Origin: Candidatus Bathyarchaeota archaeon BA2
GTDB taxonomy: Archaea > Thermoproteota > Bathyarchaeia > Bathyarchaeales > Bathyarchaeaceae
Reading direction: 5' to 3'
Assembly (NCBI GenBank): GCA_001399795.1
Contig: LIHK01000008.1
Location: 1-43,519, forward strand
DNA: 43,519 nucleotides
In this document: positions 1-43,519 of the stretch, piece by piece
How the letters are laid out: every line of letters begins with the position of its first letter
Numbering within the stretch: the stretch's first letter is position 1
Notes under the pieces: generated by a model
Seen by the model: only the letters and a program-made list of their open reading frames with translations
Databases searched by the model: none
What the model was told of the DNA's origin: nothing
Translations under genes and position numbers: made by a program

Positions 1-813
1 GCTTACGCGCATATACTCAGTAGGCGGTGTTGGAGCAAAAATGCATAGGGTTCCGCCTTTTCGGCAGACACCCATCCCTTCTAACAAAGCTTTAACGTTC
101 GGCACAGTGACGATAACTATGTCCGCCCCCATTCCGTCTGTGACCTCTCTCACCTTCTCAGCTAAACTATCGCTCTGGGGATTTATCGCCAAGTCTGCTC
201 CAAATCGCTTCGCCACTTCCAGCCTATATTTGACTAAATCGCTGACGATGATTTGGCTTGCTCCAAGGCTTCTTGAAAACATGGCGTGGATGATTCCAGA
301 TGGACCAGCGCCCATGATGACCACTGTGTCTCCGGGTTGAACTTTACATTTTGTCAGCGCCCTCAGGCAGCATGCAACTGGCTCAATGAGGGTGGCTTCT
401 TTAAAAGAAACATGGTCCGGAATTTTCAGAGTGTCTGTCTGCAAGTTTGGGGCTGGCACCTTAAAGTGTTCAGCGAAGCCTCCGGGGTGTATGTGCGTCT
501 GTCCAAATTTTTCGCACATGGTGTAGTCTCCTCGGAGGCAATGGTGACAGGTGAGGCATGCAACGTGATGGTGAACAAAAACTCGTTCTCCAACCTTGAA
601 ACCCTCGACTTTCTCTCCCACCTCAACGATGACACCGGAAGGCTCGTGGCCAAGAACCAAGGGAGCCCTGTTTTTTAAGTACCATTCCATGAGGTCTGAT
701 CCGCATATTCCACAGGCTTTCATTTCCACAAGGATTTCGTCTGGTCTGATCTTCGGTTTTGGCATTTTCTCGATTCTTACATCGTCAAGGCTGTAGTAGA
801 CAGCGGCTTTCAT
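1..813 (-). CDS. Zinc-dependent alcohol/polyol dehydrogenase (MDR family), partial
   Basis: Medium-chain NAD(P)-dependent dehydrogenase that would oxidise a secondary alcohol or polyol in the cytoplasm. The first 271 residues are present and the C-terminus runs off the window. Visible: catalytic-zinc start KACGICGSDL and GHE near residues 35-70, a structural-zinc run of four cysteines (ACLTCHHCLRGDYTMC, about residues 95-110), and the Rossmann motif MGAGPSG. This layout is that of threonine 3-dehydrogenase, sorbitol or butanediol dehydrogenases; the exact substrate cannot be read. The start ATG at 813 begins MKAAVYYSL, the family's usual opening. It is divergent from the cupin gene and on the same strand as the 2-oxoacid dehydrogenase operon, though separated from it by the cupin gene. 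Confidence 0.88.
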   Translation of the reverse strand, partial: MKAAVYYSLDDVRIEKMPKPKIRPDEILVEMKACGICGSDLMEWYLKNRAPLVLGHEPSGVIVEVGEKVEGFKVGERVFVHHHVACLTCHHCLRGDYTMCEKFGQTHIHPGGFAEHFKVPAPNLQTDTLKIPDHVSFKEATLIEPVACCLRALTKCKVQPGDTVVIMGAGPSGIIHAMFSRSLGASQIIVSDLVKYRLEVAKRFGADLAINPQSDSLAEKVREVTDGMGADIVIVTVPNVKALLEGMGVCRKGGTLCIFAPTPPTEYMRVS

Positions 814-954
814 TCTGTTTCGATCGTGTTTCTGCATCGTTGGCACTTAAGGCTTTCTTCGTCGGTTGACAAGCCCAGAAACTTATCTACACGTTCAGAG
901 TATAGATTGAACCTGTGGGAGGAGCGAGCAACGTACGTAACAAAGGTTGAGAAG

Positions 955-1299
955 GTGAGGGAATACAAGGTTACCGAACAGGGGGCATACAGAGTCAAAG
1001 TCAAGTATCTACTTCATAAGGGTGTGGGCGCGGAGAGGCTTCAGCTTCGACTCTTCACCATAGATGTTGGAGGCTACACTCCGCTAGAGAGGCACGCCCA
1101 CGAACACGAGGTTTTCGTTCTTAGAGGAAGGGTTCTAGTTAGGGGAGGAGACAAAGAAGTCGTGGCAAGTCCTAGAGATGTAATGTTCATACCCTCCTAC
1201 GAGGAGCATCAATTCAGGAATGTTGGCGATGAACCAGTTGAATTTTTATGCACGAAAGAAACTGGTGGAATCCCAGAGATTTCAAAGAAGGGTGACTAG
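955..1299 (+). CDS. Single-domain cupin protein
   Basis: Small beta-barrel cupin. Motif 1 is seen as HAHEHEVFVLRGRV and motif 2 as PRDVMFIPSYEEHQF; the histidines and glutamate form the usual metal site. Its substrate is unknown. The frame is open from an ATG at 826, but that start would place about 43 unconserved residues over the promoter shared with the divergent dehydrogenase. A TATA-like stretch at 897-909 and an aaagg at 942-946 favour a GTG start at 955, giving 114 residues, a normal size for the family. Its stop overlaps the stop of the convergent E2 gene. It could be a sugar isomerase-like or regulatory cupin; nothing in the sequence decides. Confidence 0.7.
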   Translation: MREYKVTEQGAYRVKVKYLLHKGVGAERLQLRLFTIDVGGYTPLERHAHEHEVFVLRGRVLVRGGDKEVVASPRDVMFIPSYEEHQFRNVGDEPVEFLCTKETGGIPEISKKGD

Positions 1300-2447
1300 G
1301 CTAGAAGCGTTTCTGGGCTTTCCAAATTTTGCTTCACTTTTTGTAGGAATTCTGCGGCTTGAGCTCCGTCCACCACTCTATGGTCAAAGGTTAAACTCAG
1401 CTGAATTATGGACCTAACCACCATTTGCTCTTCCACTACCATCGGCTTTTCCGCAACTCTTCCAACTCCAAGTATCGCTGTTTGGGGAGGGTTAATTATG
1501 GGCGTGAAAACGTCTACTCCATACATGCCGAGGTTTGTGATGGTGAAGGTTCCACCAGTCAACTCTTCTTTTGTGAGCCTACTCTGCTTCGCCTTCTCCA
1601 CGAGCCCCTTCAAGGTGGAGGAGATTTTTGTGAGCGATTTTTCGTTGGCGTTGCGTACCACTGGAACAATGAGCCCCATCTCTGTGGCGACGGCGACTCC
1701 TATGTTGACATTGGCAAAAATTTTGATTTGCTCCTTTTCCAACGTTGAGTTTATGATGGGATGTTCCGTCAGGGCCTTCGCCACTGCTTTCACCAGCATG
1801 TCTGTGTAGGACACGTTAACCCTCCCACGGAGTTCGGCTGCGTTGGACATATCCACCTCCATGGTGATTGTACTCTGTGGGGCTGTTCGGGCGCTAAGGG
1901 AAACGCGCTCCGCAGCCGTCTTTCTTATTCCAGTTAAAGGTATAACCTCTCGCACTCGTGGCATTATCTTCAGTTCTTCAATGAGCCTCCTCACATCCTC
2001 CTCGACTATTCTTCCGCCAGGACCGCTTCCACGAATCTGGGTGAGGTCAATACCATGCTCCCCAGCTAATCTTTTAGCCGCCGGAGAGGCTATGATACGC
2101 CTTTCTACTCTCTCCTCAACTTTCCTTTCAGGAACAGCTACCGCTTTCCCGGCTTCTACCGCGGGCGGTGCGACGGCAACCTCGATTTCTGGAAGCTCTT
2201 CATCGAGGGCGGTTATGATGGCAAGCGTTCCGGCGACTGGCACATCCGTTCCTTCTTCCGCCAAAATTTTGCGGAGAACTCCGGAAGCTGGGGCTTCAAC
2301 TTCGTAGGTCGCTTTTTCGGAGAGCACTTCGACTAGAGGTTCTCCCTTCTCCACCATGTCGCCTTCTTTTTTGAACCATTGAACCACTGTTCCCTCTTTC
2401 ATGGTTAAGCTGAGCCTAGGCATCAAGATTCTTGTTACCAAATTCAA
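1296..2447 (-). CDS. 2-oxoacid (acetoin/pyruvate-type) dehydrogenase E2, dihydrolipoamide acyltransferase
   Basis: Core acyltransferase of a 2-oxoacid or acetoin dehydrogenase complex; it moves the acyl group from E1 to CoA through a swinging lipoyl arm. Domain order: lipoyl domain (residues about 8-85, lipoyl lysine in LSEKATYE), proline/alanine linker, peripheral subunit-binding domain (ASPAAKRLAGEHGIDL, about 118-150), then the catalytic CAT-like domain ending with the active-site motif TFDHRVVDG. Length 383 is usual. It is the third gene of the E1alpha-E1beta-E2 operon, 35 bases after E1beta. The first codon is TTG at 2447; an ATG at 2423 (MPRLSLTM) is an alternative. No lipoate ligase or E3 gene is visible nearby. 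Confidence 0.93.
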   Translation of the reverse strand: MNLVTRILMPRLSLTMKEGTVVQWFKKEGDMVEKGEPLVEVLSEKATYEVEAPASGVLRKILAEEGTDVPVAGTLAIITALDEELPEIEVAVAPPAVEAGKAVAVPERKVEERVERRIIASPAAKRLAGEHGIDLTQIRGSGPGGRIVEEDVRRLIEELKIMPRVREVIPLTGIRKTAAERVSLSARTAPQSTITMEVDMSNAAELRGRVNVSYTDMLVKAVAKALTEHPIINSTLEKEQIKIFANVNIGVAVATEMGLIVPVVRNANEKSLTKISSTLKGLVEKAKQSRLTKEELTGGTFTITNLGMYGVDVFTPIINPPQTAILGVGRVAEKPMVVEEQMVVRSIIQLSLTFDHRVVDGAQAAEFLQKVKQNLESPETLLA

Positions 2448-2482
2448 GCACCCATTAGTTTCGAAACCAAGATGGTGTTCAG

Positions 2483-3460
2483 CTAATAAACGATTTCCTT
2501 CACTGCTTTAACTATGCTCTTTTCGTTAGGTATGACAAATTGCTCTAGGGGCGGGCTGAAGGGTATAGGCGTGTCCGGCTCCGCCACTCGCTTGATAGGG
2601 GCATCCAGATAATCCAGCGCCTCCTCAGCAACAACAGCTGCGATTTCTGCACTTACACCCGCTGTCTTGCAGTTCTCTGTAACAATGGCTATGCGACCAG
2701 TCTTCTTAACAGAATCTACGATTGCTTGCTTATCTAGGGGAACAAGCGTTCGTGGATCAACAACCTCTACGTCGATTCCCTCTTTAGTGAGCATCTCAGC
2801 CGCGGAAAGCGCCTTGTGAACCATGTATAAAGTGGCGACTATCGTAACGTCTTTTCCTTCTCTTTTAATGTCTGCCACACCAAACGGAATCGTATACTCT
2901 TCTTCAGGAACCTCTCCTTCAACGGGATAAAGGAGTTTATGTTCAAAGAACATCACTGGATCGTCGTCTCTTATTGCTGTTTTCAGCAAGCCTTTGGCAT
3001 CGTAGGGAGTCGAAGGCATGGCGATTTTCAATCCGGGAACGTGCATAAACCAAGCTTCAAGACTTTGGGAGTGATGTGACGCTATGTTGACTCCCGCGCC
3101 GAAAGGCATTCTGATTACAACTGGCACCTTGGCTTGACCGCCAAACATGTACCTCATCTTTGCTACTTGATTTGCTATCTGGTCCATGGCTAAGGCTGAG
3201 AGGTCTCCGAACATGATTTCAGCTATCGGTCTCATGCCCGTTATCGCTGCGCCAGCGGCGACTCCTATGATGGCGGATTCGGAGATGGGTGTGTCTCGAA
3301 CCCGCTCGTCTCCAAACTCTTCTGCAAGTCCCTTCGTAACTTTGAAGGCTCCATTCCAGTATCGTCCAACGTCTTCTCCTAACAAGAACACGGTTTTGTC
3401 TCGAAGCATTTCCTCCCGCAAAGCCTCGCGAAGCGCGTCTCGATAGGTTATTCGCCTCAT
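2483..3460 (-). CDS. 2-oxoacid/acetoin dehydrogenase E1 component, beta subunit
   Basis: Beta half of the thiamine-diphosphate E1 enzyme. Seen: the opening ITYRDALREALREEM, LLGEDVGRYWNGAFKVTKGL, and the conserved block RDTPISESAIIGVAAGAAI that lies at the alpha/beta interface. The C-terminal transketolase-like domain carries VEVVDPRTLVPLD. The start is taken as ATG 3460, which lies 11 bases after a gaggcga ribosome site; an upstream GTG at 3469 is too close to that site. It sits directly after E1alpha with a very short gap, so the two subunits are almost certainly co-translated. The family covers pyruvate, branched-chain and acetoin enzymes, and the sequence alone does not settle which. Confidence 0.93.
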   Translation of the reverse strand: MRRITYRDALREALREEMLRDKTVFLLGEDVGRYWNGAFKVTKGLAEEFGDERVRDTPISESAIIGVAAGAAITGMRPIAEIMFGDLSALAMDQIANQVAKMRYMFGGQAKVPVVIRMPFGAGVNIASHHSQSLEAWFMHVPGLKIAMPSTPYDAKGLLKTAIRDDDPVMFFEHKLLYPVEGEVPEEEYTIPFGVADIKREGKDVTIVATLYMVHKALSAAEMLTKEGIDVEVVDPRTLVPLDKQAIVDSVKKTGRIAIVTENCKTAGVSAEIAAVVAEEALDYLDAPIKRVAEPDTPIPFSPPLEQFVIPNEKSIVKAVKEIVY

Positions 3461-3475
3461 TTTTAACACTCGCCT

Positions 3476-4435
3476 CTAAGCGTACACTTCCTCCAATGCT
3501 TCTTCAGGTTCTGGATAAGGGCTATCCATGGCAAATTTTGTGGCCTTTTCCGCGGCGGCGATGACATCCTGTTCGATTTTGTCGGCTTCTTTCTCGGTTA
3601 AGACTTCTGTTTCGACAAGCTTTGCCTTAAATCTTAGAACCGGGTCTTTCTTAAGCCACTCTTCAACCTCTTCTTTTGGCCTGTAGGTTGCTGGGTCAAA
3701 CCTTGAATGCCCCTTATGTCTGTACGTTTTGCACTCCATTAACGTTGGACCCTTACCTTCCCTCGCCCGCTTAATCGCCTCGCGCGCCGCCTCACACACC
3801 GCAAGCACATCGTTTCCGTCCACAGAAACTCCTGGAATGCCGTAGGCTACAGCTCTATCAGCAACATTTTCGATCAGCATGACTCTTGACTGGCGGGTGC
3901 CCATAGCATACAGGTTGTTTTCGCAAACAAAAACCACCGGGAGCGTCCAGATGGCTGCCATGTTAATTCCTTCGTGAAAGGTTCCTTGATTTGAGGCCCC
4001 CTCACCGAAGAAGCAGGCTACAACTTGGTCGGTTCCCCTAAGTTTAATCGACAACCCCGCACCAGAGGCTATGGGAATTCCGGCGCCCACAACAGCGGTT
4101 GCACCAAGCATGCCTACGCTGAAATCGGCGATGTGCATAGAGCCGCCTTTGCCCTTGCAGTAGCCCGTCTTCTTGCCCAGTATCTCTGCCATAGTTCTTT
4201 CGAGTTGGGCGCCCTTCGCTATGCAGTGGCCGTGTCCGCGGTGGGTACTCGTTATGTAGTCGTCCCTTCTAAGGTTGGAGCACACGCCGACAGCCACGGC
4301 CTCTTGCCCAGCGTAGAGGTGGAGGGTTCCTGGAACAAGGTTTTGACCATACAATTCAAAGGCTTTCTCTTCAAAATGCCTAATTTCCAGCATCTTTCTG
4401 TACATTTCAATCATTTTCTCTTTTTTTAACTTCAA
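3476..4435 (-). CDS. 2-oxoacid/acetoin dehydrogenase E1 component, alpha subunit
   Basis: Alpha subunit of the thiamine-diphosphate dehydrogenase, which decarboxylates a 2-oxoacid or cleaves acetoin. The TPP/Mg motif GEGASNQGTFHEGINMAA...NN is present near residues 145-175, and YRHKGHSRFDP carries the regulatory-loop histidines. The block GYCKGKGGSMHIADFSVGML resembles acetoin-type (AcoA) and Gram-positive PdhA proteins more than branched-chain enzymes; this is a family-resemblance argument. Length 319 is usual. It is the first gene of the operon. TTG at 4435 follows a gaggga site by ten bases; ATG 4414 is possible. The neighbouring alcohol dehydrogenase would fit an acetoin/butanediol route, but that is inference. 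Confidence 0.92.
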   Translation of the reverse strand: MKLKKEKMIEMYRKMLEIRHFEEKAFELYGQNLVPGTLHLYAGQEAVAVGVCSNLRRDDYITSTHRGHGHCIAKGAQLERTMAEILGKKTGYCKGKGGSMHIADFSVGMLGATAVVGAGIPIASGAGLSIKLRGTDQVVACFFGEGASNQGTFHEGINMAAIWTLPVVFVCENNLYAMGTRQSRVMLIENVADRAVAYGIPGVSVDGNDVLAVCEAAREAIKRAREGKGPTLMECKTYRHKGHSRFDPATYRPKEEVEEWLKKDPVLRFKAKLVETEVLTEKEADKIEQDVIAAAEKATKFAMDSPYPEPEEALEEVYA

Positions 4436-4698
4436 TTAGTCATCCCTCTTGAAAATGTATGGGTTTCCCTCTGATATTTGATGTCGTTACACTAGGGGGT
4501 TGTGTTGCAAATGTCCTATTTTTTGTTTGCTACAGTCCAAGTTTCTTTGCGTCATGGCTCGAAGGGTTTGTAAGTGCTGTTGTTCTGATGTTGCAACGGA
4601 GCAGCTGTATTTGGCATACAATTTTTGTGTGTCAGTTTTATAGGAAAATAACTATTAAGTATGGGCATTTCTACCATTGACATTAAAGGGGAGCTAAA

Positions 4699-5862
4699 TT
4701 GGTGTACGATGAAGAGAATATTCTCCTCATGACGCCGGGGCCTGTTCCATTCCACCCCAGAGTTTATCAAGCCATGTCTAGGGTTGTATTTCATCATCGA
4801 ACACCCGAGTATAGAAAAACTTTCGGAGAATGCGTTTCTATGATGAAGGAAGTGATGCAAACAAAGAATGATGTCTTTATCTTCACAGGCTCTGGAACAG
4901 CTGCCATGGATGCTGCAATCGCCAACTGCATTTCTCCGGGGGATAAAGTGCTGAACTTGATAGATGGAAAGTTCAGTGAGCGCTGGGCAGAAATAACAGA
5001 AACTTTTGGAGCCAAACCCATCCGGTTGGACGTTGAATGGGGAAAGGCAGTTAAACCAGAAATGGTTTCCGACGCGTTGGAGAAAGAACCAGACATAAAA
5101 TTCGTGACAATGTGCCACAACGAGACCTCCACAGCAGTTCTTAATCCAGTTCAAGAAATAGCTGAGATAACAAGTGAACAGGGCAAGATACTCCTAGTTG
5201 ACGGCATCACTTCGGTTGGTGGCGACTATGTCTATCCAGATAAGTGGGGCATTGACATCTTGGTCGCAGGCTCCCAGAAATGTTTAGGATGTCCACCCGG
5301 TCTAGGAATGATTATGGTGGGGCCTAGAGCATGGGATGTAATCAATAAAAGAGAAAAAATACCATCATACTACGTCAACCTTCCAGCCTACAAGAAATCC
5401 TTTGAAAAGAGTTCAGAGCCCCCATACACTTCAGCCATATCGTTAATCTACGGGCTACACGAGGCGCTCACCATGATCCTTGAGGAAGGCTATGAAAACC
5501 GAGTGAGAAGGCATAGGTTGATGGCTGAGGCCGTGAGAAGGGGAATGGAAGCCCTTGGTCTCCAACTTCTAGCTGAAAAGGGGTGCGAATCGAACACCAT
5601 AACTGCGCTGAAATACCCGGAAGGGATTGATGACGGTGCTTTCCGCAAGGGGATGCAGAAACATGGAACTCTAGTTGCTGGTGGACAAGCGCATCTTAGA
5701 GGAAAAATTTTCCGGGTAGCGCACATGAACATTATAGCTGAGAGGGAAATTTTACTCGTACTTGCCTTGACCGGCCTTGTTTTGAGGGAACTCGGATTCG
5801 AATGTGAAAGTGAGGCAGGAGTCTCCGCGGCACAAGAAGTGTTCCTGAAAAATCTGAAATAA
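4699..5862 (+). CDS. Class V aminotransferase (alanine/serine-glyoxylate or phosphoserine type)
   Basis: PLP enzyme of fold type I that transfers an amino group between small amino acids and a 2-oxoacid. Seen: the opening LLMTPGPVPFHPRVYQAM, FTGSGTAAMDAAI (phosphate-binding region), LVDGITSVGGDY, and the Schiff-base lysine in AGSQKCLGCPPGL near residue 195. Length 387 is usual for the serine-glyoxylate/alanine-glyoxylate group, which in several archaea includes the working phosphoserine aminotransferase. A SerA-like dehydrogenase follows on the same strand, so a serine-biosynthesis role is plausible. Start TTG 4699 or GTG 4702, both after a ggggag site. It is divergent from the dehydrogenase operon across about 260 bases that hold only promoter-like AT-rich sequence. 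Confidence 0.88.
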   Translation: MVYDEENILLMTPGPVPFHPRVYQAMSRVVFHHRTPEYRKTFGECVSMMKEVMQTKNDVFIFTGSGTAAMDAAIANCISPGDKVLNLIDGKFSERWAEITETFGAKPIRLDVEWGKAVKPEMVSDALEKEPDIKFVTMCHNETSTAVLNPVQEIAEITSEQGKILLVDGITSVGGDYVYPDKWGIDILVAGSQKCLGCPPGLGMIMVGPRAWDVINKREKIPSYYVNLPAYKKSFEKSSEPPYTSAISLIYGLHEALTMILEEGYENRVRRHRLMAEAVRRGMEALGLQLLAEKGCESNTITALKYPEGIDDGAFRKGMQKHGTLVAGGQAHLRGKIFRVAHMNIIAEREILLVLALTGLVLRELGFECESEAGVSAAQEVFLKNLK

Positions 5863-6016
5863 TTTCCTAACCTTCCTAATCGAAGACAGTAAATGAAGAT
5901 GAAGCATTAAACATCATAAAACTGAGTAGAAGCTTCTCCCCTAAAAGATATCCATAAACCTTAATATTGCACTAATGAGAAAGTCTATAAGATCGATTCT
6001 ATACCTAGGTGAAACG

Positions 6017-6934
6017 ATGAATAAACATAAGATCTTGGTAGCTGATGACTACGGTAAAAAATTCTATGATGAACTGGCTAGGTACGGAGAGGTCGTCAAA
6101 GCAACTGATGTTGACGACGACATTCAACTGGATGATGTCACTATGCTTGTGGTTAGAAGCAAAACAAAGGTTAATGAAGAACTCGTCAACAGGATGCGGA
6201 ATTTGAAGTGCGTGATAACTGCCACTCATGGTATTGATCATGTGGATGTAAACTGTTTAAAAGAAAAGGGAATAGAGTTTTATAACATTCCTGTTCAATC
6301 CTACGACATTGCACAGGGCGTTATTGCGTACATTTTGGCGCACTCCACAAACCTTGTAGAAGGAGACAGATCGATGAAGCGCGGAGAATGGAAGAAGAAG
6401 AAGTTGATGGGGTGTCGGATAAAGGGGAAAACTTTAGGTATAATTGGTTATGGCAGAATAGGAAAGGAGGTTGCTAGAATGGCCTCTGCTCTTGAAATGA
6501 ACGTTGTTGTTTATGACCCCTATGTTAAAAGTGAAATTGCCGTAACCTTGAATGAGCTTTTAGAGGCATCAGATTTTATAACTATTCACGTCCCTTTAAC
6601 TGAAAAAACCAAACATATGATCGGAAAAAATGAAATCAGTAAAATGAAGGATGGGGCGCATTTAATAAACACGTCAAGAGGCGGAGTCATAGATGAAGAG
6701 GCTTTGTTAGACGCACTACATCGAGGAAAACTTAGCGGCGTAGCACTGGACGTTTATGAGCATCATCCACCTTTTGAAAACAAGTTGTCTAATAGGCTAA
6801 TTAAAGACAAGAGGGTAATAGCAACCCCCCACAGTATTGGCCAAACCATTGAAGCAATAGAAGAAAAAGGAGAAGGGGTATTAAAAATTATTAAAGATTA
6901 TATCAGAAGGCGCCACTCATTAAAGATAGTTTAA
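6017..6934 (+). CDS. D-2-hydroxyacid dehydrogenase, SerA (phosphoglycerate dehydrogenase)-like
   Basis: NAD-dependent D-isomer-specific hydroxyacid dehydrogenase, probably acting on 3-phosphoglycerate or a related acid. Seen: the Rossmann motif GKTLGIIGYGRIGKEVARMA, HVPLTEKTKHMIG, NTSRGGVIDEEALLDAL (catalytic Arg), the Glu of DVYEHHP, and the His of ATPHSIGQT. It ends at about 305 residues, so the ACT/regulatory domains of long SerA are absent. Start ATG 6017 follows aggtg at the right distance; a longer frame from 5975 has no ribosome site and covers a TATA-like cttaatat near 5959. The upstream neighbour is the aminotransferase, the partner expected in the phosphorylated serine pathway. Glyoxylate or hydroxypyruvate reductase activity cannot be excluded. 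Confidence 0.88.
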   Translation: MNKHKILVADDYGKKFYDELARYGEVVKATDVDDDIQLDDVTMLVVRSKTKVNEELVNRMRNLKCVITATHGIDHVDVNCLKEKGIEFYNIPVQSYDIAQGVIAYILAHSTNLVEGDRSMKRGEWKKKKLMGCRIKGKTLGIIGYGRIGKEVARMASALEMNVVVYDPYVKSEIAVTLNELLEASDFITIHVPLTEKTKHMIGKNEISKMKDGAHLINTSRGGVIDEEALLDALHRGKLSGVALDVYEHHPPFENKLSNRLIKDKRVIATPHSIGQTIEAIEEKGEGVLKIIKDYIRRRHSLKIV

Positions 6935-6940
6935 TACCGC

Positions 6941-7066
6941 AGCAAAATTGTTGCACTCGAACCAGTCGATTACGATTGGTTCTCCTATCCGGAGGAGTGG
7001 GAGAAAGTATTTCCAAAAGCTGCAGCAATTGCCAAACAGATGCTTCTGGGCAAAACACAAGATTGA
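6941..7066 (+). pseudogene. C-terminal fragment of an unrecognised protein
   Basis: An open stretch of 41 codons with natural protein composition, including VDYDWFSYPEEWEKVFPKAA, ends at a TGA at 7064-7066. It has no start codon and reads back directly into the stop of the SerA-like gene, so its beginning is missing. It looks like the tail of a gene cut off at a recombination junction just after the SerA stop. The next frame (7125-7994) continues with mobile-element-like protein. The family was not recognised; a search with the fragment would decide whether both pieces belong to one protein. Confidence 0.35.
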
Positions 7067-7124
7067 GGGCGGGATCTTACCTCTTCAAACGACAGAGGTT
7101 TTGCCAGCCTATGAAGTTTTTGGA

Positions 7125-7994
7125 ATGGCGAAAGAAGAACGCGATGAACTTCTTAAGGAGACTTTCTTTGGAAGGAAGTATCTAAGGGAGAGAAGGCCTA
7201 AAGAAGTTGAAAAAGAGGCTGTAGAGAAACCAGCCCTAAAGGAAGAGGCAAAGACCAGAACCTTAGAAGAGATAATTGCCACAATGACTCCTTTTGAAAA
7301 GGCAATTTTGTGGGCTATAGGAACAGGAAACTACAATGCCTCAGACATTTATGAAAAGGGGAATAAAAAGCTAAAAGAGATGGGATGCTCGACAAGGCAT
7401 TATTCTGAGTTTAAAAAGAAGTTTTATGAGTTTGCAAAGCTTCCACCAGAAGGAAAAGGATTAATAGAATTTACAAAAAGAGGAAGGGGCTTTTGCTATT
7501 GGCTTTCAAAATGGGGAGAAATTGCCTTTGCAGAAAAGTTTGGTATGCCCTCTGACCGAGCCATAAATGAGCTTGGAGGCGGAGGAAAACCATCAAAAGC
7601 CGTAGCCTTGGAAGTGATTAAGGAATGGCTTGAACCAGAAGGCTACAAAGTAACCAAGGAAGAGGAAATTGAGACGGACTTAACTGAAAGCCAAAGGGGC
7701 TACACCGACCTCGTAGCAGAAAAAGAAGGCGAAACTTTAAGGATTGAGATTGAACACCGCTCACCAAAGGAACAAGTGGAGAAGAACATAAGAAAGAATT
7801 TGGAATATTCGGATACCCTTTACATAATAGCCAGCGATGAAACAGCAAAAAAGAAAGCAATTCAGGTTGCCTTAAAAACAATGTTTCGCCTAAGAAGAGA
7901 AAAGCTAGATAAGGAATTAAAAGTTGAGGTAGCGAACATCGAGCAGTTAAAAAGAAGTAAGTTTAGGGAATGGTTCAAAATAAAAAATAAGTGA
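7125..7994 (+). CDS. Probable C-terminal remnant of an archaeal mobile-element ATPase/nuclease-like protein
   Basis: Not firmly recognised. The frame is open from 6948, but the readable protein starts around GGILPLQTTEVLPAYEVFGM and the first good start is ATG 7125 (MAKEERDELL). Visible parts: a charged linker, a helical winged-helix-like segment (MTPFEKAILWAIGTGNYNAS, about residues 50-70 from that start), a basic FTKRGRGFCYWLSKWGEIAF block, and a C-terminal region GYTDLVAEKEGETLRIEIEH that looks like a PD-(D/E)XK nuclease-fold core. No Walker motifs are present, so if it derives from a HerA/DUF87-type conjugation ATPase it has lost its N-terminal half. Lysine/glutamate-rich composition differs from the neighbouring metabolic genes. 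The family link is inference. Confidence 0.5.
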   Translation: MAKEERDELLKETFFGRKYLRERRPKEVEKEAVEKPALKEEAKTRTLEEIIATMTPFEKAILWAIGTGNYNASDIYEKGNKKLKEMGCSTRHYSEFKKKFYEFAKLPPEGKGLIEFTKRGRGFCYWLSKWGEIAFAEKFGMPSDRAINELGGGGKPSKAVALEVIKEWLEPEGYKVTKEEEIETDLTESQRGYTDLVAEKEGETLRIEIEHRSPKEQVEKNIRKNLEYSDTLYIIASDETAKKKAIQVALKTMFRLRREKLDKELKVEVANIEQLKRSKFREWFKIKNK

Positions 7995-8101
7995 GGAAAT
8001 AATAAAGGAAGAGTTAAGGTATACTTCTTTAATATACCTCTTTAATGGAATATATTTTTGGTAACTATGGGTCCATCGTCATCACAACTGGAATCATATA
8101 A

Positions 8102-8219
8102 TAGGGTAAAGTTTAATCTGCAATCTCCTAATTTCCAGTATTTACATCTAGGACATTTTAAAGCCATGACCTAATATATTAGTCTAAATATTAGGTCCGA
8201 TTTTTCAAACTTTACCCTA
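8102..8219. mobile_element. MITE-like element with terminal inverted repeats and possible TA duplication
   Basis: A 13-base perfect inverted repeat (tagggtaaagttt at 8102-8114, complement at 8207-8219) bounds 118 bases without coding potential. The outer TA of each end could be the target duplication typical of IS630/Tc1-type transposition. Inside lies a near-perfect hairpin, gacctaatat at 8168-8177 against its complement at 8188-8197, with further pairing in the loop. It sits between the element remnant and the peptide locus, in an AT-rich stretch of about 370 bases (7995-8361) that otherwise holds only promoter-like sequence. No transposase that could move it is present in the window. Confidence 0.5.
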
Positions 8220-8361
8220 ACTTTTATACCTAACTCTCTGGCAAGCGCGCGCTCTGCCGCTACCGCAAACCACGCCTATAAGTTTGACTAGTCAAAGCCC
8301 TGAGAAAAGTGCCAAAATCTTGATATGAGCGAAGAAGTAATATACAATCAGTAGTGATAAT

Positions 8362-9075
8362 ATGAGAAGCAAAAAACCTCTCGTTATTGTAAAGAACGTT
8401 GCGGCTTCTTACGGGGGAAAACAAATCCTCCGCGAGGTAAGTTTTAACGTTCACGAAGGAGAGATATTTGTAATTGTAGGACCAAATGGGTCTGGTAAAA
8501 CTACCTTATTAAGGACAATAGCTGGTGTTTTACCCATATTAAGAGGGGATATAATCATAGCTAACAAAAGTATAAAAAACGATCCTATTGCGGTTAAATC
8601 ATCCATTGGTTATATGATCGAAGGTGATAGAGTTTACGGAGAATTTACAGCTTTAGATAACGTCGTTATGTTCGCAAAATTTTATAGCGTCTCAAATGCT
8701 AAAGAAAAAGCTGTAGGGCTATTAAATGAATTAGGTCTTGGTGAGAACCTCTTTATTAAAGCAGAAAAACTTAGTTTAGGGCAAAAAAGAAAACTTTCAC
8801 TTGCGCGAGCCATAATCCACGATCCTCTCGTGCTCCTCCTCGATGAACCTACTTCAAATCTTGATCCCTCCAGTGCCTTCGATGTAAGGAATAGATTAAA
8901 AAAACTGGCTGAGAAAAAGGCTGTAATCCTTTGTACTCACAATCTTTATGAATCGCAAGAAATTGCTAGTAAAATGGGAATAATGATAAACGGGACCTTG
9001 GACATAGGCACTCCAACTGAACTTGTTAAAAGATTCCCTAATAAAATTGGAGATAATAAGAATGATTGGATTTGA
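8362..9075 (+). CDS. ABC transporter ATP-binding protein
   Basis: Nucleotide-binding subunit of an ABC exporter; it powers export through a separate permease at the membrane. Seen: Walker A GPNGSGKTT near residue 40, Q-loop region, signature LSLGQKRKLSLARA, Walker B LVLLLDEPTSNLDPSS, and the switch histidine in LCTHN. The sequence resembles the ABC-2 drug/peptide-export group. The 237 residues are a complete subunit. It is the first gene of a plus-strand run leading to an SdpI-like protein, a PqqD-like protein and an ABC-2 permease, so it likely exports or gives immunity to a modified peptide. A TATA-like taatatac lies only about 20 bases before the ATG, suggesting a leaderless or nearly leaderless transcript. 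Confidence 0.92.
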   Translation: MRSKKPLVIVKNVAASYGGKQILREVSFNVHEGEIFVIVGPNGSGKTTLLRTIAGVLPILRGDIIIANKSIKNDPIAVKSSIGYMIEGDRVYGEFTALDNVVMFAKFYSVSNAKEKAVGLLNELGLGENLFIKAEKLSLGQKRKLSLARAIIHDPLVLLLDEPTSNLDPSSAFDVRNRLKKLAEKKAVILCTHNLYESQEIASKMGIMINGTLDIGTPTELVKRFPNKIGDNKNDWI

Positions 9076-9382
9076 CAATCTTTTAATAATTTTTGGCTTT
9101 CTTTTTCTTATCTTAGGCTTTCTTACATATTGGGTTGGTATAAAGAGAAAAATAAATCCATTCTTAGGAGTTAGACTGCCGCAAACACTTAAAAGCGCTG
9201 ACATCTGGGAAAAAATAAATGTGAGATGCGGTATTTTGATAATAATTCATGGACTTGCAATGATTTCGCTTAGCTTTATCATTTGTGAAATAAGTTTCTG
9301 GGTTTTTCTTGCAGTAGCCTTGATTCCGCTTTTGTTAAACGTCATTTTTGCGCTTCTAATGATAAAAAGACTTAAAAACTGA
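9062..9382 (+). CDS. SdpI-like small membrane protein, candidate immunity protein
   Basis: Membrane protein of 106 residues with three or four hydrophobic segments. The loop NPFLGVRLPQTLKSADIWEKIN matches the pattern G-(I/V)-R-x-P-x-T-L-K-S-x-x-x-W of the SdpI family, whose founding member protects Bacillus from the SDP toxin. The ATG at 9062 overlaps the end of the ABC ATPase gene by 14 bases, which indicates translational coupling; an upstream frame from 9023 would lie wholly inside that gene. In this context an immunity or sensing role for an exported peptide is a reasonable inference, but SdpI homologues also occur outside toxin loci. Confidence 0.68.
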   Translation: MIGFDNLLIIFGFLFLILGFLTYWVGIKRKINPFLGVRLPQTLKSADIWEKINVRCGILIIIHGLAMISLSFIICEISFWVFLAVALIPLLLNVIFALLMIKRLKN

Positions 9383-9419
9383 ACAAATTCCATCGCAGCG
9401 TCGGTTCCCGTTCCCTAAA

Positions 9420-9429
9420 CTTTTAAATA
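9420..9429 (+). promoter_or_regulatory. TATA box of the PqqD-like/permease transcript
   Basis: cttttaaata matches an archaeal box A and lies 24-33 bases before the ATG at 9453, so transcription would begin at or very near the start codon. This gives the PqqD-like and ABC-2 genes a promoter of their own. Confidence 0.5.
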
Positions 9430-9452
9430 CATGTTGAGCAAAATAAATTCTC

Positions 9453-9860
9453 ATGAGTCAAAAGGTTAAGGTACTCTCGCAAGAAGTTATAAGACTCGTT
9501 GACAATCAATTTGAAGAGTTACTAGTTAAAAGTAAAGGATTAATAGCCGAATCACGCATTGTCTGGAGATGGGACAACGAAGACGTTATTGTTGCTTATC
9601 ATCCTCTTGTAGGAAGCATTACATTTCTGAATCCCACTATGGCTGAATTATTCTCATTAACTCTTAAAGAAGCTTCAACTGATTTGCTTATGAAATATAT
9701 GCAAGATACTTATCCAAACGTTAATAAACAAGTAATCAAAAAAGATTTAATCCAAGCTTTGAAATTTTTATTCGTGAATGGATTTATTAAACTAAAATTT
9801 TCTGATAAAGATGTAGCCATATATGAAGTGGAAGAATATGTTAAAGTTAATGCTTCATAA
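9453..9860 (+). CDS. PqqD-like peptide-recognition protein (RRE-type)
   Basis: Small winged-helix protein of the PqqD family, which in peptide natural-product pathways binds the precursor leader and presents it to a radical SAM enzyme. Seen in the 135 residues: the beta-strand region VAYHPLVGSITFLNPTMAEL, which matches the PqqD pattern of hydrophobic strands followed by LN-x-T-x-x-x-(I/L)-(F/W), then a helix pair ending in DLIQALKFLFVNGFIKL. An N-terminal extension of about 40 residues precedes it. It overlaps the following permease start. A radical SAM gene and a small peptide gene lie 1-2.5 kb away on the other strand, which is the strongest support for the peptide-chaperone role. Confidence 0.72.
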   Translation: MSQKVKVLSQEVIRLVDNQFEELLVKSKGLIAESRIVWRWDNEDVIVAYHPLVGSITFLNPTMAELFSLTLKEASTDLLMKYMQDTYPNVNKQVIKKDLIQALKFLFVNGFIKLKFSDKDVAIYEVEEYVKVNAS

Positions 9861-10623
9861 AGAGCTTAAAACCTACTTTTCGTCCCATATAATTTGGTAT
9901 GTTTTGGCTTTAAGCTTAACTATTCCAGTCCTCACAATCAGTATTTCATTAATTAACCCTAACGTGTTCACAGTACAAACAATATCATATTCCTTAATGT
10001 TCGAAAAAGAACTTGAAGATAAATTGGCTCTCCTTACATCAACACAGAGTTTAAGGATGCTGATTTTGTTTTCTTCGTTGCCACTTCTGATAAGTATCTT
10101 AGGAGGATATACAGCCTTGGCGTCAGCTGCTAAGTCCTTTGCTGGTGAGAAAGAGAGTAAAACCATAGAAATATTATTAGCATTGCCTATAAGTGATAGG
10201 CTTATATTTTTGGGAAAAATCCTTTCTTCCATGATCTTGGGTTTTATATCGGCGATGTTAGTTGCGGCCATTACAATCCTTGGAATTGAAATAAACTATT
10301 ACTTGATTACTAGAGATTGGTTTGGGGTTATATTTAGTTCATATTTTCATGTCACGCTTGCGCTCGCAGTATCAGCAATTTTAATTAGCTCAATGGTTGG
10401 AACCATTCTTTCTGGGCGTATAAAGAACGTTATAGCCGCGCTCTATGCCGGAGGCATCGTACCAGCGTTACCAGTATTAGTTATTATACTGTTTAGTACT
10501 TATAACCCCCAGATAAATATAGTATCGTTAGTATGGCGCATGACATTTGTTATATCAGCATTTTTTCCTTTGTTAACGTTGTTTGTTAATAGATTACTTA
10601 GAAGGGAGCGTCTAATATCATAG
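9838..10623 (+). CDS. ABC-2 type transporter permease
   Basis: Polytopic membrane permease with about six hydrophobic segments; partner of the ATPase at 8362. The block SAAKSFAGEKESKTIEILLA followed by LPISDRLIFLGKILSS is the recognisable ABC-2 signature. A long extracytoplasmic loop follows the first membrane segment (residues about 35-75). ATG 9838 starts within the end of the PqqD-like gene (overlap of 23 bases); an upstream in-frame ATG at 9823 is also possible. Likely exports the mature product of the peptide locus, or confers resistance to it. Confidence 0.85.
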   Translation: MLKLMLHKELKTYFSSHIIWYVLALSLTIPVLTISISLINPNVFTVQTISYSLMFEKELEDKLALLTSTQSLRMLILFSSLPLLISILGGYTALASAAKSFAGEKESKTIEILLALPISDRLIFLGKILSSMILGFISAMLVAAITILGIEINYYLITRDWFGVIFSSYFHVTLALAVSAILISSMVGTILSGRIKNVIAALYAGGIVPALPVLVIILFSTYNPQINIVSLVWRMTFVISAFFPLLTLFVNRLLRRERLIS

Positions 10624-10646
10624 GGCATAAATTTCGTTTTGTTGCC

Positions 10647-11018
10647 GTGAACTGTCTTAGATTTTTTCCGATAATTGGCAGATTTTTTTCACCAGCATCT
10701 AAAAACACTATTGAAAGATTGAAACAAAAAATTAGGCCGCGTTGGAGATATCTAATTCTAATCGAAAACACTCTTCTTTTTTCCATCCTGGGAGGGGCAT
10801 TGGCTTTAGCAAATACGCCTTTCAATACCTTCTTGGTTGCATTTTTATTAGTGTTTGTCCTTTTAGGCCCACTAGAACTATTTTTATATGTATTATTTTT
10901 TAATATCGCTAAGTATTATAAATCAGTTAAGGAATTTGCATTAATTTTTTCCTGGACGCTTTACCATGAATTTTGGTACTTTGTTCTAGGCTATTCTGTT
11001 ATTTCGAAATTAACTTAA
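10647..11018 (+). CDS. Small membrane protein of the peptide locus
   Basis: Unrecognised protein of 123 residues with a basic N-terminal third (KNTIERLKQKIRPRWRYL) and two to three hydrophobic segments (about residues 38-90 and 103-118). The start is uncertain: GTG 10647 has no clear ribosome site, and the frame is open back to 10620, just inside the end of the permease gene. Its stop overlaps the stop of the convergent radical SAM gene. Position at the end of the ABC-2 run suggests a second permease-associated, immunity or processing membrane protein; no protease motif was seen. Confidence 0.5.
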   Translation: MNCLRFFPIIGRFFSPASKNTIERLKQKIRPRWRYLILIENTLLFSILGGALALANTPFNTFLVAFLLVFVLLGPLELFLYVLFFNIAKYYKSVKEFALIFSWTLYHEFWYFVLGYSVISKLT

Positions 11019-12151
11019 CTTAACGTCAAACAAATTTTATCCACCAACTGCTTTATTTGATTTTCACTCAATTCTTTTATATTTATAGTATGTTTATGAT
11101 CGATCCCCAACGCTGTTTTTAGTTTTGGGATGTCAAATTCGGACTTCATGTAAGTAGATAATGCAACAAAAACTGGATGTTGCCAAATATTTGATAGACC
11201 ATTTTGCCAAAGGTTTCTTATTCCCTCTTTTACATTACCGTAAGCTATCGGAATATAGGGTGTTGGTAGAATAAATCCTTCCGGCGTTATATTTATTGAT
11301 AATGTAGGTAATAATTTCCCGATCTTTATATGTTCCATCGGATCTCCAAAGTCCATACGCAGAGAATATTTAAGGCTGTTATTTCTGATCCAATTAAGTA
11401 ACTCTAAATAATCGTTATCTGAAGGAACTAACGTGGATCCCGAGTGTTCTGGTACTAAATACATGGTCCTAACGCTTGTCACTTGCAATTCTGAAGCTAG
11501 CCTTACAACATTTGGGAAATCGAGGATGTTGTGCTTTGTACTTGCAAAACCTATGTGTACACTTATTTGGTTTCTTATGAGGTTTTGAATGGCATTAATC
11601 GCTTTTTTAAAAGTACCTTTGCCCCTAAGTGTATCCATCACGTTTGAAGATGCCCCATCCAAGGACACCTGAACACTATTAACCTTTACTTCTCTTAGAG
11701 CTTGGGAGAATTCATCATCAACTAATAAGCCATTAGTTACCATATTGACTGCTACAAAATATTTAGCTGCGCGCTCGATAAGTACGAGAAGGTCTTTTCT
11801 CAGAGTAGGTTCGCCTCCAGAGAAACATACGATAAGCACATTGAGGGAGTTTAGTTCTTTAAACACATTAATCCATTCCTCTGTGGATAACTCTTTTACA
11901 CATAAGGGTGCCTTCAGATAACAATAAGGGCAAGAAAAGTTACACCTATAGGTGGGATCCATTCCAACAAAAACTGGTCCTTTTAGCGATTTTGGAATAG
12001 CCTTTAACTTCCTATAACAAGCTGTTAATTCCTCGTAAGCTTTTAGAAATTCTGGAGATATTCTAGGTAGTCTTTTTTTGGCTTCTAGATCCTGTAACGC
12101 TTTATCCAAGTAGGGTTGTAAGATTTTAAGCGAAGTTTGATCAAAAGCCAT
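11015..12151 (-). CDS. Radical SAM enzyme, candidate peptide maturase
   Basis: Radical SAM protein of 378 residues. The [4Fe-4S] motif is CNFSCPYC (CxxxCxxC) near residue 75, followed by FSGGEPTLRKDL (SAM-binding GGE) and VSLDGASSNVMDTLRG. The C-terminal part has the shape of a SPASM/Twitch region (NITPEGFILPTPYIPIAYG) but threonine and alanine stand where the auxiliary-cluster cysteines would be, so it probably carries one cluster only. Start ATG 12151 follows a ggagtg site; a frame from 12196 lacks one. A 44-residue peptide gene lies 80 bases upstream on the same strand, and a PqqD-like gene and exporter converge on it. It probably modifies the peptide (epimerisation or crosslink; inference). 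Confidence 0.85.
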   Translation of the reverse strand: MAFDQTSLKILQPYLDKALQDLEAKKRLPRISPEFLKAYEELTACYRKLKAIPKSLKGPVFVGMDPTYRCNFSCPYCYLKAPLCVKELSTEEWINVFKELNSLNVLIVCFSGGEPTLRKDLLVLIERAAKYFVAVNMVTNGLLVDDEFSQALREVKVNSVQVSLDGASSNVMDTLRGKGTFKKAINAIQNLIRNQISVHIGFASTKHNILDFPNVVRLASELQVTSVRTMYLVPEHSGSTLVPSDNDYLELLNWIRNNSLKYSLRMDFGDPMEHIKIGKLLPTLSINITPEGFILPTPYIPIAYGNVKEGIRNLWQNGLSNIWQHPVFVALSTYMKSEFDIPKLKTALGIDHKHTINIKELSENQIKQLVDKICLTLS

Positions 12152-12231
12152 AAAGACACTCCAGTAGATTTGGCGGGAAGCATACTCACACAACAACCAA
12201 CAGTATTAAGTCGCAACGAACCGCTAATCCG

Positions 12232-12366
12232 TCAATAGGGCAAAGGATAATATTTGATGAGGGCTAACACGAGTACAACAGCGACAGCAACCACAAGCCA
12301 CAACCAAACTGCTGCTGGTCCAACCATCCCAGTAGATGCGAGAGTTGGTGTTACGTATTCTTTCAT
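12232..12366 (-). CDS. Candidate RiPP precursor: 44-residue hydrophobic peptide
   Basis: Short gene read directly from the minus strand, ATG 12366 to TGA 12232. It opens MKEYVTPTLASTGMVGPAAV, continues as a valine/alanine/leucine-rich segment beginning WLWLVVAVAVV, and ends KYYPLPY. There is no cysteine, so it is not a sactipeptide or lanthipeptide substrate. A ggtga ribosome site lies about eight bases before the ATG and a strong TATA box 30-45 bases upstream. It directly precedes the radical SAM gene on the same strand. Most likely the substrate of that enzyme with an N-terminal leader and hydrophobic core; alternatively a single-span membrane protein. Confidence 0.6.
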   Translation of the reverse strand: MKEYVTPTLASTGMVGPAAVWLWLVVAVAVVLVLALIKYYPLPY

Positions 12367-12395
12367 TACACTCACCAGCCACTTTTTTTAGCTAG

Positions 12396-12411
12396 TTTTA
12401 TATATATAAAA
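12396..12411 (-). promoter_or_regulatory. Strong palindromic TATA box for the peptide/radical SAM transcript
   Basis: ttttatatatataaaa is a perfect 16-base palindrome. On the minus strand it lies 30-45 bases before the peptide ATG, so transcription should start about 5-20 bases before that codon. Being symmetric it could also fire rightward, but no convincing plus-strand gene follows. Confidence 0.6.
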
Positions 12412-12428
12412 TTTGTGGTAGCGCAATG

Positions 12429-12520
12429 ACTTATTAGCGGATCAACTAAACTAAGAGGGAAAATCTTCGTTAGGTAGGTTAATTAGTTCAAGCATTTGAA
12501 CTCCGTTTATGCTAATAAGT
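12429..12520. repeat. Nested inverted repeats between the peptide locus and the element remnant
   Basis: acttattagc at 12429-12438 is exactly complementary to gctaataagt at 12511-12520. Inside lies a second pair, agttcaa (12485-12491) and ttgaact (12496-12502), with a four-base loop. The stretch 12412-12608 has no gene. The repeats could form a cruciform or structured transcript, be element ends, or operator sites for the strong promoter just to the left. Confidence 0.35.
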
Positions 12521-12608
12521 GAATACATTGAGAATATATAGAAAAGAAGCCAAAGAGGCTGAGTTTGCTCCCCTCCGGCTTTTAGGTTTTAAAGAGCTGT
12601 TTGGAGCT

Positions 12609-13108
12609 TTAACCGTATGTGGCTATGTTTCTTTGACCGCATTTCTGACAGAAAAAGAATTGGTTTGCATCATTGAGGTATCTGCATATTGGACAGGCCC
12701 AATCCTTAACTACTTTCTTCTTTGCTGATTCACCTTTTCATCCATCTACGGTTCAACTCTTCGACAATTCGTGATGTAGATTCGCTATCTCCCTCTTTTG
12801 AGAAACCGATCAACAGCTCAAGGGCTTCAGAAGCCTCTTCCTTAGATAAATCCTCTGGAATTCTCTTCACTCCAAACCCTATGCAATGCCTCTTTCTGCT
12901 TTTCAGTAGCTGGGTCTCTAGAGGATTCCTCTCTTTCTTTCATTCTCCACCTAGCAATCTGCTCAGCCCTCAAGTCTTTAGCAATTTCCCCAAGCATCCC
13001 TAGCGCAACCTCAACAGCACGCTCAGAATTAGCTTTCGAAACCCTTTGGTAAAGCTCATTGAATATCTCAAAGTAAAGCCCTACCCTCTCATTTATCTTC
13101 ATTTCCAT
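12609..13108 (-). pseudogene. Frameshifted mobile-element-type protein with C-terminal zinc ribbon
   Basis: Three adjoining minus-strand frames read as one protein. Frame 1 (13108 to about 12885) begins MEMKINERVGLYFEIFNELY and runs to TEKQKEALH. The next base offset gives GFGVKRIPEDLSKEEASEAL (about 12880-12800) ending at a TGA at 12730. A third offset gives a zinc ribbon CPICRYLND...CQKCGQ ending at a TAA at 12609. The TEKQ...LSKEEAS pattern is common in small proteins of archaeal plasmids and viruses. The ribbon has no start codon of its own, which argues that it was the tail of the same protein. The ATG 13108 follows aggaggtg and overlaps the upstream gene by ten bases. Two frame breaks suggest decay; sequencing error is possible. 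Confidence 0.5.
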
Positions 13109-13497
13109 CTTCGAACACCTCCTTTCAGGAGTCGGCGATATATGACTCCGGGTTTGTCATCGTATAGCCAGTAGCTATACTTCCATCCCTCGCAATGAAA
13201 TCTGTTGTTTATGCTTGCCTTGTTAGCCTTCAGGATACTCAGGCAATGATAGAAAGCATCGTTACCATCTTTCGCAACCCTACTTGTAAACTCGTATTCT
13301 TTCAGCTTTGCGCCCTCTTTCTTCTCCCATTTCAAATTGAGGAAGGGTTCCTCGGAAATAGTTCCTATCTGGACCTTCACGATTTTCGCTACTTCGTGTT
13401 TAAGCTGGATCGCTGCAGCCTCCATGGCAGTGGCAAAATCTGCTAAAAGCTCCAAGATTCCCTCATTCTCACTTATTCTCTCCTCCTGCTTTTCCAT
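13099..13497 (-). CDS. Hypothetical archaeal mobile-element protein
   Basis: Unrecognised protein of 132 residues: an acidic helical N-terminus with ELLADFATAMEAAAIQLKHE, then a mixed region with EYEFTSRVAKDGNDAF and a tail KYSYWLYDDKPGVIYRR that looks like beta structure. No catalytic motif is visible. The start ATG 13497 follows a perfect aggaggt site by about six bases. It is the first gene of a two-gene unit with the frameshifted gene at 12609-13108, which resembles archaeal plasmid or virus genes, so the pair is likely part of an integrated-element relic. Confidence 0.55.
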   Translation of the reverse strand: MEKQEERISENEGILELLADFATAMEAAAIQLKHEVAKIVKVQIGTISEEPFLNLKWEKKEGAKLKEYEFTSRVAKDGNDAFYHCLSILKANKASINNRFHCEGWKYSYWLYDDKPGVIYRRLLKGGVRRWK

Positions 13498-13640
13498 TTA
13501 TCTACCTCCTTGGCGAATTTACTCCGCCAACCCAACCCCAAAAATCTTAGAAGCTGAGTTCGCGGAACAAATTCTTGACATGATTTAAAAAGGGAGTATA
13601 GTTAAAATAGTGGTTTAAAATCCAAGATAGGTGGTTTGAG

Positions 13641-14045
13641 ATGCGGATTTTGAAAGATATTGAAGTGACGATTGAGGGAAAAACTTCCAAGCTGACAGCT
13701 TTATTTAATTCTGGCTCAAGCTTCACAATCATGGGATACGGGAGATTGAAAGAACTCTTTAACAAGGTTCAAATTAAGGCATTAATTGAGCCAAGGGAGG
13801 CTGCCCTTTTAAACGGGCAAAGGATTATCATTGATGGATACGTGGATTCCCAAATAGTAATAGATGAACATTTAATCGAAGATAGAATCTACCTCACAAA
13901 GGATATGGTAAAAGAAGTTATCTTGGAAGGCGAAAAGAAATTTCTACCAGACCTCATCATTGGAGCACCAACCTTAGAAACTTGGGGACTTGAACTTGAC
14001 CTTAAAGAGGGCAGAATAATTAGGCGTGGAAGCTTCGTTATTTAA
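13641..14045 (+). CDS. Retropepsin-like (clan AA) aspartic protease-fold protein
   Basis: Protein of 134 residues with the single-domain retropepsin layout: N-terminal strands, then KLTALFNSGSSFTIMGYGRL where the family usually has D-T/S-G-A/S, a flap region, and the second conserved block PDLIIGAPTLETWGLELDL. The catalytic aspartate position appears to hold asparagine (NSG), so proteolytic activity is doubtful. Archaeal relatives are common as stand-alone small genes of unknown role. Start ATG 13641 follows gatagg/gtgg, and a TATA-like tttaaaaa lies about 60 bases upstream. A good stem-loop terminator follows the stop. Confidence 0.7.
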   Translation: MRILKDIEVTIEGKTSKLTALFNSGSSFTIMGYGRLKELFNKVQIKALIEPREAALLNGQRIIIDGYVDSQIVIDEHLIEDRIYLTKDMVKEVILEGEKKFLPDLIIGAPTLETWGLELDLKEGRIIRRGSFVI

Positions 14046-14066
14046 ATGCGCAAGAAAATCGAGTTG

Positions 14067-14095
14067 AGAGGACTTATTTGTCCTCTTTTTATTTC
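14067..14095 (+). terminator. Stem-loop with T-run after the retropepsin-like gene
   Basis: agaggac at 14067-14073 pairs perfectly with gtcctct at 14080-14086 across a six-base loop, followed directly by a T-rich run (tttttattt). It lies 22 bases after the stop at 14045 and could end that transcript. It also lies 18 bases beyond the end of the convergent gene. Confidence 0.6.
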
Positions 14096-14112
14096 AATGA
14101 TTCAAGCAGGGG

Positions 14113-14451
14113 TTAAAGAAAACTGAATATTCTCCCTAATATTCCAAATTTACAAGTTATATCCTGAACTTTATCTAAAGGAATGAACATTATTCTCTTC
14201 CAGATAATCCCTCTTTCTTCTATCAGCCTCAGGTTGGTTAAATAATAGTTTATGCAAAGCCAATCCAGAAAGACTATCAGCATCGCCAAAAGCCAAGTCA
14301 CAGCAAAAACCACTAAAACTAAACTTGGCAAAAAATAGGTGAAACTGAAAATTAGAAAGCCGAGAATTATCAAGGCTAATTCTGGAATAGCCACATAAAG
14401 CCAGTGTAGATGAACACTGAAAATTATTTTCTCTTTATCTTCTAACCTCAT
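14113..14451 (-). CDS. PH-domain (YdbS/bPH2-like) membrane protein, probably C-terminally truncated
   Basis: Two hydrophobic segments (residues about 15-40 and 45-68) are followed by INYYLTNLRLIEERGIIWKR and FIPLDKVQDITCKFGILGRI, the hallmark of bacterial/archaeal PH-like YdbS proteins. In intact members a further 30-60 residues of PH domain follow (typically G-D-V-x-I...). Here the protein stops after GRIFSFL at residue 112, so the domain is cut short. The truncation falls next to other broken genes. The start ATG 14451 lies six bases after the stop of another gene fragment on the same strand. Confidence 0.55.
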   Translation of the reverse strand: MRLEDKEKIIFSVHLHWLYVAIPELALIILGFLIFSFTYFLPSLVLVVFAVTWLLAMLIVFLDWLCINYYLTNLRLIEERGIIWKRIMFIPLDKVQDITCKFGILGRIFSFL

Positions 14452-14454
14452 GAT

Positions 14455-14589
14455 TTATGAATAATTAATGATTTCCCATTCCTTGTTGAGAATCCAAAGC
14501 TGTTTCTCAACATTTCTTGGAATTTCAATCGCCTTTAACTTTTTTAATTCTTTTTTGAAGTTGAATTTTTCGTCTACGATCGCTCCCCT
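14455..14589 (-). pseudogene. C-terminal gene fragment upstream of the PH-domain gene
   Basis: A minus-strand frame reading DEKFNFKKELKKLKAIEIPR and then NVEKQLWILNKEWEIINYS ends six bases before the PH-domain gene's ATG, the spacing of genes in an operon. It is open upstream to about 14610 but no start codon was found, and the promoter region of the divergent GTPase gene begins there. Composition looks like real protein; the family was not recognised. Confidence 0.3.
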
Positions 14590-14658
14590 TGGTGTGCATG
14601 GACAGAAAGCTCATTTAAACCAGTGCGTTCTACATTTAGTGGGAAGTTAGAAGCTTTG

Positions 14659-15861
14659 ATGGTTGGCATAGTCGGGAAACCTAACACAGGCAAGTCCACG
14701 TTCTTCTCTGCGGCAACGCTGGTTCCAGTGGAGATTGCAAGTTACCCCTTCACAACCATAAAGCCAAATCGAGGAATAGGGTACCTGCGGACCCCTTGCG
14801 TGTGTAAAGAGTTTGACGTAAAAGACAACCCAAAAAACTCCATATGCTTAGATGGAATCCGATTAGTTCCGGTTGAGTTAATCGATTGTGCTGGGCTGGT
14901 TCCCGGCGCTTGGCAAGGACGGGGACTAGGAAACCAATTCCTAGACGAAATCAGGAAGGCAGATGCCCTCATTCACATAGTTGACGCTGCAGGAACAACA
15001 GACTCTGAGGGAAAAATGTGCAAGCCGGGGACCCACGATCCCGTAGAAGACGTGAAGTTCTTGGAAACAGAGATGACCATGTGGCTGACCCAAATGTTGA
15101 AGAGGGACTGGCCCAAAACGGCCAGAACAGCCGAGTCAGGTAAGGAAGACCTCATCTCCATACTTGAAACCCGCCTAAGTGGACTAGCCATTAGAAGAAA
15201 CCACATAATTGAGGCACTGAGAAAAACGGGGCTGAACGCGGAAAAACCCACCTTCTGGAGCGATGATGACTTGATAAGGCTTCTAGACGAGTTGAGAAAA
15301 ATCTCCAAACCAATGCTGATTGCCGCAAACAAAATCGACATTCCAACAGCAGAGGAAAACGCTGAGAAATTGAAAGAACTAGGCTACATGGTTATACCCT
15401 GCTGCGCAGAAGCGGAGCTGGCGCTGAGGAGAGCCGCTGAAAAAAAGCTGATCGACTACAGGCCAGGAGACTGCAGCTTCACCATCATGAAACCCGAGGA
15501 ACTAACAGACGCTCAAAGTAAGGCGTTGAAAGTGGTTCAAGAAGGGATACTGCAGAAATTCGGATCCACTGGCGTCCAAGAAGCCATCAACACGGCTTTC
15601 TTTAAACTCCTAAACATGATAGTTGTTTATCCCGTGGAAGACCTAGAACACCTTAGCGACCATAATGGGCGAGTGCTTCCCGACGCATACGTTGTACCCT
15701 ACGGCACAACAGCGCGCCAACTAGCCTACACGATTCACACAGAATTGGGGGAAAGTTTCATCTACGCAATTGAGGCTCATGAGAAAAAAAGAATTGGAGA
15801 AGATCACGTGCTGAAAGACAGGGACGTGATTTCTATAGTAAGCGCAAAGAAAAGAGGGTAA
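14659..15861 (+). CDS. Archaeal YchF/Obg-related translation-associated GTPase
   Basis: P-loop NTPase of the Obg-YchF group, which associates with ribosomes. Seen: G1 GIVGKPNTGKSTFFSAATL, G3 region VELIDCAGLVPGAWQGRGLG, G4-type AANKIDIPTAEE, and a C-terminal TGS domain (YVVPYGTTARQLAYTIHTEL). An archaeal-specific cysteine pair CVCKEFDV stands after G2. Length from ATG 14659 is 400 residues, normal for the family; the longer frame to 14623 adds unconserved residues. A TATA-like catttaaac near 14610 precedes it. Convergent with the prenyltransferase gene. Transcribed alone. Confidence 0.92.
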   Translation: MVGIVGKPNTGKSTFFSAATLVPVEIASYPFTTIKPNRGIGYLRTPCVCKEFDVKDNPKNSICLDGIRLVPVELIDCAGLVPGAWQGRGLGNQFLDEIRKADALIHIVDAAGTTDSEGKMCKPGTHDPVEDVKFLETEMTMWLTQMLKRDWPKTARTAESGKEDLISILETRLSGLAIRRNHIIEALRKTGLNAEKPTFWSDDDLIRLLDELRKISKPMLIAANKIDIPTAEENAEKLKELGYMVIPCCAEAELALRRAAEKKLIDYRPGDCSFTIMKPEELTDAQSKALKVVQEGILQKFGSTGVQEAINTAFFKLLNMIVVYPVEDLEHLSDHNGRVLPDAYVVPYGTTARQLAYTIHTELGESFIYAIEAHEKKRIGEDHVLKDRDVISIVSAKKRG

Positions 15862-15880
15862 CCGCCAATACCTTTTGCTT

Positions 15881-16663
15881 TCATTCACCGAAACGTCTTT
15901 TACGTCTCTGATAAGTTCGAACCGCCCGCAAAAGGTCTATCCGTCGAAAGTCCGGCCAGTTTACGTCCAAAAAGCAGAGTTCACTGTATGCGCATTGCCA
16001 CAAGAGAAAGCCGCTCAGTCTCTCTTCTCCAGAGGTTCGAATGATGAGGTCGGGATCCTGATTGGGCATATGGGCGGTGTATAAGTATCTCTCAAAAAGC
16101 TCCTCATTTATATCCTTGGGAGTCAAGTCTCCGCTTTCCAATTTTTTAGCAATTTTTCTGGTTGCGTCAACAATCTCCGCCCTTCCACCATAAGCTAGAG
16201 CCACGTTCAAGAAGCGCTCGTCATAATCCTTCGTAGATTCCTCTACTTGCCTAATCATTTCTTGAAGTTTTTTGGGCAAGAGATTAAGCCGTCCTATAGC
16301 CTTGACTCGAACTTTATGTTTGTGAATGTTTTCGTCTTTGAGAACCTCGCGCAGCTTTTCCTCGGCGATCCGCATGATCTCTTTCACTTCTTCTTTAGGG
16401 CGTTTGAAGTTTTCAGTTGAAAAGACGTAGAGAGTAGCCGATTTCACATCTAAATCTAAGCACCACTTCAGCAAATCCCCAACTTTCTCGGCGCCATAAT
16501 GGTGACCAACCGCTGGGTTCAAAGACCTCTCGGAAGCCCACCTTCGATTTCCATCGAGGATTATGGCTACATGTTCTGGCTTTGTTCCACCCTTCACTTG
16601 GTGCCATAGCCATTTTTCATACAGCTTATAGATTCCAAGCACAGACAGTAAACCATGCAGCAT
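15881..16663 (-). CDS. uppS: Cis-prenyltransferase (polyprenyl diphosphate synthase, UppS family)
   Basis: Condenses isopentenyl diphosphate in cis to make the polyprenyl phosphate carrier used for glycan assembly on the archaeal membrane. Seen: the catalytic HVAIILDGNRRWASER near residue 31, HHYGAEKVGDLLKWC, ATLYVFSTENFKRPKEEV, ALAYGGRAEIVDA, and PDLIIRTSGEERLSGFLLWQ. The 260 residues are the usual length. It lies three bases after the MTA phosphorylase gene and is the last of a DUF373-MTAP-UppS run. The name follows the bacterial family; archaeal products vary in chain length. Confidence 0.92.
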   Translation of the reverse strand: MLHGLLSVLGIYKLYEKWLWHQVKGGTKPEHVAIILDGNRRWASERSLNPAVGHHYGAEKVGDLLKWCLDLDVKSATLYVFSTENFKRPKEEVKEIMRIAEEKLREVLKDENIHKHKVRVKAIGRLNLLPKKLQEMIRQVEESTKDYDERFLNVALAYGGRAEIVDATRKIAKKLESGDLTPKDINEELFERYLYTAHMPNQDPDLIIRTSGEERLSGFLLWQCAYSELCFLDVNWPDFRRIDLLRAVRTYQRRKRRFGE

Positions 16664-16666
16664 TCT

Positions 16667-17494
16667 TTAACCCCGAAACCTTGCATCCTTAAGCGCGTGC
16701 GAACAAGGACATCGACGACCCTCTGGTAAGTGCGCGATGGTTTCTCTTAAAATTTGCTCAATAACCGGCATTTTCTCTTTAGCCATTTCAGCCACCTCTT
16801 GGGCGGTTAGCCGTTGCTGAATTCCAGCCGCCATGTTTGAAACGAAGCATATGGTTGCGTAACACATCTCAAGTTCACGTGCAAGCACAGCTTCAGGTGC
16901 CACTGTCATTCCCACGACATCGCAACCCAACCGTCTAAACATCTCGATTTCTGCAGGGGTTTCAAATCGGGGGCCCTCAGTGCAAACTAGAACAGCTCGA
17001 TTCCACACTTGCGTACAGCGTTCCTTTATCGTCCTAATCAATAACGAACGAACCTCCGGACAGAATGGCTGAGACACATCCACATGTGTAACAGGGGCAT
17101 CGTCATAAAAGGTGAGTTGTCGAAGCTTGGTAAAGTCGATCAAATCATGCGGAACTACTAGGTCACCAGGCTTAAAATCGCCATTTATGGCGCCCACGGC
17201 ATTTGTTGCGACGATCCGTTTAACACCCATTTCGAAGAGGACGTAAATGTTGGCTCGATAGTTCACCTTATGGGGAGGAATAGAGTGGCGAAGGCCATGA
17301 CGGAGCAAAAAAGCGACGCGTTTTCCACCAATCTCACCGATTGATATGGGAGATGGGAGTCCGTAAGGGGTTCCCACTCGAATTTGCTCCATGTCTTTTA
17401 TCAAGGCTTCTAGACCAGATCCGCCAATTATCGCTACGTCAGCCTTCCGTAAACTCCTCAATTTTCTTTCCTCTCTCCCTGAAAAAGCTGGCAT
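16667..17494 (-). CDS. mtnP: S-methyl-5'-thioadenosine phosphorylase (purine nucleoside phosphorylase family)
   Basis: Cleaves methylthioadenosine with phosphate to adenine and methylthioribose-1-phosphate in methionine/polyamine salvage. Seen: IIGGSGL at the phosphate site, FLLRHGLRHSIPPHKVNYRA, the block TNAVGAINGDFKPGDLVVPH, CTEGPRFETPAEI, VGMTVAPEAVLA, and a C-terminal CPCSHAL CxC pair known from thermostable archaeal enzymes. The first codon at 17494 overlaps the preceding DUF373 gene by 56 bases; a TTG at 17461 after gaggaaag gives a cleaner N-terminus (RSLRKADVAIIGG). Probably translationally coupled with DUF373. Confidence 0.9.
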   Translation of the reverse strand: MPAFSGREERKLRSLRKADVAIIGGSGLEALIKDMEQIRVGTPYGLPSPISIGEIGGKRVAFLLRHGLRHSIPPHKVNYRANIYVLFEMGVKRIVATNAVGAINGDFKPGDLVVPHDLIDFTKLRQLTFYDDAPVTHVDVSQPFCPEVRSLLIRTIKERCTQVWNRAVLVCTEGPRFETPAEIEMFRRLGCDVVGMTVAPEAVLARELEMCYATICFVSNMAAGIQQRLTAQEVAEMAKEKMPVIEQILRETIAHLPEGRRCPCSHALKDARFRG

Positions 17495-18635
17495 ATTTTC
17501 TTCGCAACAGGAAGCTGACTAAAACGGCGACTACAATTAAGGAAAGACCAGCGATAATAGCAATTACGAGCCCTGCGGAAGGGAAGGCAGGATTTATGAG
17601 AATCTGTGATGCTTGGTGGAATATTGGCCATGACAATCCAACTATAACCACAATGACTGTGGTACGCAACAATCGGAGATCACGTTCGAAGAACCAGCGT
17701 ATCGCCCTGCCGGAAAGCAGAACGCAGATACCGATCACGATAAGAGCTATAGATCCAGAGATAAACCGTCCTGAAAGCGTAGGAAGATGCGTAAGCCATT
17801 CACCAGTACTTGTTGGAGGGGGTTTGATATCAGGTACAGCATTTGCAACAGCTGTTCCCCCTAAATAACATCCAACTATAATCAATAAAATTCCGGCGAC
17901 TGCGGAAAAGCCTGCTATTTGCACGGGATAAGGAGGCGGAGAATACTCTTGCACCCATTTATAGAAACCCGCAGCTGCTTTGTCGAGTCTGAATCCCTTT
18001 ACGAGAAGGAACGTGCCGAGAACTAGGAGGAAAGCTATCCCCATGTAAATCAATTCGAACTTCAGTAACCACAATGTGGCTAAAACAATAAGAAGGATTC
18101 CAGGCAAGCCTAATAAAAGTCGGGAATAACGAGGATTCTCCACAAGCATTTTCAAATACCGAGAAAATAGGGCAACTGTTTCCTCAATTGAACTGCTATG
18201 CTTTACCACAATCCTTCGAACAGAAGTTACGGGAACTCTAGATTCAATCAGAGGCAAAACTGCCCCATCCGTGTAACCATCAGTAATGAGAATAACGTCA
18301 GTCGCGGGGAATTCTTCTAACACTTCGGTGAGCTCAGATACAAGTTGTCTATCTGCCCCTACCCCACCTAGCTCAGAACCCGCTATAGTCGCGATTTGAT
18401 ACTCCTCTCCTTCTTTAGCTCCTTCCTTCAGATTATTATATACTCTAACTGCCTCAAACATGGCATTCGCGTCAGCTTCTTCTGGATCTCGGAGGGCGAG
18501 ACTCGTAGCCGCGTTTATGTTTTCTTTACTTCCAAGGACAGGTGTCTTTATTCCTGCTTTCACGCCGATGTCGTCGTCTCTGTCAACACAGAGAACAAGA
18601 ATGCGCTCCGGCTTTTTTTCCTTAGTTTTCGGCAT
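17439..18635 (-). CDS. DUF373 family membrane protein
   Basis: Archaeal membrane protein of unknown function. The soluble N-terminal half (residues 1-150) starts ERILVLCVDRDDDIGVKAGI and contains DVILITDGYTDGAVLPLIES, the conserved DUF373 blocks. The C-terminal half has about six hydrophobic segments. Start ATG 18635 follows an aggag site; a TATA-like ataaattaaa lies further upstream in the 100-base gap. It is first in the run with MTA phosphorylase and cis-prenyltransferase, hinting at a membrane or lipid-linked role, which is inference from position only. Confidence 0.85.
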   Translation of the reverse strand: MPKTKEKKPERILVLCVDRDDDIGVKAGIKTPVLGSKENINAATSLALRDPEEADANAMFEAVRVYNNLKEGAKEGEEYQIATIAGSELGGVGADRQLVSELTEVLEEFPATDVILITDGYTDGAVLPLIESRVPVTSVRRIVVKHSSSIEETVALFSRYLKMLVENPRYSRLLLGLPGILLIVLATLWLLKFELIYMGIAFLLVLGTFLLVKGFRLDKAAAGFYKWVQEYSPPPYPVQIAGFSAVAGILLIIVGCYLGGTAVANAVPDIKPPPTSTGEWLTHLPTLSGRFISGSIALIVIGICVLLSGRAIRWFFERDLRLLRTTVIVVIVGLSWPIFHQASQILINPAFPSAGLVIAIIAGLSLIVVAVLVSFLLRRKYASFFRERGKKIEEFTEG

Positions 18636-18735
18636 AATTGTTCTCCTATTAGTTTGTTGTTGCTGACTGCTTTAATTTATTTTTCATCTCCTCTTTAAGG
18701 TTCCGATAAAACTATGCCCGTGCAGAGCTTAAGAG

Positions 18736-19599
18736 TTATATCATCCCTTTTTCGGCTAGTATCTTAAATTCCTCCCATGTCAATTTCTCGCCGCGTTTCA
18801 ACTTCTCTAACGCCCTTTCTTCCAGCTCTTTACGGAGTTCACGTTGACGCTTAGCTTGCTCTTTCTCCTCCTCTTTACGGAGTTCTTGTTTGAAAGGCTT
18901 AATCTGACTCAATAGTTCAACGCATTTTTGATGAAGATTCCGGGCTTGCTTTTTGATTTCCACGTATTTTTGATGTGTACTGTCTGCCTCAACCTTGAGG
19001 TTACGAGCTTTGTCCAAGGTTTCAAGCATTTCTTCATGAAATTTTTGACTTTGTTGGGCAAGTTCTGAAAGTTTTTCATGATAAGTTTTGGCTTTGGTTT
19101 CGAGCGCTTTCTCTTCGGCTCGCAGTTCCATGAGTTCCTCTTTCGATTTTTTTATCTGTTTTTGAGTTAATAGTTGGCTTTCAAGAAGTCTCACCTGATC
19201 GATCAGCGGTTCCTCCTCTTTAACGGTAAGAGGGGTAGTTTGAATTTTCCACTCAAGGTTTTCAATTTCCCTTTGTATATCACGCATGCTTCGTGGGGGC
19301 TCCTTTTCCGTGAGGCTCCTCATGTTTTCCTTTAGCTTCAAAATTTGGGCACGTGTTTCTCTAAGCTTCTCCTTCGCTTTTTCACGCAGACTTTTGAACT
19401 CTCGAACCTTCTCGTTTATTGCGTCGCGTTTTTCTTTGAGGCCAGCAACTTCCATCCGTAACTTTTTGATTTGCTCGTGAATAGAGTTTCTTTTCTCAGC
19501 CCATTTTTGAGCTTCCAAGTTTAGCTTGTCTCGTTCTTCTTTTAGTGATGAGAGTTCTCGGTCTAGATCTTCGATTCTTTGTTTAAGGGACTCAAGCAC
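18736..19599 (-). CDS. Coiled-coil protein
   Basis: Nearly the whole 287-residue protein is charged coiled coil (heptad-rich from residue 1 to about 255), ending in a short conserved-looking tail GEKLTWEEFKILAEKGMI. Similar coiled-coil proteins with this LTWEEFK...EKG tail are widespread in archaea; their role is unknown. The start overlaps the end of the Thg1 gene by eight bases, so it belongs to the AcdB-Thg1-coiled-coil run. No transmembrane segment or signal peptide is seen. Confidence 0.8.
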   Translation of the reverse strand: MLESLKQRIEDLDRELSSLKEERDKLNLEAQKWAEKRNSIHEQIKKLRMEVAGLKEKRDAINEKVREFKSLREKAKEKLRETRAQILKLKENMRSLTEKEPPRSMRDIQREIENLEWKIQTTPLTVKEEEPLIDQVRLLESQLLTQKQIKKSKEELMELRAEEKALETKAKTYHEKLSELAQQSQKFHEEMLETLDKARNLKVEADSTHQKYVEIKKQARNLHQKCVELLSQIKPFKQELRKEEEKEQAKRQRELRKELEERALEKLKRGEKLTWEEFKILAEKGMI

Positions 19600-20345
19600 T
19601 TTTCTCTCTTCCTTTGCTTGGTTTTGCCCACCTAAGAATTTGTTGAATCAGGCTTCTTCCCTCTTTTGATGAAAAGAGGGGAAGATTCCAATTCTCTCTG
19701 ATTCGCCGGCGCATTACTACCTGTTTTTTCACCTGCTTTTGGTACGGTTCCCTGTAGATGAGGATTCCTCTCCGTTGCCAAGCTGGTGTTTTGGCTAGGT
19801 TGAGGCCTTGGCGAAAAAGAGTCTCGTGTAGTTCCTTTGTTTTTAGCCCCTTCAACATTTTTGCAGCTTCTGAGGGTTTGTGTCCGATTCTTCTAAAAAG
19901 CCAGTAGGCGTAGGCGTTGTTATGGTTTCGCCAAGCGTCTCTTTGTCTCCAAGTTAAGTATTCTACTATCTTTTCTTGGGAGGAAACGATTATGCGTGAA
20001 TCAAAAGCGGCAATTAGGGTTTTCTTGAAGAGCTTTGCAACGCTTAAGGAAAACGCGCTGGAGGCGATGCCAGCGAGAACTGAATTCGTTTTTTCAACCC
20101 TTCTTCTGAAGGGTACGGTGTACAAGAAAAGTACATTAATTTCGTCGCTGGCTACGTAGATTAGAGTTGGGGCTAAGTCACTTTTGTATATGGCCTTGGC
20201 GGACGCAACTAAGCATTTGGCGAATTTTTCGTCAAAAGGCTTCTTGGCGCCAACTTTTTCTGAAATTGCTTGAAATCGTCTTCCGTCAAGTCGGGCGAAG
20301 AATGGGGCATCGGGGGAACTTGAAGTTGAGAGAAGATTTCGTGTT
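19592..20345 (-). pseudogene. thg1: tRNA(His) guanylyltransferase-like protein (Thg1), frameshifted near its start
   Basis: Thg1-like enzymes add nucleotides in the 3'-5' direction to tRNA 5' ends. The protein is readable from about 20340: FFARLDGRRFQAISEKVGAK (metal-binding LDG), then LIYVASDEINVLF, FRRRVEKTNSVL, LTWRQRDAWRNHNNAYAYW, and WQRRGILIY. No usual start codon precedes LDGRRF in this frame. One base offset at the C-run 20312-20316 gives HEIFSQLQVPP, the expected N-terminus, so one C appears to be missing. A start codon for that piece is also not obvious. Either a sequencing error or a real break; everything downstream is intact. It sits between AcdB and the coiled-coil gene. Confidence 0.75.
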
Positions 20346-20362
20346 TATGATTGTTGGAGTCC

Positions 20363-21070
20363 CTATTCCAGTATGATTCTTGCATCGACCGTTTTTGCTC
20401 CCTTCGCGTAAACCATAATGGGGTTTAAGTCAAGCTCTTTGATTTCTAGGTGGTCCATAACTAACTTTGAGGTGTTTAACAAAATTTTTACGATGGAATC
20501 GATGTCTGCAGGGGGCTGACCTCGATAGCCCTTAAGGACAGGATAGGCTTTCACTTCTGTTATCATTTCCCGAGCGTCTTGTTCGGTGATTGGGGCGATT
20601 CTGAAGGTTACGTCTTTTAGGACTTCCACAAAGATTCCTCCGAGGCCAAACATTAAGGCTGGTCCAAACTGGGGGTCCTTTGTCGCCCCTACGATGACCT
20701 CGGTTGATGGAGGAGCCATTTCCTGAACCAGAACGCCTGTGATTTTCGCGTCGGGCTTGTGCTTTTTCACGTTTGCCAAGATTTTCTTGTAGGCGTCTTG
20801 AATGTCTTCTGGACCTTTGAGGTTGAGGGCTACTCCGCCTACGTCGAATTTGTGGATAACATCGGGTGAAACTATCTTAAGAACCGTTGGGTAGCCTATT
20901 TCTTCGGCGAACTTCACTGCTTCCTCAGCGGTTTTTGCTACATTGAATTTTGTTACGGGTATTCCGTAATCCATGCATATTGTTTTGGCTTCTGGTTCAA
21001 GTAAGTATTTTCTTCCTTCTTTGCGGGCTTCCTCAAATATTTTGGAAACTTTCTTCGTCAACATCAACAA
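20363..21070 (-). CDS. acdB: Acyl/acetyl-CoA synthetase (ADP-forming), beta (ATP-grasp) subunit
   Basis: ATP-grasp subunit of the archaeal ADP-forming acyl-CoA synthetase, which makes ATP from acyl-CoA at the end of peptide or sugar fermentation. Seen: YGIPVTKFNVAKTAEEAVKF, VLKIVSPDVIHKFDVGGVAL, VLVQEMAPPSTEVIVGATKD, FGPALMFGLGGIFVEVLKDV, and ELDLNPIMVYAKGAKTVDAR. Length 235 matches stand-alone beta subunits. The alpha (CoA-binding) subunit is not in the window. Start could be M1 or M3. Thg1 follows closely on the same strand. Confidence 0.92.
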   Translation of the reverse strand: MLMLTKKVSKIFEEARKEGRKYLLEPEAKTICMDYGIPVTKFNVAKTAEEAVKFAEEIGYPTVLKIVSPDVIHKFDVGGVALNLKGPEDIQDAYKKILANVKKHKPDAKITGVLVQEMAPPSTEVIVGATKDPQFGPALMFGLGGIFVEVLKDVTFRIAPITEQDAREMITEVKAYPVLKGYRGQPPADIDSIVKILLNTSKLVMDHLEIKELDLNPIMVYAKGAKTVDARIILE

Positions 21071-21086
21071 CCTTCTGGAAGTAGAG

Positions 21087-21235
21087 ATGTACTACGCTTT
21101 TCTTGTTTCTAACTCTTTTGCATTTTTAACCTTAAACTCTACGCCAAGTATGTTAGCATCTCTTCCTATCCCAGAGAAGACTCACTATCGCTGTCCCTAG
21201 TGTGGCTACGAATTTCCAAAGAAAAAAGCAAAGAT
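21087..21235 (+). pseudogene. Possible zinc-ribbon gene relic with an in-frame TAG
   Basis: A plus-strand frame from ATG 21087 reads into EKTHYRCP, a TAG at 21198-21200, then CGYEFPKKKAK. A zinc-ribbon knuckle of the form RCPxCGYEF is thus interrupted exactly at the variable residue, most simply by a lysine or glutamate codon mutated to TAG. The frame then runs into the opposite-strand NrdG gene without a proper stop, so this is more likely a relic than a working gene. Confidence 0.25.
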
Positions 21236-21946
21236 TTATCTTAATTTTACATTTGGAAGCAATTCTTGCACCATGGTTAAGAATGTTTTCATTTCCTCGT
21301 CTGTGAAAGGTTTTAGCTTGCTAAAGGCTGGGTCCAGAGTTTTCTTTCCGAGACTGACATCGAACTTCTGTAGCACATATTTTTTGCAGCCCTTTATGCT
21401 GTTGCATAGTTCTTTTATATCTTCCTCTTCGTGGAGCGTGGGAACTACTGTGGTTTTGAACTCGTAATCCATGTTGGATTCTAGTAGGATTTTCATAGTT
21501 TCCTTCACTTTTCCAAGAAGCTTCTCAGCGTTGATGCCTGTTACCTTGGAATATTTTTCCACAGTCAACGGAGCCTTAACATCTAGTGCTATGTAGTCAA
21601 CGAGTCCCTTTTCAATTAGTTCTTTCACCATAGTCGGGTTGGTTCCATTAGTGTCTACCTTAACCAGAAAGCCCATTTCCTTTAACTTTGAACAGAGGTC
21701 TGGCAGGTCGCTGTGAAGTGTCGGCTCTCCGCCTGTTATGCATACGCCGTCGATCCAGTTTCTTTGCTTCTTCAGATAATTCTCCACTTGCTCAAAAGGA
21801 ATGGTCTTTTCCTTTTCGGGATGAAGAACAAGGGCAGGGTTCTGGCAGAAGGGGCAACGAAAGTTGCAGCGTGAGAGGAAGAGGACAGAGGATACTTTTC
21901 CGTCCCAATCCACTAAACTGAGGTCGATAACTCCCTTTATCTCCAT
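21236..21946 (-). CDS. nrdG: Anaerobic ribonucleotide-reductase activating protein-like radical SAM enzyme
   Basis: Glycyl-radical activase of the NrdG/PflA type. The opening MEIKGVIDLSLVDWDGKVSS and LSRCNFRCPFCQNPALV (CxxxCxxC near residue 27) are typical, followed by VCITGGEPTLHSDLPDL and VKVDTNGTNP, and IALDVKAPL. Length 236 is usual for the NrdG2 group. The reductase NrdD itself is not in the window, so the partner is unproven. It ends 165 bases from AcdB and the two may be separate transcripts; the gap holds the zinc-ribbon relic at 21087-21235. Confidence 0.85.
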   Translation of the reverse strand: MEIKGVIDLSLVDWDGKVSSVLFLSRCNFRCPFCQNPALVLHPEKEKTIPFEQVENYLKKQRNWIDGVCITGGEPTLHSDLPDLCSKLKEMGFLVKVDTNGTNPTMVKELIEKGLVDYIALDVKAPLTVEKYSKVTGINAEKLLGKVKETMKILLESNMDYEFKTTVVPTLHEEEDIKELCNSIKGCKKYVLQKFDVSLGKKTLDPAFSKLKPFTDEEMKTFLTMVQELLPNVKLR

Positions 21947-22001
21947 CCAGCAATCACCTTCCCAAAGATTCCAACACTAGGTTAGTGAAGTATGTACTGA
22001 T

Positions 22002-22418
22002 CTAGAGATGCTTCGTTATCTTTGGTTCCAACATTTGTCTAGGCATCGCGCCGACTATCCTGTCTACGAGATTCCCATCCTTGAAAACTAACAGCGTGGG
22101 AATACTCATTATCTGGTACTCCATGGCAACTTCCCGATTCTCATCCACGTTCAGTTTCCCAAACAAAATTTTTCCAGCGTAGTCTCGCGCCATTTCTTCT
22201 ACGACTGGGGCAACTATGTGGCAGGGGGAACACCAAGGTGCCCAACAGTCAACAACCACTAGGGGATGTCCATGGACTATTTCTTTAAAAGTTACATCAG
22301 TTACCTCGACTGGTTTATTCGTAGCCGATTTATTTTCCCTCTTGGTTTCGCTGGTTTTTTTCATTAAGTGCTCAAATTTCCTTTGCCTTATCTTTTCCAG
22401 CTCCTCATCCTCTACCAT
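22002..22418 (-). CDS. trxA: Thioredoxin
   Basis: Cytoplasmic thiol-disulfide oxidoreductase. Active site WAPWCSPCH near residue 64, then FGKLNVDENREVAMEYQIMS and the cis-proline block IPTLLVFKDGNLVDRIVG. An N-terminal extension of about 35 charged residues (EDEELEKIRQRKFEHLMKK) precedes the fold, as in several archaeal thioredoxins. The active-site dipeptide is Ser-Pro rather than the usual Gly-Pro. It is transcribed toward the NrdG-like gene with a gap of 55 bases. Confidence 0.93.
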   Translation of the reverse strand: MVEDEELEKIRQRKFEHLMKKTSETKRENKSATNKPVEVTDVTFKEIVHGHPLVVVDCWAPWCSPCHIVAPVVEEMARDYAGKILFGKLNVDENREVAMEYQIMSIPTLLVFKDGNLVDRIVGAMPRQMLEPKITKHL

Positions 22419-22453
22419 AAGACAAGCTCCTAAGCCTTTCGTCCATCTACGCC

Positions 22454-22699
22454 TTATTTATATAGGTTTCTAAACATCTGAATAGTTGTTTCATGGTGCG
22501 CGTGACTAATTAGCACAGCCTCTGTTTTTCGTAGGTCTATGCCCATAATTTCTATGTTATGTAAGAGAATGTTGGATGCGGGTCCTGTGTCCATTATGAG
22601 CGCCAATTCGCCACCACTTATTTCGGCTTTTACGAAGAAAGATAAACCATGTTTAGCCAAAAGGTCAGGTTTATCTGTGTTAGCGGAGTCGTCAACCAA
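22454..22699 (-). pseudogene. N-terminal fragment of a metallo-beta-lactamase-fold protein
   Basis: About 80 residues read like the start of an MBL-fold hydrolase: LTILVDDSAN, LAKHGLSFFVKAEISGGELA, LIMDTGPASNILLHNIEIMG, LISHAHHETT. Intact members have H-x-H-Y-D-H-T-G at that last point and go on for about 200 residues; here the motif degenerates and the frame stops. The first codon would be TTG 22699, and an upstream stop leaves no better start. The fragment is therefore almost certainly a truncated relic. It is divergent from NadA. Confidence 0.6.
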
Positions 22700-22816
22700 G
22701 ATTGTTAGGCTCTACTTTCTTAATTATCACTCAATACGCCGCCCTGCCCTTTTCACTCTTAAAAACAGCAAAGATATATGTTTCCGTGTTCTTAGGAACT
22801 CTTCTAATCACAAAAG

Positions 22817-23755
22817 ATGGCAACTATCAACGTGATGAAAACTATGACCCTTGTCGACGACATATTGAAGTTGAAGAAGGAGAAAAGGGCGCTTGTATTA
22901 GCCCATAACTACCAGAGAGGCGAGATTCAGGACATAGCCGACTATGTAGGTGACAGCATAGAGCTGTGTAGAAGAGCAATTGAAGAAAAAGATGCGAGGA
23001 TAATAGTGTTTTCGGCTGTTGATTTCATGGCTGAATCAGCCGCCATCCTGAACCCTGACAAAAAGGTTTTTATTCCAAGCTCAGGCGCGAGGTGTCCAAT
23101 GGCCCGTATGCTTCCCGCCGAGGAAGTTAGGCTTTGGAAGAAGAAGTATCCTAAGGTGCCTGTTGTGCTCTATGTCAACACCCTTGCTGAGGCGAAGGCT
23201 GAATGCGACATCTGCTGCACTTCAGCGAACGTCGTGAATGTTGTGGACAGCCTAGACGCCGATACAGTGCTTTTTGGCCCAGACGAAAACCTTGCGTGGA
23301 ATGTTCAGCAAAAAACCGGGAAGAAGATTATTCCGATTCCTGAGGGCGGTTTCTGTCCAACCCACGTGCTTTTCTTGAAGGAGGATATTCTGCTTTTGAA
23401 GGAGAGTCATCCAGACGCCGTTGTCGCTGTGCATCCGGAATGCACTCCCGACGTTCAGTCCATAGCTGACTTTGTTGGAAGCACCTCCCAGATTTGTAAG
23501 TATGTGGGAGAGTCTTCTGCAAAGAAATACATAATCGGGACAGAAGTTGGAATCATCCACCGCGTGAAGAAGGAAAATCCGGGAAAGGAGTTCATACCAG
23601 CCTATGATGGAGCCGTTTGCCCCAACATGAAATTAAACACGCTGGAAAGAGTCTACTTGACCCTTAAAGAAGAGAGGAATCCTATAACGGTTCCTGAATC
23701 TGTGGCAAAGAAAGCTCGAAAGGCGTTGGAAAGGATGGTTTCGATAACCCAGTGA
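22817..23755 (+). CDS. nadA: Quinolinate synthase A
   Basis: [4Fe-4S] enzyme condensing iminoaspartate with dihydroxyacetone phosphate to quinolinate for NAD synthesis. Three-fold repeated domains are recognisable: VLAHNYQRGEIQDIADYVGD, CCTSANVVNVVDSL, VAVHPECTPDVQSIADFVGS and DGAVCPNMKLNTLE. The cluster cysteines lie in CDICC, HPEC and AVCPNM. Length 312 is usual. Start ATG 22817 or ATG 22835; a TATA-like gatatatg at 22773-22780 would give a very short leader. No nadB or nadC is nearby, so the gene stands alone. Confidence 0.95.
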   Translation: MATINVMKTMTLVDDILKLKKEKRALVLAHNYQRGEIQDIADYVGDSIELCRRAIEEKDARIIVFSAVDFMAESAAILNPDKKVFIPSSGARCPMARMLPAEEVRLWKKKYPKVPVVLYVNTLAEAKAECDICCTSANVVNVVDSLDADTVLFGPDENLAWNVQQKTGKKIIPIPEGGFCPTHVLFLKEDILLLKESHPDAVVAVHPECTPDVQSIADFVGSTSQICKYVGESSAKKYIIGTEVGIIHRVKKENPGKEFIPAYDGAVCPNMKLNTLERVYLTLKEERNPITVPESVAKKARKALERMVSITQ

Positions 23756-23768
23756 TATGGTCATCATC

Positions 23769-24176
23769 TTATGGAGAAACTATTGTTGACCTGACCTGTT
23801 TCACACCCTTCTTAGTGGTTAACTCTTGGGCTAATTTTTTGATTTCATCAGCGTCGCCGTTAACTGCTATGGCTTCGAGGCATTCTTGTTCGGTTAAGTG
23901 AACATGCATGGCGGAGCAGATCACGTGGCTGTATTTGTGCTGGGTTTCAATTAAAGCATCTTCTAAGCCTTTGACGTCATGGTCGTAAACCAGCACTAGC
24001 ACACCAGCGCTTGTTCCCTTCTGTTTTTGGAGTAATCGGTGTTCGGTAAGGAAAGATCTAACTGCATTCTGAATAGCCTTTGATCTGTTGTCGTAGCCAA
24101 CCTTTTCAATTGTTTCATCCAGCTCTTTTAGCAGGTCGGGCGGAAACGTAACGCCAACACGAACAATCTTGGTCAT
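23769..24176 (-). CDS. nikR: Nickel-responsive transcriptional regulator, NikR type
   Basis: Ribbon-helix-helix repressor with a C-terminal ACT-like nickel-binding domain. The N-terminus VRVGVTFPPDLLKELDETIE is the DNA-binding part. The metal ligands are visible in TQHKYSHVICSAMHVHLTEQ followed by ECLEA, which matches the His, His-x-His and Cys pattern of the NikR high-affinity site. The 135 residues are normal. It heads a minus-strand position directly downstream of larE-larC and next to larB, cooT and cooC, so nickel genes are its likely targets. An inverted repeat just upstream (24202-24226) may be its own operator. Confidence 0.93.
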   Translation of the reverse strand: MTKIVRVGVTFPPDLLKELDETIEKVGYDNRSKAIQNAVRSFLTEHRLLQKQKGTSAGVLVLVYDHDVKGLEDALIETQHKYSHVICSAMHVHLTEQECLEAIAVNGDADEIKKLAQELTTKKGVKQVRSTIVSP

Positions 24177-24201
24177 GTCTTATCCCAGTTAAATCGTTAG
24201 T

Positions 24202-24226
24202 TTGATAGTCATAAAGCTTTTATCAA
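24202..24226 (-). promoter_or_regulatory. Candidate NikR operator overlapping the nikR promoter
   Basis: ttgata at 24202-24207 and its complement tatcaa at 24221-24226 are separated by 13 bases and flank the palindromic TATA-like core ataaagcttttat. The site lies 26-50 bases before the nikR ATG, where autoregulation would act. Arm sequence differs from the bacterial NikR box, and no second copy was noticed in the larB-larC gap, so the assignment is tentative. Confidence 0.3.
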
Positions 24227-24290
24227 TGTTAGGAATAGTTTTTCTCAAAAATTCGCGTAAGTAATTCAACTAACGGATATACCCCACTGA

Positions 24291-25151
24291 TTATTTATCC
24301 AAGTTATGTTCATTCCCGCTAGTTTCTATCGTCACTAACATGCTTCCAGTTTTATACCCTTCTAAATCCATGGTGACGAACTTGAAGCCTAACTGCTTAA
24401 GCTCTTCGGCAATCTTATCCATGACGCCAACGTTGAAAAGCATGCTTCTTTCGTTTTTGCCCACTTCTATCCTTGCCAATCCATTATGATCCCGAACTCG
24501 AAGTTGCTGAACTCCACCGAGTTTTCTGATTAATTGCTCCGCCCTTCCAATCCTATTGAGCCTCTCCTTTGTAATCCGCTCACCGAACGGGATACGCGAC
24601 GCCAAACATGCTAATGCAGGTTTATCGTGAACTGACAGCCTTAATTTCTGGGCTAATGCCCTAATCTCCTCCTTTGTAAATTCGTTTTCCGCCCAAGGGC
24701 TAAAGACATTTTCCCTTTCAATAATAGCCTTAAAGCCAGGTCTGTGACCACCTAAGTCACTGAAGTTTGTACCCTCAAAGATAGCTTTAAATTCGAGCCT
24801 ATGTGCAAAATCTTGCAAACAGTCCAATAACTCCTTTTTGCAATAGTAGCACCGGTTTTCTGGGTTTCTAACAAAGTCCTCGTTTGACAGTTCATCAGTC
24901 TCCACGATATAGTGTTTGATGCCTATTTCCTCAGCTGTCCTCTGAGCTTCATCCATTTCTTCGGGAGGATACGTTGGAGATTTCGCGGTTACAGCTACCG
25001 CTCTTTCTCCCAACACATCGTGGCAGATGGCTGCCAAGGTTGAGCTGTCCACCCCTCCGGAAAGGGCAATTACCACCCCTTTCCTTCCCTTCTCCTCGAT
25101 AAAACGTCTTAGTTTCTCATATTTTTCATGTAAATCCTTCATGAAAATCAT
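24291..25151 (-). CDS. larE: ATP-dependent sacrificial sulfur transferase LarE
   Basis: Converts the pyridinium dicarboxylate intermediate to the dithio form during nickel-pincer-nucleotide (NPN) synthesis. Seen: the PP-loop ALSGGVDSSTLAAIC near residue 30, SPTYPPEEMDEA, ENRCYYCKKELLDCL, GTNFSDLGGHRPGF, and ACLASRIPFGERIT holding the cysteine that donates sulfur in Lactiplantibacillus LarE. The extra CxxC pair in RCYYC suggests the type in which three cysteines hold an Fe-S cluster, but that is from family knowledge. Its ATG overlaps the stop of larC (ATGA-type coupling). Length 286 is usual. Confidence 0.93.
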   Translation of the reverse strand: MIFMKDLHEKYEKLRRFIEEKGRKGVVIALSGGVDSSTLAAICHDVLGERAVAVTAKSPTYPPEEMDEAQRTAEEIGIKHYIVETDELSNEDFVRNPENRCYYCKKELLDCLQDFAHRLEFKAIFEGTNFSDLGGHRPGFKAIIERENVFSPWAENEFTKEEIRALAQKLRLSVHDKPALACLASRIPFGERITKERLNRIGRAEQLIRKLGGVQQLRVRDHNGLARIEVGKNERSMLFNVGVMDKIAEELKQLGFKFVTMDLEGYKTGSMLVTIETSGNEHNLDK

Positions 25152-26398
25152 CTCTTTAGGAGAAACTCTCTCGCTTTCATCTTAACTAAGTCTGTGATTT
25201 CCCTTAGGGATTTATTGGTTTTCTCTGCGACTCTTTTAACATCATTGTATTCTGGCTTTATTTGAACAATTTCACTTTTTCCGTCTTTAGCAACTTTTAC
25301 GTTAACGAGCTCCTTTACATCGTCTATTAGTATGTCTATCGGAAAGGATTCTCGGTTAAGGATACGCCTTTCGCAGGGATATAGCCGGACACCAAGGCTG
25401 CCTGTTTCTTCTATCAAGATCCGTGAGAGGTGTTCGATGTCCATTTTGTCCGCTATTATTTTGATGATCTGGCCAGGTCTATTCTTTTTTGTAAACATAG
25501 GAATAACGCTTACATCTTTAGCGCCTTCTTGCAACAATCTGTCAACGGTATGCCCGATAATCTCTCCAGTCACATCATCAAGGTTTGTTTCCAACACCCA
25601 AATTTGATCTCTCAAAAGTTGGTAATCGAGGAGCTCACCTAACGTGACTCTTAAGACGTTTGGCATTTCTGCGAAATCCTTTGTTCCAGCACCATAACCT
25701 ATGGCAGATGATTTCATCGGTGGATAGAAACGGATAACTTCATGGGCTAGATTGACGAGAAGGGAGACACCAGTTGGCGTTGCCAATTCAGAGGCGATAG
25801 GTCCGCCGATCATTGGAAAACCTTTAGATCGAAGTATCTCGATCGTGGCTGGGGCTGGACTTGAAATCATACCATGTGAAAACTTGAATAAACCTCCTCC
25901 AACAGCAACAGGCGTTGAATAAACCTTCGCATCGAAGAGATTTAGATCTTCAAATGCAACTGTCGTGCCGACTATCTCTGCTGGAGTGTCGGCGGAGCCT
26001 GCTTCATGTAAATGAACCTCTTTGACGCTTTTTCCGTGAACTCTGGCTTCAGCATTTACTAGAGTGTTAATAGAGTCTGACGCGAACTGCTTAGCTTCCA
26101 CTGGTAGCTTTAGGTTTTCTATGCAATTCACAGTAGCTTCTATGAGTTCCGAGCCCGTTTTCTCGGGCACTTCTTCAGCTTTGACATCAACTTTTTTAGC
26201 GCGGAATTCTCTCCGTGTGACATTCCTCACTGTTACTTCTAGGTTTTTACATCCCTTTATATGGCACTCAACAGACTTCATGGCTTCCACAACTTTTGTA
26301 GCATTGGCGCCAAGATCGAGCAAGGCGCCTACAATCATGTCTCCAGAGATCCCTGTCATCTGACAATCTATGACGGCGACGCGCTTGATGCTTGACAT
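25148..26398 (-). CDS. larC: Nickel-pincer cofactor biosynthesis protein LarC (nickel insertion)
   Basis: CTP-dependent cyclometallase that inserts nickel into the NPN precursor. Seen: the opening CQMTGISGDMIVGALLDLGA, HLHEAGSADTPAEIVG, the block VETNLDDVTGEIIGHT as LETNLDDVTGEIIGHTVDRL, VIPMFTKKNRPGQIIKIIAD, and TGSLGVRLYPCERRIL. At 416 residues it is a full single-chain LarC, unlike the frameshift-split LarC1/LarC2 of Lactiplantibacillus. First gene of the larC-larE unit and divergent from larB across a 70-base promoter region. Confidence 0.94.
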   Translation of the reverse strand: MSSIKRVAVIDCQMTGISGDMIVGALLDLGANATKVVEAMKSVECHIKGCKNLEVTVRNVTRREFRAKKVDVKAEEVPEKTGSELIEATVNCIENLKLPVEAKQFASDSINTLVNAEARVHGKSVKEVHLHEAGSADTPAEIVGTTVAFEDLNLFDAKVYSTPVAVGGGLFKFSHGMISSPAPATIEILRSKGFPMIGGPIASELATPTGVSLLVNLAHEVIRFYPPMKSSAIGYGAGTKDFAEMPNVLRVTLGELLDYQLLRDQIWVLETNLDDVTGEIIGHTVDRLLQEGAKDVSVIPMFTKKNRPGQIIKIIADKMDIEHLSRILIEETGSLGVRLYPCERRILNRESFPIDILIDDVKELVNVKVAKDGKSEIVQIKPEYNDVKRVAEKTNKSLREITDLVKMKAREFLLKR

Positions 26399-26416
26399 TT
26401 AAATTCCCCTTTCATC

Positions 26417-26425
26417 TTTTTAAAT
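26417..26425. promoter_or_regulatory. TATA element in the divergent larC/larB promoter
   Basis: ttttaaata lies in the 58-70 base gap between the two lar units and is nearly symmetric. On the plus strand it is about 50 bases before the preferred larB start, on the minus strand about 20 bases before the larC start. One element may serve both directions or each gene may have its own; the AT-rich gatatatta at 26448-26455 is a second, closer candidate. Confidence 0.35.
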
Positions 26426-26468
26426 ACGATAGAGAGCAGAGATGTAGATATATTATGTGGAGACGAGT

Positions 26469-27260
26469 GTGAGAACATTGAGAGAAGTGTTAGAGAAGCT
26501 TGTAAAGGGTCAAATTTCTGTGGATGATGCTGAGAGGCTTCTTAAGATTTTTGCTGTTGAAGAAATCGGTAACTTGGCTAAGATAGATGTTGGCCGCGAG
26601 TTTAGGAAAGGCATGCCAGAGATTATTCTTGCTGAAGGAAAAAGACCTGAGGACGTGATGCAAATAGCATTGGCGATGCTAAATGAGAAAGGAAGAGCCA
26701 TAGTCAGCCGAGCCACAACAGAGGAGATACACACTATAAAAAAGGCTGCTTCTGATGCCGTGTTTTTACAGGTTAACGATAAAGTTGGGTTAATGGTAAT
26801 GAAAAGGAAGGATTTTGAGGTTAAGAGAACCGGTGGAAAAGTTTGCGTTTTGACTGCTGGAACATCTGATATTCCCGTCGCCGAAGAAGCGAGGGTTATA
26901 GCTGAAGAGATGGGATGCGAGGTCATAACAGCCTACGATGTTGGAGTAGCTGGAATCCACAGGCTCTTTCCCCCTCTTAAAGAGATTATTGAAAAGGATG
27001 TGGATGTGATTGTAGTAGTTGCAGGAAGGGAAGGGGCACTACCTTCCGTAGTAGCGGGTATGATCGATGTTCCAATAGTGGCTGTTCCAACCTCGATTGG
27101 ATATGGTTTAGGCGAGAAAGGTGTCAGCGCCTTAATGGCTATGCTTCAAGCCTGTCCACTCGGGTTGGCCGTTGTCAATATCGACGGAGGGGTTGCAGCT
27201 GGAGCTGTAGCCGCTTTAATCGCTAATCGGGTTGCTAAATTCAAGAAACCTAGGAATTGA
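26469..27260 (+). CDS. larB: Pyridinium-3,5-biscarboxylic acid mononucleotide synthase LarB
   Basis: First enzyme of nickel-pincer-nucleotide synthesis, carboxylating and hydrolysing nicotinic acid adenine dinucleotide. It belongs to the PurE-like AIR carboxylase fold. Seen: LVKGQISVDDAERLLK at the N-terminus, VCVLTAGTSDIPVAEEARVI, TAYDVGVAGIHRLFPPL, VVVAGREGALPSVVAGMIDV, VPTSIGYG, and the C-terminal block MLQACPLGLAVVNIDGGVAA whose cysteine forms the covalent substrate adduct. GTG 26469 follows ggag by seven bases and fits family N-termini; GTG 26457 is possible. Divergent from larC-larE. Confidence 0.94.
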   Translation: MRTLREVLEKLVKGQISVDDAERLLKIFAVEEIGNLAKIDVGREFRKGMPEIILAEGKRPEDVMQIALAMLNEKGRAIVSRATTEEIHTIKKAASDAVFLQVNDKVGLMVMKRKDFEVKRTGGKVCVLTAGTSDIPVAEEARVIAEEMGCEVITAYDVGVAGIHRLFPPLKEIIEKDVDVIVVVAGREGALPSVVAGMIDVPIVAVPTSIGYGLGEKGVSALMAMLQACPLGLAVVNIDGGVAAGAVAALIANRVAKFKKPRN

Positions 27261-27364
27261 AGATTACCATCAACAGGTAGCCTATGCCTGAGAAGAGTTG
27301 TTCATGGTAGGAAGAGGGTAAACGTTTTTCTGAAGTTGCGTCTCCTATATTCAAAGATGAGTAA

Positions 27365-27790
27365 ATGCAAGACCTAAGACTTGCCAAGCTGCGGCTGAAA
27401 GAGAGAGACCTCACACTTGTCATAGTGAAGGAAGGCAAGGTTATTTTCGAGACCAAACCTCAGGGCATAAGCGATTTTCTGCAAGCCATCGAAAAGTTTG
27501 GCAAAAGATTAGTTGCGTCTTCGGTGGCAGACAAAATCGTGGGAGCAGCTGCAGCCATGCTTTGCGCCTATTCTGAGGTGGCATCCGTGTTTGCGGTCAC
27601 GATAAGTGAAAAAGGAATCAAAGTGCTTGAAAGCAACGATATTTTCTATCAGTTCGAATTTTGTGTCCCCAAAATTCTCAATTATGACAGAACTGATATC
27701 TGTCCCTTTGAGAAACTTGCTGCCGGTTCTAGAGACCCGAAAGAAGCTTATGTGAAGTTAAAATCTTTTGCAGAATCCTCCATTCAATAA
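27365..27790 (+). CDS. DUF1893 family protein
   Basis: Protein of 141 residues matching the DUF1893 pattern: LRLAKLRLKERDLTLVIVKE with KVIFETKPQGISDFLQAI, then VADKIVGAAAAMLCAYSEVA, and a cysteine-bearing tail near DRTDICPFEKLA. The fold resembles cytidine-deaminase-like proteins in family databases (from memory), but no H-A-E/C-x-x-C deaminase motif is visible. Function unknown. It lies between larB and cooT on the same strand, about 105 bases after larB, so a link to nickel metabolism is possible on position alone. Start ATG 27365. Confidence 0.78.
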   Translation: MQDLRLAKLRLKERDLTLVIVKEGKVIFETKPQGISDFLQAIEKFGKRLVASSVADKIVGAAAAMLCAYSEVASVFAVTISEKGIKVLESNDIFYQFEFCVPKILNYDRTDICPFEKLAAGSRDPKEAYVKLKSFAESSIQ

Positions 27791-27846
27791 GCCTTATATG
27801 AGTTAGCTGCCTCGTAAAAGACTGTAAGCGTGCCGAAGGGAATAAA

Positions 27847-28026
27847 ATGTGCGAGTTTAGTGTGTTTTTTAAGGAGAAAACCGTGTTCAAGGATGCTATT
27901 TACGCAAAGGTTGACGGAAGCAAAGTTATAGTTAAGGACGTGTTGGGAGATTCTAGAGTGTTTGAAAACTGCAAAATTGTGGAAGTTGATGTAAATTCAG
28001 AGCGTCTCGTACTTTCGCCAACCTAA
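27847..28026 (+). CDS. cooT: CooT-family small nickel-binding protein
   Basis: Small protein of 59 residues starting MCEFSVFF. The family signature is the N-terminal Met-Cys-Glu followed by a beta-rich domain with D-A-I-Y-A-K-V-D-G and a tail E-R-L-V-L-S-P, all seen here. In Rhodospirillum CooT binds nickel through that second-residue cysteine and supports CODH maturation. The ATG 27847 follows gaaggga by five bases. It lies 80 bases before the CooC-type ATPase on the same strand and 57 bases after the DUF1893 gene. Too short for most gene finders but well supported by context and sequence. Confidence 0.8.
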   Translation: MCEFSVFFKEKTVFKDAIYAKVDGSKVIVKDVLGDSRVFENCKIVEVDVNSERLVLSPT

Positions 28027-28107
28027 ATTCTTAAGTCATGTTATGGACCCATCCGTTTCTCAAGAACGTTTAAGGTCACCGAAAATCATGAACTTCTTGG
28101 GTTGAAC

Positions 28108-28899
28108 ATGAAAATCGCGGTTTCCGGTAAGGGTGGAGTTGGCAAAACCCTTGTTGCAGGCGTTCTTGCGGATTTTTTCGTGAAGAAGGGGTTTAAAGTT
28201 TTGGCCATTGATGCCGACCCTTCTCCTAATCTAGCCTTAACGTTAGGTATATCCCTTGATGAAGCTAGCAAGATTGTTCCAGTATCCGAGAACGCCCAAC
28301 TATTAGAGTCAAAGACTCGCACTGGCTTTGCCGGAGTGTACCGCCTTTCATTCAGCGTCGATGACATAGTTGAGAAGTTTGCTGTGAGATCGCCTTATGG
28401 TGTGAAACTCCTTGTTATGGGAACCGTTAGGTCAGCTGGCGGAGGCTGCACATGTCCCGCCAACGCCGTGATTAGGGCACTGCTTCAACATCTGTTTGTT
28501 GAACTGGACGAGGTCGTGATTATGGACATGGAAGCCGGAGTGGAACACATGGGTAGGGGAACCGCAGGGCACGTTGACATCATGCTCATAGTCGCTGATC
28601 CCAGCCTAAAGTCCATGGATACGGCTAAGAAAATTTACGGGTTGGCCGCTGAGGCTGGCATCAAGAAAGCTTTCATAATCGGAAACAAGATCAGAAACGC
28701 AAGTGAAAGCAAATTAATTCAACGGTTTGCCGCCGATAACAAAATTCCTATACTTGATTTGGTTCCCCACGACGAACAGATATTGAAAGCCGACATGCAG
28801 GGGGAGACTCCTCTGAAATATGCGCAAGATTCGGTGGGGATAACAAACATTCAAAAAATAGGCGAAGAACTCCTAAACATAAAAGATGTTAAAAGTTGA
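28108..28899 (+). CDS. cooC: CooC-type nickel-inserting ATPase
   Basis: MinD/CooC-family P-loop ATPase that delivers nickel to carbon monoxide dehydrogenase/acetyl-CoA synthase. Seen: deviant Walker A SGKGGVGKTLVAGVLADFF, AIDADPSPNLALTLG, the metal-binding CxC in GGGCTCPANAVIRALL near residue 112, MDMEAGVEHMGRGTAGHVD, and VADPSLKSMDTAKKIYGLA. ATG 28108 is preferred over TTG 28102. Length 263 is usual. It completes a run of nickel-trafficking genes. No CODH gene is in the window, so its client lies elsewhere in the genome. Confidence 0.93.
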   Translation: MKIAVSGKGGVGKTLVAGVLADFFVKKGFKVLAIDADPSPNLALTLGISLDEASKIVPVSENAQLLESKTRTGFAGVYRLSFSVDDIVEKFAVRSPYGVKLLVMGTVRSAGGGCTCPANAVIRALLQHLFVELDEVVIMDMEAGVEHMGRGTAGHVDIMLIVADPSLKSMDTAKKIYGLAAEAGIKKAFIIGNKIRNASESKLIQRFAADNKIPILDLVPHDEQILKADMQGETPLKYAQDSVGITNIQKIGEELLNIKDVKS

Positions 28900-28971
28900 G
28901 CGCTAAAGAAATAAAATCTCTTAAATATTGGTCATCTTGTTATTTAGTCAACTGACTAGGAGAAAACGGCT

Positions 28972-29121
28972 TTGGATCTGCCGGAAAAAAGGGTTATAGG
29001 TTCCCTTCTCATGCTTTCTGGTTTAACCTTCCTCGTCATTGGACTCTACGATGAACAGTCAACGTTTGTTCTGAAACTTTTGAAGAAAATTTTTGAAACG
29101 GCGATTGCAGGGTTACCTTAA
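28972..29121 (+). CDS. Small single-span membrane protein
   Basis: A 49-residue frame from TTG 28972 reading MDLPEKRVIGSLLMLSGLTF and on through LVIGLYDEQ, then an amphipathic KLLKKIFETA tail. It has a good aggag ribosome site nine bases before the start and a TATA-like cttaaatatt about 50 bases upstream, which together support a real gene. One hydrophobic segment spans residues about 9-26. Not recognised; no homolog can be named. Confidence 0.45.
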   Translation: MDLPEKRVIGSLLMLSGLTFLVIGLYDEQSTFVLKLLKKIFETAIAGLP

Positions 29122-29268
29122 CCCAAATAAAGGGCAACTTTTCTCAGACTTACGCAACTTTTATCTCCTTAGTTATTCAGCCTTTATATCTAATCCATCT
29201 ACGTAAGAGATGTTAGAAGGGAAGGTGAAAAAATTATGCCTCCCTCCTCCCACCAAAATTTTCTGGGG

Positions 29269-29304
29269 CAATACATCAAGGTTAATAGGTTACGTTTCAA
29301 ACTA
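29269..29304 (+). repeat. Direct repeat R1 (left boundary of the accessory island)
   Basis: A stretch containing taataggttacgtttcaaac is repeated at 32535-32572 with one substitution and a two-base gap over about 37 bases. Each copy is followed by a palindrome (here ttcacgtgtgaa at 29307-29318). The surrounding 29122-29429 has no gene; it holds a TATA-like tttatatct near 29184-29192. The pair bounds about 3.2 kb. Confidence 0.55.
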
Positions 29305-29429
29305 AATTCACGTGTGAACTTCCATTAAAATCGGCTTTGGAGTTCACATGGACGCTGACCAAGCCATTAAGAGCGAAAACGCCTCCTTTTCTTAATTGAG
29401 GCTCAAATTGAGGAAAGAGGTGATTAGGG

Positions 29430-29603
29430 ATGGGTAAGAAAGCTACAATCGTGATTCGTCTTGTAAAGGAAGGCGCTGAAAAGTCGAATGAGGATATTGA
29501 GAAAGAGATCCTTGAGGAGCTTTCAAAGCATCCGCCAATGATTCCTTGGCTAAAGAAGGTTGAGAAAGTCATGGTAACAGAAGTCCAAAAGCGCCTAAAG
29601 TGA
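29430..29603 (+). CDS. Small conserved-looking archaeal protein
   Basis: Protein of 57 residues from ATG 29430, opening MGKKATIVIRLVKEGAEKSN, then EDIEKEILEELSKHPPMIPW and a basic tail. It reads as a beta strand, an acidic helix and a second strand (VEKVMVTEV). An aggtga site lies at 29418-29423. Similar short proteins with IxxEIxxELS...IPW occur in archaeal genomes to my knowledge, but no function is known. It lies just inside repeat R1. Confidence 0.5.
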   Translation: MGKKATIVIRLVKEGAEKSNEDIEKEILEELSKHPPMIPWLKKVEKVMVTEVQKRLK

Positions 29604-29689
29604 GTGCTCATGCCTCGAAAAGCAAGAGGCTCATTTTGGCCTATAGTTCAACGGCGTATGCGAGAGAAGGCGGTTAGTTGTTTATGTTG

Positions 29690-30080
29690 AAGCCTCCCTA
29701 TTAAGGTTACGTTTCGCATTCGGGTCTACAGAGCCGCCGAAAAGCCCTTTAAAGTAGCTCGGCGGATGAGCGAAAATTTGCTTATTGAATCTGAAGGTCT
29801 GTCGGCGCTACCTCTGTAAGGGTTGCGGTCGGCACTTCAACGATAAGACGGGGACGCAGTTTGAGGACTCGAAACTGCCCCTCCGAGTGTGGTTCTTCTC
29901 AGCCTTCCTCATGCAGTACAAGGTATCCGTTGAGGAGATAGCTACCCAACCGCCCTCAACATCGCGAAGACGTTAAGGAGAGGCATCTACCTCACCCAGC
30001 TTAAGGAGAAGCTGAAGGGTGTAGTGGAGTCGCCCAATACAACTTCCTCAGAAACACGAGGGAGGAGGACAAAGCTAGAA
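29690..30080 (+). pseudogene. Degenerate transposase (zinc-ribbon N-terminus type)
   Basis: Transposase relic. The readable part RRYLCKGCGRHFNDKTGTQF then EDSKLPLRVWFFSAFLMQYK is the zinc ribbon and first helices of IS1595-like and related transposases (Y-x-C-x-x-C-G-x-x-F-x-D-x-T-G-T-x-F). After VSVEEIATQ the frame breaks and continues one base over as ALNIAKTLRRGIYLTQLKEK before degenerating. The catalytic domain is missing. No start codon or intact ends were found. The sequence ggttacgtttc at 29706-29716 recurs in repeats R1 and R2, so those repeats may derive from the same element's ends. Confidence 0.6.
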
Positions 30081-30198
30081 GAGCCACATCTATAGCAATC
30101 AGCGCCCTCATAAACATAGAGGAAGAGCCATGTACCATCAGCTTTATATGAGCGGTTTAAAATTAGGGTTGTGTATGATCTAGCGGGGTGATTAAAAA

Positions 30199-30849
30199 AT
30201 GCGCGTCTTCAATGCAAATGTAACAAAGGTTGTGGACGGCGATACGGTGAATTTCGACTTTGCGGGAGAACCTTCGATAGCTCTGCCGAAGGCAGTTCTC
30301 AAGAAGAAGTCAATTCGCTTTTTCGGCACTGATGCACCCGAGAGCGACTTCGAGGGCCAAAGTCAGGGGGAGATCGCGGTAAAAGCTAAGGAGCATTTGG
30401 GAAAACTTCTCCGGGTGGGCGATGAGATCCAGATCCTTACGGCTGTGGACGTCTCGGACGGATACGGAAGGATACTCGGGAGGATACTCAAAGGGGGGAA
30501 GGACGTAAACCTGCGCATGGTGAGGGACGGCTGGGCGGTAATGTACCAGATATACCCGAACCTTCAAAACTTCGAAAAGTACAGGGAAGCGTTCAAGCAA
30601 GCGATAGATAAAAAGCGCGGGATGTTCAGCAGCGGGGAAGTCGAGTACCCATTTGAATTCAGGGCGAGGATAAGGAAGACCCCGCCGACGAGGTACGTGG
30701 GGGACTACAAGACCGGCTACTACTTCTACCCGACCGAGTACAAGTTAGTCAGTCCAGAGGACAGGATCTTCTTCTCCTCGGAGGGGGCGGTCAGAAAATC
30801 GGGCTTCGTGTTGAGGCCGAGAAGCTTAGTCGCAGAATTATACGAATGA
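30199..30849 (+). CDS. Thermonuclease-like (SNase family) protein
   Basis: Staphylococcal-nuclease-fold phosphodiesterase. Seen: TKVVDGDTVNFDF near residue 10, SIRFFGTDAPES with the catalytic arginine, VSDGYGRILGRILKGGKDVN with the second arginine region, and VRDGWAVMYQIYP. A C-terminal extension of about 70 residues (ARIRKTPPTRYVGDYKTGYY onward) follows the fold. No signal peptide, so it appears cytoplasmic. A TATA-like tttatatg lies about 50 bases before and ggggtga about ten bases before ATG 30199. By eye the gene is richer in G and C than its neighbours, and it lies in the repeat-bounded island next to a transposase relic, so recent transfer is plausible. Confidence 0.85.
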   Translation: MRVFNANVTKVVDGDTVNFDFAGEPSIALPKAVLKKKSIRFFGTDAPESDFEGQSQGEIAVKAKEHLGKLLRVGDEIQILTAVDVSDGYGRILGRILKGGKDVNLRMVRDGWAVMYQIYPNLQNFEKYREAFKQAIDKKRGMFSSGEVEYPFEFRARIRKTPPTRYVGDYKTGYYFYPTEYKLVSPEDRIFFSSEGAVRKSGFVLRPRSLVAELYE

Positions 30850-31028
30850 AGCAAAATGGAGAGCGGGAAACCAAGACAATATCTTCTCACGGCGTTTCGG
30901 GCACTTCATTCGAGCCACCGTAACATTTTACCTAAAGAAGAAGTTTATTACTGTAAAGTTCTCTAAAATGCTGGCACAAAAACGAGGCATCTTACGTGTG
31001 TAATCGCTAACGTGCTACTTCACAATCC

Positions 31029-31367
31029 ATGAAAAGGGGACCTATTTTGGATGGTATACATGGTTCTGTAGGCATTTCGGACCTTGCGGCTAGGACTGGT
31101 TTCGCTAGGACGACTCTTTTGACCCACATCAATCGCCTTGAAGAGCTGGGGTTCATTGTGTGGGATAAGGTTTTTACCGGTAGGAAAGGAAGGCCAAGGC
31201 TCCTCTATAGGCTCAAATCTCCGAAGGCAAAAGCCATAGGGTCAATTGAGTTCGTCGCCATAGCATTCAAGGGTCTTAAGCACCTCTGCAGATTTGAGAA
31301 GGGCGGATGGTGCAAAGATACGAGGAAGAAATGCACACCAGAAAACTGCCCATCGATCATAAAATGA
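31029..31367 (+). CDS. Winged-helix regulator with a cysteine-rich tail
   Basis: Protein of 112 residues. Residues 10-60 form a winged helix (GISDLAARTGFARTTLLTHI, then NRLEELGFIVWDKVFTGRKG with the basic wing). The C-terminal tail holds four cysteines, HLCRFEKGGWCKDTRKKC and PENCPS, a likely metal or Fe-S site for sensing. ATG 31029. It precedes the MNT/HEPN pair by 70 bases on the same strand and could regulate it. No family name can be given; the tail is unlike ArsR or SmtB proteins. Confidence 0.7.
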   Translation: MKRGPILDGIHGSVGISDLAARTGFARTTLLTHINRLEELGFIVWDKVFTGRKGRPRLLYRLKSPKAKAIGSIEFVAIAFKGLKHLCRFEKGGWCKDTRKKCTPENCPSIIK

Positions 31368-31437
31368 ATAAAATCTTTTTTGTCAGTATTTGCACATCTA
31401 TTGATTAAGTGTTAATGTTAATATAAAGTGAGGACAC

Positions 31438-32061
31438 ATGGAGACTAAAAAAAGACTTAGAGAACTCATTAATGAATACACGAGAACCTGCAAGGAGCTC
31501 ATGTGCGCAGTAATCTATGGAAGCTACGCTTTAGGCGAATTCACCGAGAGCAGCGACATAGACCTCCTACTCGTGACAGAGGACGATAGAGGAATGGAAA
31601 CATTCCATGAGCTTCTCAATGGAAGAATCGTTGAAATGACCACGGTTGGACACAAACTTTTTGATGAAATGGTCAAGGATGCGAATCCCTTCATAGTTGG
31701 AGCCCTCATATATGGCATACCGATCTATGGGAAAAAAGTCATCGAAGCCGCCAAGAAGTCACTTAACGATAAAACGCTGAAAGGCTGGTCTGAAAAATAC
31801 TACAAGAAAGGGATCGAAAGGCTGAAGGAAGCTGAGACGGACAACAGCGAAGCAATAGCAGCCGTTACATTGCTCCTAAACGCGTACCTAATCACAAGCG
31901 GCGACCTAAGACTTTCCTACTCACTAGATAAACTCACGGGGAGGATAAAGGACGAAGACCTTAGGAACCTATTAAACGACTTCAAAAAGGCCAGCGAAGC
32001 GAAGAACCTCGATTACGCAAAGGAAATAGCCAAGGTTGTGGAGCTAAAGATACTTGAGTAA
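31438..32061 (+). CDS. MNT-type nucleotidyltransferase (antitoxin of an MNT/HEPN pair)
   Basis: Minimal nucleotidyltransferase fold at the N-terminus: VIYGSYALGEFTESSDIDLL with the G-S and D-x-D catalytic residues. The C-terminal half is helical (KYYKKGIERLKEAETDNSEA) and itself HEPN-like, so the chain may be an MNT-HEPN fusion of 207 residues. In known pairs the MNT partner AMPylates and silences the HEPN RNase. It overlaps the following HEPN gene by eight bases, the usual arrangement. It lies in the accessory island. Confidence 0.82.
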   Translation: METKKRLRELINEYTRTCKELMCAVIYGSYALGEFTESSDIDLLLVTEDDRGMETFHELLNGRIVEMTTVGHKLFDEMVKDANPFIVGALIYGIPIYGKKVIEAAKKSLNDKTLKGWSEKYYKKGIERLKEAETDNSEAIAAVTLLLNAYLITSGDLRLSYSLDKLTGRIKDEDLRNLLNDFKKASEAKNLDYAKEIAKVVELKILE

Positions 32062-32383
32062 GTTTAAAGACACCGCTAAACTTTTCCTAAAAGACGCCGA
32101 AAAAGACGTAGCAAGCAAAAGGTATGCAAGCTGCGTAATCCACGCACACCTAGTCATCGAACATACATTGAAGGCACGCCTAGTGGAAAAAGGCGTGAGC
32201 CCCAAGTTTAAAACTCTCCCCGACTTAACGCACCAAGCCTTAAAGTCAGACCTCATAGATCACAACATGTCCAAGCAAATTCTCGACATAAACTCCCTAA
32301 GGAACAAGATATACCATGAAGGCTACATACCAACTGGCCGCGAAGCCATTTTTGCTCTAGCAACCACGAAGAAACTCCTTTAA
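32054..32383 (+). CDS. HEPN-domain protein (toxin of an MNT/HEPN pair)
   Basis: Four-helix HEPN protein of 109 residues. Seen: KLFLKDAEKDVASKRYASCV at the start, VIEHTLKARLVEKG, and the RNase motif R-x4-H in LRNKIYHEG. The start is TTG 32054, inside the end of the nucleotidyltransferase gene, indicating translational coupling. Together they form a type of toxin-antitoxin module that is abundant in archaea. The ribonuclease motif is intact, so activity is possible. Confidence 0.82.
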   Translation: MSKFKDTAKLFLKDAEKDVASKRYASCVIHAHLVIEHTLKARLVEKGVSPKFKTLPDLTHQALKSDLIDHNMSKQILDINSLRNKIYHEGYIPTGREAIFALATTKKLL

Positions 32384-32534
32384 CCACTTAATATGTACGT
32401 CGCAGTCGCGCACCGGTGCAAACCTTGCCAGACGATGAAATATGTTTTCCGTATTAGGGGAGGGGGCTATAGAGGGGTCTACAAAGAGAGAACAACGCAA
32501 AATAACGTAACAACCCTCTTTCACACAATCTGAA

Positions 32535-32572
32535 CAACACATCGTAAGGTTAATAGGCTACGTTTCAAACTA
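32535..32572 (+). repeat. Direct repeat R2 (right boundary of the accessory island)
   Basis: Second copy of repeat R1 in the same orientation: taataggctacgtttcaaac against taataggttacgtttcaaac. The wider stretch caacacatc...ctagc keeps the similarity with a two-base insertion. It lies immediately before the EF-2 gene in a 223-base non-coding gap (32384-32606). Confidence 0.55.
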
Positions 32573-32583
32573 GCATGCTAGTT
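32568..32583. promoter_or_regulatory. Perfect 16-base palindrome upstream of EF-2
   Basis: aactagcatgctagtt reads the same on both strands and overlaps the end of repeat R2, 24 bases before the EF-2 start codon. It could be an operator, an element end or a structured leader. Confidence 0.35.
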
Positions 32584-32606
32584 CACCATAATAGAGGAAG
32601 GCAAAA

Positions 32607-34817
32607 GTGCCCAGGTTCAGGCAAACAAGCGACATCCTAAAACTCATGACAAAAAAACAGGACATCCGAGACATAGGCATAATCGCCCACATAGACCACG
32701 GAAAAACAACCATGACAGACTCCCTCCTAGCAGAAGCCGGCCTCCTATCACCAAAAATAGCAGGAGAAGCAAGAGCCCTAGACTACCTAGAAGAAGAACA
32801 AAAAAGAGGCATCACAATCAAAACAGCCAACATATCCCTCCTCCACGAAATAGAAAACAAACCATACGTCGTCAACCTCATCGACACACCTGGGCACGTA
32901 GACTTCACAGGAAAGGTAACACGCGCCCTAAGGGCCATCGACGGGGTCGTCGTAGTCGTAGACGCAGTTGAAGAAGTCATGGTTCAAACAGAAACCGTGA
33001 CAAGACAAGCCCTAGAGGAAAGAGTTAGACCCGTCCTATTCATCAACAAAGTCGACCGCCTAATAAGAGAACTAAAACTCAGCTCAGACCAAGTGCAAAG
33101 CAAATTGCTCCGAATAATCCGCGACTTCAACAACCTAATAGACCTCTACGGAGAACCGGAGTACAAAGATCAATGGAGAGTAGACCCAGCCAAGGGAACT
33201 GTTGCCTTCGGCTCAGCCCTCCACAGGTGGGGCTTCACCGTCGACATAGCCCAGCAAAAAGGAATTAAATTCAGCGATGTCGTGGAGGCATACCATAAAG
33301 AACAGTGGCAAGAACTCCAAAAAACGATTCCCCTCCACCAAGCCATATTGGACATGGTCGTCAAAAACCTCCCAAACCCCATAGATGCACAAAAATACAG
33401 AGTGCCCCAAATCTGGAAAGGAGAGCCAGACTCTGAAATAGGACAAGCCATGCTCAACTGCGACGACAACGGACCAACCGTAATATGCTTCACATCAGCC
33501 CAAATGGACCCTCACGCAGGACTAGTCGCCACAGGCAGAATATTCTCAGGAACAATCCAAGAAGGTGACCAGATTTACCTCGTTGGAGCCAAGAAAGAAT
33601 ATAGAGTTCAACAAGTCTCCATGTATATGGGCGCCTTCAGAGAAGTTGTGAATCGCCTAGTAGCCGGAAACATAGCAGCGCTACTCGGATTAGACCTCGC
33701 AAGAGCTGGCGAAACCCTCATCAACATGTCACACCGAGACGCCATGATTCCCTTCGAACGAATAAAATACGTTTCCGAACCAGTCATCACCATCGCAGTA
33801 GAACCAAAACACCCAAAGGATCTGCCACGACTCGTAGACATTATGCACCGCTTGGCAATCGAAGACCCCAACCTAGTGACCACGATAAACAAGGAAACTG
33901 GCGAATATCTGCTCAGCGGAATGGGCGAGCTCCACCTAGAAATCGCTGTTAAATTCCTCAAGGACTATGGAGGAGGACTAGAGATTCTTACATCCCGCCC
34001 CATAGTCGTTTACCGAGAAAGCATTACCGGACAGGGCGTGGTGGCAATGGGAAAAAGCCCCAACAAACACAACAAATTCTGGATACAGGCGGAGCCGCTG
34101 GAGGGCAAACTCATTGAAATGATTGAAAAAGGAGAAATCATGGAAGAGATGGGGCGAAAAAAGATAGGCACTGTCCTATACAAGGAAGCCGGATGGCCCG
34201 CCCACGAAGCAAGAAACGTCTGGGCTCTAGAAGAACATAAAAACATGCTAGTTGATATGGCAAAGGGCATACAATACCTTAGAGAAGCAAGAGACATGAT
34301 CATTGCAGGCTTCAGATGGGCAGCTCAGGCAGGTCCCCTCTGTGAAGAACCCATGCGAGGAGTCAAAGTAAAGCTCATGGACGTCCAGTTGCACGAAGAC
34401 CCTGTGCATCGCGGGCCAGCGCAGGTTATGCCTGCAACAAGAAGGGCTTTCCTCGGCTCGTTTCTAACAGCTGGACCCGTCCTTCTTGAACCCGTATACA
34501 AAATAGGTGTTTCAGTTCCCCACCAATGGGTTGGAGAGGTAACAAGCATCATAACCCGTAAAAGAGGAAGAATAGCAGCCTCTGAACAGAAGGGCTCAAT
34601 AACCATGATCAACGGGTACATTCCAGTCTCTGAAACCTTTGGCCTGTCCGCCGAAATGAGGTCTGCAACCTCGGGCCACGCCTTTTGGCAGAGCCAATTT
34701 GACCACTGGGAAAAAGTTCCAGAAAGCATTGCATTAACGGTTATAGAGGAAATACGCAAGAGACGGGGATTGCCTCCGGAAATACCTAAACCAAGCAAAT
34801 TCATCGACGAAGCTTGA
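32607..34817 (+). CDS. fusA: Translation elongation factor EF-2
   Basis: GTPase that drives ribosomal translocation. Seen: G1 AHIDHGKTTMTDSLL, switch region EEQKRGITIK, G3 DTPGHVDF, G4 INKVD, domain II TSAQMDPHAGLVATGRIFSG, and in domain IV LHEDPVHRGPAQVMPATRRA, whose second histidine is the site of diphthamide in archaea and eukaryotes. The 736 residues are the archaeal length. The GTG 32607 follows a gaggaag site at the right distance and the N-terminus PRFRQTSDILKLM is archaeal. It stands alone, with mobile-looking repeats upstream. Confidence 0.97.
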   Translation: MPRFRQTSDILKLMTKKQDIRDIGIIAHIDHGKTTMTDSLLAEAGLLSPKIAGEARALDYLEEEQKRGITIKTANISLLHEIENKPYVVNLIDTPGHVDFTGKVTRALRAIDGVVVVVDAVEEVMVQTETVTRQALEERVRPVLFINKVDRLIRELKLSSDQVQSKLLRIIRDFNNLIDLYGEPEYKDQWRVDPAKGTVAFGSALHRWGFTVDIAQQKGIKFSDVVEAYHKEQWQELQKTIPLHQAILDMVVKNLPNPIDAQKYRVPQIWKGEPDSEIGQAMLNCDDNGPTVICFTSAQMDPHAGLVATGRIFSGTIQEGDQIYLVGAKKEYRVQQVSMYMGAFREVVNRLVAGNIAALLGLDLARAGETLINMSHRDAMIPFERIKYVSEPVITIAVEPKHPKDLPRLVDIMHRLAIEDPNLVTTINKETGEYLLSGMGELHLEIAVKFLKDYGGGLEILTSRPIVVYRESITGQGVVAMGKSPNKHNKFWIQAEPLEGKLIEMIEKGEIMEEMGRKKIGTVLYKEAGWPAHEARNVWALEEHKNMLVDMAKGIQYLREARDMIIAGFRWAAQAGPLCEEPMRGVKVKLMDVQLHEDPVHRGPAQVMPATRRAFLGSFLTAGPVLLEPVYKIGVSVPHQWVGEVTSIITRKRGRIAASEQKGSITMINGYIPVSETFGLSAEMRSATSGHAFWQSQFDHWEKVPESIALTVIEEIRKRRGLPPEIPKPSKFIDEA

Positions 34818-34865
34818 CACTTTTAAGCTAAGATTTGAAAATTCGATGCTTGTTTCGCGTAACAC

Positions 34866-34883
34866 AAATGTACATGTACATTT
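34866..34883. repeat. Perfect 18-base palindrome after EF-2
   Basis: aaatgtacatgtacattt is self-complementary and lies 49 bases after the EF-2 stop. The stretch 34818-35209 has no intact gene; apart from this palindrome it holds AT-rich sequence and the relic at 35095-35205. It could be a protein-binding site or part of a transcript end. Confidence 0.35.
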
Positions 34884-35094
34884 TGAAAAGCCATGGGGCC
34901 TCTCCACAGACATAAGGAGAAATCTCACTTTGATGTACCTCAACCTTATTCATCGATTACAACGAATATGTCTCAACAGATTTTCATCCTTAAAAAGATA
35001 GACCAAAGGAAGATGGCTACCAGCCCTTAAATCTCAAATTGAGAGTAAATCTTAAATCAAGAAAAGTTATCAACTATAATGAAGACTAGCTAAA

Positions 35095-35205
35095 TCAACT
35101 TCAGTTAAACCGGGGAAACCCGAGAGATTTAGCGAATCTTCCCTAGATGGTGTCTGTGGTGCAGCCTGAAGAGTACGCGATGAATCAGGTCCCACAGGCC
35201 GAATG
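35095..35205 (+). pseudogene. Possible tail of a TnpB-like (IS200/IS605) gene
   Basis: Two adjoining frames give TSVKPGKPERFSESSLDGV and, one base over, VVQPEEYAMNQVPQAEW. This resembles the variable C-terminal tails of archaeal IS605-type OrfB/TnpB proteins, which are followed by the element end. The same DNA folds well: ctgtgg (35152-35157) with ccacag (35192-35197) enclosing cctga/tcagg. No upstream TnpB catalytic or zinc-finger sequence remains. Alternatively a structured RNA. Weak call. Confidence 0.25.
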
Positions 35206-35209
35206 GTCT

Positions 35210-35707
35210 TCAAACTATACCTCTTCTACGTGCATCTTCAAGTATCTCTAACATCTTTTCTATGGGCGGGTCAGTTTCATTTGAATGCATCATTTTACGT
35301 CTAGCCTGTTTTGACTTCCTGTCAGCTTCTCTGACATAGGCACTATACTCCTTTGGCAAGAATTCAAATGGAGGGTTTGCCCATATTCCTTTCCCATAGT
35401 TGATTACCCCGAAAAGTCTTCTGAGATAATTAGACACTTTCTTCTGTGTTGTTCCATGAAACTCTTTGTCTATATGAATGACACAACCGGGTTGAAAGAC
35501 TTTGTTAACGGTCTTTAAAATTAAGATGGCATATATCTTTTCTCTCCAATCGGCGCAACCTATTGAAAGCTCATTTATTCTGTCTCTGGATAGACAAATG
35601 ATCCATTTATGTTGCTTTTTTCTAGAAAATCTCGTGGCCACGGAGTATTGATGTGGTGGTTGCTCGAGTTGACCAGCAAAATCTACTCCGACGAAGGGTT
35701 TTTTCAT
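35210..35707 (-). CDS. Hypothetical protein, possible RNase H-like fold
   Basis: Protein of 165 residues opening MKKPFVGVDFAGQ, a strand with an acidic residue as in RNase H-like nucleases and DUF429-type proteins. A second acidic strand VIHIDKEFHGTTQKKVSNYL fits the next catalytic position, and the tail DPPIEKMLEILEDA is helical. The family was not recognised with confidence. Alone in its strand context, with non-coding DNA on both sides. Start ATG 35707. Confidence 0.55.
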   Translation of the reverse strand: MKKPFVGVDFAGQLEQPPHQYSVATRFSRKKQHKWIICLSRDRINELSIGCADWREKIYAILILKTVNKVFQPGCVIHIDKEFHGTTQKKVSNYLRRLFGVINYGKGIWANPPFEFLPKEYSAYVREADRKSKQARRKMMHSNETDPPIEKMLEILEDARRRGIV

Positions 35708-36035
35708 TAGTTAGAACCCTCGGTTCTACGGACTTGAATCATCGTCCACTTTTTATCAATTCAGAAAGAACCGCTTCATGTCTTCTGCTGTATCGTGTGG
35801 CTTCCCCTTTCTTTAGAAATATTTCCAAGCGGGTAGTAAGTTTGGGAGTTTGGGGAGGCACGCCGATTTTCATACTCGACAACATCAATAATTCGATCGA
35901 TACAGGTTCCTTTGAAATCTTTCCCTCGCGATCCCCAGCGCGAGAGTCGCGGCTCTATTGATCCAAAATCCTGTCGCCATTATTTTGATGAGATCAGATT
36001 TTGATAATTTCCACAGACACGATGGAATTGCCTTT
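35708..36035. other. Non-coding stretch, nothing recognised
   Basis: This 328-base gap between two minus-strand genes has no frame with convincing composition. It holds cgcgatccccagcgcg at 35927-35942, a short imperfect inverted repeat, and AT-rich sequence. No RNA gene was recognised. Confidence 0.4.
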
Positions 36036-36410
36036 TCAGCCGGTAGATTTTTTTGAGATAATGATTAGCTGGCCGTCAGGCTCAAAATCTAACTTCATAT
36101 TCTTTTCAAGTTTCGCTTTTTCAGACTCCCAATCAATCGTAGGTTCCCCACCCAAAGTGAAGAAGATCGCACTCATCTTCCCCAAGATTGGCACTTCAAT
36201 GTAATCCAAGCACGCTTCTTTGATATAAACACGAGCAACACTTGAAGACATGGCCACAGCTGAACAAGCCAGAGAAATAGCGTTGCATATTCCAACGACC
36301 TCTAACTCTTCGACTCGCATCATTTTGTTGATGATATGATCAGAGTAGATAGTTGCCTTTCCTCTGCCTATATCTTCTGGACGAATAGCGATAAGTTCCG
36401 TCACAATCAC
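36036..36410 (-). CDS. Alba-like nucleic-acid-binding protein (tentative)
   Basis: Protein of 124 residues with an Alba-like pattern: a strand-helix start DIGRGKATIYSDHIINKMMR, then VGICNAISLACSAVAMSSSV that matches the A-I-x-x-A-x-x-x-A helix of Alba proteins, followed by VYIKEACLDYIEVP. It has an extra acidic C-terminal extension of about 40 residues. The classic N-terminal lysine pair for DNA contact is not evident. Start GTG 36410 or GTG 36404; a TATA-like tgtatattt lies about 30 bases upstream. Role in chromatin or RNA binding is inference. Confidence 0.45.
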   Translation of the reverse strand: MIVTELIAIRPEDIGRGKATIYSDHIINKMMRVEELEVVGICNAISLACSAVAMSSSVARVYIKEACLDYIEVPILGKMSAIFFTLGGEPTIDWESEKAKLEKNMKLDFEPDGQLIIISKKSTG

Positions 36411-36721
36411 CTTTTTAACAGGTCTTAATCGATTTGCTACAAATATACATTTTTCTTAGCGTGATCTTGTGGAACAATGCGTTTTGAGATGTTGTTCCAT
36501 TGATTGACCAATGCGGAGTGAATCCTTGTGCGTGATTTTAACGTTAATTTATTACTAAACTTTGGCAAATTTCTTGGATTTCACTTATTTTCACTAGAGA
36601 TTTGCCGTGATGATGCTTATTTTTCATGTTTCCCAACTTAAGTTTTTGCGCTATGAGCGCATTCAAAACCAAAATTTGCCATAGTTATTACTTTGCTAGA
36701 TCCCGGTGCTCAATCGAAAAA
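36411..36721. other. Non-coding stretch with an inverted repeat
   Basis: This 311-base gap holds the promoter of the Alba-like gene at its left end and an eight-base inverted repeat, tggaacaa (36470-36477) and ttgttcca (36492-36499), with a 14-base loop. No gene was recognised in the rest, which is AT-rich. Confidence 0.4.
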
Positions 36722-37606
36722 TTATCTAAAATAAGCGTCTATCAATTTTCTGCAATAGGCAGTACCGTCGCACAATGTTGTGTTAAGGTGGGAAAAGCCT
36801 TCTCGGCAAGAAGCGAAACTCAAATCGTGTTTCAATACGATAGGTCTCAGTTTCTCCAAAATTCTCCTTCTAAGTTCTTCGCGCAGGTATTTGTAGCCTA
36901 CAACCCATTTTCCATCAGCATACAACCTGAACAGCTTCTCATAAACTGGCGGGTTTGTCTGTTTCAACGTGGAAAAGAAGCCCCTCACGGGTTTCATGGT
37001 TGCTATGGTTATTTGCTTCACGTCCACGTCTGCCAGCGTTGAAACTAGCTTTTCAAAATCCTTCTCATCGTCGTTAATGGTTGGTATGATGGGATCTATT
37101 CTCACCACTGTGGCTATATCTTGTCCAGCTACTTTCTGCAGTGCGGACACCCTACGATCTGGAGATGGAGCATAAGGCTCTATGAAGCTCGCTAAATCTT
37201 CTCGCAAAGTTGTTATCGTCACTGACACGACGGTTGGGGTTCTTTTGAAAATATCCATGTCTCATGTAACAAGGTTTGATTTCGTAACAATGAGAAGGGG
37301 GAAACCATGCTTCGCCAGAACTTCAGCGCATCTTCGCGTAATCTTATATTCCCTTTCTAACGGTTGATATGGGTCTGTGCAGTCGCTCATCATCACCGGA
37401 TGTTTCAACTTGGTGTTTCTAGTCATGCTTTCTATTTGGTCTAACAACTTTAGGCGTGGCGAGGCTGGACCGACAAAGCTTGGAAACTTGACTGCATAGC
37501 AATAGATGCATTGGTGGGCGCACCTTCCGAGATAGGTGTTTATGTTGTATTTTGGGAGGCATGTGCATAATCCGGCTCTTGGAGCATTGAAAAGAGGCAG
37601 TTTCAT
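36722..37606 (-). pseudogene. SPL-like radical SAM protein interrupted by one in-frame TGA
   Basis: Two pieces in the same frame form one protein of the COG1533 / Rv2578c-like radical SAM group. The first (37606-37262) has LGRCAHQCIYCYAVKFPSF with CxxxCxxC near residue 30 and MMSDCTDPYQPLEREYKITR. It ends LLIVTKSNLVT-TGA. The second piece continues directly at 37261 with DMDIFKRTPTVVSVTITTLR, PSPDRRVSALQKV and VRIDPIIPTINDD. Intact members read KSDLVxRDIDLL here, so the TGA replaces a residue such as arginine (CGA to TGA). Restored length is about 294, normal for the group. It may be a recent nonsense mutation, a sequencing error or, less likely, two coupled polypeptides. Confidence 0.75.
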
Positions 37607-37709
37607 GATAGTATTTCTAAGCGTACGGTTGCCTTAATGTCTTTAGCTCTTCTGTCAGATACTGGAAACGGATACTTTTCAACTTGTTTATCATGAATGT
37701 TAATAATAG

Positions 37710-38086
37710 GCGCATAGAAATGCACTCATAGAAGCCGTCAATGTTGCTAAAAAATTTTCGGGATTCGTAAAAGTTACTACTGTTTATAGGGAAGGAATGA
37801 ATGAGGAAGCTAAGAAAGTTCTGGAAGAAGCAGAACAATATTTGAAAAAAGAGAAAATCGATCATAGTTTATCATCAATTCTTGGTTCCAATCCTTCTAG
37901 AGCCTTGGTAAACGTAGCTATACAGAAAATTTTGACCTCATCGTGGTCGGGAGCAGAGGTTTAAGCAGCGCAGCATCCTTCCTGCTAGGAAGCGTATCCA
38001 AAAAAGTAGTCCCCAAGTCTCATTGCGACGTTCTTGTTATTAAAAAGTGGACTCAAAAAGCCCCTCTGAACTCTAAACATGGCTAA
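37710..38086 (+). pseudogene. Universal stress protein (UspA family), frameshifted and N-terminally truncated
   Basis: Frame 1 reads RNALIEAVNVAKKFSGFVKV and AEQYLKKEKIDHSLSSI up to about 37925. One base over it continues FDLIVVGSRGLSSAASFLLG, the G-x2-G-x9-G-S ATP-binding signature of universal stress proteins, then SVSKKVVPKSHCDVLVIKKW, ending at 38086. The first strand with the family's conserved aspartate (about 30 residues) is missing and stop codons precede the readable part. At least two lesions, so it is a true relic or badly damaged by errors. Confidence 0.7.
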
Positions 38087-38236
38087 GCATCCTTCGCCAA
38101 AAACATGCCCATATTTGGATCCTAATCACAGAAGAATGTTAAAAAAAATATTTTTTCAGAAAAACAACTTGCGGCAAAAGCGACATTCATTTTGAGGCAT
38201 AAGAGATTTAAATTGACATTTGGTTACGGGTTTATG

Positions 38237-38346
38237 GCGGCCGTAGTCTAGAGATTAGTGCAAAACAGCGCCCTAATCGGAAAACCTGGTTAGGACTCCG
38301 GCTTCCCGAGCCGATAACCCGGGTTCGAATCCCGGCGGCCGCACCA
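38237..38346 (+). tRNA. tRNA-Gly (CCC) with an intron in the D-loop
   Basis: The seven-base acceptor stem gcggccg (38237-38243) pairs with cggccgc (38336-38342), followed by A and an encoded CCA (38344-38346). The T-arm ccggg-ttcgaat-cccgg lies at 38319-38335. The anticodon loop ttcccga (38303-38309) gives anticodon CCC at 38305-38307. The D-arm reads normally (gtctag joined to cctggttaggac) only if 38252-38284 is removed. A TATA-like tttaaatt lies about 30 bases upstream, where a tRNA promoter is expected. It lies between the stress-protein relic and apgM. Confidence 0.93.
38252..38284 (+). other. 33-base tRNA intron in the D-loop
   Basis: The insert carries its own stem gattag (38253-38258) with ctaatc (38273-38278). 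The flanking three-base bulges aga and aac, four bases apart on opposite strands, fit a relaxed bulge-helix-bulge site with cuts after 38251 and 38284. Joining gives the common archaeal D-loop agcctggtta. Boundaries could shift by a base or two. Confidence 0.75.
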
Positions 38347-38418
38347 AACCATTTACTGGCGTTCCAGCTCTGATTTAAATGGAAGTTACTATACAATTGA
38401 CGTTGGAGGCATCATAGT

Positions 38419-39696
38419 TTGAAGTTGATTTACGTTGTTATAGATGGTATGGGCGACCTGCCAATTGAAGAGTTAGGAAACAGAACTCCCCTTGAAGCCG
38501 CTGACACCCCAAACATGGACTTCCTCGCCAAAACAGGCAAAACCGGACTAATGTATACGGTTGGGAAAGGAATAGCCTCAGAAAGCGACGTAGCCGTCGT
38601 CTCCATACTAGGCTACGACCCCTTCAAATACGAGGTAAACCGAGGACCCCTAGAAGCCCTTGGCTCAGGTCTAACCATGAAAGACGGTGACCTTGCTCTA
38701 AGATGTAACTTCGCAACCCTAGGTTATGGAAACGCTCTCATTGACCGGCGGGTAGGAAGAGGCCTAACCACAGAAGAAGCTACGGAGCTAAGCAAAGCCA
38801 TAAACGAAAAAGTAAAACTGGAATCTTACCCCGCAAGTTTCGAGTTCAAAAGCACCATAGGACACAGAGGAGCCCTGGTCATCCGAAGCAAAGAGAAGTG
38901 CCTCTCAGGCAACATCAGCAACACAGACCCAGCATACACTAGAATCAAAGGAATCGGCGTAGCAGAGCCAGAGGCTGAAATGATCCTGAAGAAATGTAAA
39001 CCAATGGACAAAACTGAAGAAGCAAAGATTTCCGCAAACCTCGTAAACGAATTCACTGAAAAAAGTAGGACAATTCTGGAAGAGCATGAAGTAAACAAGA
39101 GGCGCGTCGCCCAAGGAAAGCTAAGCGCAAACGTGATACTCACTAGGGACGCAGGTCATCGCTTACCAGAATTCTTTAACATCAACGAGCAGTACGGCCT
39201 CCGTTTCGTCTGCCTAGCTGACATGCCCATCGAAAAAGGAATATCTAGGCTAGCTGGCATGCAAATAGTTGACCTTCCTCCTCCGTCTAAAAGCCTTGAA
39301 AAAGACTGCATATTGAGAGTGAAGAAACTGTTGGAAGCCTTACCTTCCCATGACTGCTTCTACATACACATCAAGGGCCCAGATGAACCAGGCCACGACG
39401 GAAACTTCAACCTTAAAACAAAACTCATCGCTATAGTTGACAGACACTTCTTGGGCAATATGCTACAAAAAATAAAGTTAGAAGACTACGTCGTCTGCGT
39501 CACAGCAGACCATTCAACACCCTGCAAACTAAAGGCTCATAGCGACGACCCCGTGCCCTTACTCATATCAGGCAACAAAATCCAAGGCGACGAGGTTCAA
39601 AAATTCTCTGAGAAAGAATGTAAAAAAGGAAAATTGGGTATTCTAGAGCGCGGTACCGAACTCATGCCAAAACTAATCATGGAACTAAAAGAATAA
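38419..39696 (+). CDS. apgM: 2,3-bisphosphoglycerate-independent phosphoglycerate mutase, archaeal type
   Basis: Interconverts 3- and 2-phosphoglycerate in glycolysis/gluconeogenesis; alkaline-phosphatase superfamily. Seen: the metal ligand opening YVVIDGMGDLPIEELGNRTP, the catalytic serine region GIASESDVAVVSILGYDP, GPLEALGSGL, IHIKGPDEPGHDGNFNLKTK, and VTADHSTPCKLKAHSDDPVP. Length 425 is typical of the archaeal ApgM group, shorter than bacterial GpmI. Start is TTG 38419 after a ggaggc site. It stands alone on its strand. Confidence 0.95.
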   Translation: MKLIYVVIDGMGDLPIEELGNRTPLEAADTPNMDFLAKTGKTGLMYTVGKGIASESDVAVVSILGYDPFKYEVNRGPLEALGSGLTMKDGDLALRCNFATLGYGNALIDRRVGRGLTTEEATELSKAINEKVKLESYPASFEFKSTIGHRGALVIRSKEKCLSGNISNTDPAYTRIKGIGVAEPEAEMILKKCKPMDKTEEAKISANLVNEFTEKSRTILEEHEVNKRRVAQGKLSANVILTRDAGHRLPEFFNINEQYGLRFVCLADMPIEKGISRLAGMQIVDLPPPSKSLEKDCILRVKKLLEALPSHDCFYIHIKGPDEPGHDGNFNLKTKLIAIVDRHFLGNMLQKIKLEDYVVCVTADHSTPCKLKAHSDDPVPLLISGNKIQGDEVQKFSEKECKKGKLGILERGTELMPKLIMELKE

Positions 39697-39773
39697 GGGG
39701 AAGCATGTGATAGTTCTTGACGCACACGTCATCATAGACAAGGCGAATGCAAAGCAACACTTCATTTAAGACA

Positions 39774-40076
39774 TTAATTAACACTTTTCAATCCAAAAAC
39801 TAGTCCAACAACAAAGCTGCCTACAAATGGCGCGCTGGACACTAAACCTGTCAACCCTAAGGGAGCAAGACTTTCAGCGAATCTAGTTACAGTTGCGCCC
39901 AGTTCACCTAAATCTAAGTTGATGGATTTTGTATACACCAAGTACATGAGCAGGAAGACGAAAATTCCGATAATTAGGGCAAAATGGGAAATCTTCTTGA
40001 TTAAGTATCCTATGAAGTAGCCGGCTATGCCACCTATAATCAGCATGAAAATAATCGGGCCCACCAAGCTGTCCAT
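39774..40076 (-). CDS. FUN14-family membrane protein
   Basis: Protein of 100 residues with three hydrophobic segments and the glycine-rich GGIAGYFIGYLIKKISHFAL of FUN14-domain proteins, plus the C-terminal LGLTGLVSSAPFVGSFVVGL and VFGLK. Function in archaea is unknown. Start ATG 40076. A two-gene zinc-finger unit lies upstream on the same strand, 16 bases away, so the three may be co-transcribed. Confidence 0.8.
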   Translation of the reverse strand: MDSLVGPIIFMLIIGGIAGYFIGYLIKKISHFALIIGIFVFLLMYLVYTKSINLDLGELGATVTRFAESLAPLGLTGLVSSAPFVGSFVVGLVFGLKSVN

Positions 40077-40091
40077 TTTATTTTCTCCTCA

Positions 40092-40223
40092 TTAACCGTG
40101 CCTTCGATAAATCACGGTTCCACATCGTTTGCAATGGTAAAAATTGCCTTCATTACCCTGTTGCTCCTCGGCAATTTCACCCTTACAATTAGGACATTCC
40201 ATGTTTTTCACTTCCCGCTTCAT
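40092..40223 (-). CDS. Small zinc-ribbon protein
   Basis: Protein of 43 residues with two C-x-x-C knuckles, MECPNCKGEIAEE and FYHCKRCGTVIYRR, a rubredoxin-like zinc ribbon. The ATG at 40223 overlaps the preceding stop in an ATGA arrangement, a sign of translational coupling; ATG 40202 is an alternative. No target is known. It is too short for most gene finders but the knuckle spacing and coupling support it. Confidence 0.65.
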   Translation of the reverse strand: MKREVKNMECPNCKGEIAEEQQGNEGNFYHCKRCGTVIYRRHG

Positions 40224-40486
40224 ATCCTCCTGAACAATTTATACTCTAGAGGTTCCTGATCGAAGTGAGGACAGGACTTACACAAAGCCTTGCTAACTTT
40301 TTCTTTAAATATCCCACGGTAAGCTCCATCGGGTAGAGGAATAGCTTGCTTGCATTCGTTGCAGTCAATCTTTAGGTTACTACTTTTTAGACTAACGCGC
40401 TTTAAACTATGTATTTTTTTGTGCCTGTTGGATTCTTCTAAGTTTTTTAATTCTTTAAATCGCGAAAGCATGGAAGCATCGCTCAA
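40220..40486 (-). CDS. Small protein with two CxxC motifs
   Basis: Protein of 88 residues, basic and helical in the first half (KELKKL-like, SLKRVSLKSSNLKIDCNECK), with a cysteine pair CNEC and a second pair CKSCPHF near the C-terminus that together likely hold zinc. Function unknown. It ends in aggaggatATGA, which supplies the ribosome site and start of the following zinc-ribbon gene. Start ATG 40486. Confidence 0.6.
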   Translation of the reverse strand: MSDASMLSRFKELKNLEESNRHKKIHSLKRVSLKSSNLKIDCNECKQAIPLPDGAYRGIFKEKVSKALCKSCPHFDQEPLEYKLFRRI

Positions 40487-40602
40487 CGAGTTGATCTGAT
40501 TTACTAAAATAGATTATGAATTTGAAAATTTGATTTCGAATATTGATTTTCATTTCATAAGAATTTTTTGTCAAAAACCCATACTATTCCTTGGAGCTTG
40601 GA

Positions 40603-40740
40603 ATGAACGCCAAACTTGAGGAAATTCGAAGGAAAATCGCCAAGCTTGAGAGGGAAGCTAAGGAACTGCAGCGCCTCAAATCGGATTCCAGAGATGTTAA
40701 GAAATTCCGCAGAATGCTTGTTAAGGAAAAAACCGATTAG
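40603..40740 (+). CDS. Short helical protein
   Basis: A 45-residue frame from ATG 40603, opening MNAKLEEIRRKIAKLEREAK and ending KKFRRMLVKEKTD, with strong amphipathic-helix and coiled-coil character. A ggag site lies ten bases before the ATG. It sits in the 265-base gap between two minus-strand genes and its stop is 11 bases from the convergent UPF0282 stop. Not recognised. Confidence 0.5.
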   Translation: MNAKLEEIRRKIAKLEREAKELQRLKSDSRDVKKFRRMLVKEKTD

Positions 40741-40751
40741 ATGGGTTCCAT

Positions 40752-41732
40752 TCAGATAGGTGGTTTTGCCATTTTTCTCTTCGGTTGCGGCAGTTTCACC
40801 CACTTTTCGAACTCTGGATCCGGCGATTCGCTTTCAAAGAGTTGTCTCCTGCGAAACTCCAGCAGGTTGTTCTTTTTACCCGCAAACTCCGCTGCCGTGA
40901 AAACCTTGTGACCTGTTTCTGACGCCGCATCAAATACTGGTTGAACAAGACTTCTCCATCTCTCGTCTCGAAGAATGTGATGCTCCAGAACGGTTGTCTG
41001 CACTTTCTTAACAAGGCTTTCCAGGTTTTGCATTCCCTGCTGTATGTGCTCGTTTTTTACTCTAAATCCAGCTAGGTATGTGGGAGGCCCGCCCATGATG
41101 ACCAGTTGAGGCCCTTCAGAGAGAATTATGTTCAAAGTGGGACTGTGCATGGGACCCTGAACATCAGACGCAAACAAAACCTTTTCATCGCCGCGTTCTA
41201 TGGTAGTCATTAAAATCCAGCCCAGCGCCGAGTTTTCAGGTCCATGAAAGACTGGATCAGAAAACCTTAGCTTTGTGTCTCCAAACTCAAAGGTTCTGCT
41301 GTCAGCGATTTCCAGCCTTTCCGCGTAACTGCCCCCGGTTTTCTTGAACATCCATCCGCGGCGCCTCTGGCTGAAGTTGACCATGGATCGATAACTCTTG
41401 ACTAGGACAAGTTTTCCTTCGTAGATTTTCTTGGCAACGTCCGCCGAAGACCAGTTGCAGAACCAGTCGATGTAGGAAGGCGTGTGATGGTCGAAGTGGT
41501 AGTGGCTTAAAGTCACTACATCGGCTTCTTCCGCGGCTTTGGATACCCTTTTACGACACTCCGCCATGGCTTTGTACTCCTTTGGATGCGGAGGATAACC
41601 GAATCGATTTGGAGCCAAAGACGCCCCAGCGTCCAAAAGTACCTTCACGTCAGAGGTTTCCACGTAAGTGCACATGGACCTTACGCCAAGACTCTCCGCG
41701 GCTAAGGGGGCAACCTTGATTTTCTTAAGCAT
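40752..41732 (-). CDS. UPF0282 metallo-beta-lactamase-fold hydrolase
   Basis: Archaeal MBL-fold protein of unknown substrate. Seen: the opening KVAPLAAESLGVRSMCTYVE, LLDAGASLAPNRFGYPPHPK, the metal motif H-x-H-x-D-H in LSHYHFDHHTP, VFHGPENSALGW, FASDVQGPMHSP, and TVLEHHILRD. Length 326 from ATG 41732 is normal; an upstream ATG at 41768 adds 12 residues with no ribosome site. It stands alone; downstream is the convergent short helical gene. Confidence 0.9.
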   Translation of the reverse strand: MLKKIKVAPLAAESLGVRSMCTYVETSDVKVLLDAGASLAPNRFGYPPHPKEYKAMAECRKRVSKAAEEADVVTLSHYHFDHHTPSYIDWFCNWSSADVAKKIYEGKLVLVKSYRSMVNFSQRRRGWMFKKTGGSYAERLEIADSRTFEFGDTKLRFSDPVFHGPENSALGWILMTTIERGDEKVLFASDVQGPMHSPTLNIILSEGPQLVIMGGPPTYLAGFRVKNEHIQQGMQNLESLVKKVQTTVLEHHILRDERWRSLVQPVFDAASETGHKVFTAAEFAGKKNNLLEFRRRQLFESESPDPEFEKWVKLPQPKRKMAKPPI

Positions 41733-41905
41733 TTTAGCCTCAGCACGCGCCGTTTTACAACTATACATTTTTATGTTAGATTAGCACTTAATTTTGTCTC
41801 GGTGGGCGATGACGACTCTGGCCCCACTGACCAGTGATTGAGATCTTGAGAGGAACCGTGTAACCGACGTTTCCCAAGAATGCGAGAGCCCGCCAACACC
41901 GACGC

Positions 41906-42187
41906 ACTGGTCTTTTTCTTGCCCAAAGTCTGTCCCAAGTATCGAGTCGCAGAGTTTACCTATGGCTGGGTCGCGGAGGAGGACAGATGTATAAATGTTC
42001 CAGCCGCGGTTATGTTGGCGCCGCCATTGCTGAGTTTCCTGACGATGCCTTGAAAAAGTTGCAAAGGGCTGAGCGGATGAGAGCTAAGTTTGGGGAGAAG
42101 AGGAGGAGAAAGCGCCTCCTAGATAATGTTTACACACTTCCGCTTTTCTCAGACTTTAATCTCCTTTTTAAGAGACAAAAATCATAA
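41906..42187 (+). pseudogene. Frameshifted zinc-ribbon protein relic
   Basis: Two adjacent frames join into one plausible protein: VCPKYRVAEFTYGWVAEEDR (to about 41980) and then, in the frame of ATG 41987, YKCSSRGYVGAAIAEFPDDA and LKKLQRAERMRAKFGEKRRR. The joined form matches a zinc ribbon of the type C-P-x-C...Y-x-C-x-x-C-G-Y-x-G, but the last knuckle reads C-S-S-R and the first is incomplete. So it is probably a decayed gene upstream of Orc1/Cdc6. The ATG 41987 frame alone (66 residues) could still be expressed. Confidence 0.35.
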
Positions 42188-42223
42188 ATTCATTATTTGA
42201 CAATAAAGACTGAAGGCTGACTC

Positions 42224-43423
42224 ATGCCTCAATACTTCAGCGTTTTTAAGAACGAAAGTAAGCTTGATATAAACTTCATACCTCCCCGACTCCCCCACAG
42301 AGGGCCTCAACTAAACCTCCTAAACCAGTTTTTCCGCTTCGCCGTCGAAAGTCCCGGGAAAATGACGCAACGCGTTATGATCACTGGAAAAATTGGAACC
42401 GGGAAAACAGTTCTTTCCAAACATTTCGGGTTGAGTATAACAAAGGAGGCACAGGAGAGAGGAATAAGCCTTAACTACGTTCATGTTAATTGTCGCGAGT
42501 GCAAGGGAAGCCTCTTCATGATTCTTCAACGAACCATCCTGAAGTTTTATCCCCACTTTCCGAGGCGTGGCTATTCGGCAGAAGAACTGTTGCAAGCCCT
42601 TATGCAGATTCTCGACGAACAAAACGCTTATCTCATCTTGGCGTTGGACGAGTTAGAGGCCCTCATCCGCGTCGAGGGGTCAGACCCCCTCTATAACCTC
42701 ACCCGCGTCCAGGAAGATCGCCTCAAGGCCCTTCAGAGGCTTTCCCTCATCTGCATCCTCCGCCAACCTGAATGCTTAGATGCGTTAGACCCCAGCACAA
42801 GGAGTACGCTTCAACGCAACGTTATTCACCTAGAAGAATACTCGAAATTGCAGCTCCGAGACATTCTCAACGACAGGGTGAACCTCGCCTTTAGACACGG
42901 AACCATTTTCGCCCCAACGGTTGACCTCATCGCCGAGTTGGCGTCTTCGGAGGGGGGAGACGCCCGTTACGCTATTGAGCTTCTATGGCGGGCGGGAAAG
43001 TACGCTGACGCTTCGGGAATGCGGGAGGTTTCTCCTGAATGCATTCGAAAGGCTGCTGTCAGCGTCTATCCTGTAGTGCGGAAGGACATAATTTCCTCTC
43101 TTTGCCTTCACGAGAAGTTATTTCTCCTCGGTGTTGCGAGACGTTTCAGGCAGGCTGAAACTGCTTACATGTCCATGGGAGAGGCGGAAGACGCCTATGC
43201 TGTTGTGTGCGAAGAACACGGTGAAAAGAAGAGGGGTCACACCCAGCTCTGGAAGTATGTCAAGGACCTTTCCGTGGCTGGCATAATTGAAACAAAGGCT
43301 TCGGGAACTGGACAGCGGGGAAAAACCACTCTCATCAGTTTGCCCAGGGTTCCTGCCTCTGACTTGGAGGAGGAGTTGAGCAAGGCTCTCATGCAAAAGG
43401 GTGGTAAATCCATTGTCAATTGA
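42224..43423 (+). CDS. cdc6: Orc1/Cdc6-family replication initiator AAA+ ATPase
   Basis: Origin-recognition and helicase-loading ATPase. Seen: FIPPRLPHRGPQLNLL, Walker A ITGKIGTGKTVLSKHFGL near residue 55, Walker B AYLILALDELEALIR, sensor-1-like LICILRQPE, sensor-2 GGDARYAIELLWRAG, and a C-terminal winged helix with GHTQLWKYVKDLSVAGIIET. The 399 residues are usual. In archaea such genes often sit beside a replication origin; the AT-rich upstream stretch is short and no clear origin-recognition box was seen. It overlaps the next gene by 11 bases. Confidence 0.93.
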   Translation: MPQYFSVFKNESKLDINFIPPRLPHRGPQLNLLNQFFRFAVESPGKMTQRVMITGKIGTGKTVLSKHFGLSITKEAQERGISLNYVHVNCRECKGSLFMILQRTILKFYPHFPRRGYSAEELLQALMQILDEQNAYLILALDELEALIRVEGSDPLYNLTRVQEDRLKALQRLSLICILRQPECLDALDPSTRSTLQRNVIHLEEYSKLQLRDILNDRVNLAFRHGTIFAPTVDLIAELASSEGGDARYAIELLWRAGKYADASGMREVSPECIRKAAVSVYPVVRKDIISSLCLHEKLFLLGVARRFRQAETAYMSMGEAEDAYAVVCEEHGEKKRGHTQLWKYVKDLSVAGIIETKASGTGQRGKTTLISLPRVPASDLEEELSKALMQKGGKSIVN

Positions 43424-43519
43424 AGAAATTTTCTCTTCTAAGGGAAGGGTGAAAATCCTTAAAATTTTAACTGATATTGGAGAGTTAAACATTTCAGAGA
43501 TTGCCAGACGAGCTGGCTT
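43413..43519 (+). CDS. Winged-helix transcription regulator, N-terminal part
   Basis: From TTG 43413 (after ggtgg, overlapping the Orc1/Cdc6 stop) the frame reads MSIEEIFSSKGRVKILKILT then DIGELNISEIARRAG and runs off the window. This is the opening helix pair of a MarR/ArsR-like winged helix. Translational coupling to the replication initiator is indicated by the overlap. Confidence 0.6.
   Translation, partial: MSIEEIFSSKGRVKILKILTDIGELNISEIARRAG

Follow-up and report, generated by a model that had tools for sequence, protein, structure and literature searches.

The window analysed here is a stretch of 43,519 nucleotides from Candidatus Bathyarchaeota archaeon BA2 (contig LIHK01000008.1), and the features discussed below are collected in Table 1. 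On the minus strand an open reading frame (ORF) begins with ATG at 12366, ends with a stop codon at 12232-12234 and encodes a peptide of 44 amino acids, MKEYVTPTLASTGMVGPAAVWLWLVVAVAVVLVLALIKYYPLPY, which has no cysteine; use of the GTG at 12375 as the start would add three residues (MSV). Next on this strand, 80 bp downstream of the frame, comes a radical-SAM gene, and the enzyme beside the candidate precursor is one of maturase type. On the plus strand a tightly packed operon, whose genes overlap, runs towards the radical-SAM gene and carries an ABC ATPase, an ABC-2 permease and an SdpI-family protein as candidate export or immunity genes.

Table 1. Position and character of the features around the peptide gene
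Feature	Position	Strand	Remarks
ABC transporter ATPase (candidate for export or immunity)	8362..9075	+	PF00005, 6.2e-29
SdpI-family membrane protein (candidate immunity protein)	9062..9382	+	PF13630, 3.4e-13, above cut-off
PqqD/RRE-like protein, 135 aa (proposed leader binder)	9453..9860	+	weak matches
ABC-2 type permease	9823..10623	+	PF12679, 2.5e-12
Membrane protein, 123 aa, no family	10647..11018	+	convergent with the radical-SAM gene
Radical-SAM enzyme, 378 aa	11015..12151	-	CxxxCxxC at residues 70/74/77; own GGAG site 12159-12162
Peptide gene (candidate RiPP precursor)	12232..12366	-	44 aa; alternative GTG start at 12375
Hydrophobic core PAAVWLWLVVAVAVVLVLALI, residues 17-37	12256..12318	-	two-residue alternation
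Leader motif YVTPTLASTG, residues 4-13	12328..12357	-	fits [Y/W]xxPx[L/V/I/F/A]
Shine-Dalgarno-like GGTGA	12372..12376	-	5 nt 5' of the ATG, read by eye
TATA box TTTATATATATAAA	12397..12410	-	exact palindrome, upstream of the peptide ORF

The palindrome TTTATATATATAAA is the sole match in the window when up to two mismatches are allowed (0.22 expected). The transcript presumably starts near 12377, about 10 nt 5' of the ATG, as we take from the spacing general in archaeal promoters, and the TATA box stands about 26 bp upstream of this point. Judged from sequence, the promoter may be strong and the gene highly expressed. The real window was also compared with 100 dinucleotide-preserving shuffles, in which ORFs of 30-90 aa were searched for an N-terminal [YW]xxPx[LIVFA] motif together with a 19-aa stretch of mean hydropathy of at least 2.5. 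The combination occurred in 0 of the 100 shuffles and in two ORFs of the window, the second being an internal start inside a 112-aa bPH_2 membrane protein (14113-14451). The motif alone is common in small ORFs (7 in the window vs 5.7 in the shuffles). Judged by these comparisons, the 44-codon ORF is a real small gene and more than a product of chance.

Other genes of the window include a 134-aa ORF at 13641-14045, which looks by eye like an aspartic protease of the retropepsin type (LTALFNSGSSFTIM) and has no Pfam match, and a 348-aa ORF at 6948-7994 with weak matches to the HFX_2341-type regulator (5e-5) and to a TIR-like ThsB domain (0.05). Cdc6/Orc1 and an EF-2/EF-G-type factor are encoded as well and mark the genome as archaeal.

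Leader and hydrophobic core of the peptide

Near the start of the peptide, residues 4-9 (YVTPTL) fit [Y/W]xxPx[L/V], the published motif that lasso-type RiPP recognition elements (RREs) recognise in short precursors, and within the small ORFs of the window the longer form YxxPxLxxxG is found in the peptide gene alone. Crystal structures and mutants have shown that the Tyr/Trp and the Pro of this motif are buried in the cleft of the RRE, and that a further contact is made by a Lys placed two or three positions ahead of the Tyr/Trp (PMC13381572); YxxP has likewise been given among recognition motifs (PMC12710340). Residues 2-9 (KEYVTPTL) correspond to the span fitting the motif bound by separate lasso-type RREs. 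Over residues 1-13 Pfam gives a weak match, to DUF5972 (E 0.087). The preliminary description of this DNA had reported a 44-residue cysteine-free peptide gene preceded by the best palindromic TATA box of the window, with a possible N-terminal leader and a composition that excludes a thioether peptide; the reading of the ORF and of its promoter agrees with it, the YxxPxL motif lends support to the leader, and the count of zero cysteines stands.

In residues 19-37 of the core the nine even positions (20-36) are occupied throughout by Leu or Val, the odd ones by Ala, Trp, Val or Ile. By permutation of residues this alternation has a p value of 0.0048 for 19-37 and of about 0.02 for 17-37, 18-37 and 18-36, a pattern spotted after the fact, in a test that covers residue identity and not D/L configuration. 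In a small control set of 86 hydrophobic segments, 1.2% reached 0.05, and the significance of the alternation is modest. A 20-residue stretch of the peptide has a mean hydropathy of 3.0, and residues of further interest are Trp21, Trp23, Lys38, Tyr39, Tyr40, Tyr44 and the many Val.

Radical-SAM enzyme, its partners and their distribution

Of the solved structures, SkfB (6efn) is the closest to the enzyme in sequence (4e-19), followed by PqqE (4.5e-14), and the mycofactocin radical-SAM model is among its better profile matches (1e-31). An AlphaFold model built from a 10-row alignment had a mean pLDDT of 68, with values above 80 over much of the SAM core and mostly of 50-76 in the C-terminal domain. 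A fold search with this model returned SkfB first (2.4e-16) and then SuiB, PqqE and CteB; EpeE came at rank 43 with 13% identity and is missing from the sequence matches. Across the C-terminal SPASM-like domain (about residues 265-335) the framework ITPEGFILPTPYIPIAYGNV aligns with the cluster cysteines replaced, and neither a seven-cysteine SPASM motif nor the shorter twitch motif is present. In a set of 52 radical-SAM proteins collected in this analysis, only four have zero or one cysteine in the C-terminal region: the BA2 enzyme, a Collinsella enzyme, a Macrococcus protein and a short QueE-like protein. The enzyme is thus best regarded as SPASM-derived, having apparently lost its auxiliary clusters and kept the SAM-binding cluster motif.

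Cys109 lies beside the GGE motif and is common to the BA2 and Collinsella enzymes; three of the 52 proteins have a cysteine at this position. It may be considered one candidate hydrogen donor. Its use as a diagnostic donor for epimerisation was dropped because the short QueE-like radical-SAM protein of the window (21236-21946) also has such a cysteine, three residues before GGE (VCITGGEP). Viperin matches given by PADLOC for the enzyme were discarded as cross-hits within the superfamily.

The 135-aa protein of the operon is probably PqqD/RRE-like, no single line of evidence being decisive. Its profile matches are below threshold (TIGR04353, E 0.014; PF05402, E 0.15), and its hhalign score against five PqqD/MftB proteins, 18.7, equals the maximum of 100 shuffles. 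A G-x-I-x-x-L-N element and a helical C-terminus can be recognised by eye; the single-sequence model was poor (mean pLDDT 46) and the fold search made with it uninformative.

The cluster of ABC, SdpI, PqqD and radical-SAM genes (8001-12000) has a GC content of 34-36% vs mostly 43-50% elsewhere in the window, which fits recent acquisition. Neither a tRNA nor a clear flanking repeat was found at this AT-rich island, and Rfam and tRNA scans were empty. Homologues of the peptide were found neither in 61 genomes of relatives nor in plasmids, and the best outside match (E 0.0098), with an internal stop, was taken as chance. For the enzyme no orthologue was obtained at 1e-35 among 163 genomes of the order, nor in a sample of 398 genomes of the phylum (best match 112 bits vs 852 for the enzyme itself), nor in plasmids, phages and viral contigs, where only general radical-SAM/SPASM proteins appeared; one scan of genome contigs gave six distant matches. 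A search of the phylum with a profile of the C-terminal domain mostly brought up the 30-residue GN-motif that ordinary SPASM proteins have, along with a few stretches of somewhat greater length. Low GC and the absence of orthologues in order and phylum are as would be seen for a mobile, niche-specific toxin locus.

A search for PqqD in the 398 genomes yielded two weak matches. One of them, in genome G344 (L059:6768-7079), is a PqqD-like ORF that is interrupted by an in-frame TAG and has no peptide of the expected kind beside it; its neighbours are genes for an ABC permease, an ABC ATPase and a membrane protein of 161 aa. This other genome of the phylum may carry a RiPP locus that has decayed or been recoded. 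Further loci (L013/L060, L048, L052, L053 and L061, and those of Macrococcus, Paenibacillus and Acinetobacter) were set aside, as they had no matching peptide and RRE or belonged to the PQQ pathway. The small mobilisable plasmid pMCCL1 of Macrococcoides (L063:3698-6924) carries a ThiF-type enzyme, a radical-SAM/SPASM protein and a second radical-SAM protein without C-terminal cysteine.

What can be regarded as an uncharacterised bacterial counterpart was found in Collinsella aerofaciens (NZ_OY725717.1, 106-113 kb). Its SPASM-like radical-SAM enzyme is 32% identical overall to the BA2 enzyme, and the C-terminal domains alone are 33% identical over 107 aa (pairwise E 8e-16), both without cluster cysteines and both with GDPxxH and PYIPxxxGNV. 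In Collinsella the enzyme gene is flanked on one side by a PqqD-family gene and on the other by a gene for a 51-aa Cys-free, V/A-rich peptide, MDSKTGPVPVVVNFAAVVDNVVAAVYDAVVAAYAFWYSADNDGTGTSAAQN; the three genes span L057:5111-7245, and the locus also has an ABC exporter and a DUF1648 membrane protein. The two loci thus share a radical-SAM enzyme of the same subfamily, a PqqD-type protein and a short Cys-free V/A-rich peptide, a three-part set which therefore recurs across domains of life. They differ in that the Collinsella peptide is downstream of the enzyme gene and the BA2 peptide upstream, in that PqqD is fused to a longer protein in Collinsella whereas the RRE-like protein of BA2 is separate, and in that the ABC exporter of the former is one-chain and the ABC pair of the latter an ATPase plus a permease. 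Counted against the RiPP reading set out below, the Collinsella peptide has no YxxP near its start and an alternation p of 0.84; the two peptides do not align.

Proposed maturation and its alternatives

It can be held with good confidence that the ORF encodes a RiPP precursor and not just a membrane anchor, and probably a precursor modified in this cluster, although the exact chemistry is not fixed. The preliminary description had seen in it the Cys-free substrate of the adjoining radical-SAM enzyme, and this view is strengthened by the YxxPxL motif, the RRE-like protein, the SdpI-family gene, the ABC pair and the Collinsella parallel. In the proposed pathway the PqqD-like protein would bind residues 2-9 and hand the peptide over to the radical-SAM enzyme. 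This enzyme would then change the Val/Ala/Leu/Trp core, either in the backbone (at C-alpha) or in the side chains. As the SAM-binding cluster motif is the only one that the enzyme has kept, its reaction would probably be redox-neutral, with epimerisation, perhaps at alternate residues, as its most likely but still tentative form. A protease would cut off the leader and the product would then be exported. Counted against the RiPP reading, the RRE assignment depends on matches below threshold, the searches gave no homologue of the peptide, and no leader protease was recognised among the cluster genes; such a protease is not universal in RiPP clusters and could be encoded elsewhere.

The mature product would permeabilise competitors' membranes. 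Protection of the producer would fall to the SdpI-family protein, the ABC transporter or both. Some SdpI-family proteins have no immunity role, which counts against this assignment. The presence of an SdpI-family gene and an ABC pair in one locus nevertheless suggests a membrane-active product whose producer needs immunity, and a membrane-active antimicrobial is slightly favoured as the function. Autoimmunity in B. subtilis is provided by SdpI against SDP, by SkfEF against SKF and by EpeAB against EPE (PMC13343845).

Epimerases of RiPPs abstract the C-alpha hydrogen and return a hydrogen from a cysteine in a redox-neutral reaction (PMC8326336), and a SPASM-derived enzyme without auxiliary clusters is easier to reconcile with such epimerisation than with net oxidation. 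The reaction could instead, though with lower probability, be a crosslink or another oxidative change, namely a Trp-Lys or Trp/Tyr cyclophane, conversion of Val to cyclopropylglycine or a mycofactocin-like attack on the C-terminal Tyr, for which the Trp, Lys, Tyr and Val residues named above are available and the match to the mycofactocin model speaks. Streptide-, PQQ- and mycofactocin-type enzymes have cysteine-rich SPASM domains. Radical-SAM enzymes do form Lys-Trp bonds (PMC5491770) and the Trp-Trp ether and Lys-Trp bond of darobactin (PMC9055067), and TvgB, of a subfamily known to bind up to three clusters, converts Val to cyclopropylglycine (PMC9062424). However, the cysteines that the SPASM domains of the streptide, PQQ and mycofactocin enzymes carry are gone in the BA2 enzyme, and the peptide has neither an Aro-x-x motif repeat nor a repeated TVGG-type unit. 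Crosslinks at Trp/Tyr/Lys, put forward in the preliminary description, are the less likely chemistry, since known crosslinking enzymes of this kind are SPASM proteins with auxiliary clusters. Its suggestion of YydF-type epimerisation fails as to family membership (SkfB, SuiB and PqqE are closest, EpeE is 43rd, cluster cysteines and EpeP are absent) and survives as a best guess at the chemistry only.

A small unmodified membrane protein (an accessory subunit, an anchor or a membrane-active peptide) merely adjoining the enzyme gene is an unlikely explanation. The stretch with hydropathy 3.0 could be taken for a transmembrane helix, there are weak, chance-level TatA-like matches (E 0.53), and no set of homologues was found to show constraint; opposed to this are the leader motif, the position directly upstream of the radical-SAM gene on the same strand, the RRE-like, SdpI and ABC neighbours, the parallel arrangement in Collinsella and an alternation unusual among hydrophobic segments. 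That the ORF is unexpressed or no gene, the enzyme acting on something else, would suit its mere 44 codons and the lack of comparative evidence, but is very improbable in view of the unique TATA palindrome, the correctly spaced Shine-Dalgarno-like site and a motif combination absent from the shuffles.

Comparison with known systems

Radical-SAM RiPPs have been predicted in many archaea, but the only archaeal RiPPs that a 2025 survey could cite as validated by experiment are two lanthipeptides of haloarchaea from previous studies (PMC12144867). The BA2 locus offers a compact test case, having a single peptide with its presumed enzyme, a proposed leader binder and candidate immunity genes, and a SPASM-family enzyme shorn of its auxiliary clusters bears on the question of which chemistry those clusters serve.

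The BA2 peptide is not a member of the YydF/EpeX, sactipeptide, lasso or proteusin families. The nearest solved relative of the enzyme in sequence and fold belongs to the sporulation killing factor system of Bacillus subtilis (skfABCEFGH), which likewise combines a small peptide gene, a radical-SAM gene and an ABC transporter pair, there serving autoimmunity. SKF is, however, a Cys-dependent sactipeptide, whereas the BA2 core has no cysteine for thioethers of the sactipeptide or ranthipeptide kind, its enzyme has no twitch/SPASM cysteines, and a separate RRE-like protein and an SdpI-family gene are added. The epipeptide system (yydFGHIJ = epeXEPAB) has in common with BA2 a Cys-free peptide, a radical-SAM enzyme, an ABC pair and a proposed membrane target. 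EpeE carries a second cluster (PMC8326336), and the BA2 enzyme, with the low identity and fold rank given above, has no C-terminal cluster cysteines; in contrast to the epipeptide system, the BA2 cluster is without an EpeP peptidase and combines a lasso-like leader with a probable RRE. Lasso peptides and linear polyphosphorylated peptides share the YxxPx[L/V] leader and have a separate RRE (PMC13381572), as BA2 probably does; a B2 protease, an Asn-synthetase-like cyclase and a kinase are absent from the BA2 cluster.

The proteusin epimerases PoyD and OspD contain, besides an RRE, no cluster other than that for SAM (PMC8326336), which resembles the BA2 enzyme with its SAM cluster motif only, and PoyD epimerises every second residue (PMC8326336), a pattern that would suit the alternation of the BA2 core. 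BA2 differs in having its probable RRE separate, an enzyme of the SPASM-derived branch and no nitrile-hydratase-like leader: about 13-16 residues precede the hydrophobic core, and a nitrile-hydratase-like Pfam match was not found.

Gramicidin A contains six D residues, all Leu or Val, with its Trp residues L (PMC7531004), and the same D/L alternation is installed in polytheonamide by a radical-SAM epimerase (PMC8183687; PMC8326336). It is conceivable, if improbable, that the BA2 product is a ribosomal mimic of gramicidin, in which a Cys-less SPASM-derived enzyme would epimerise every second residue of 20-36 to give a D/L-alternating beta-helix channel. Such an enzyme would represent an epimerase class of its own, distinct from EpeE and PoyD, guided by a lasso-type leader plus RRE and accompanied by SdpI-type immunity. 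Should the product indeed alternate D and L residues, the architecture of gramicidin would have been attained by ribosomes plus a single enzyme, on a route separate from nonribosomal synthesis. Gramicidin A is nonribosomal, while the BA2 peptide is ribosomal, its D residues are hypothetical and no capping is known; the likeness, a striking one, lies in composition and parity, the D residues of the one being Leu or Val, as are the even positions of the other.
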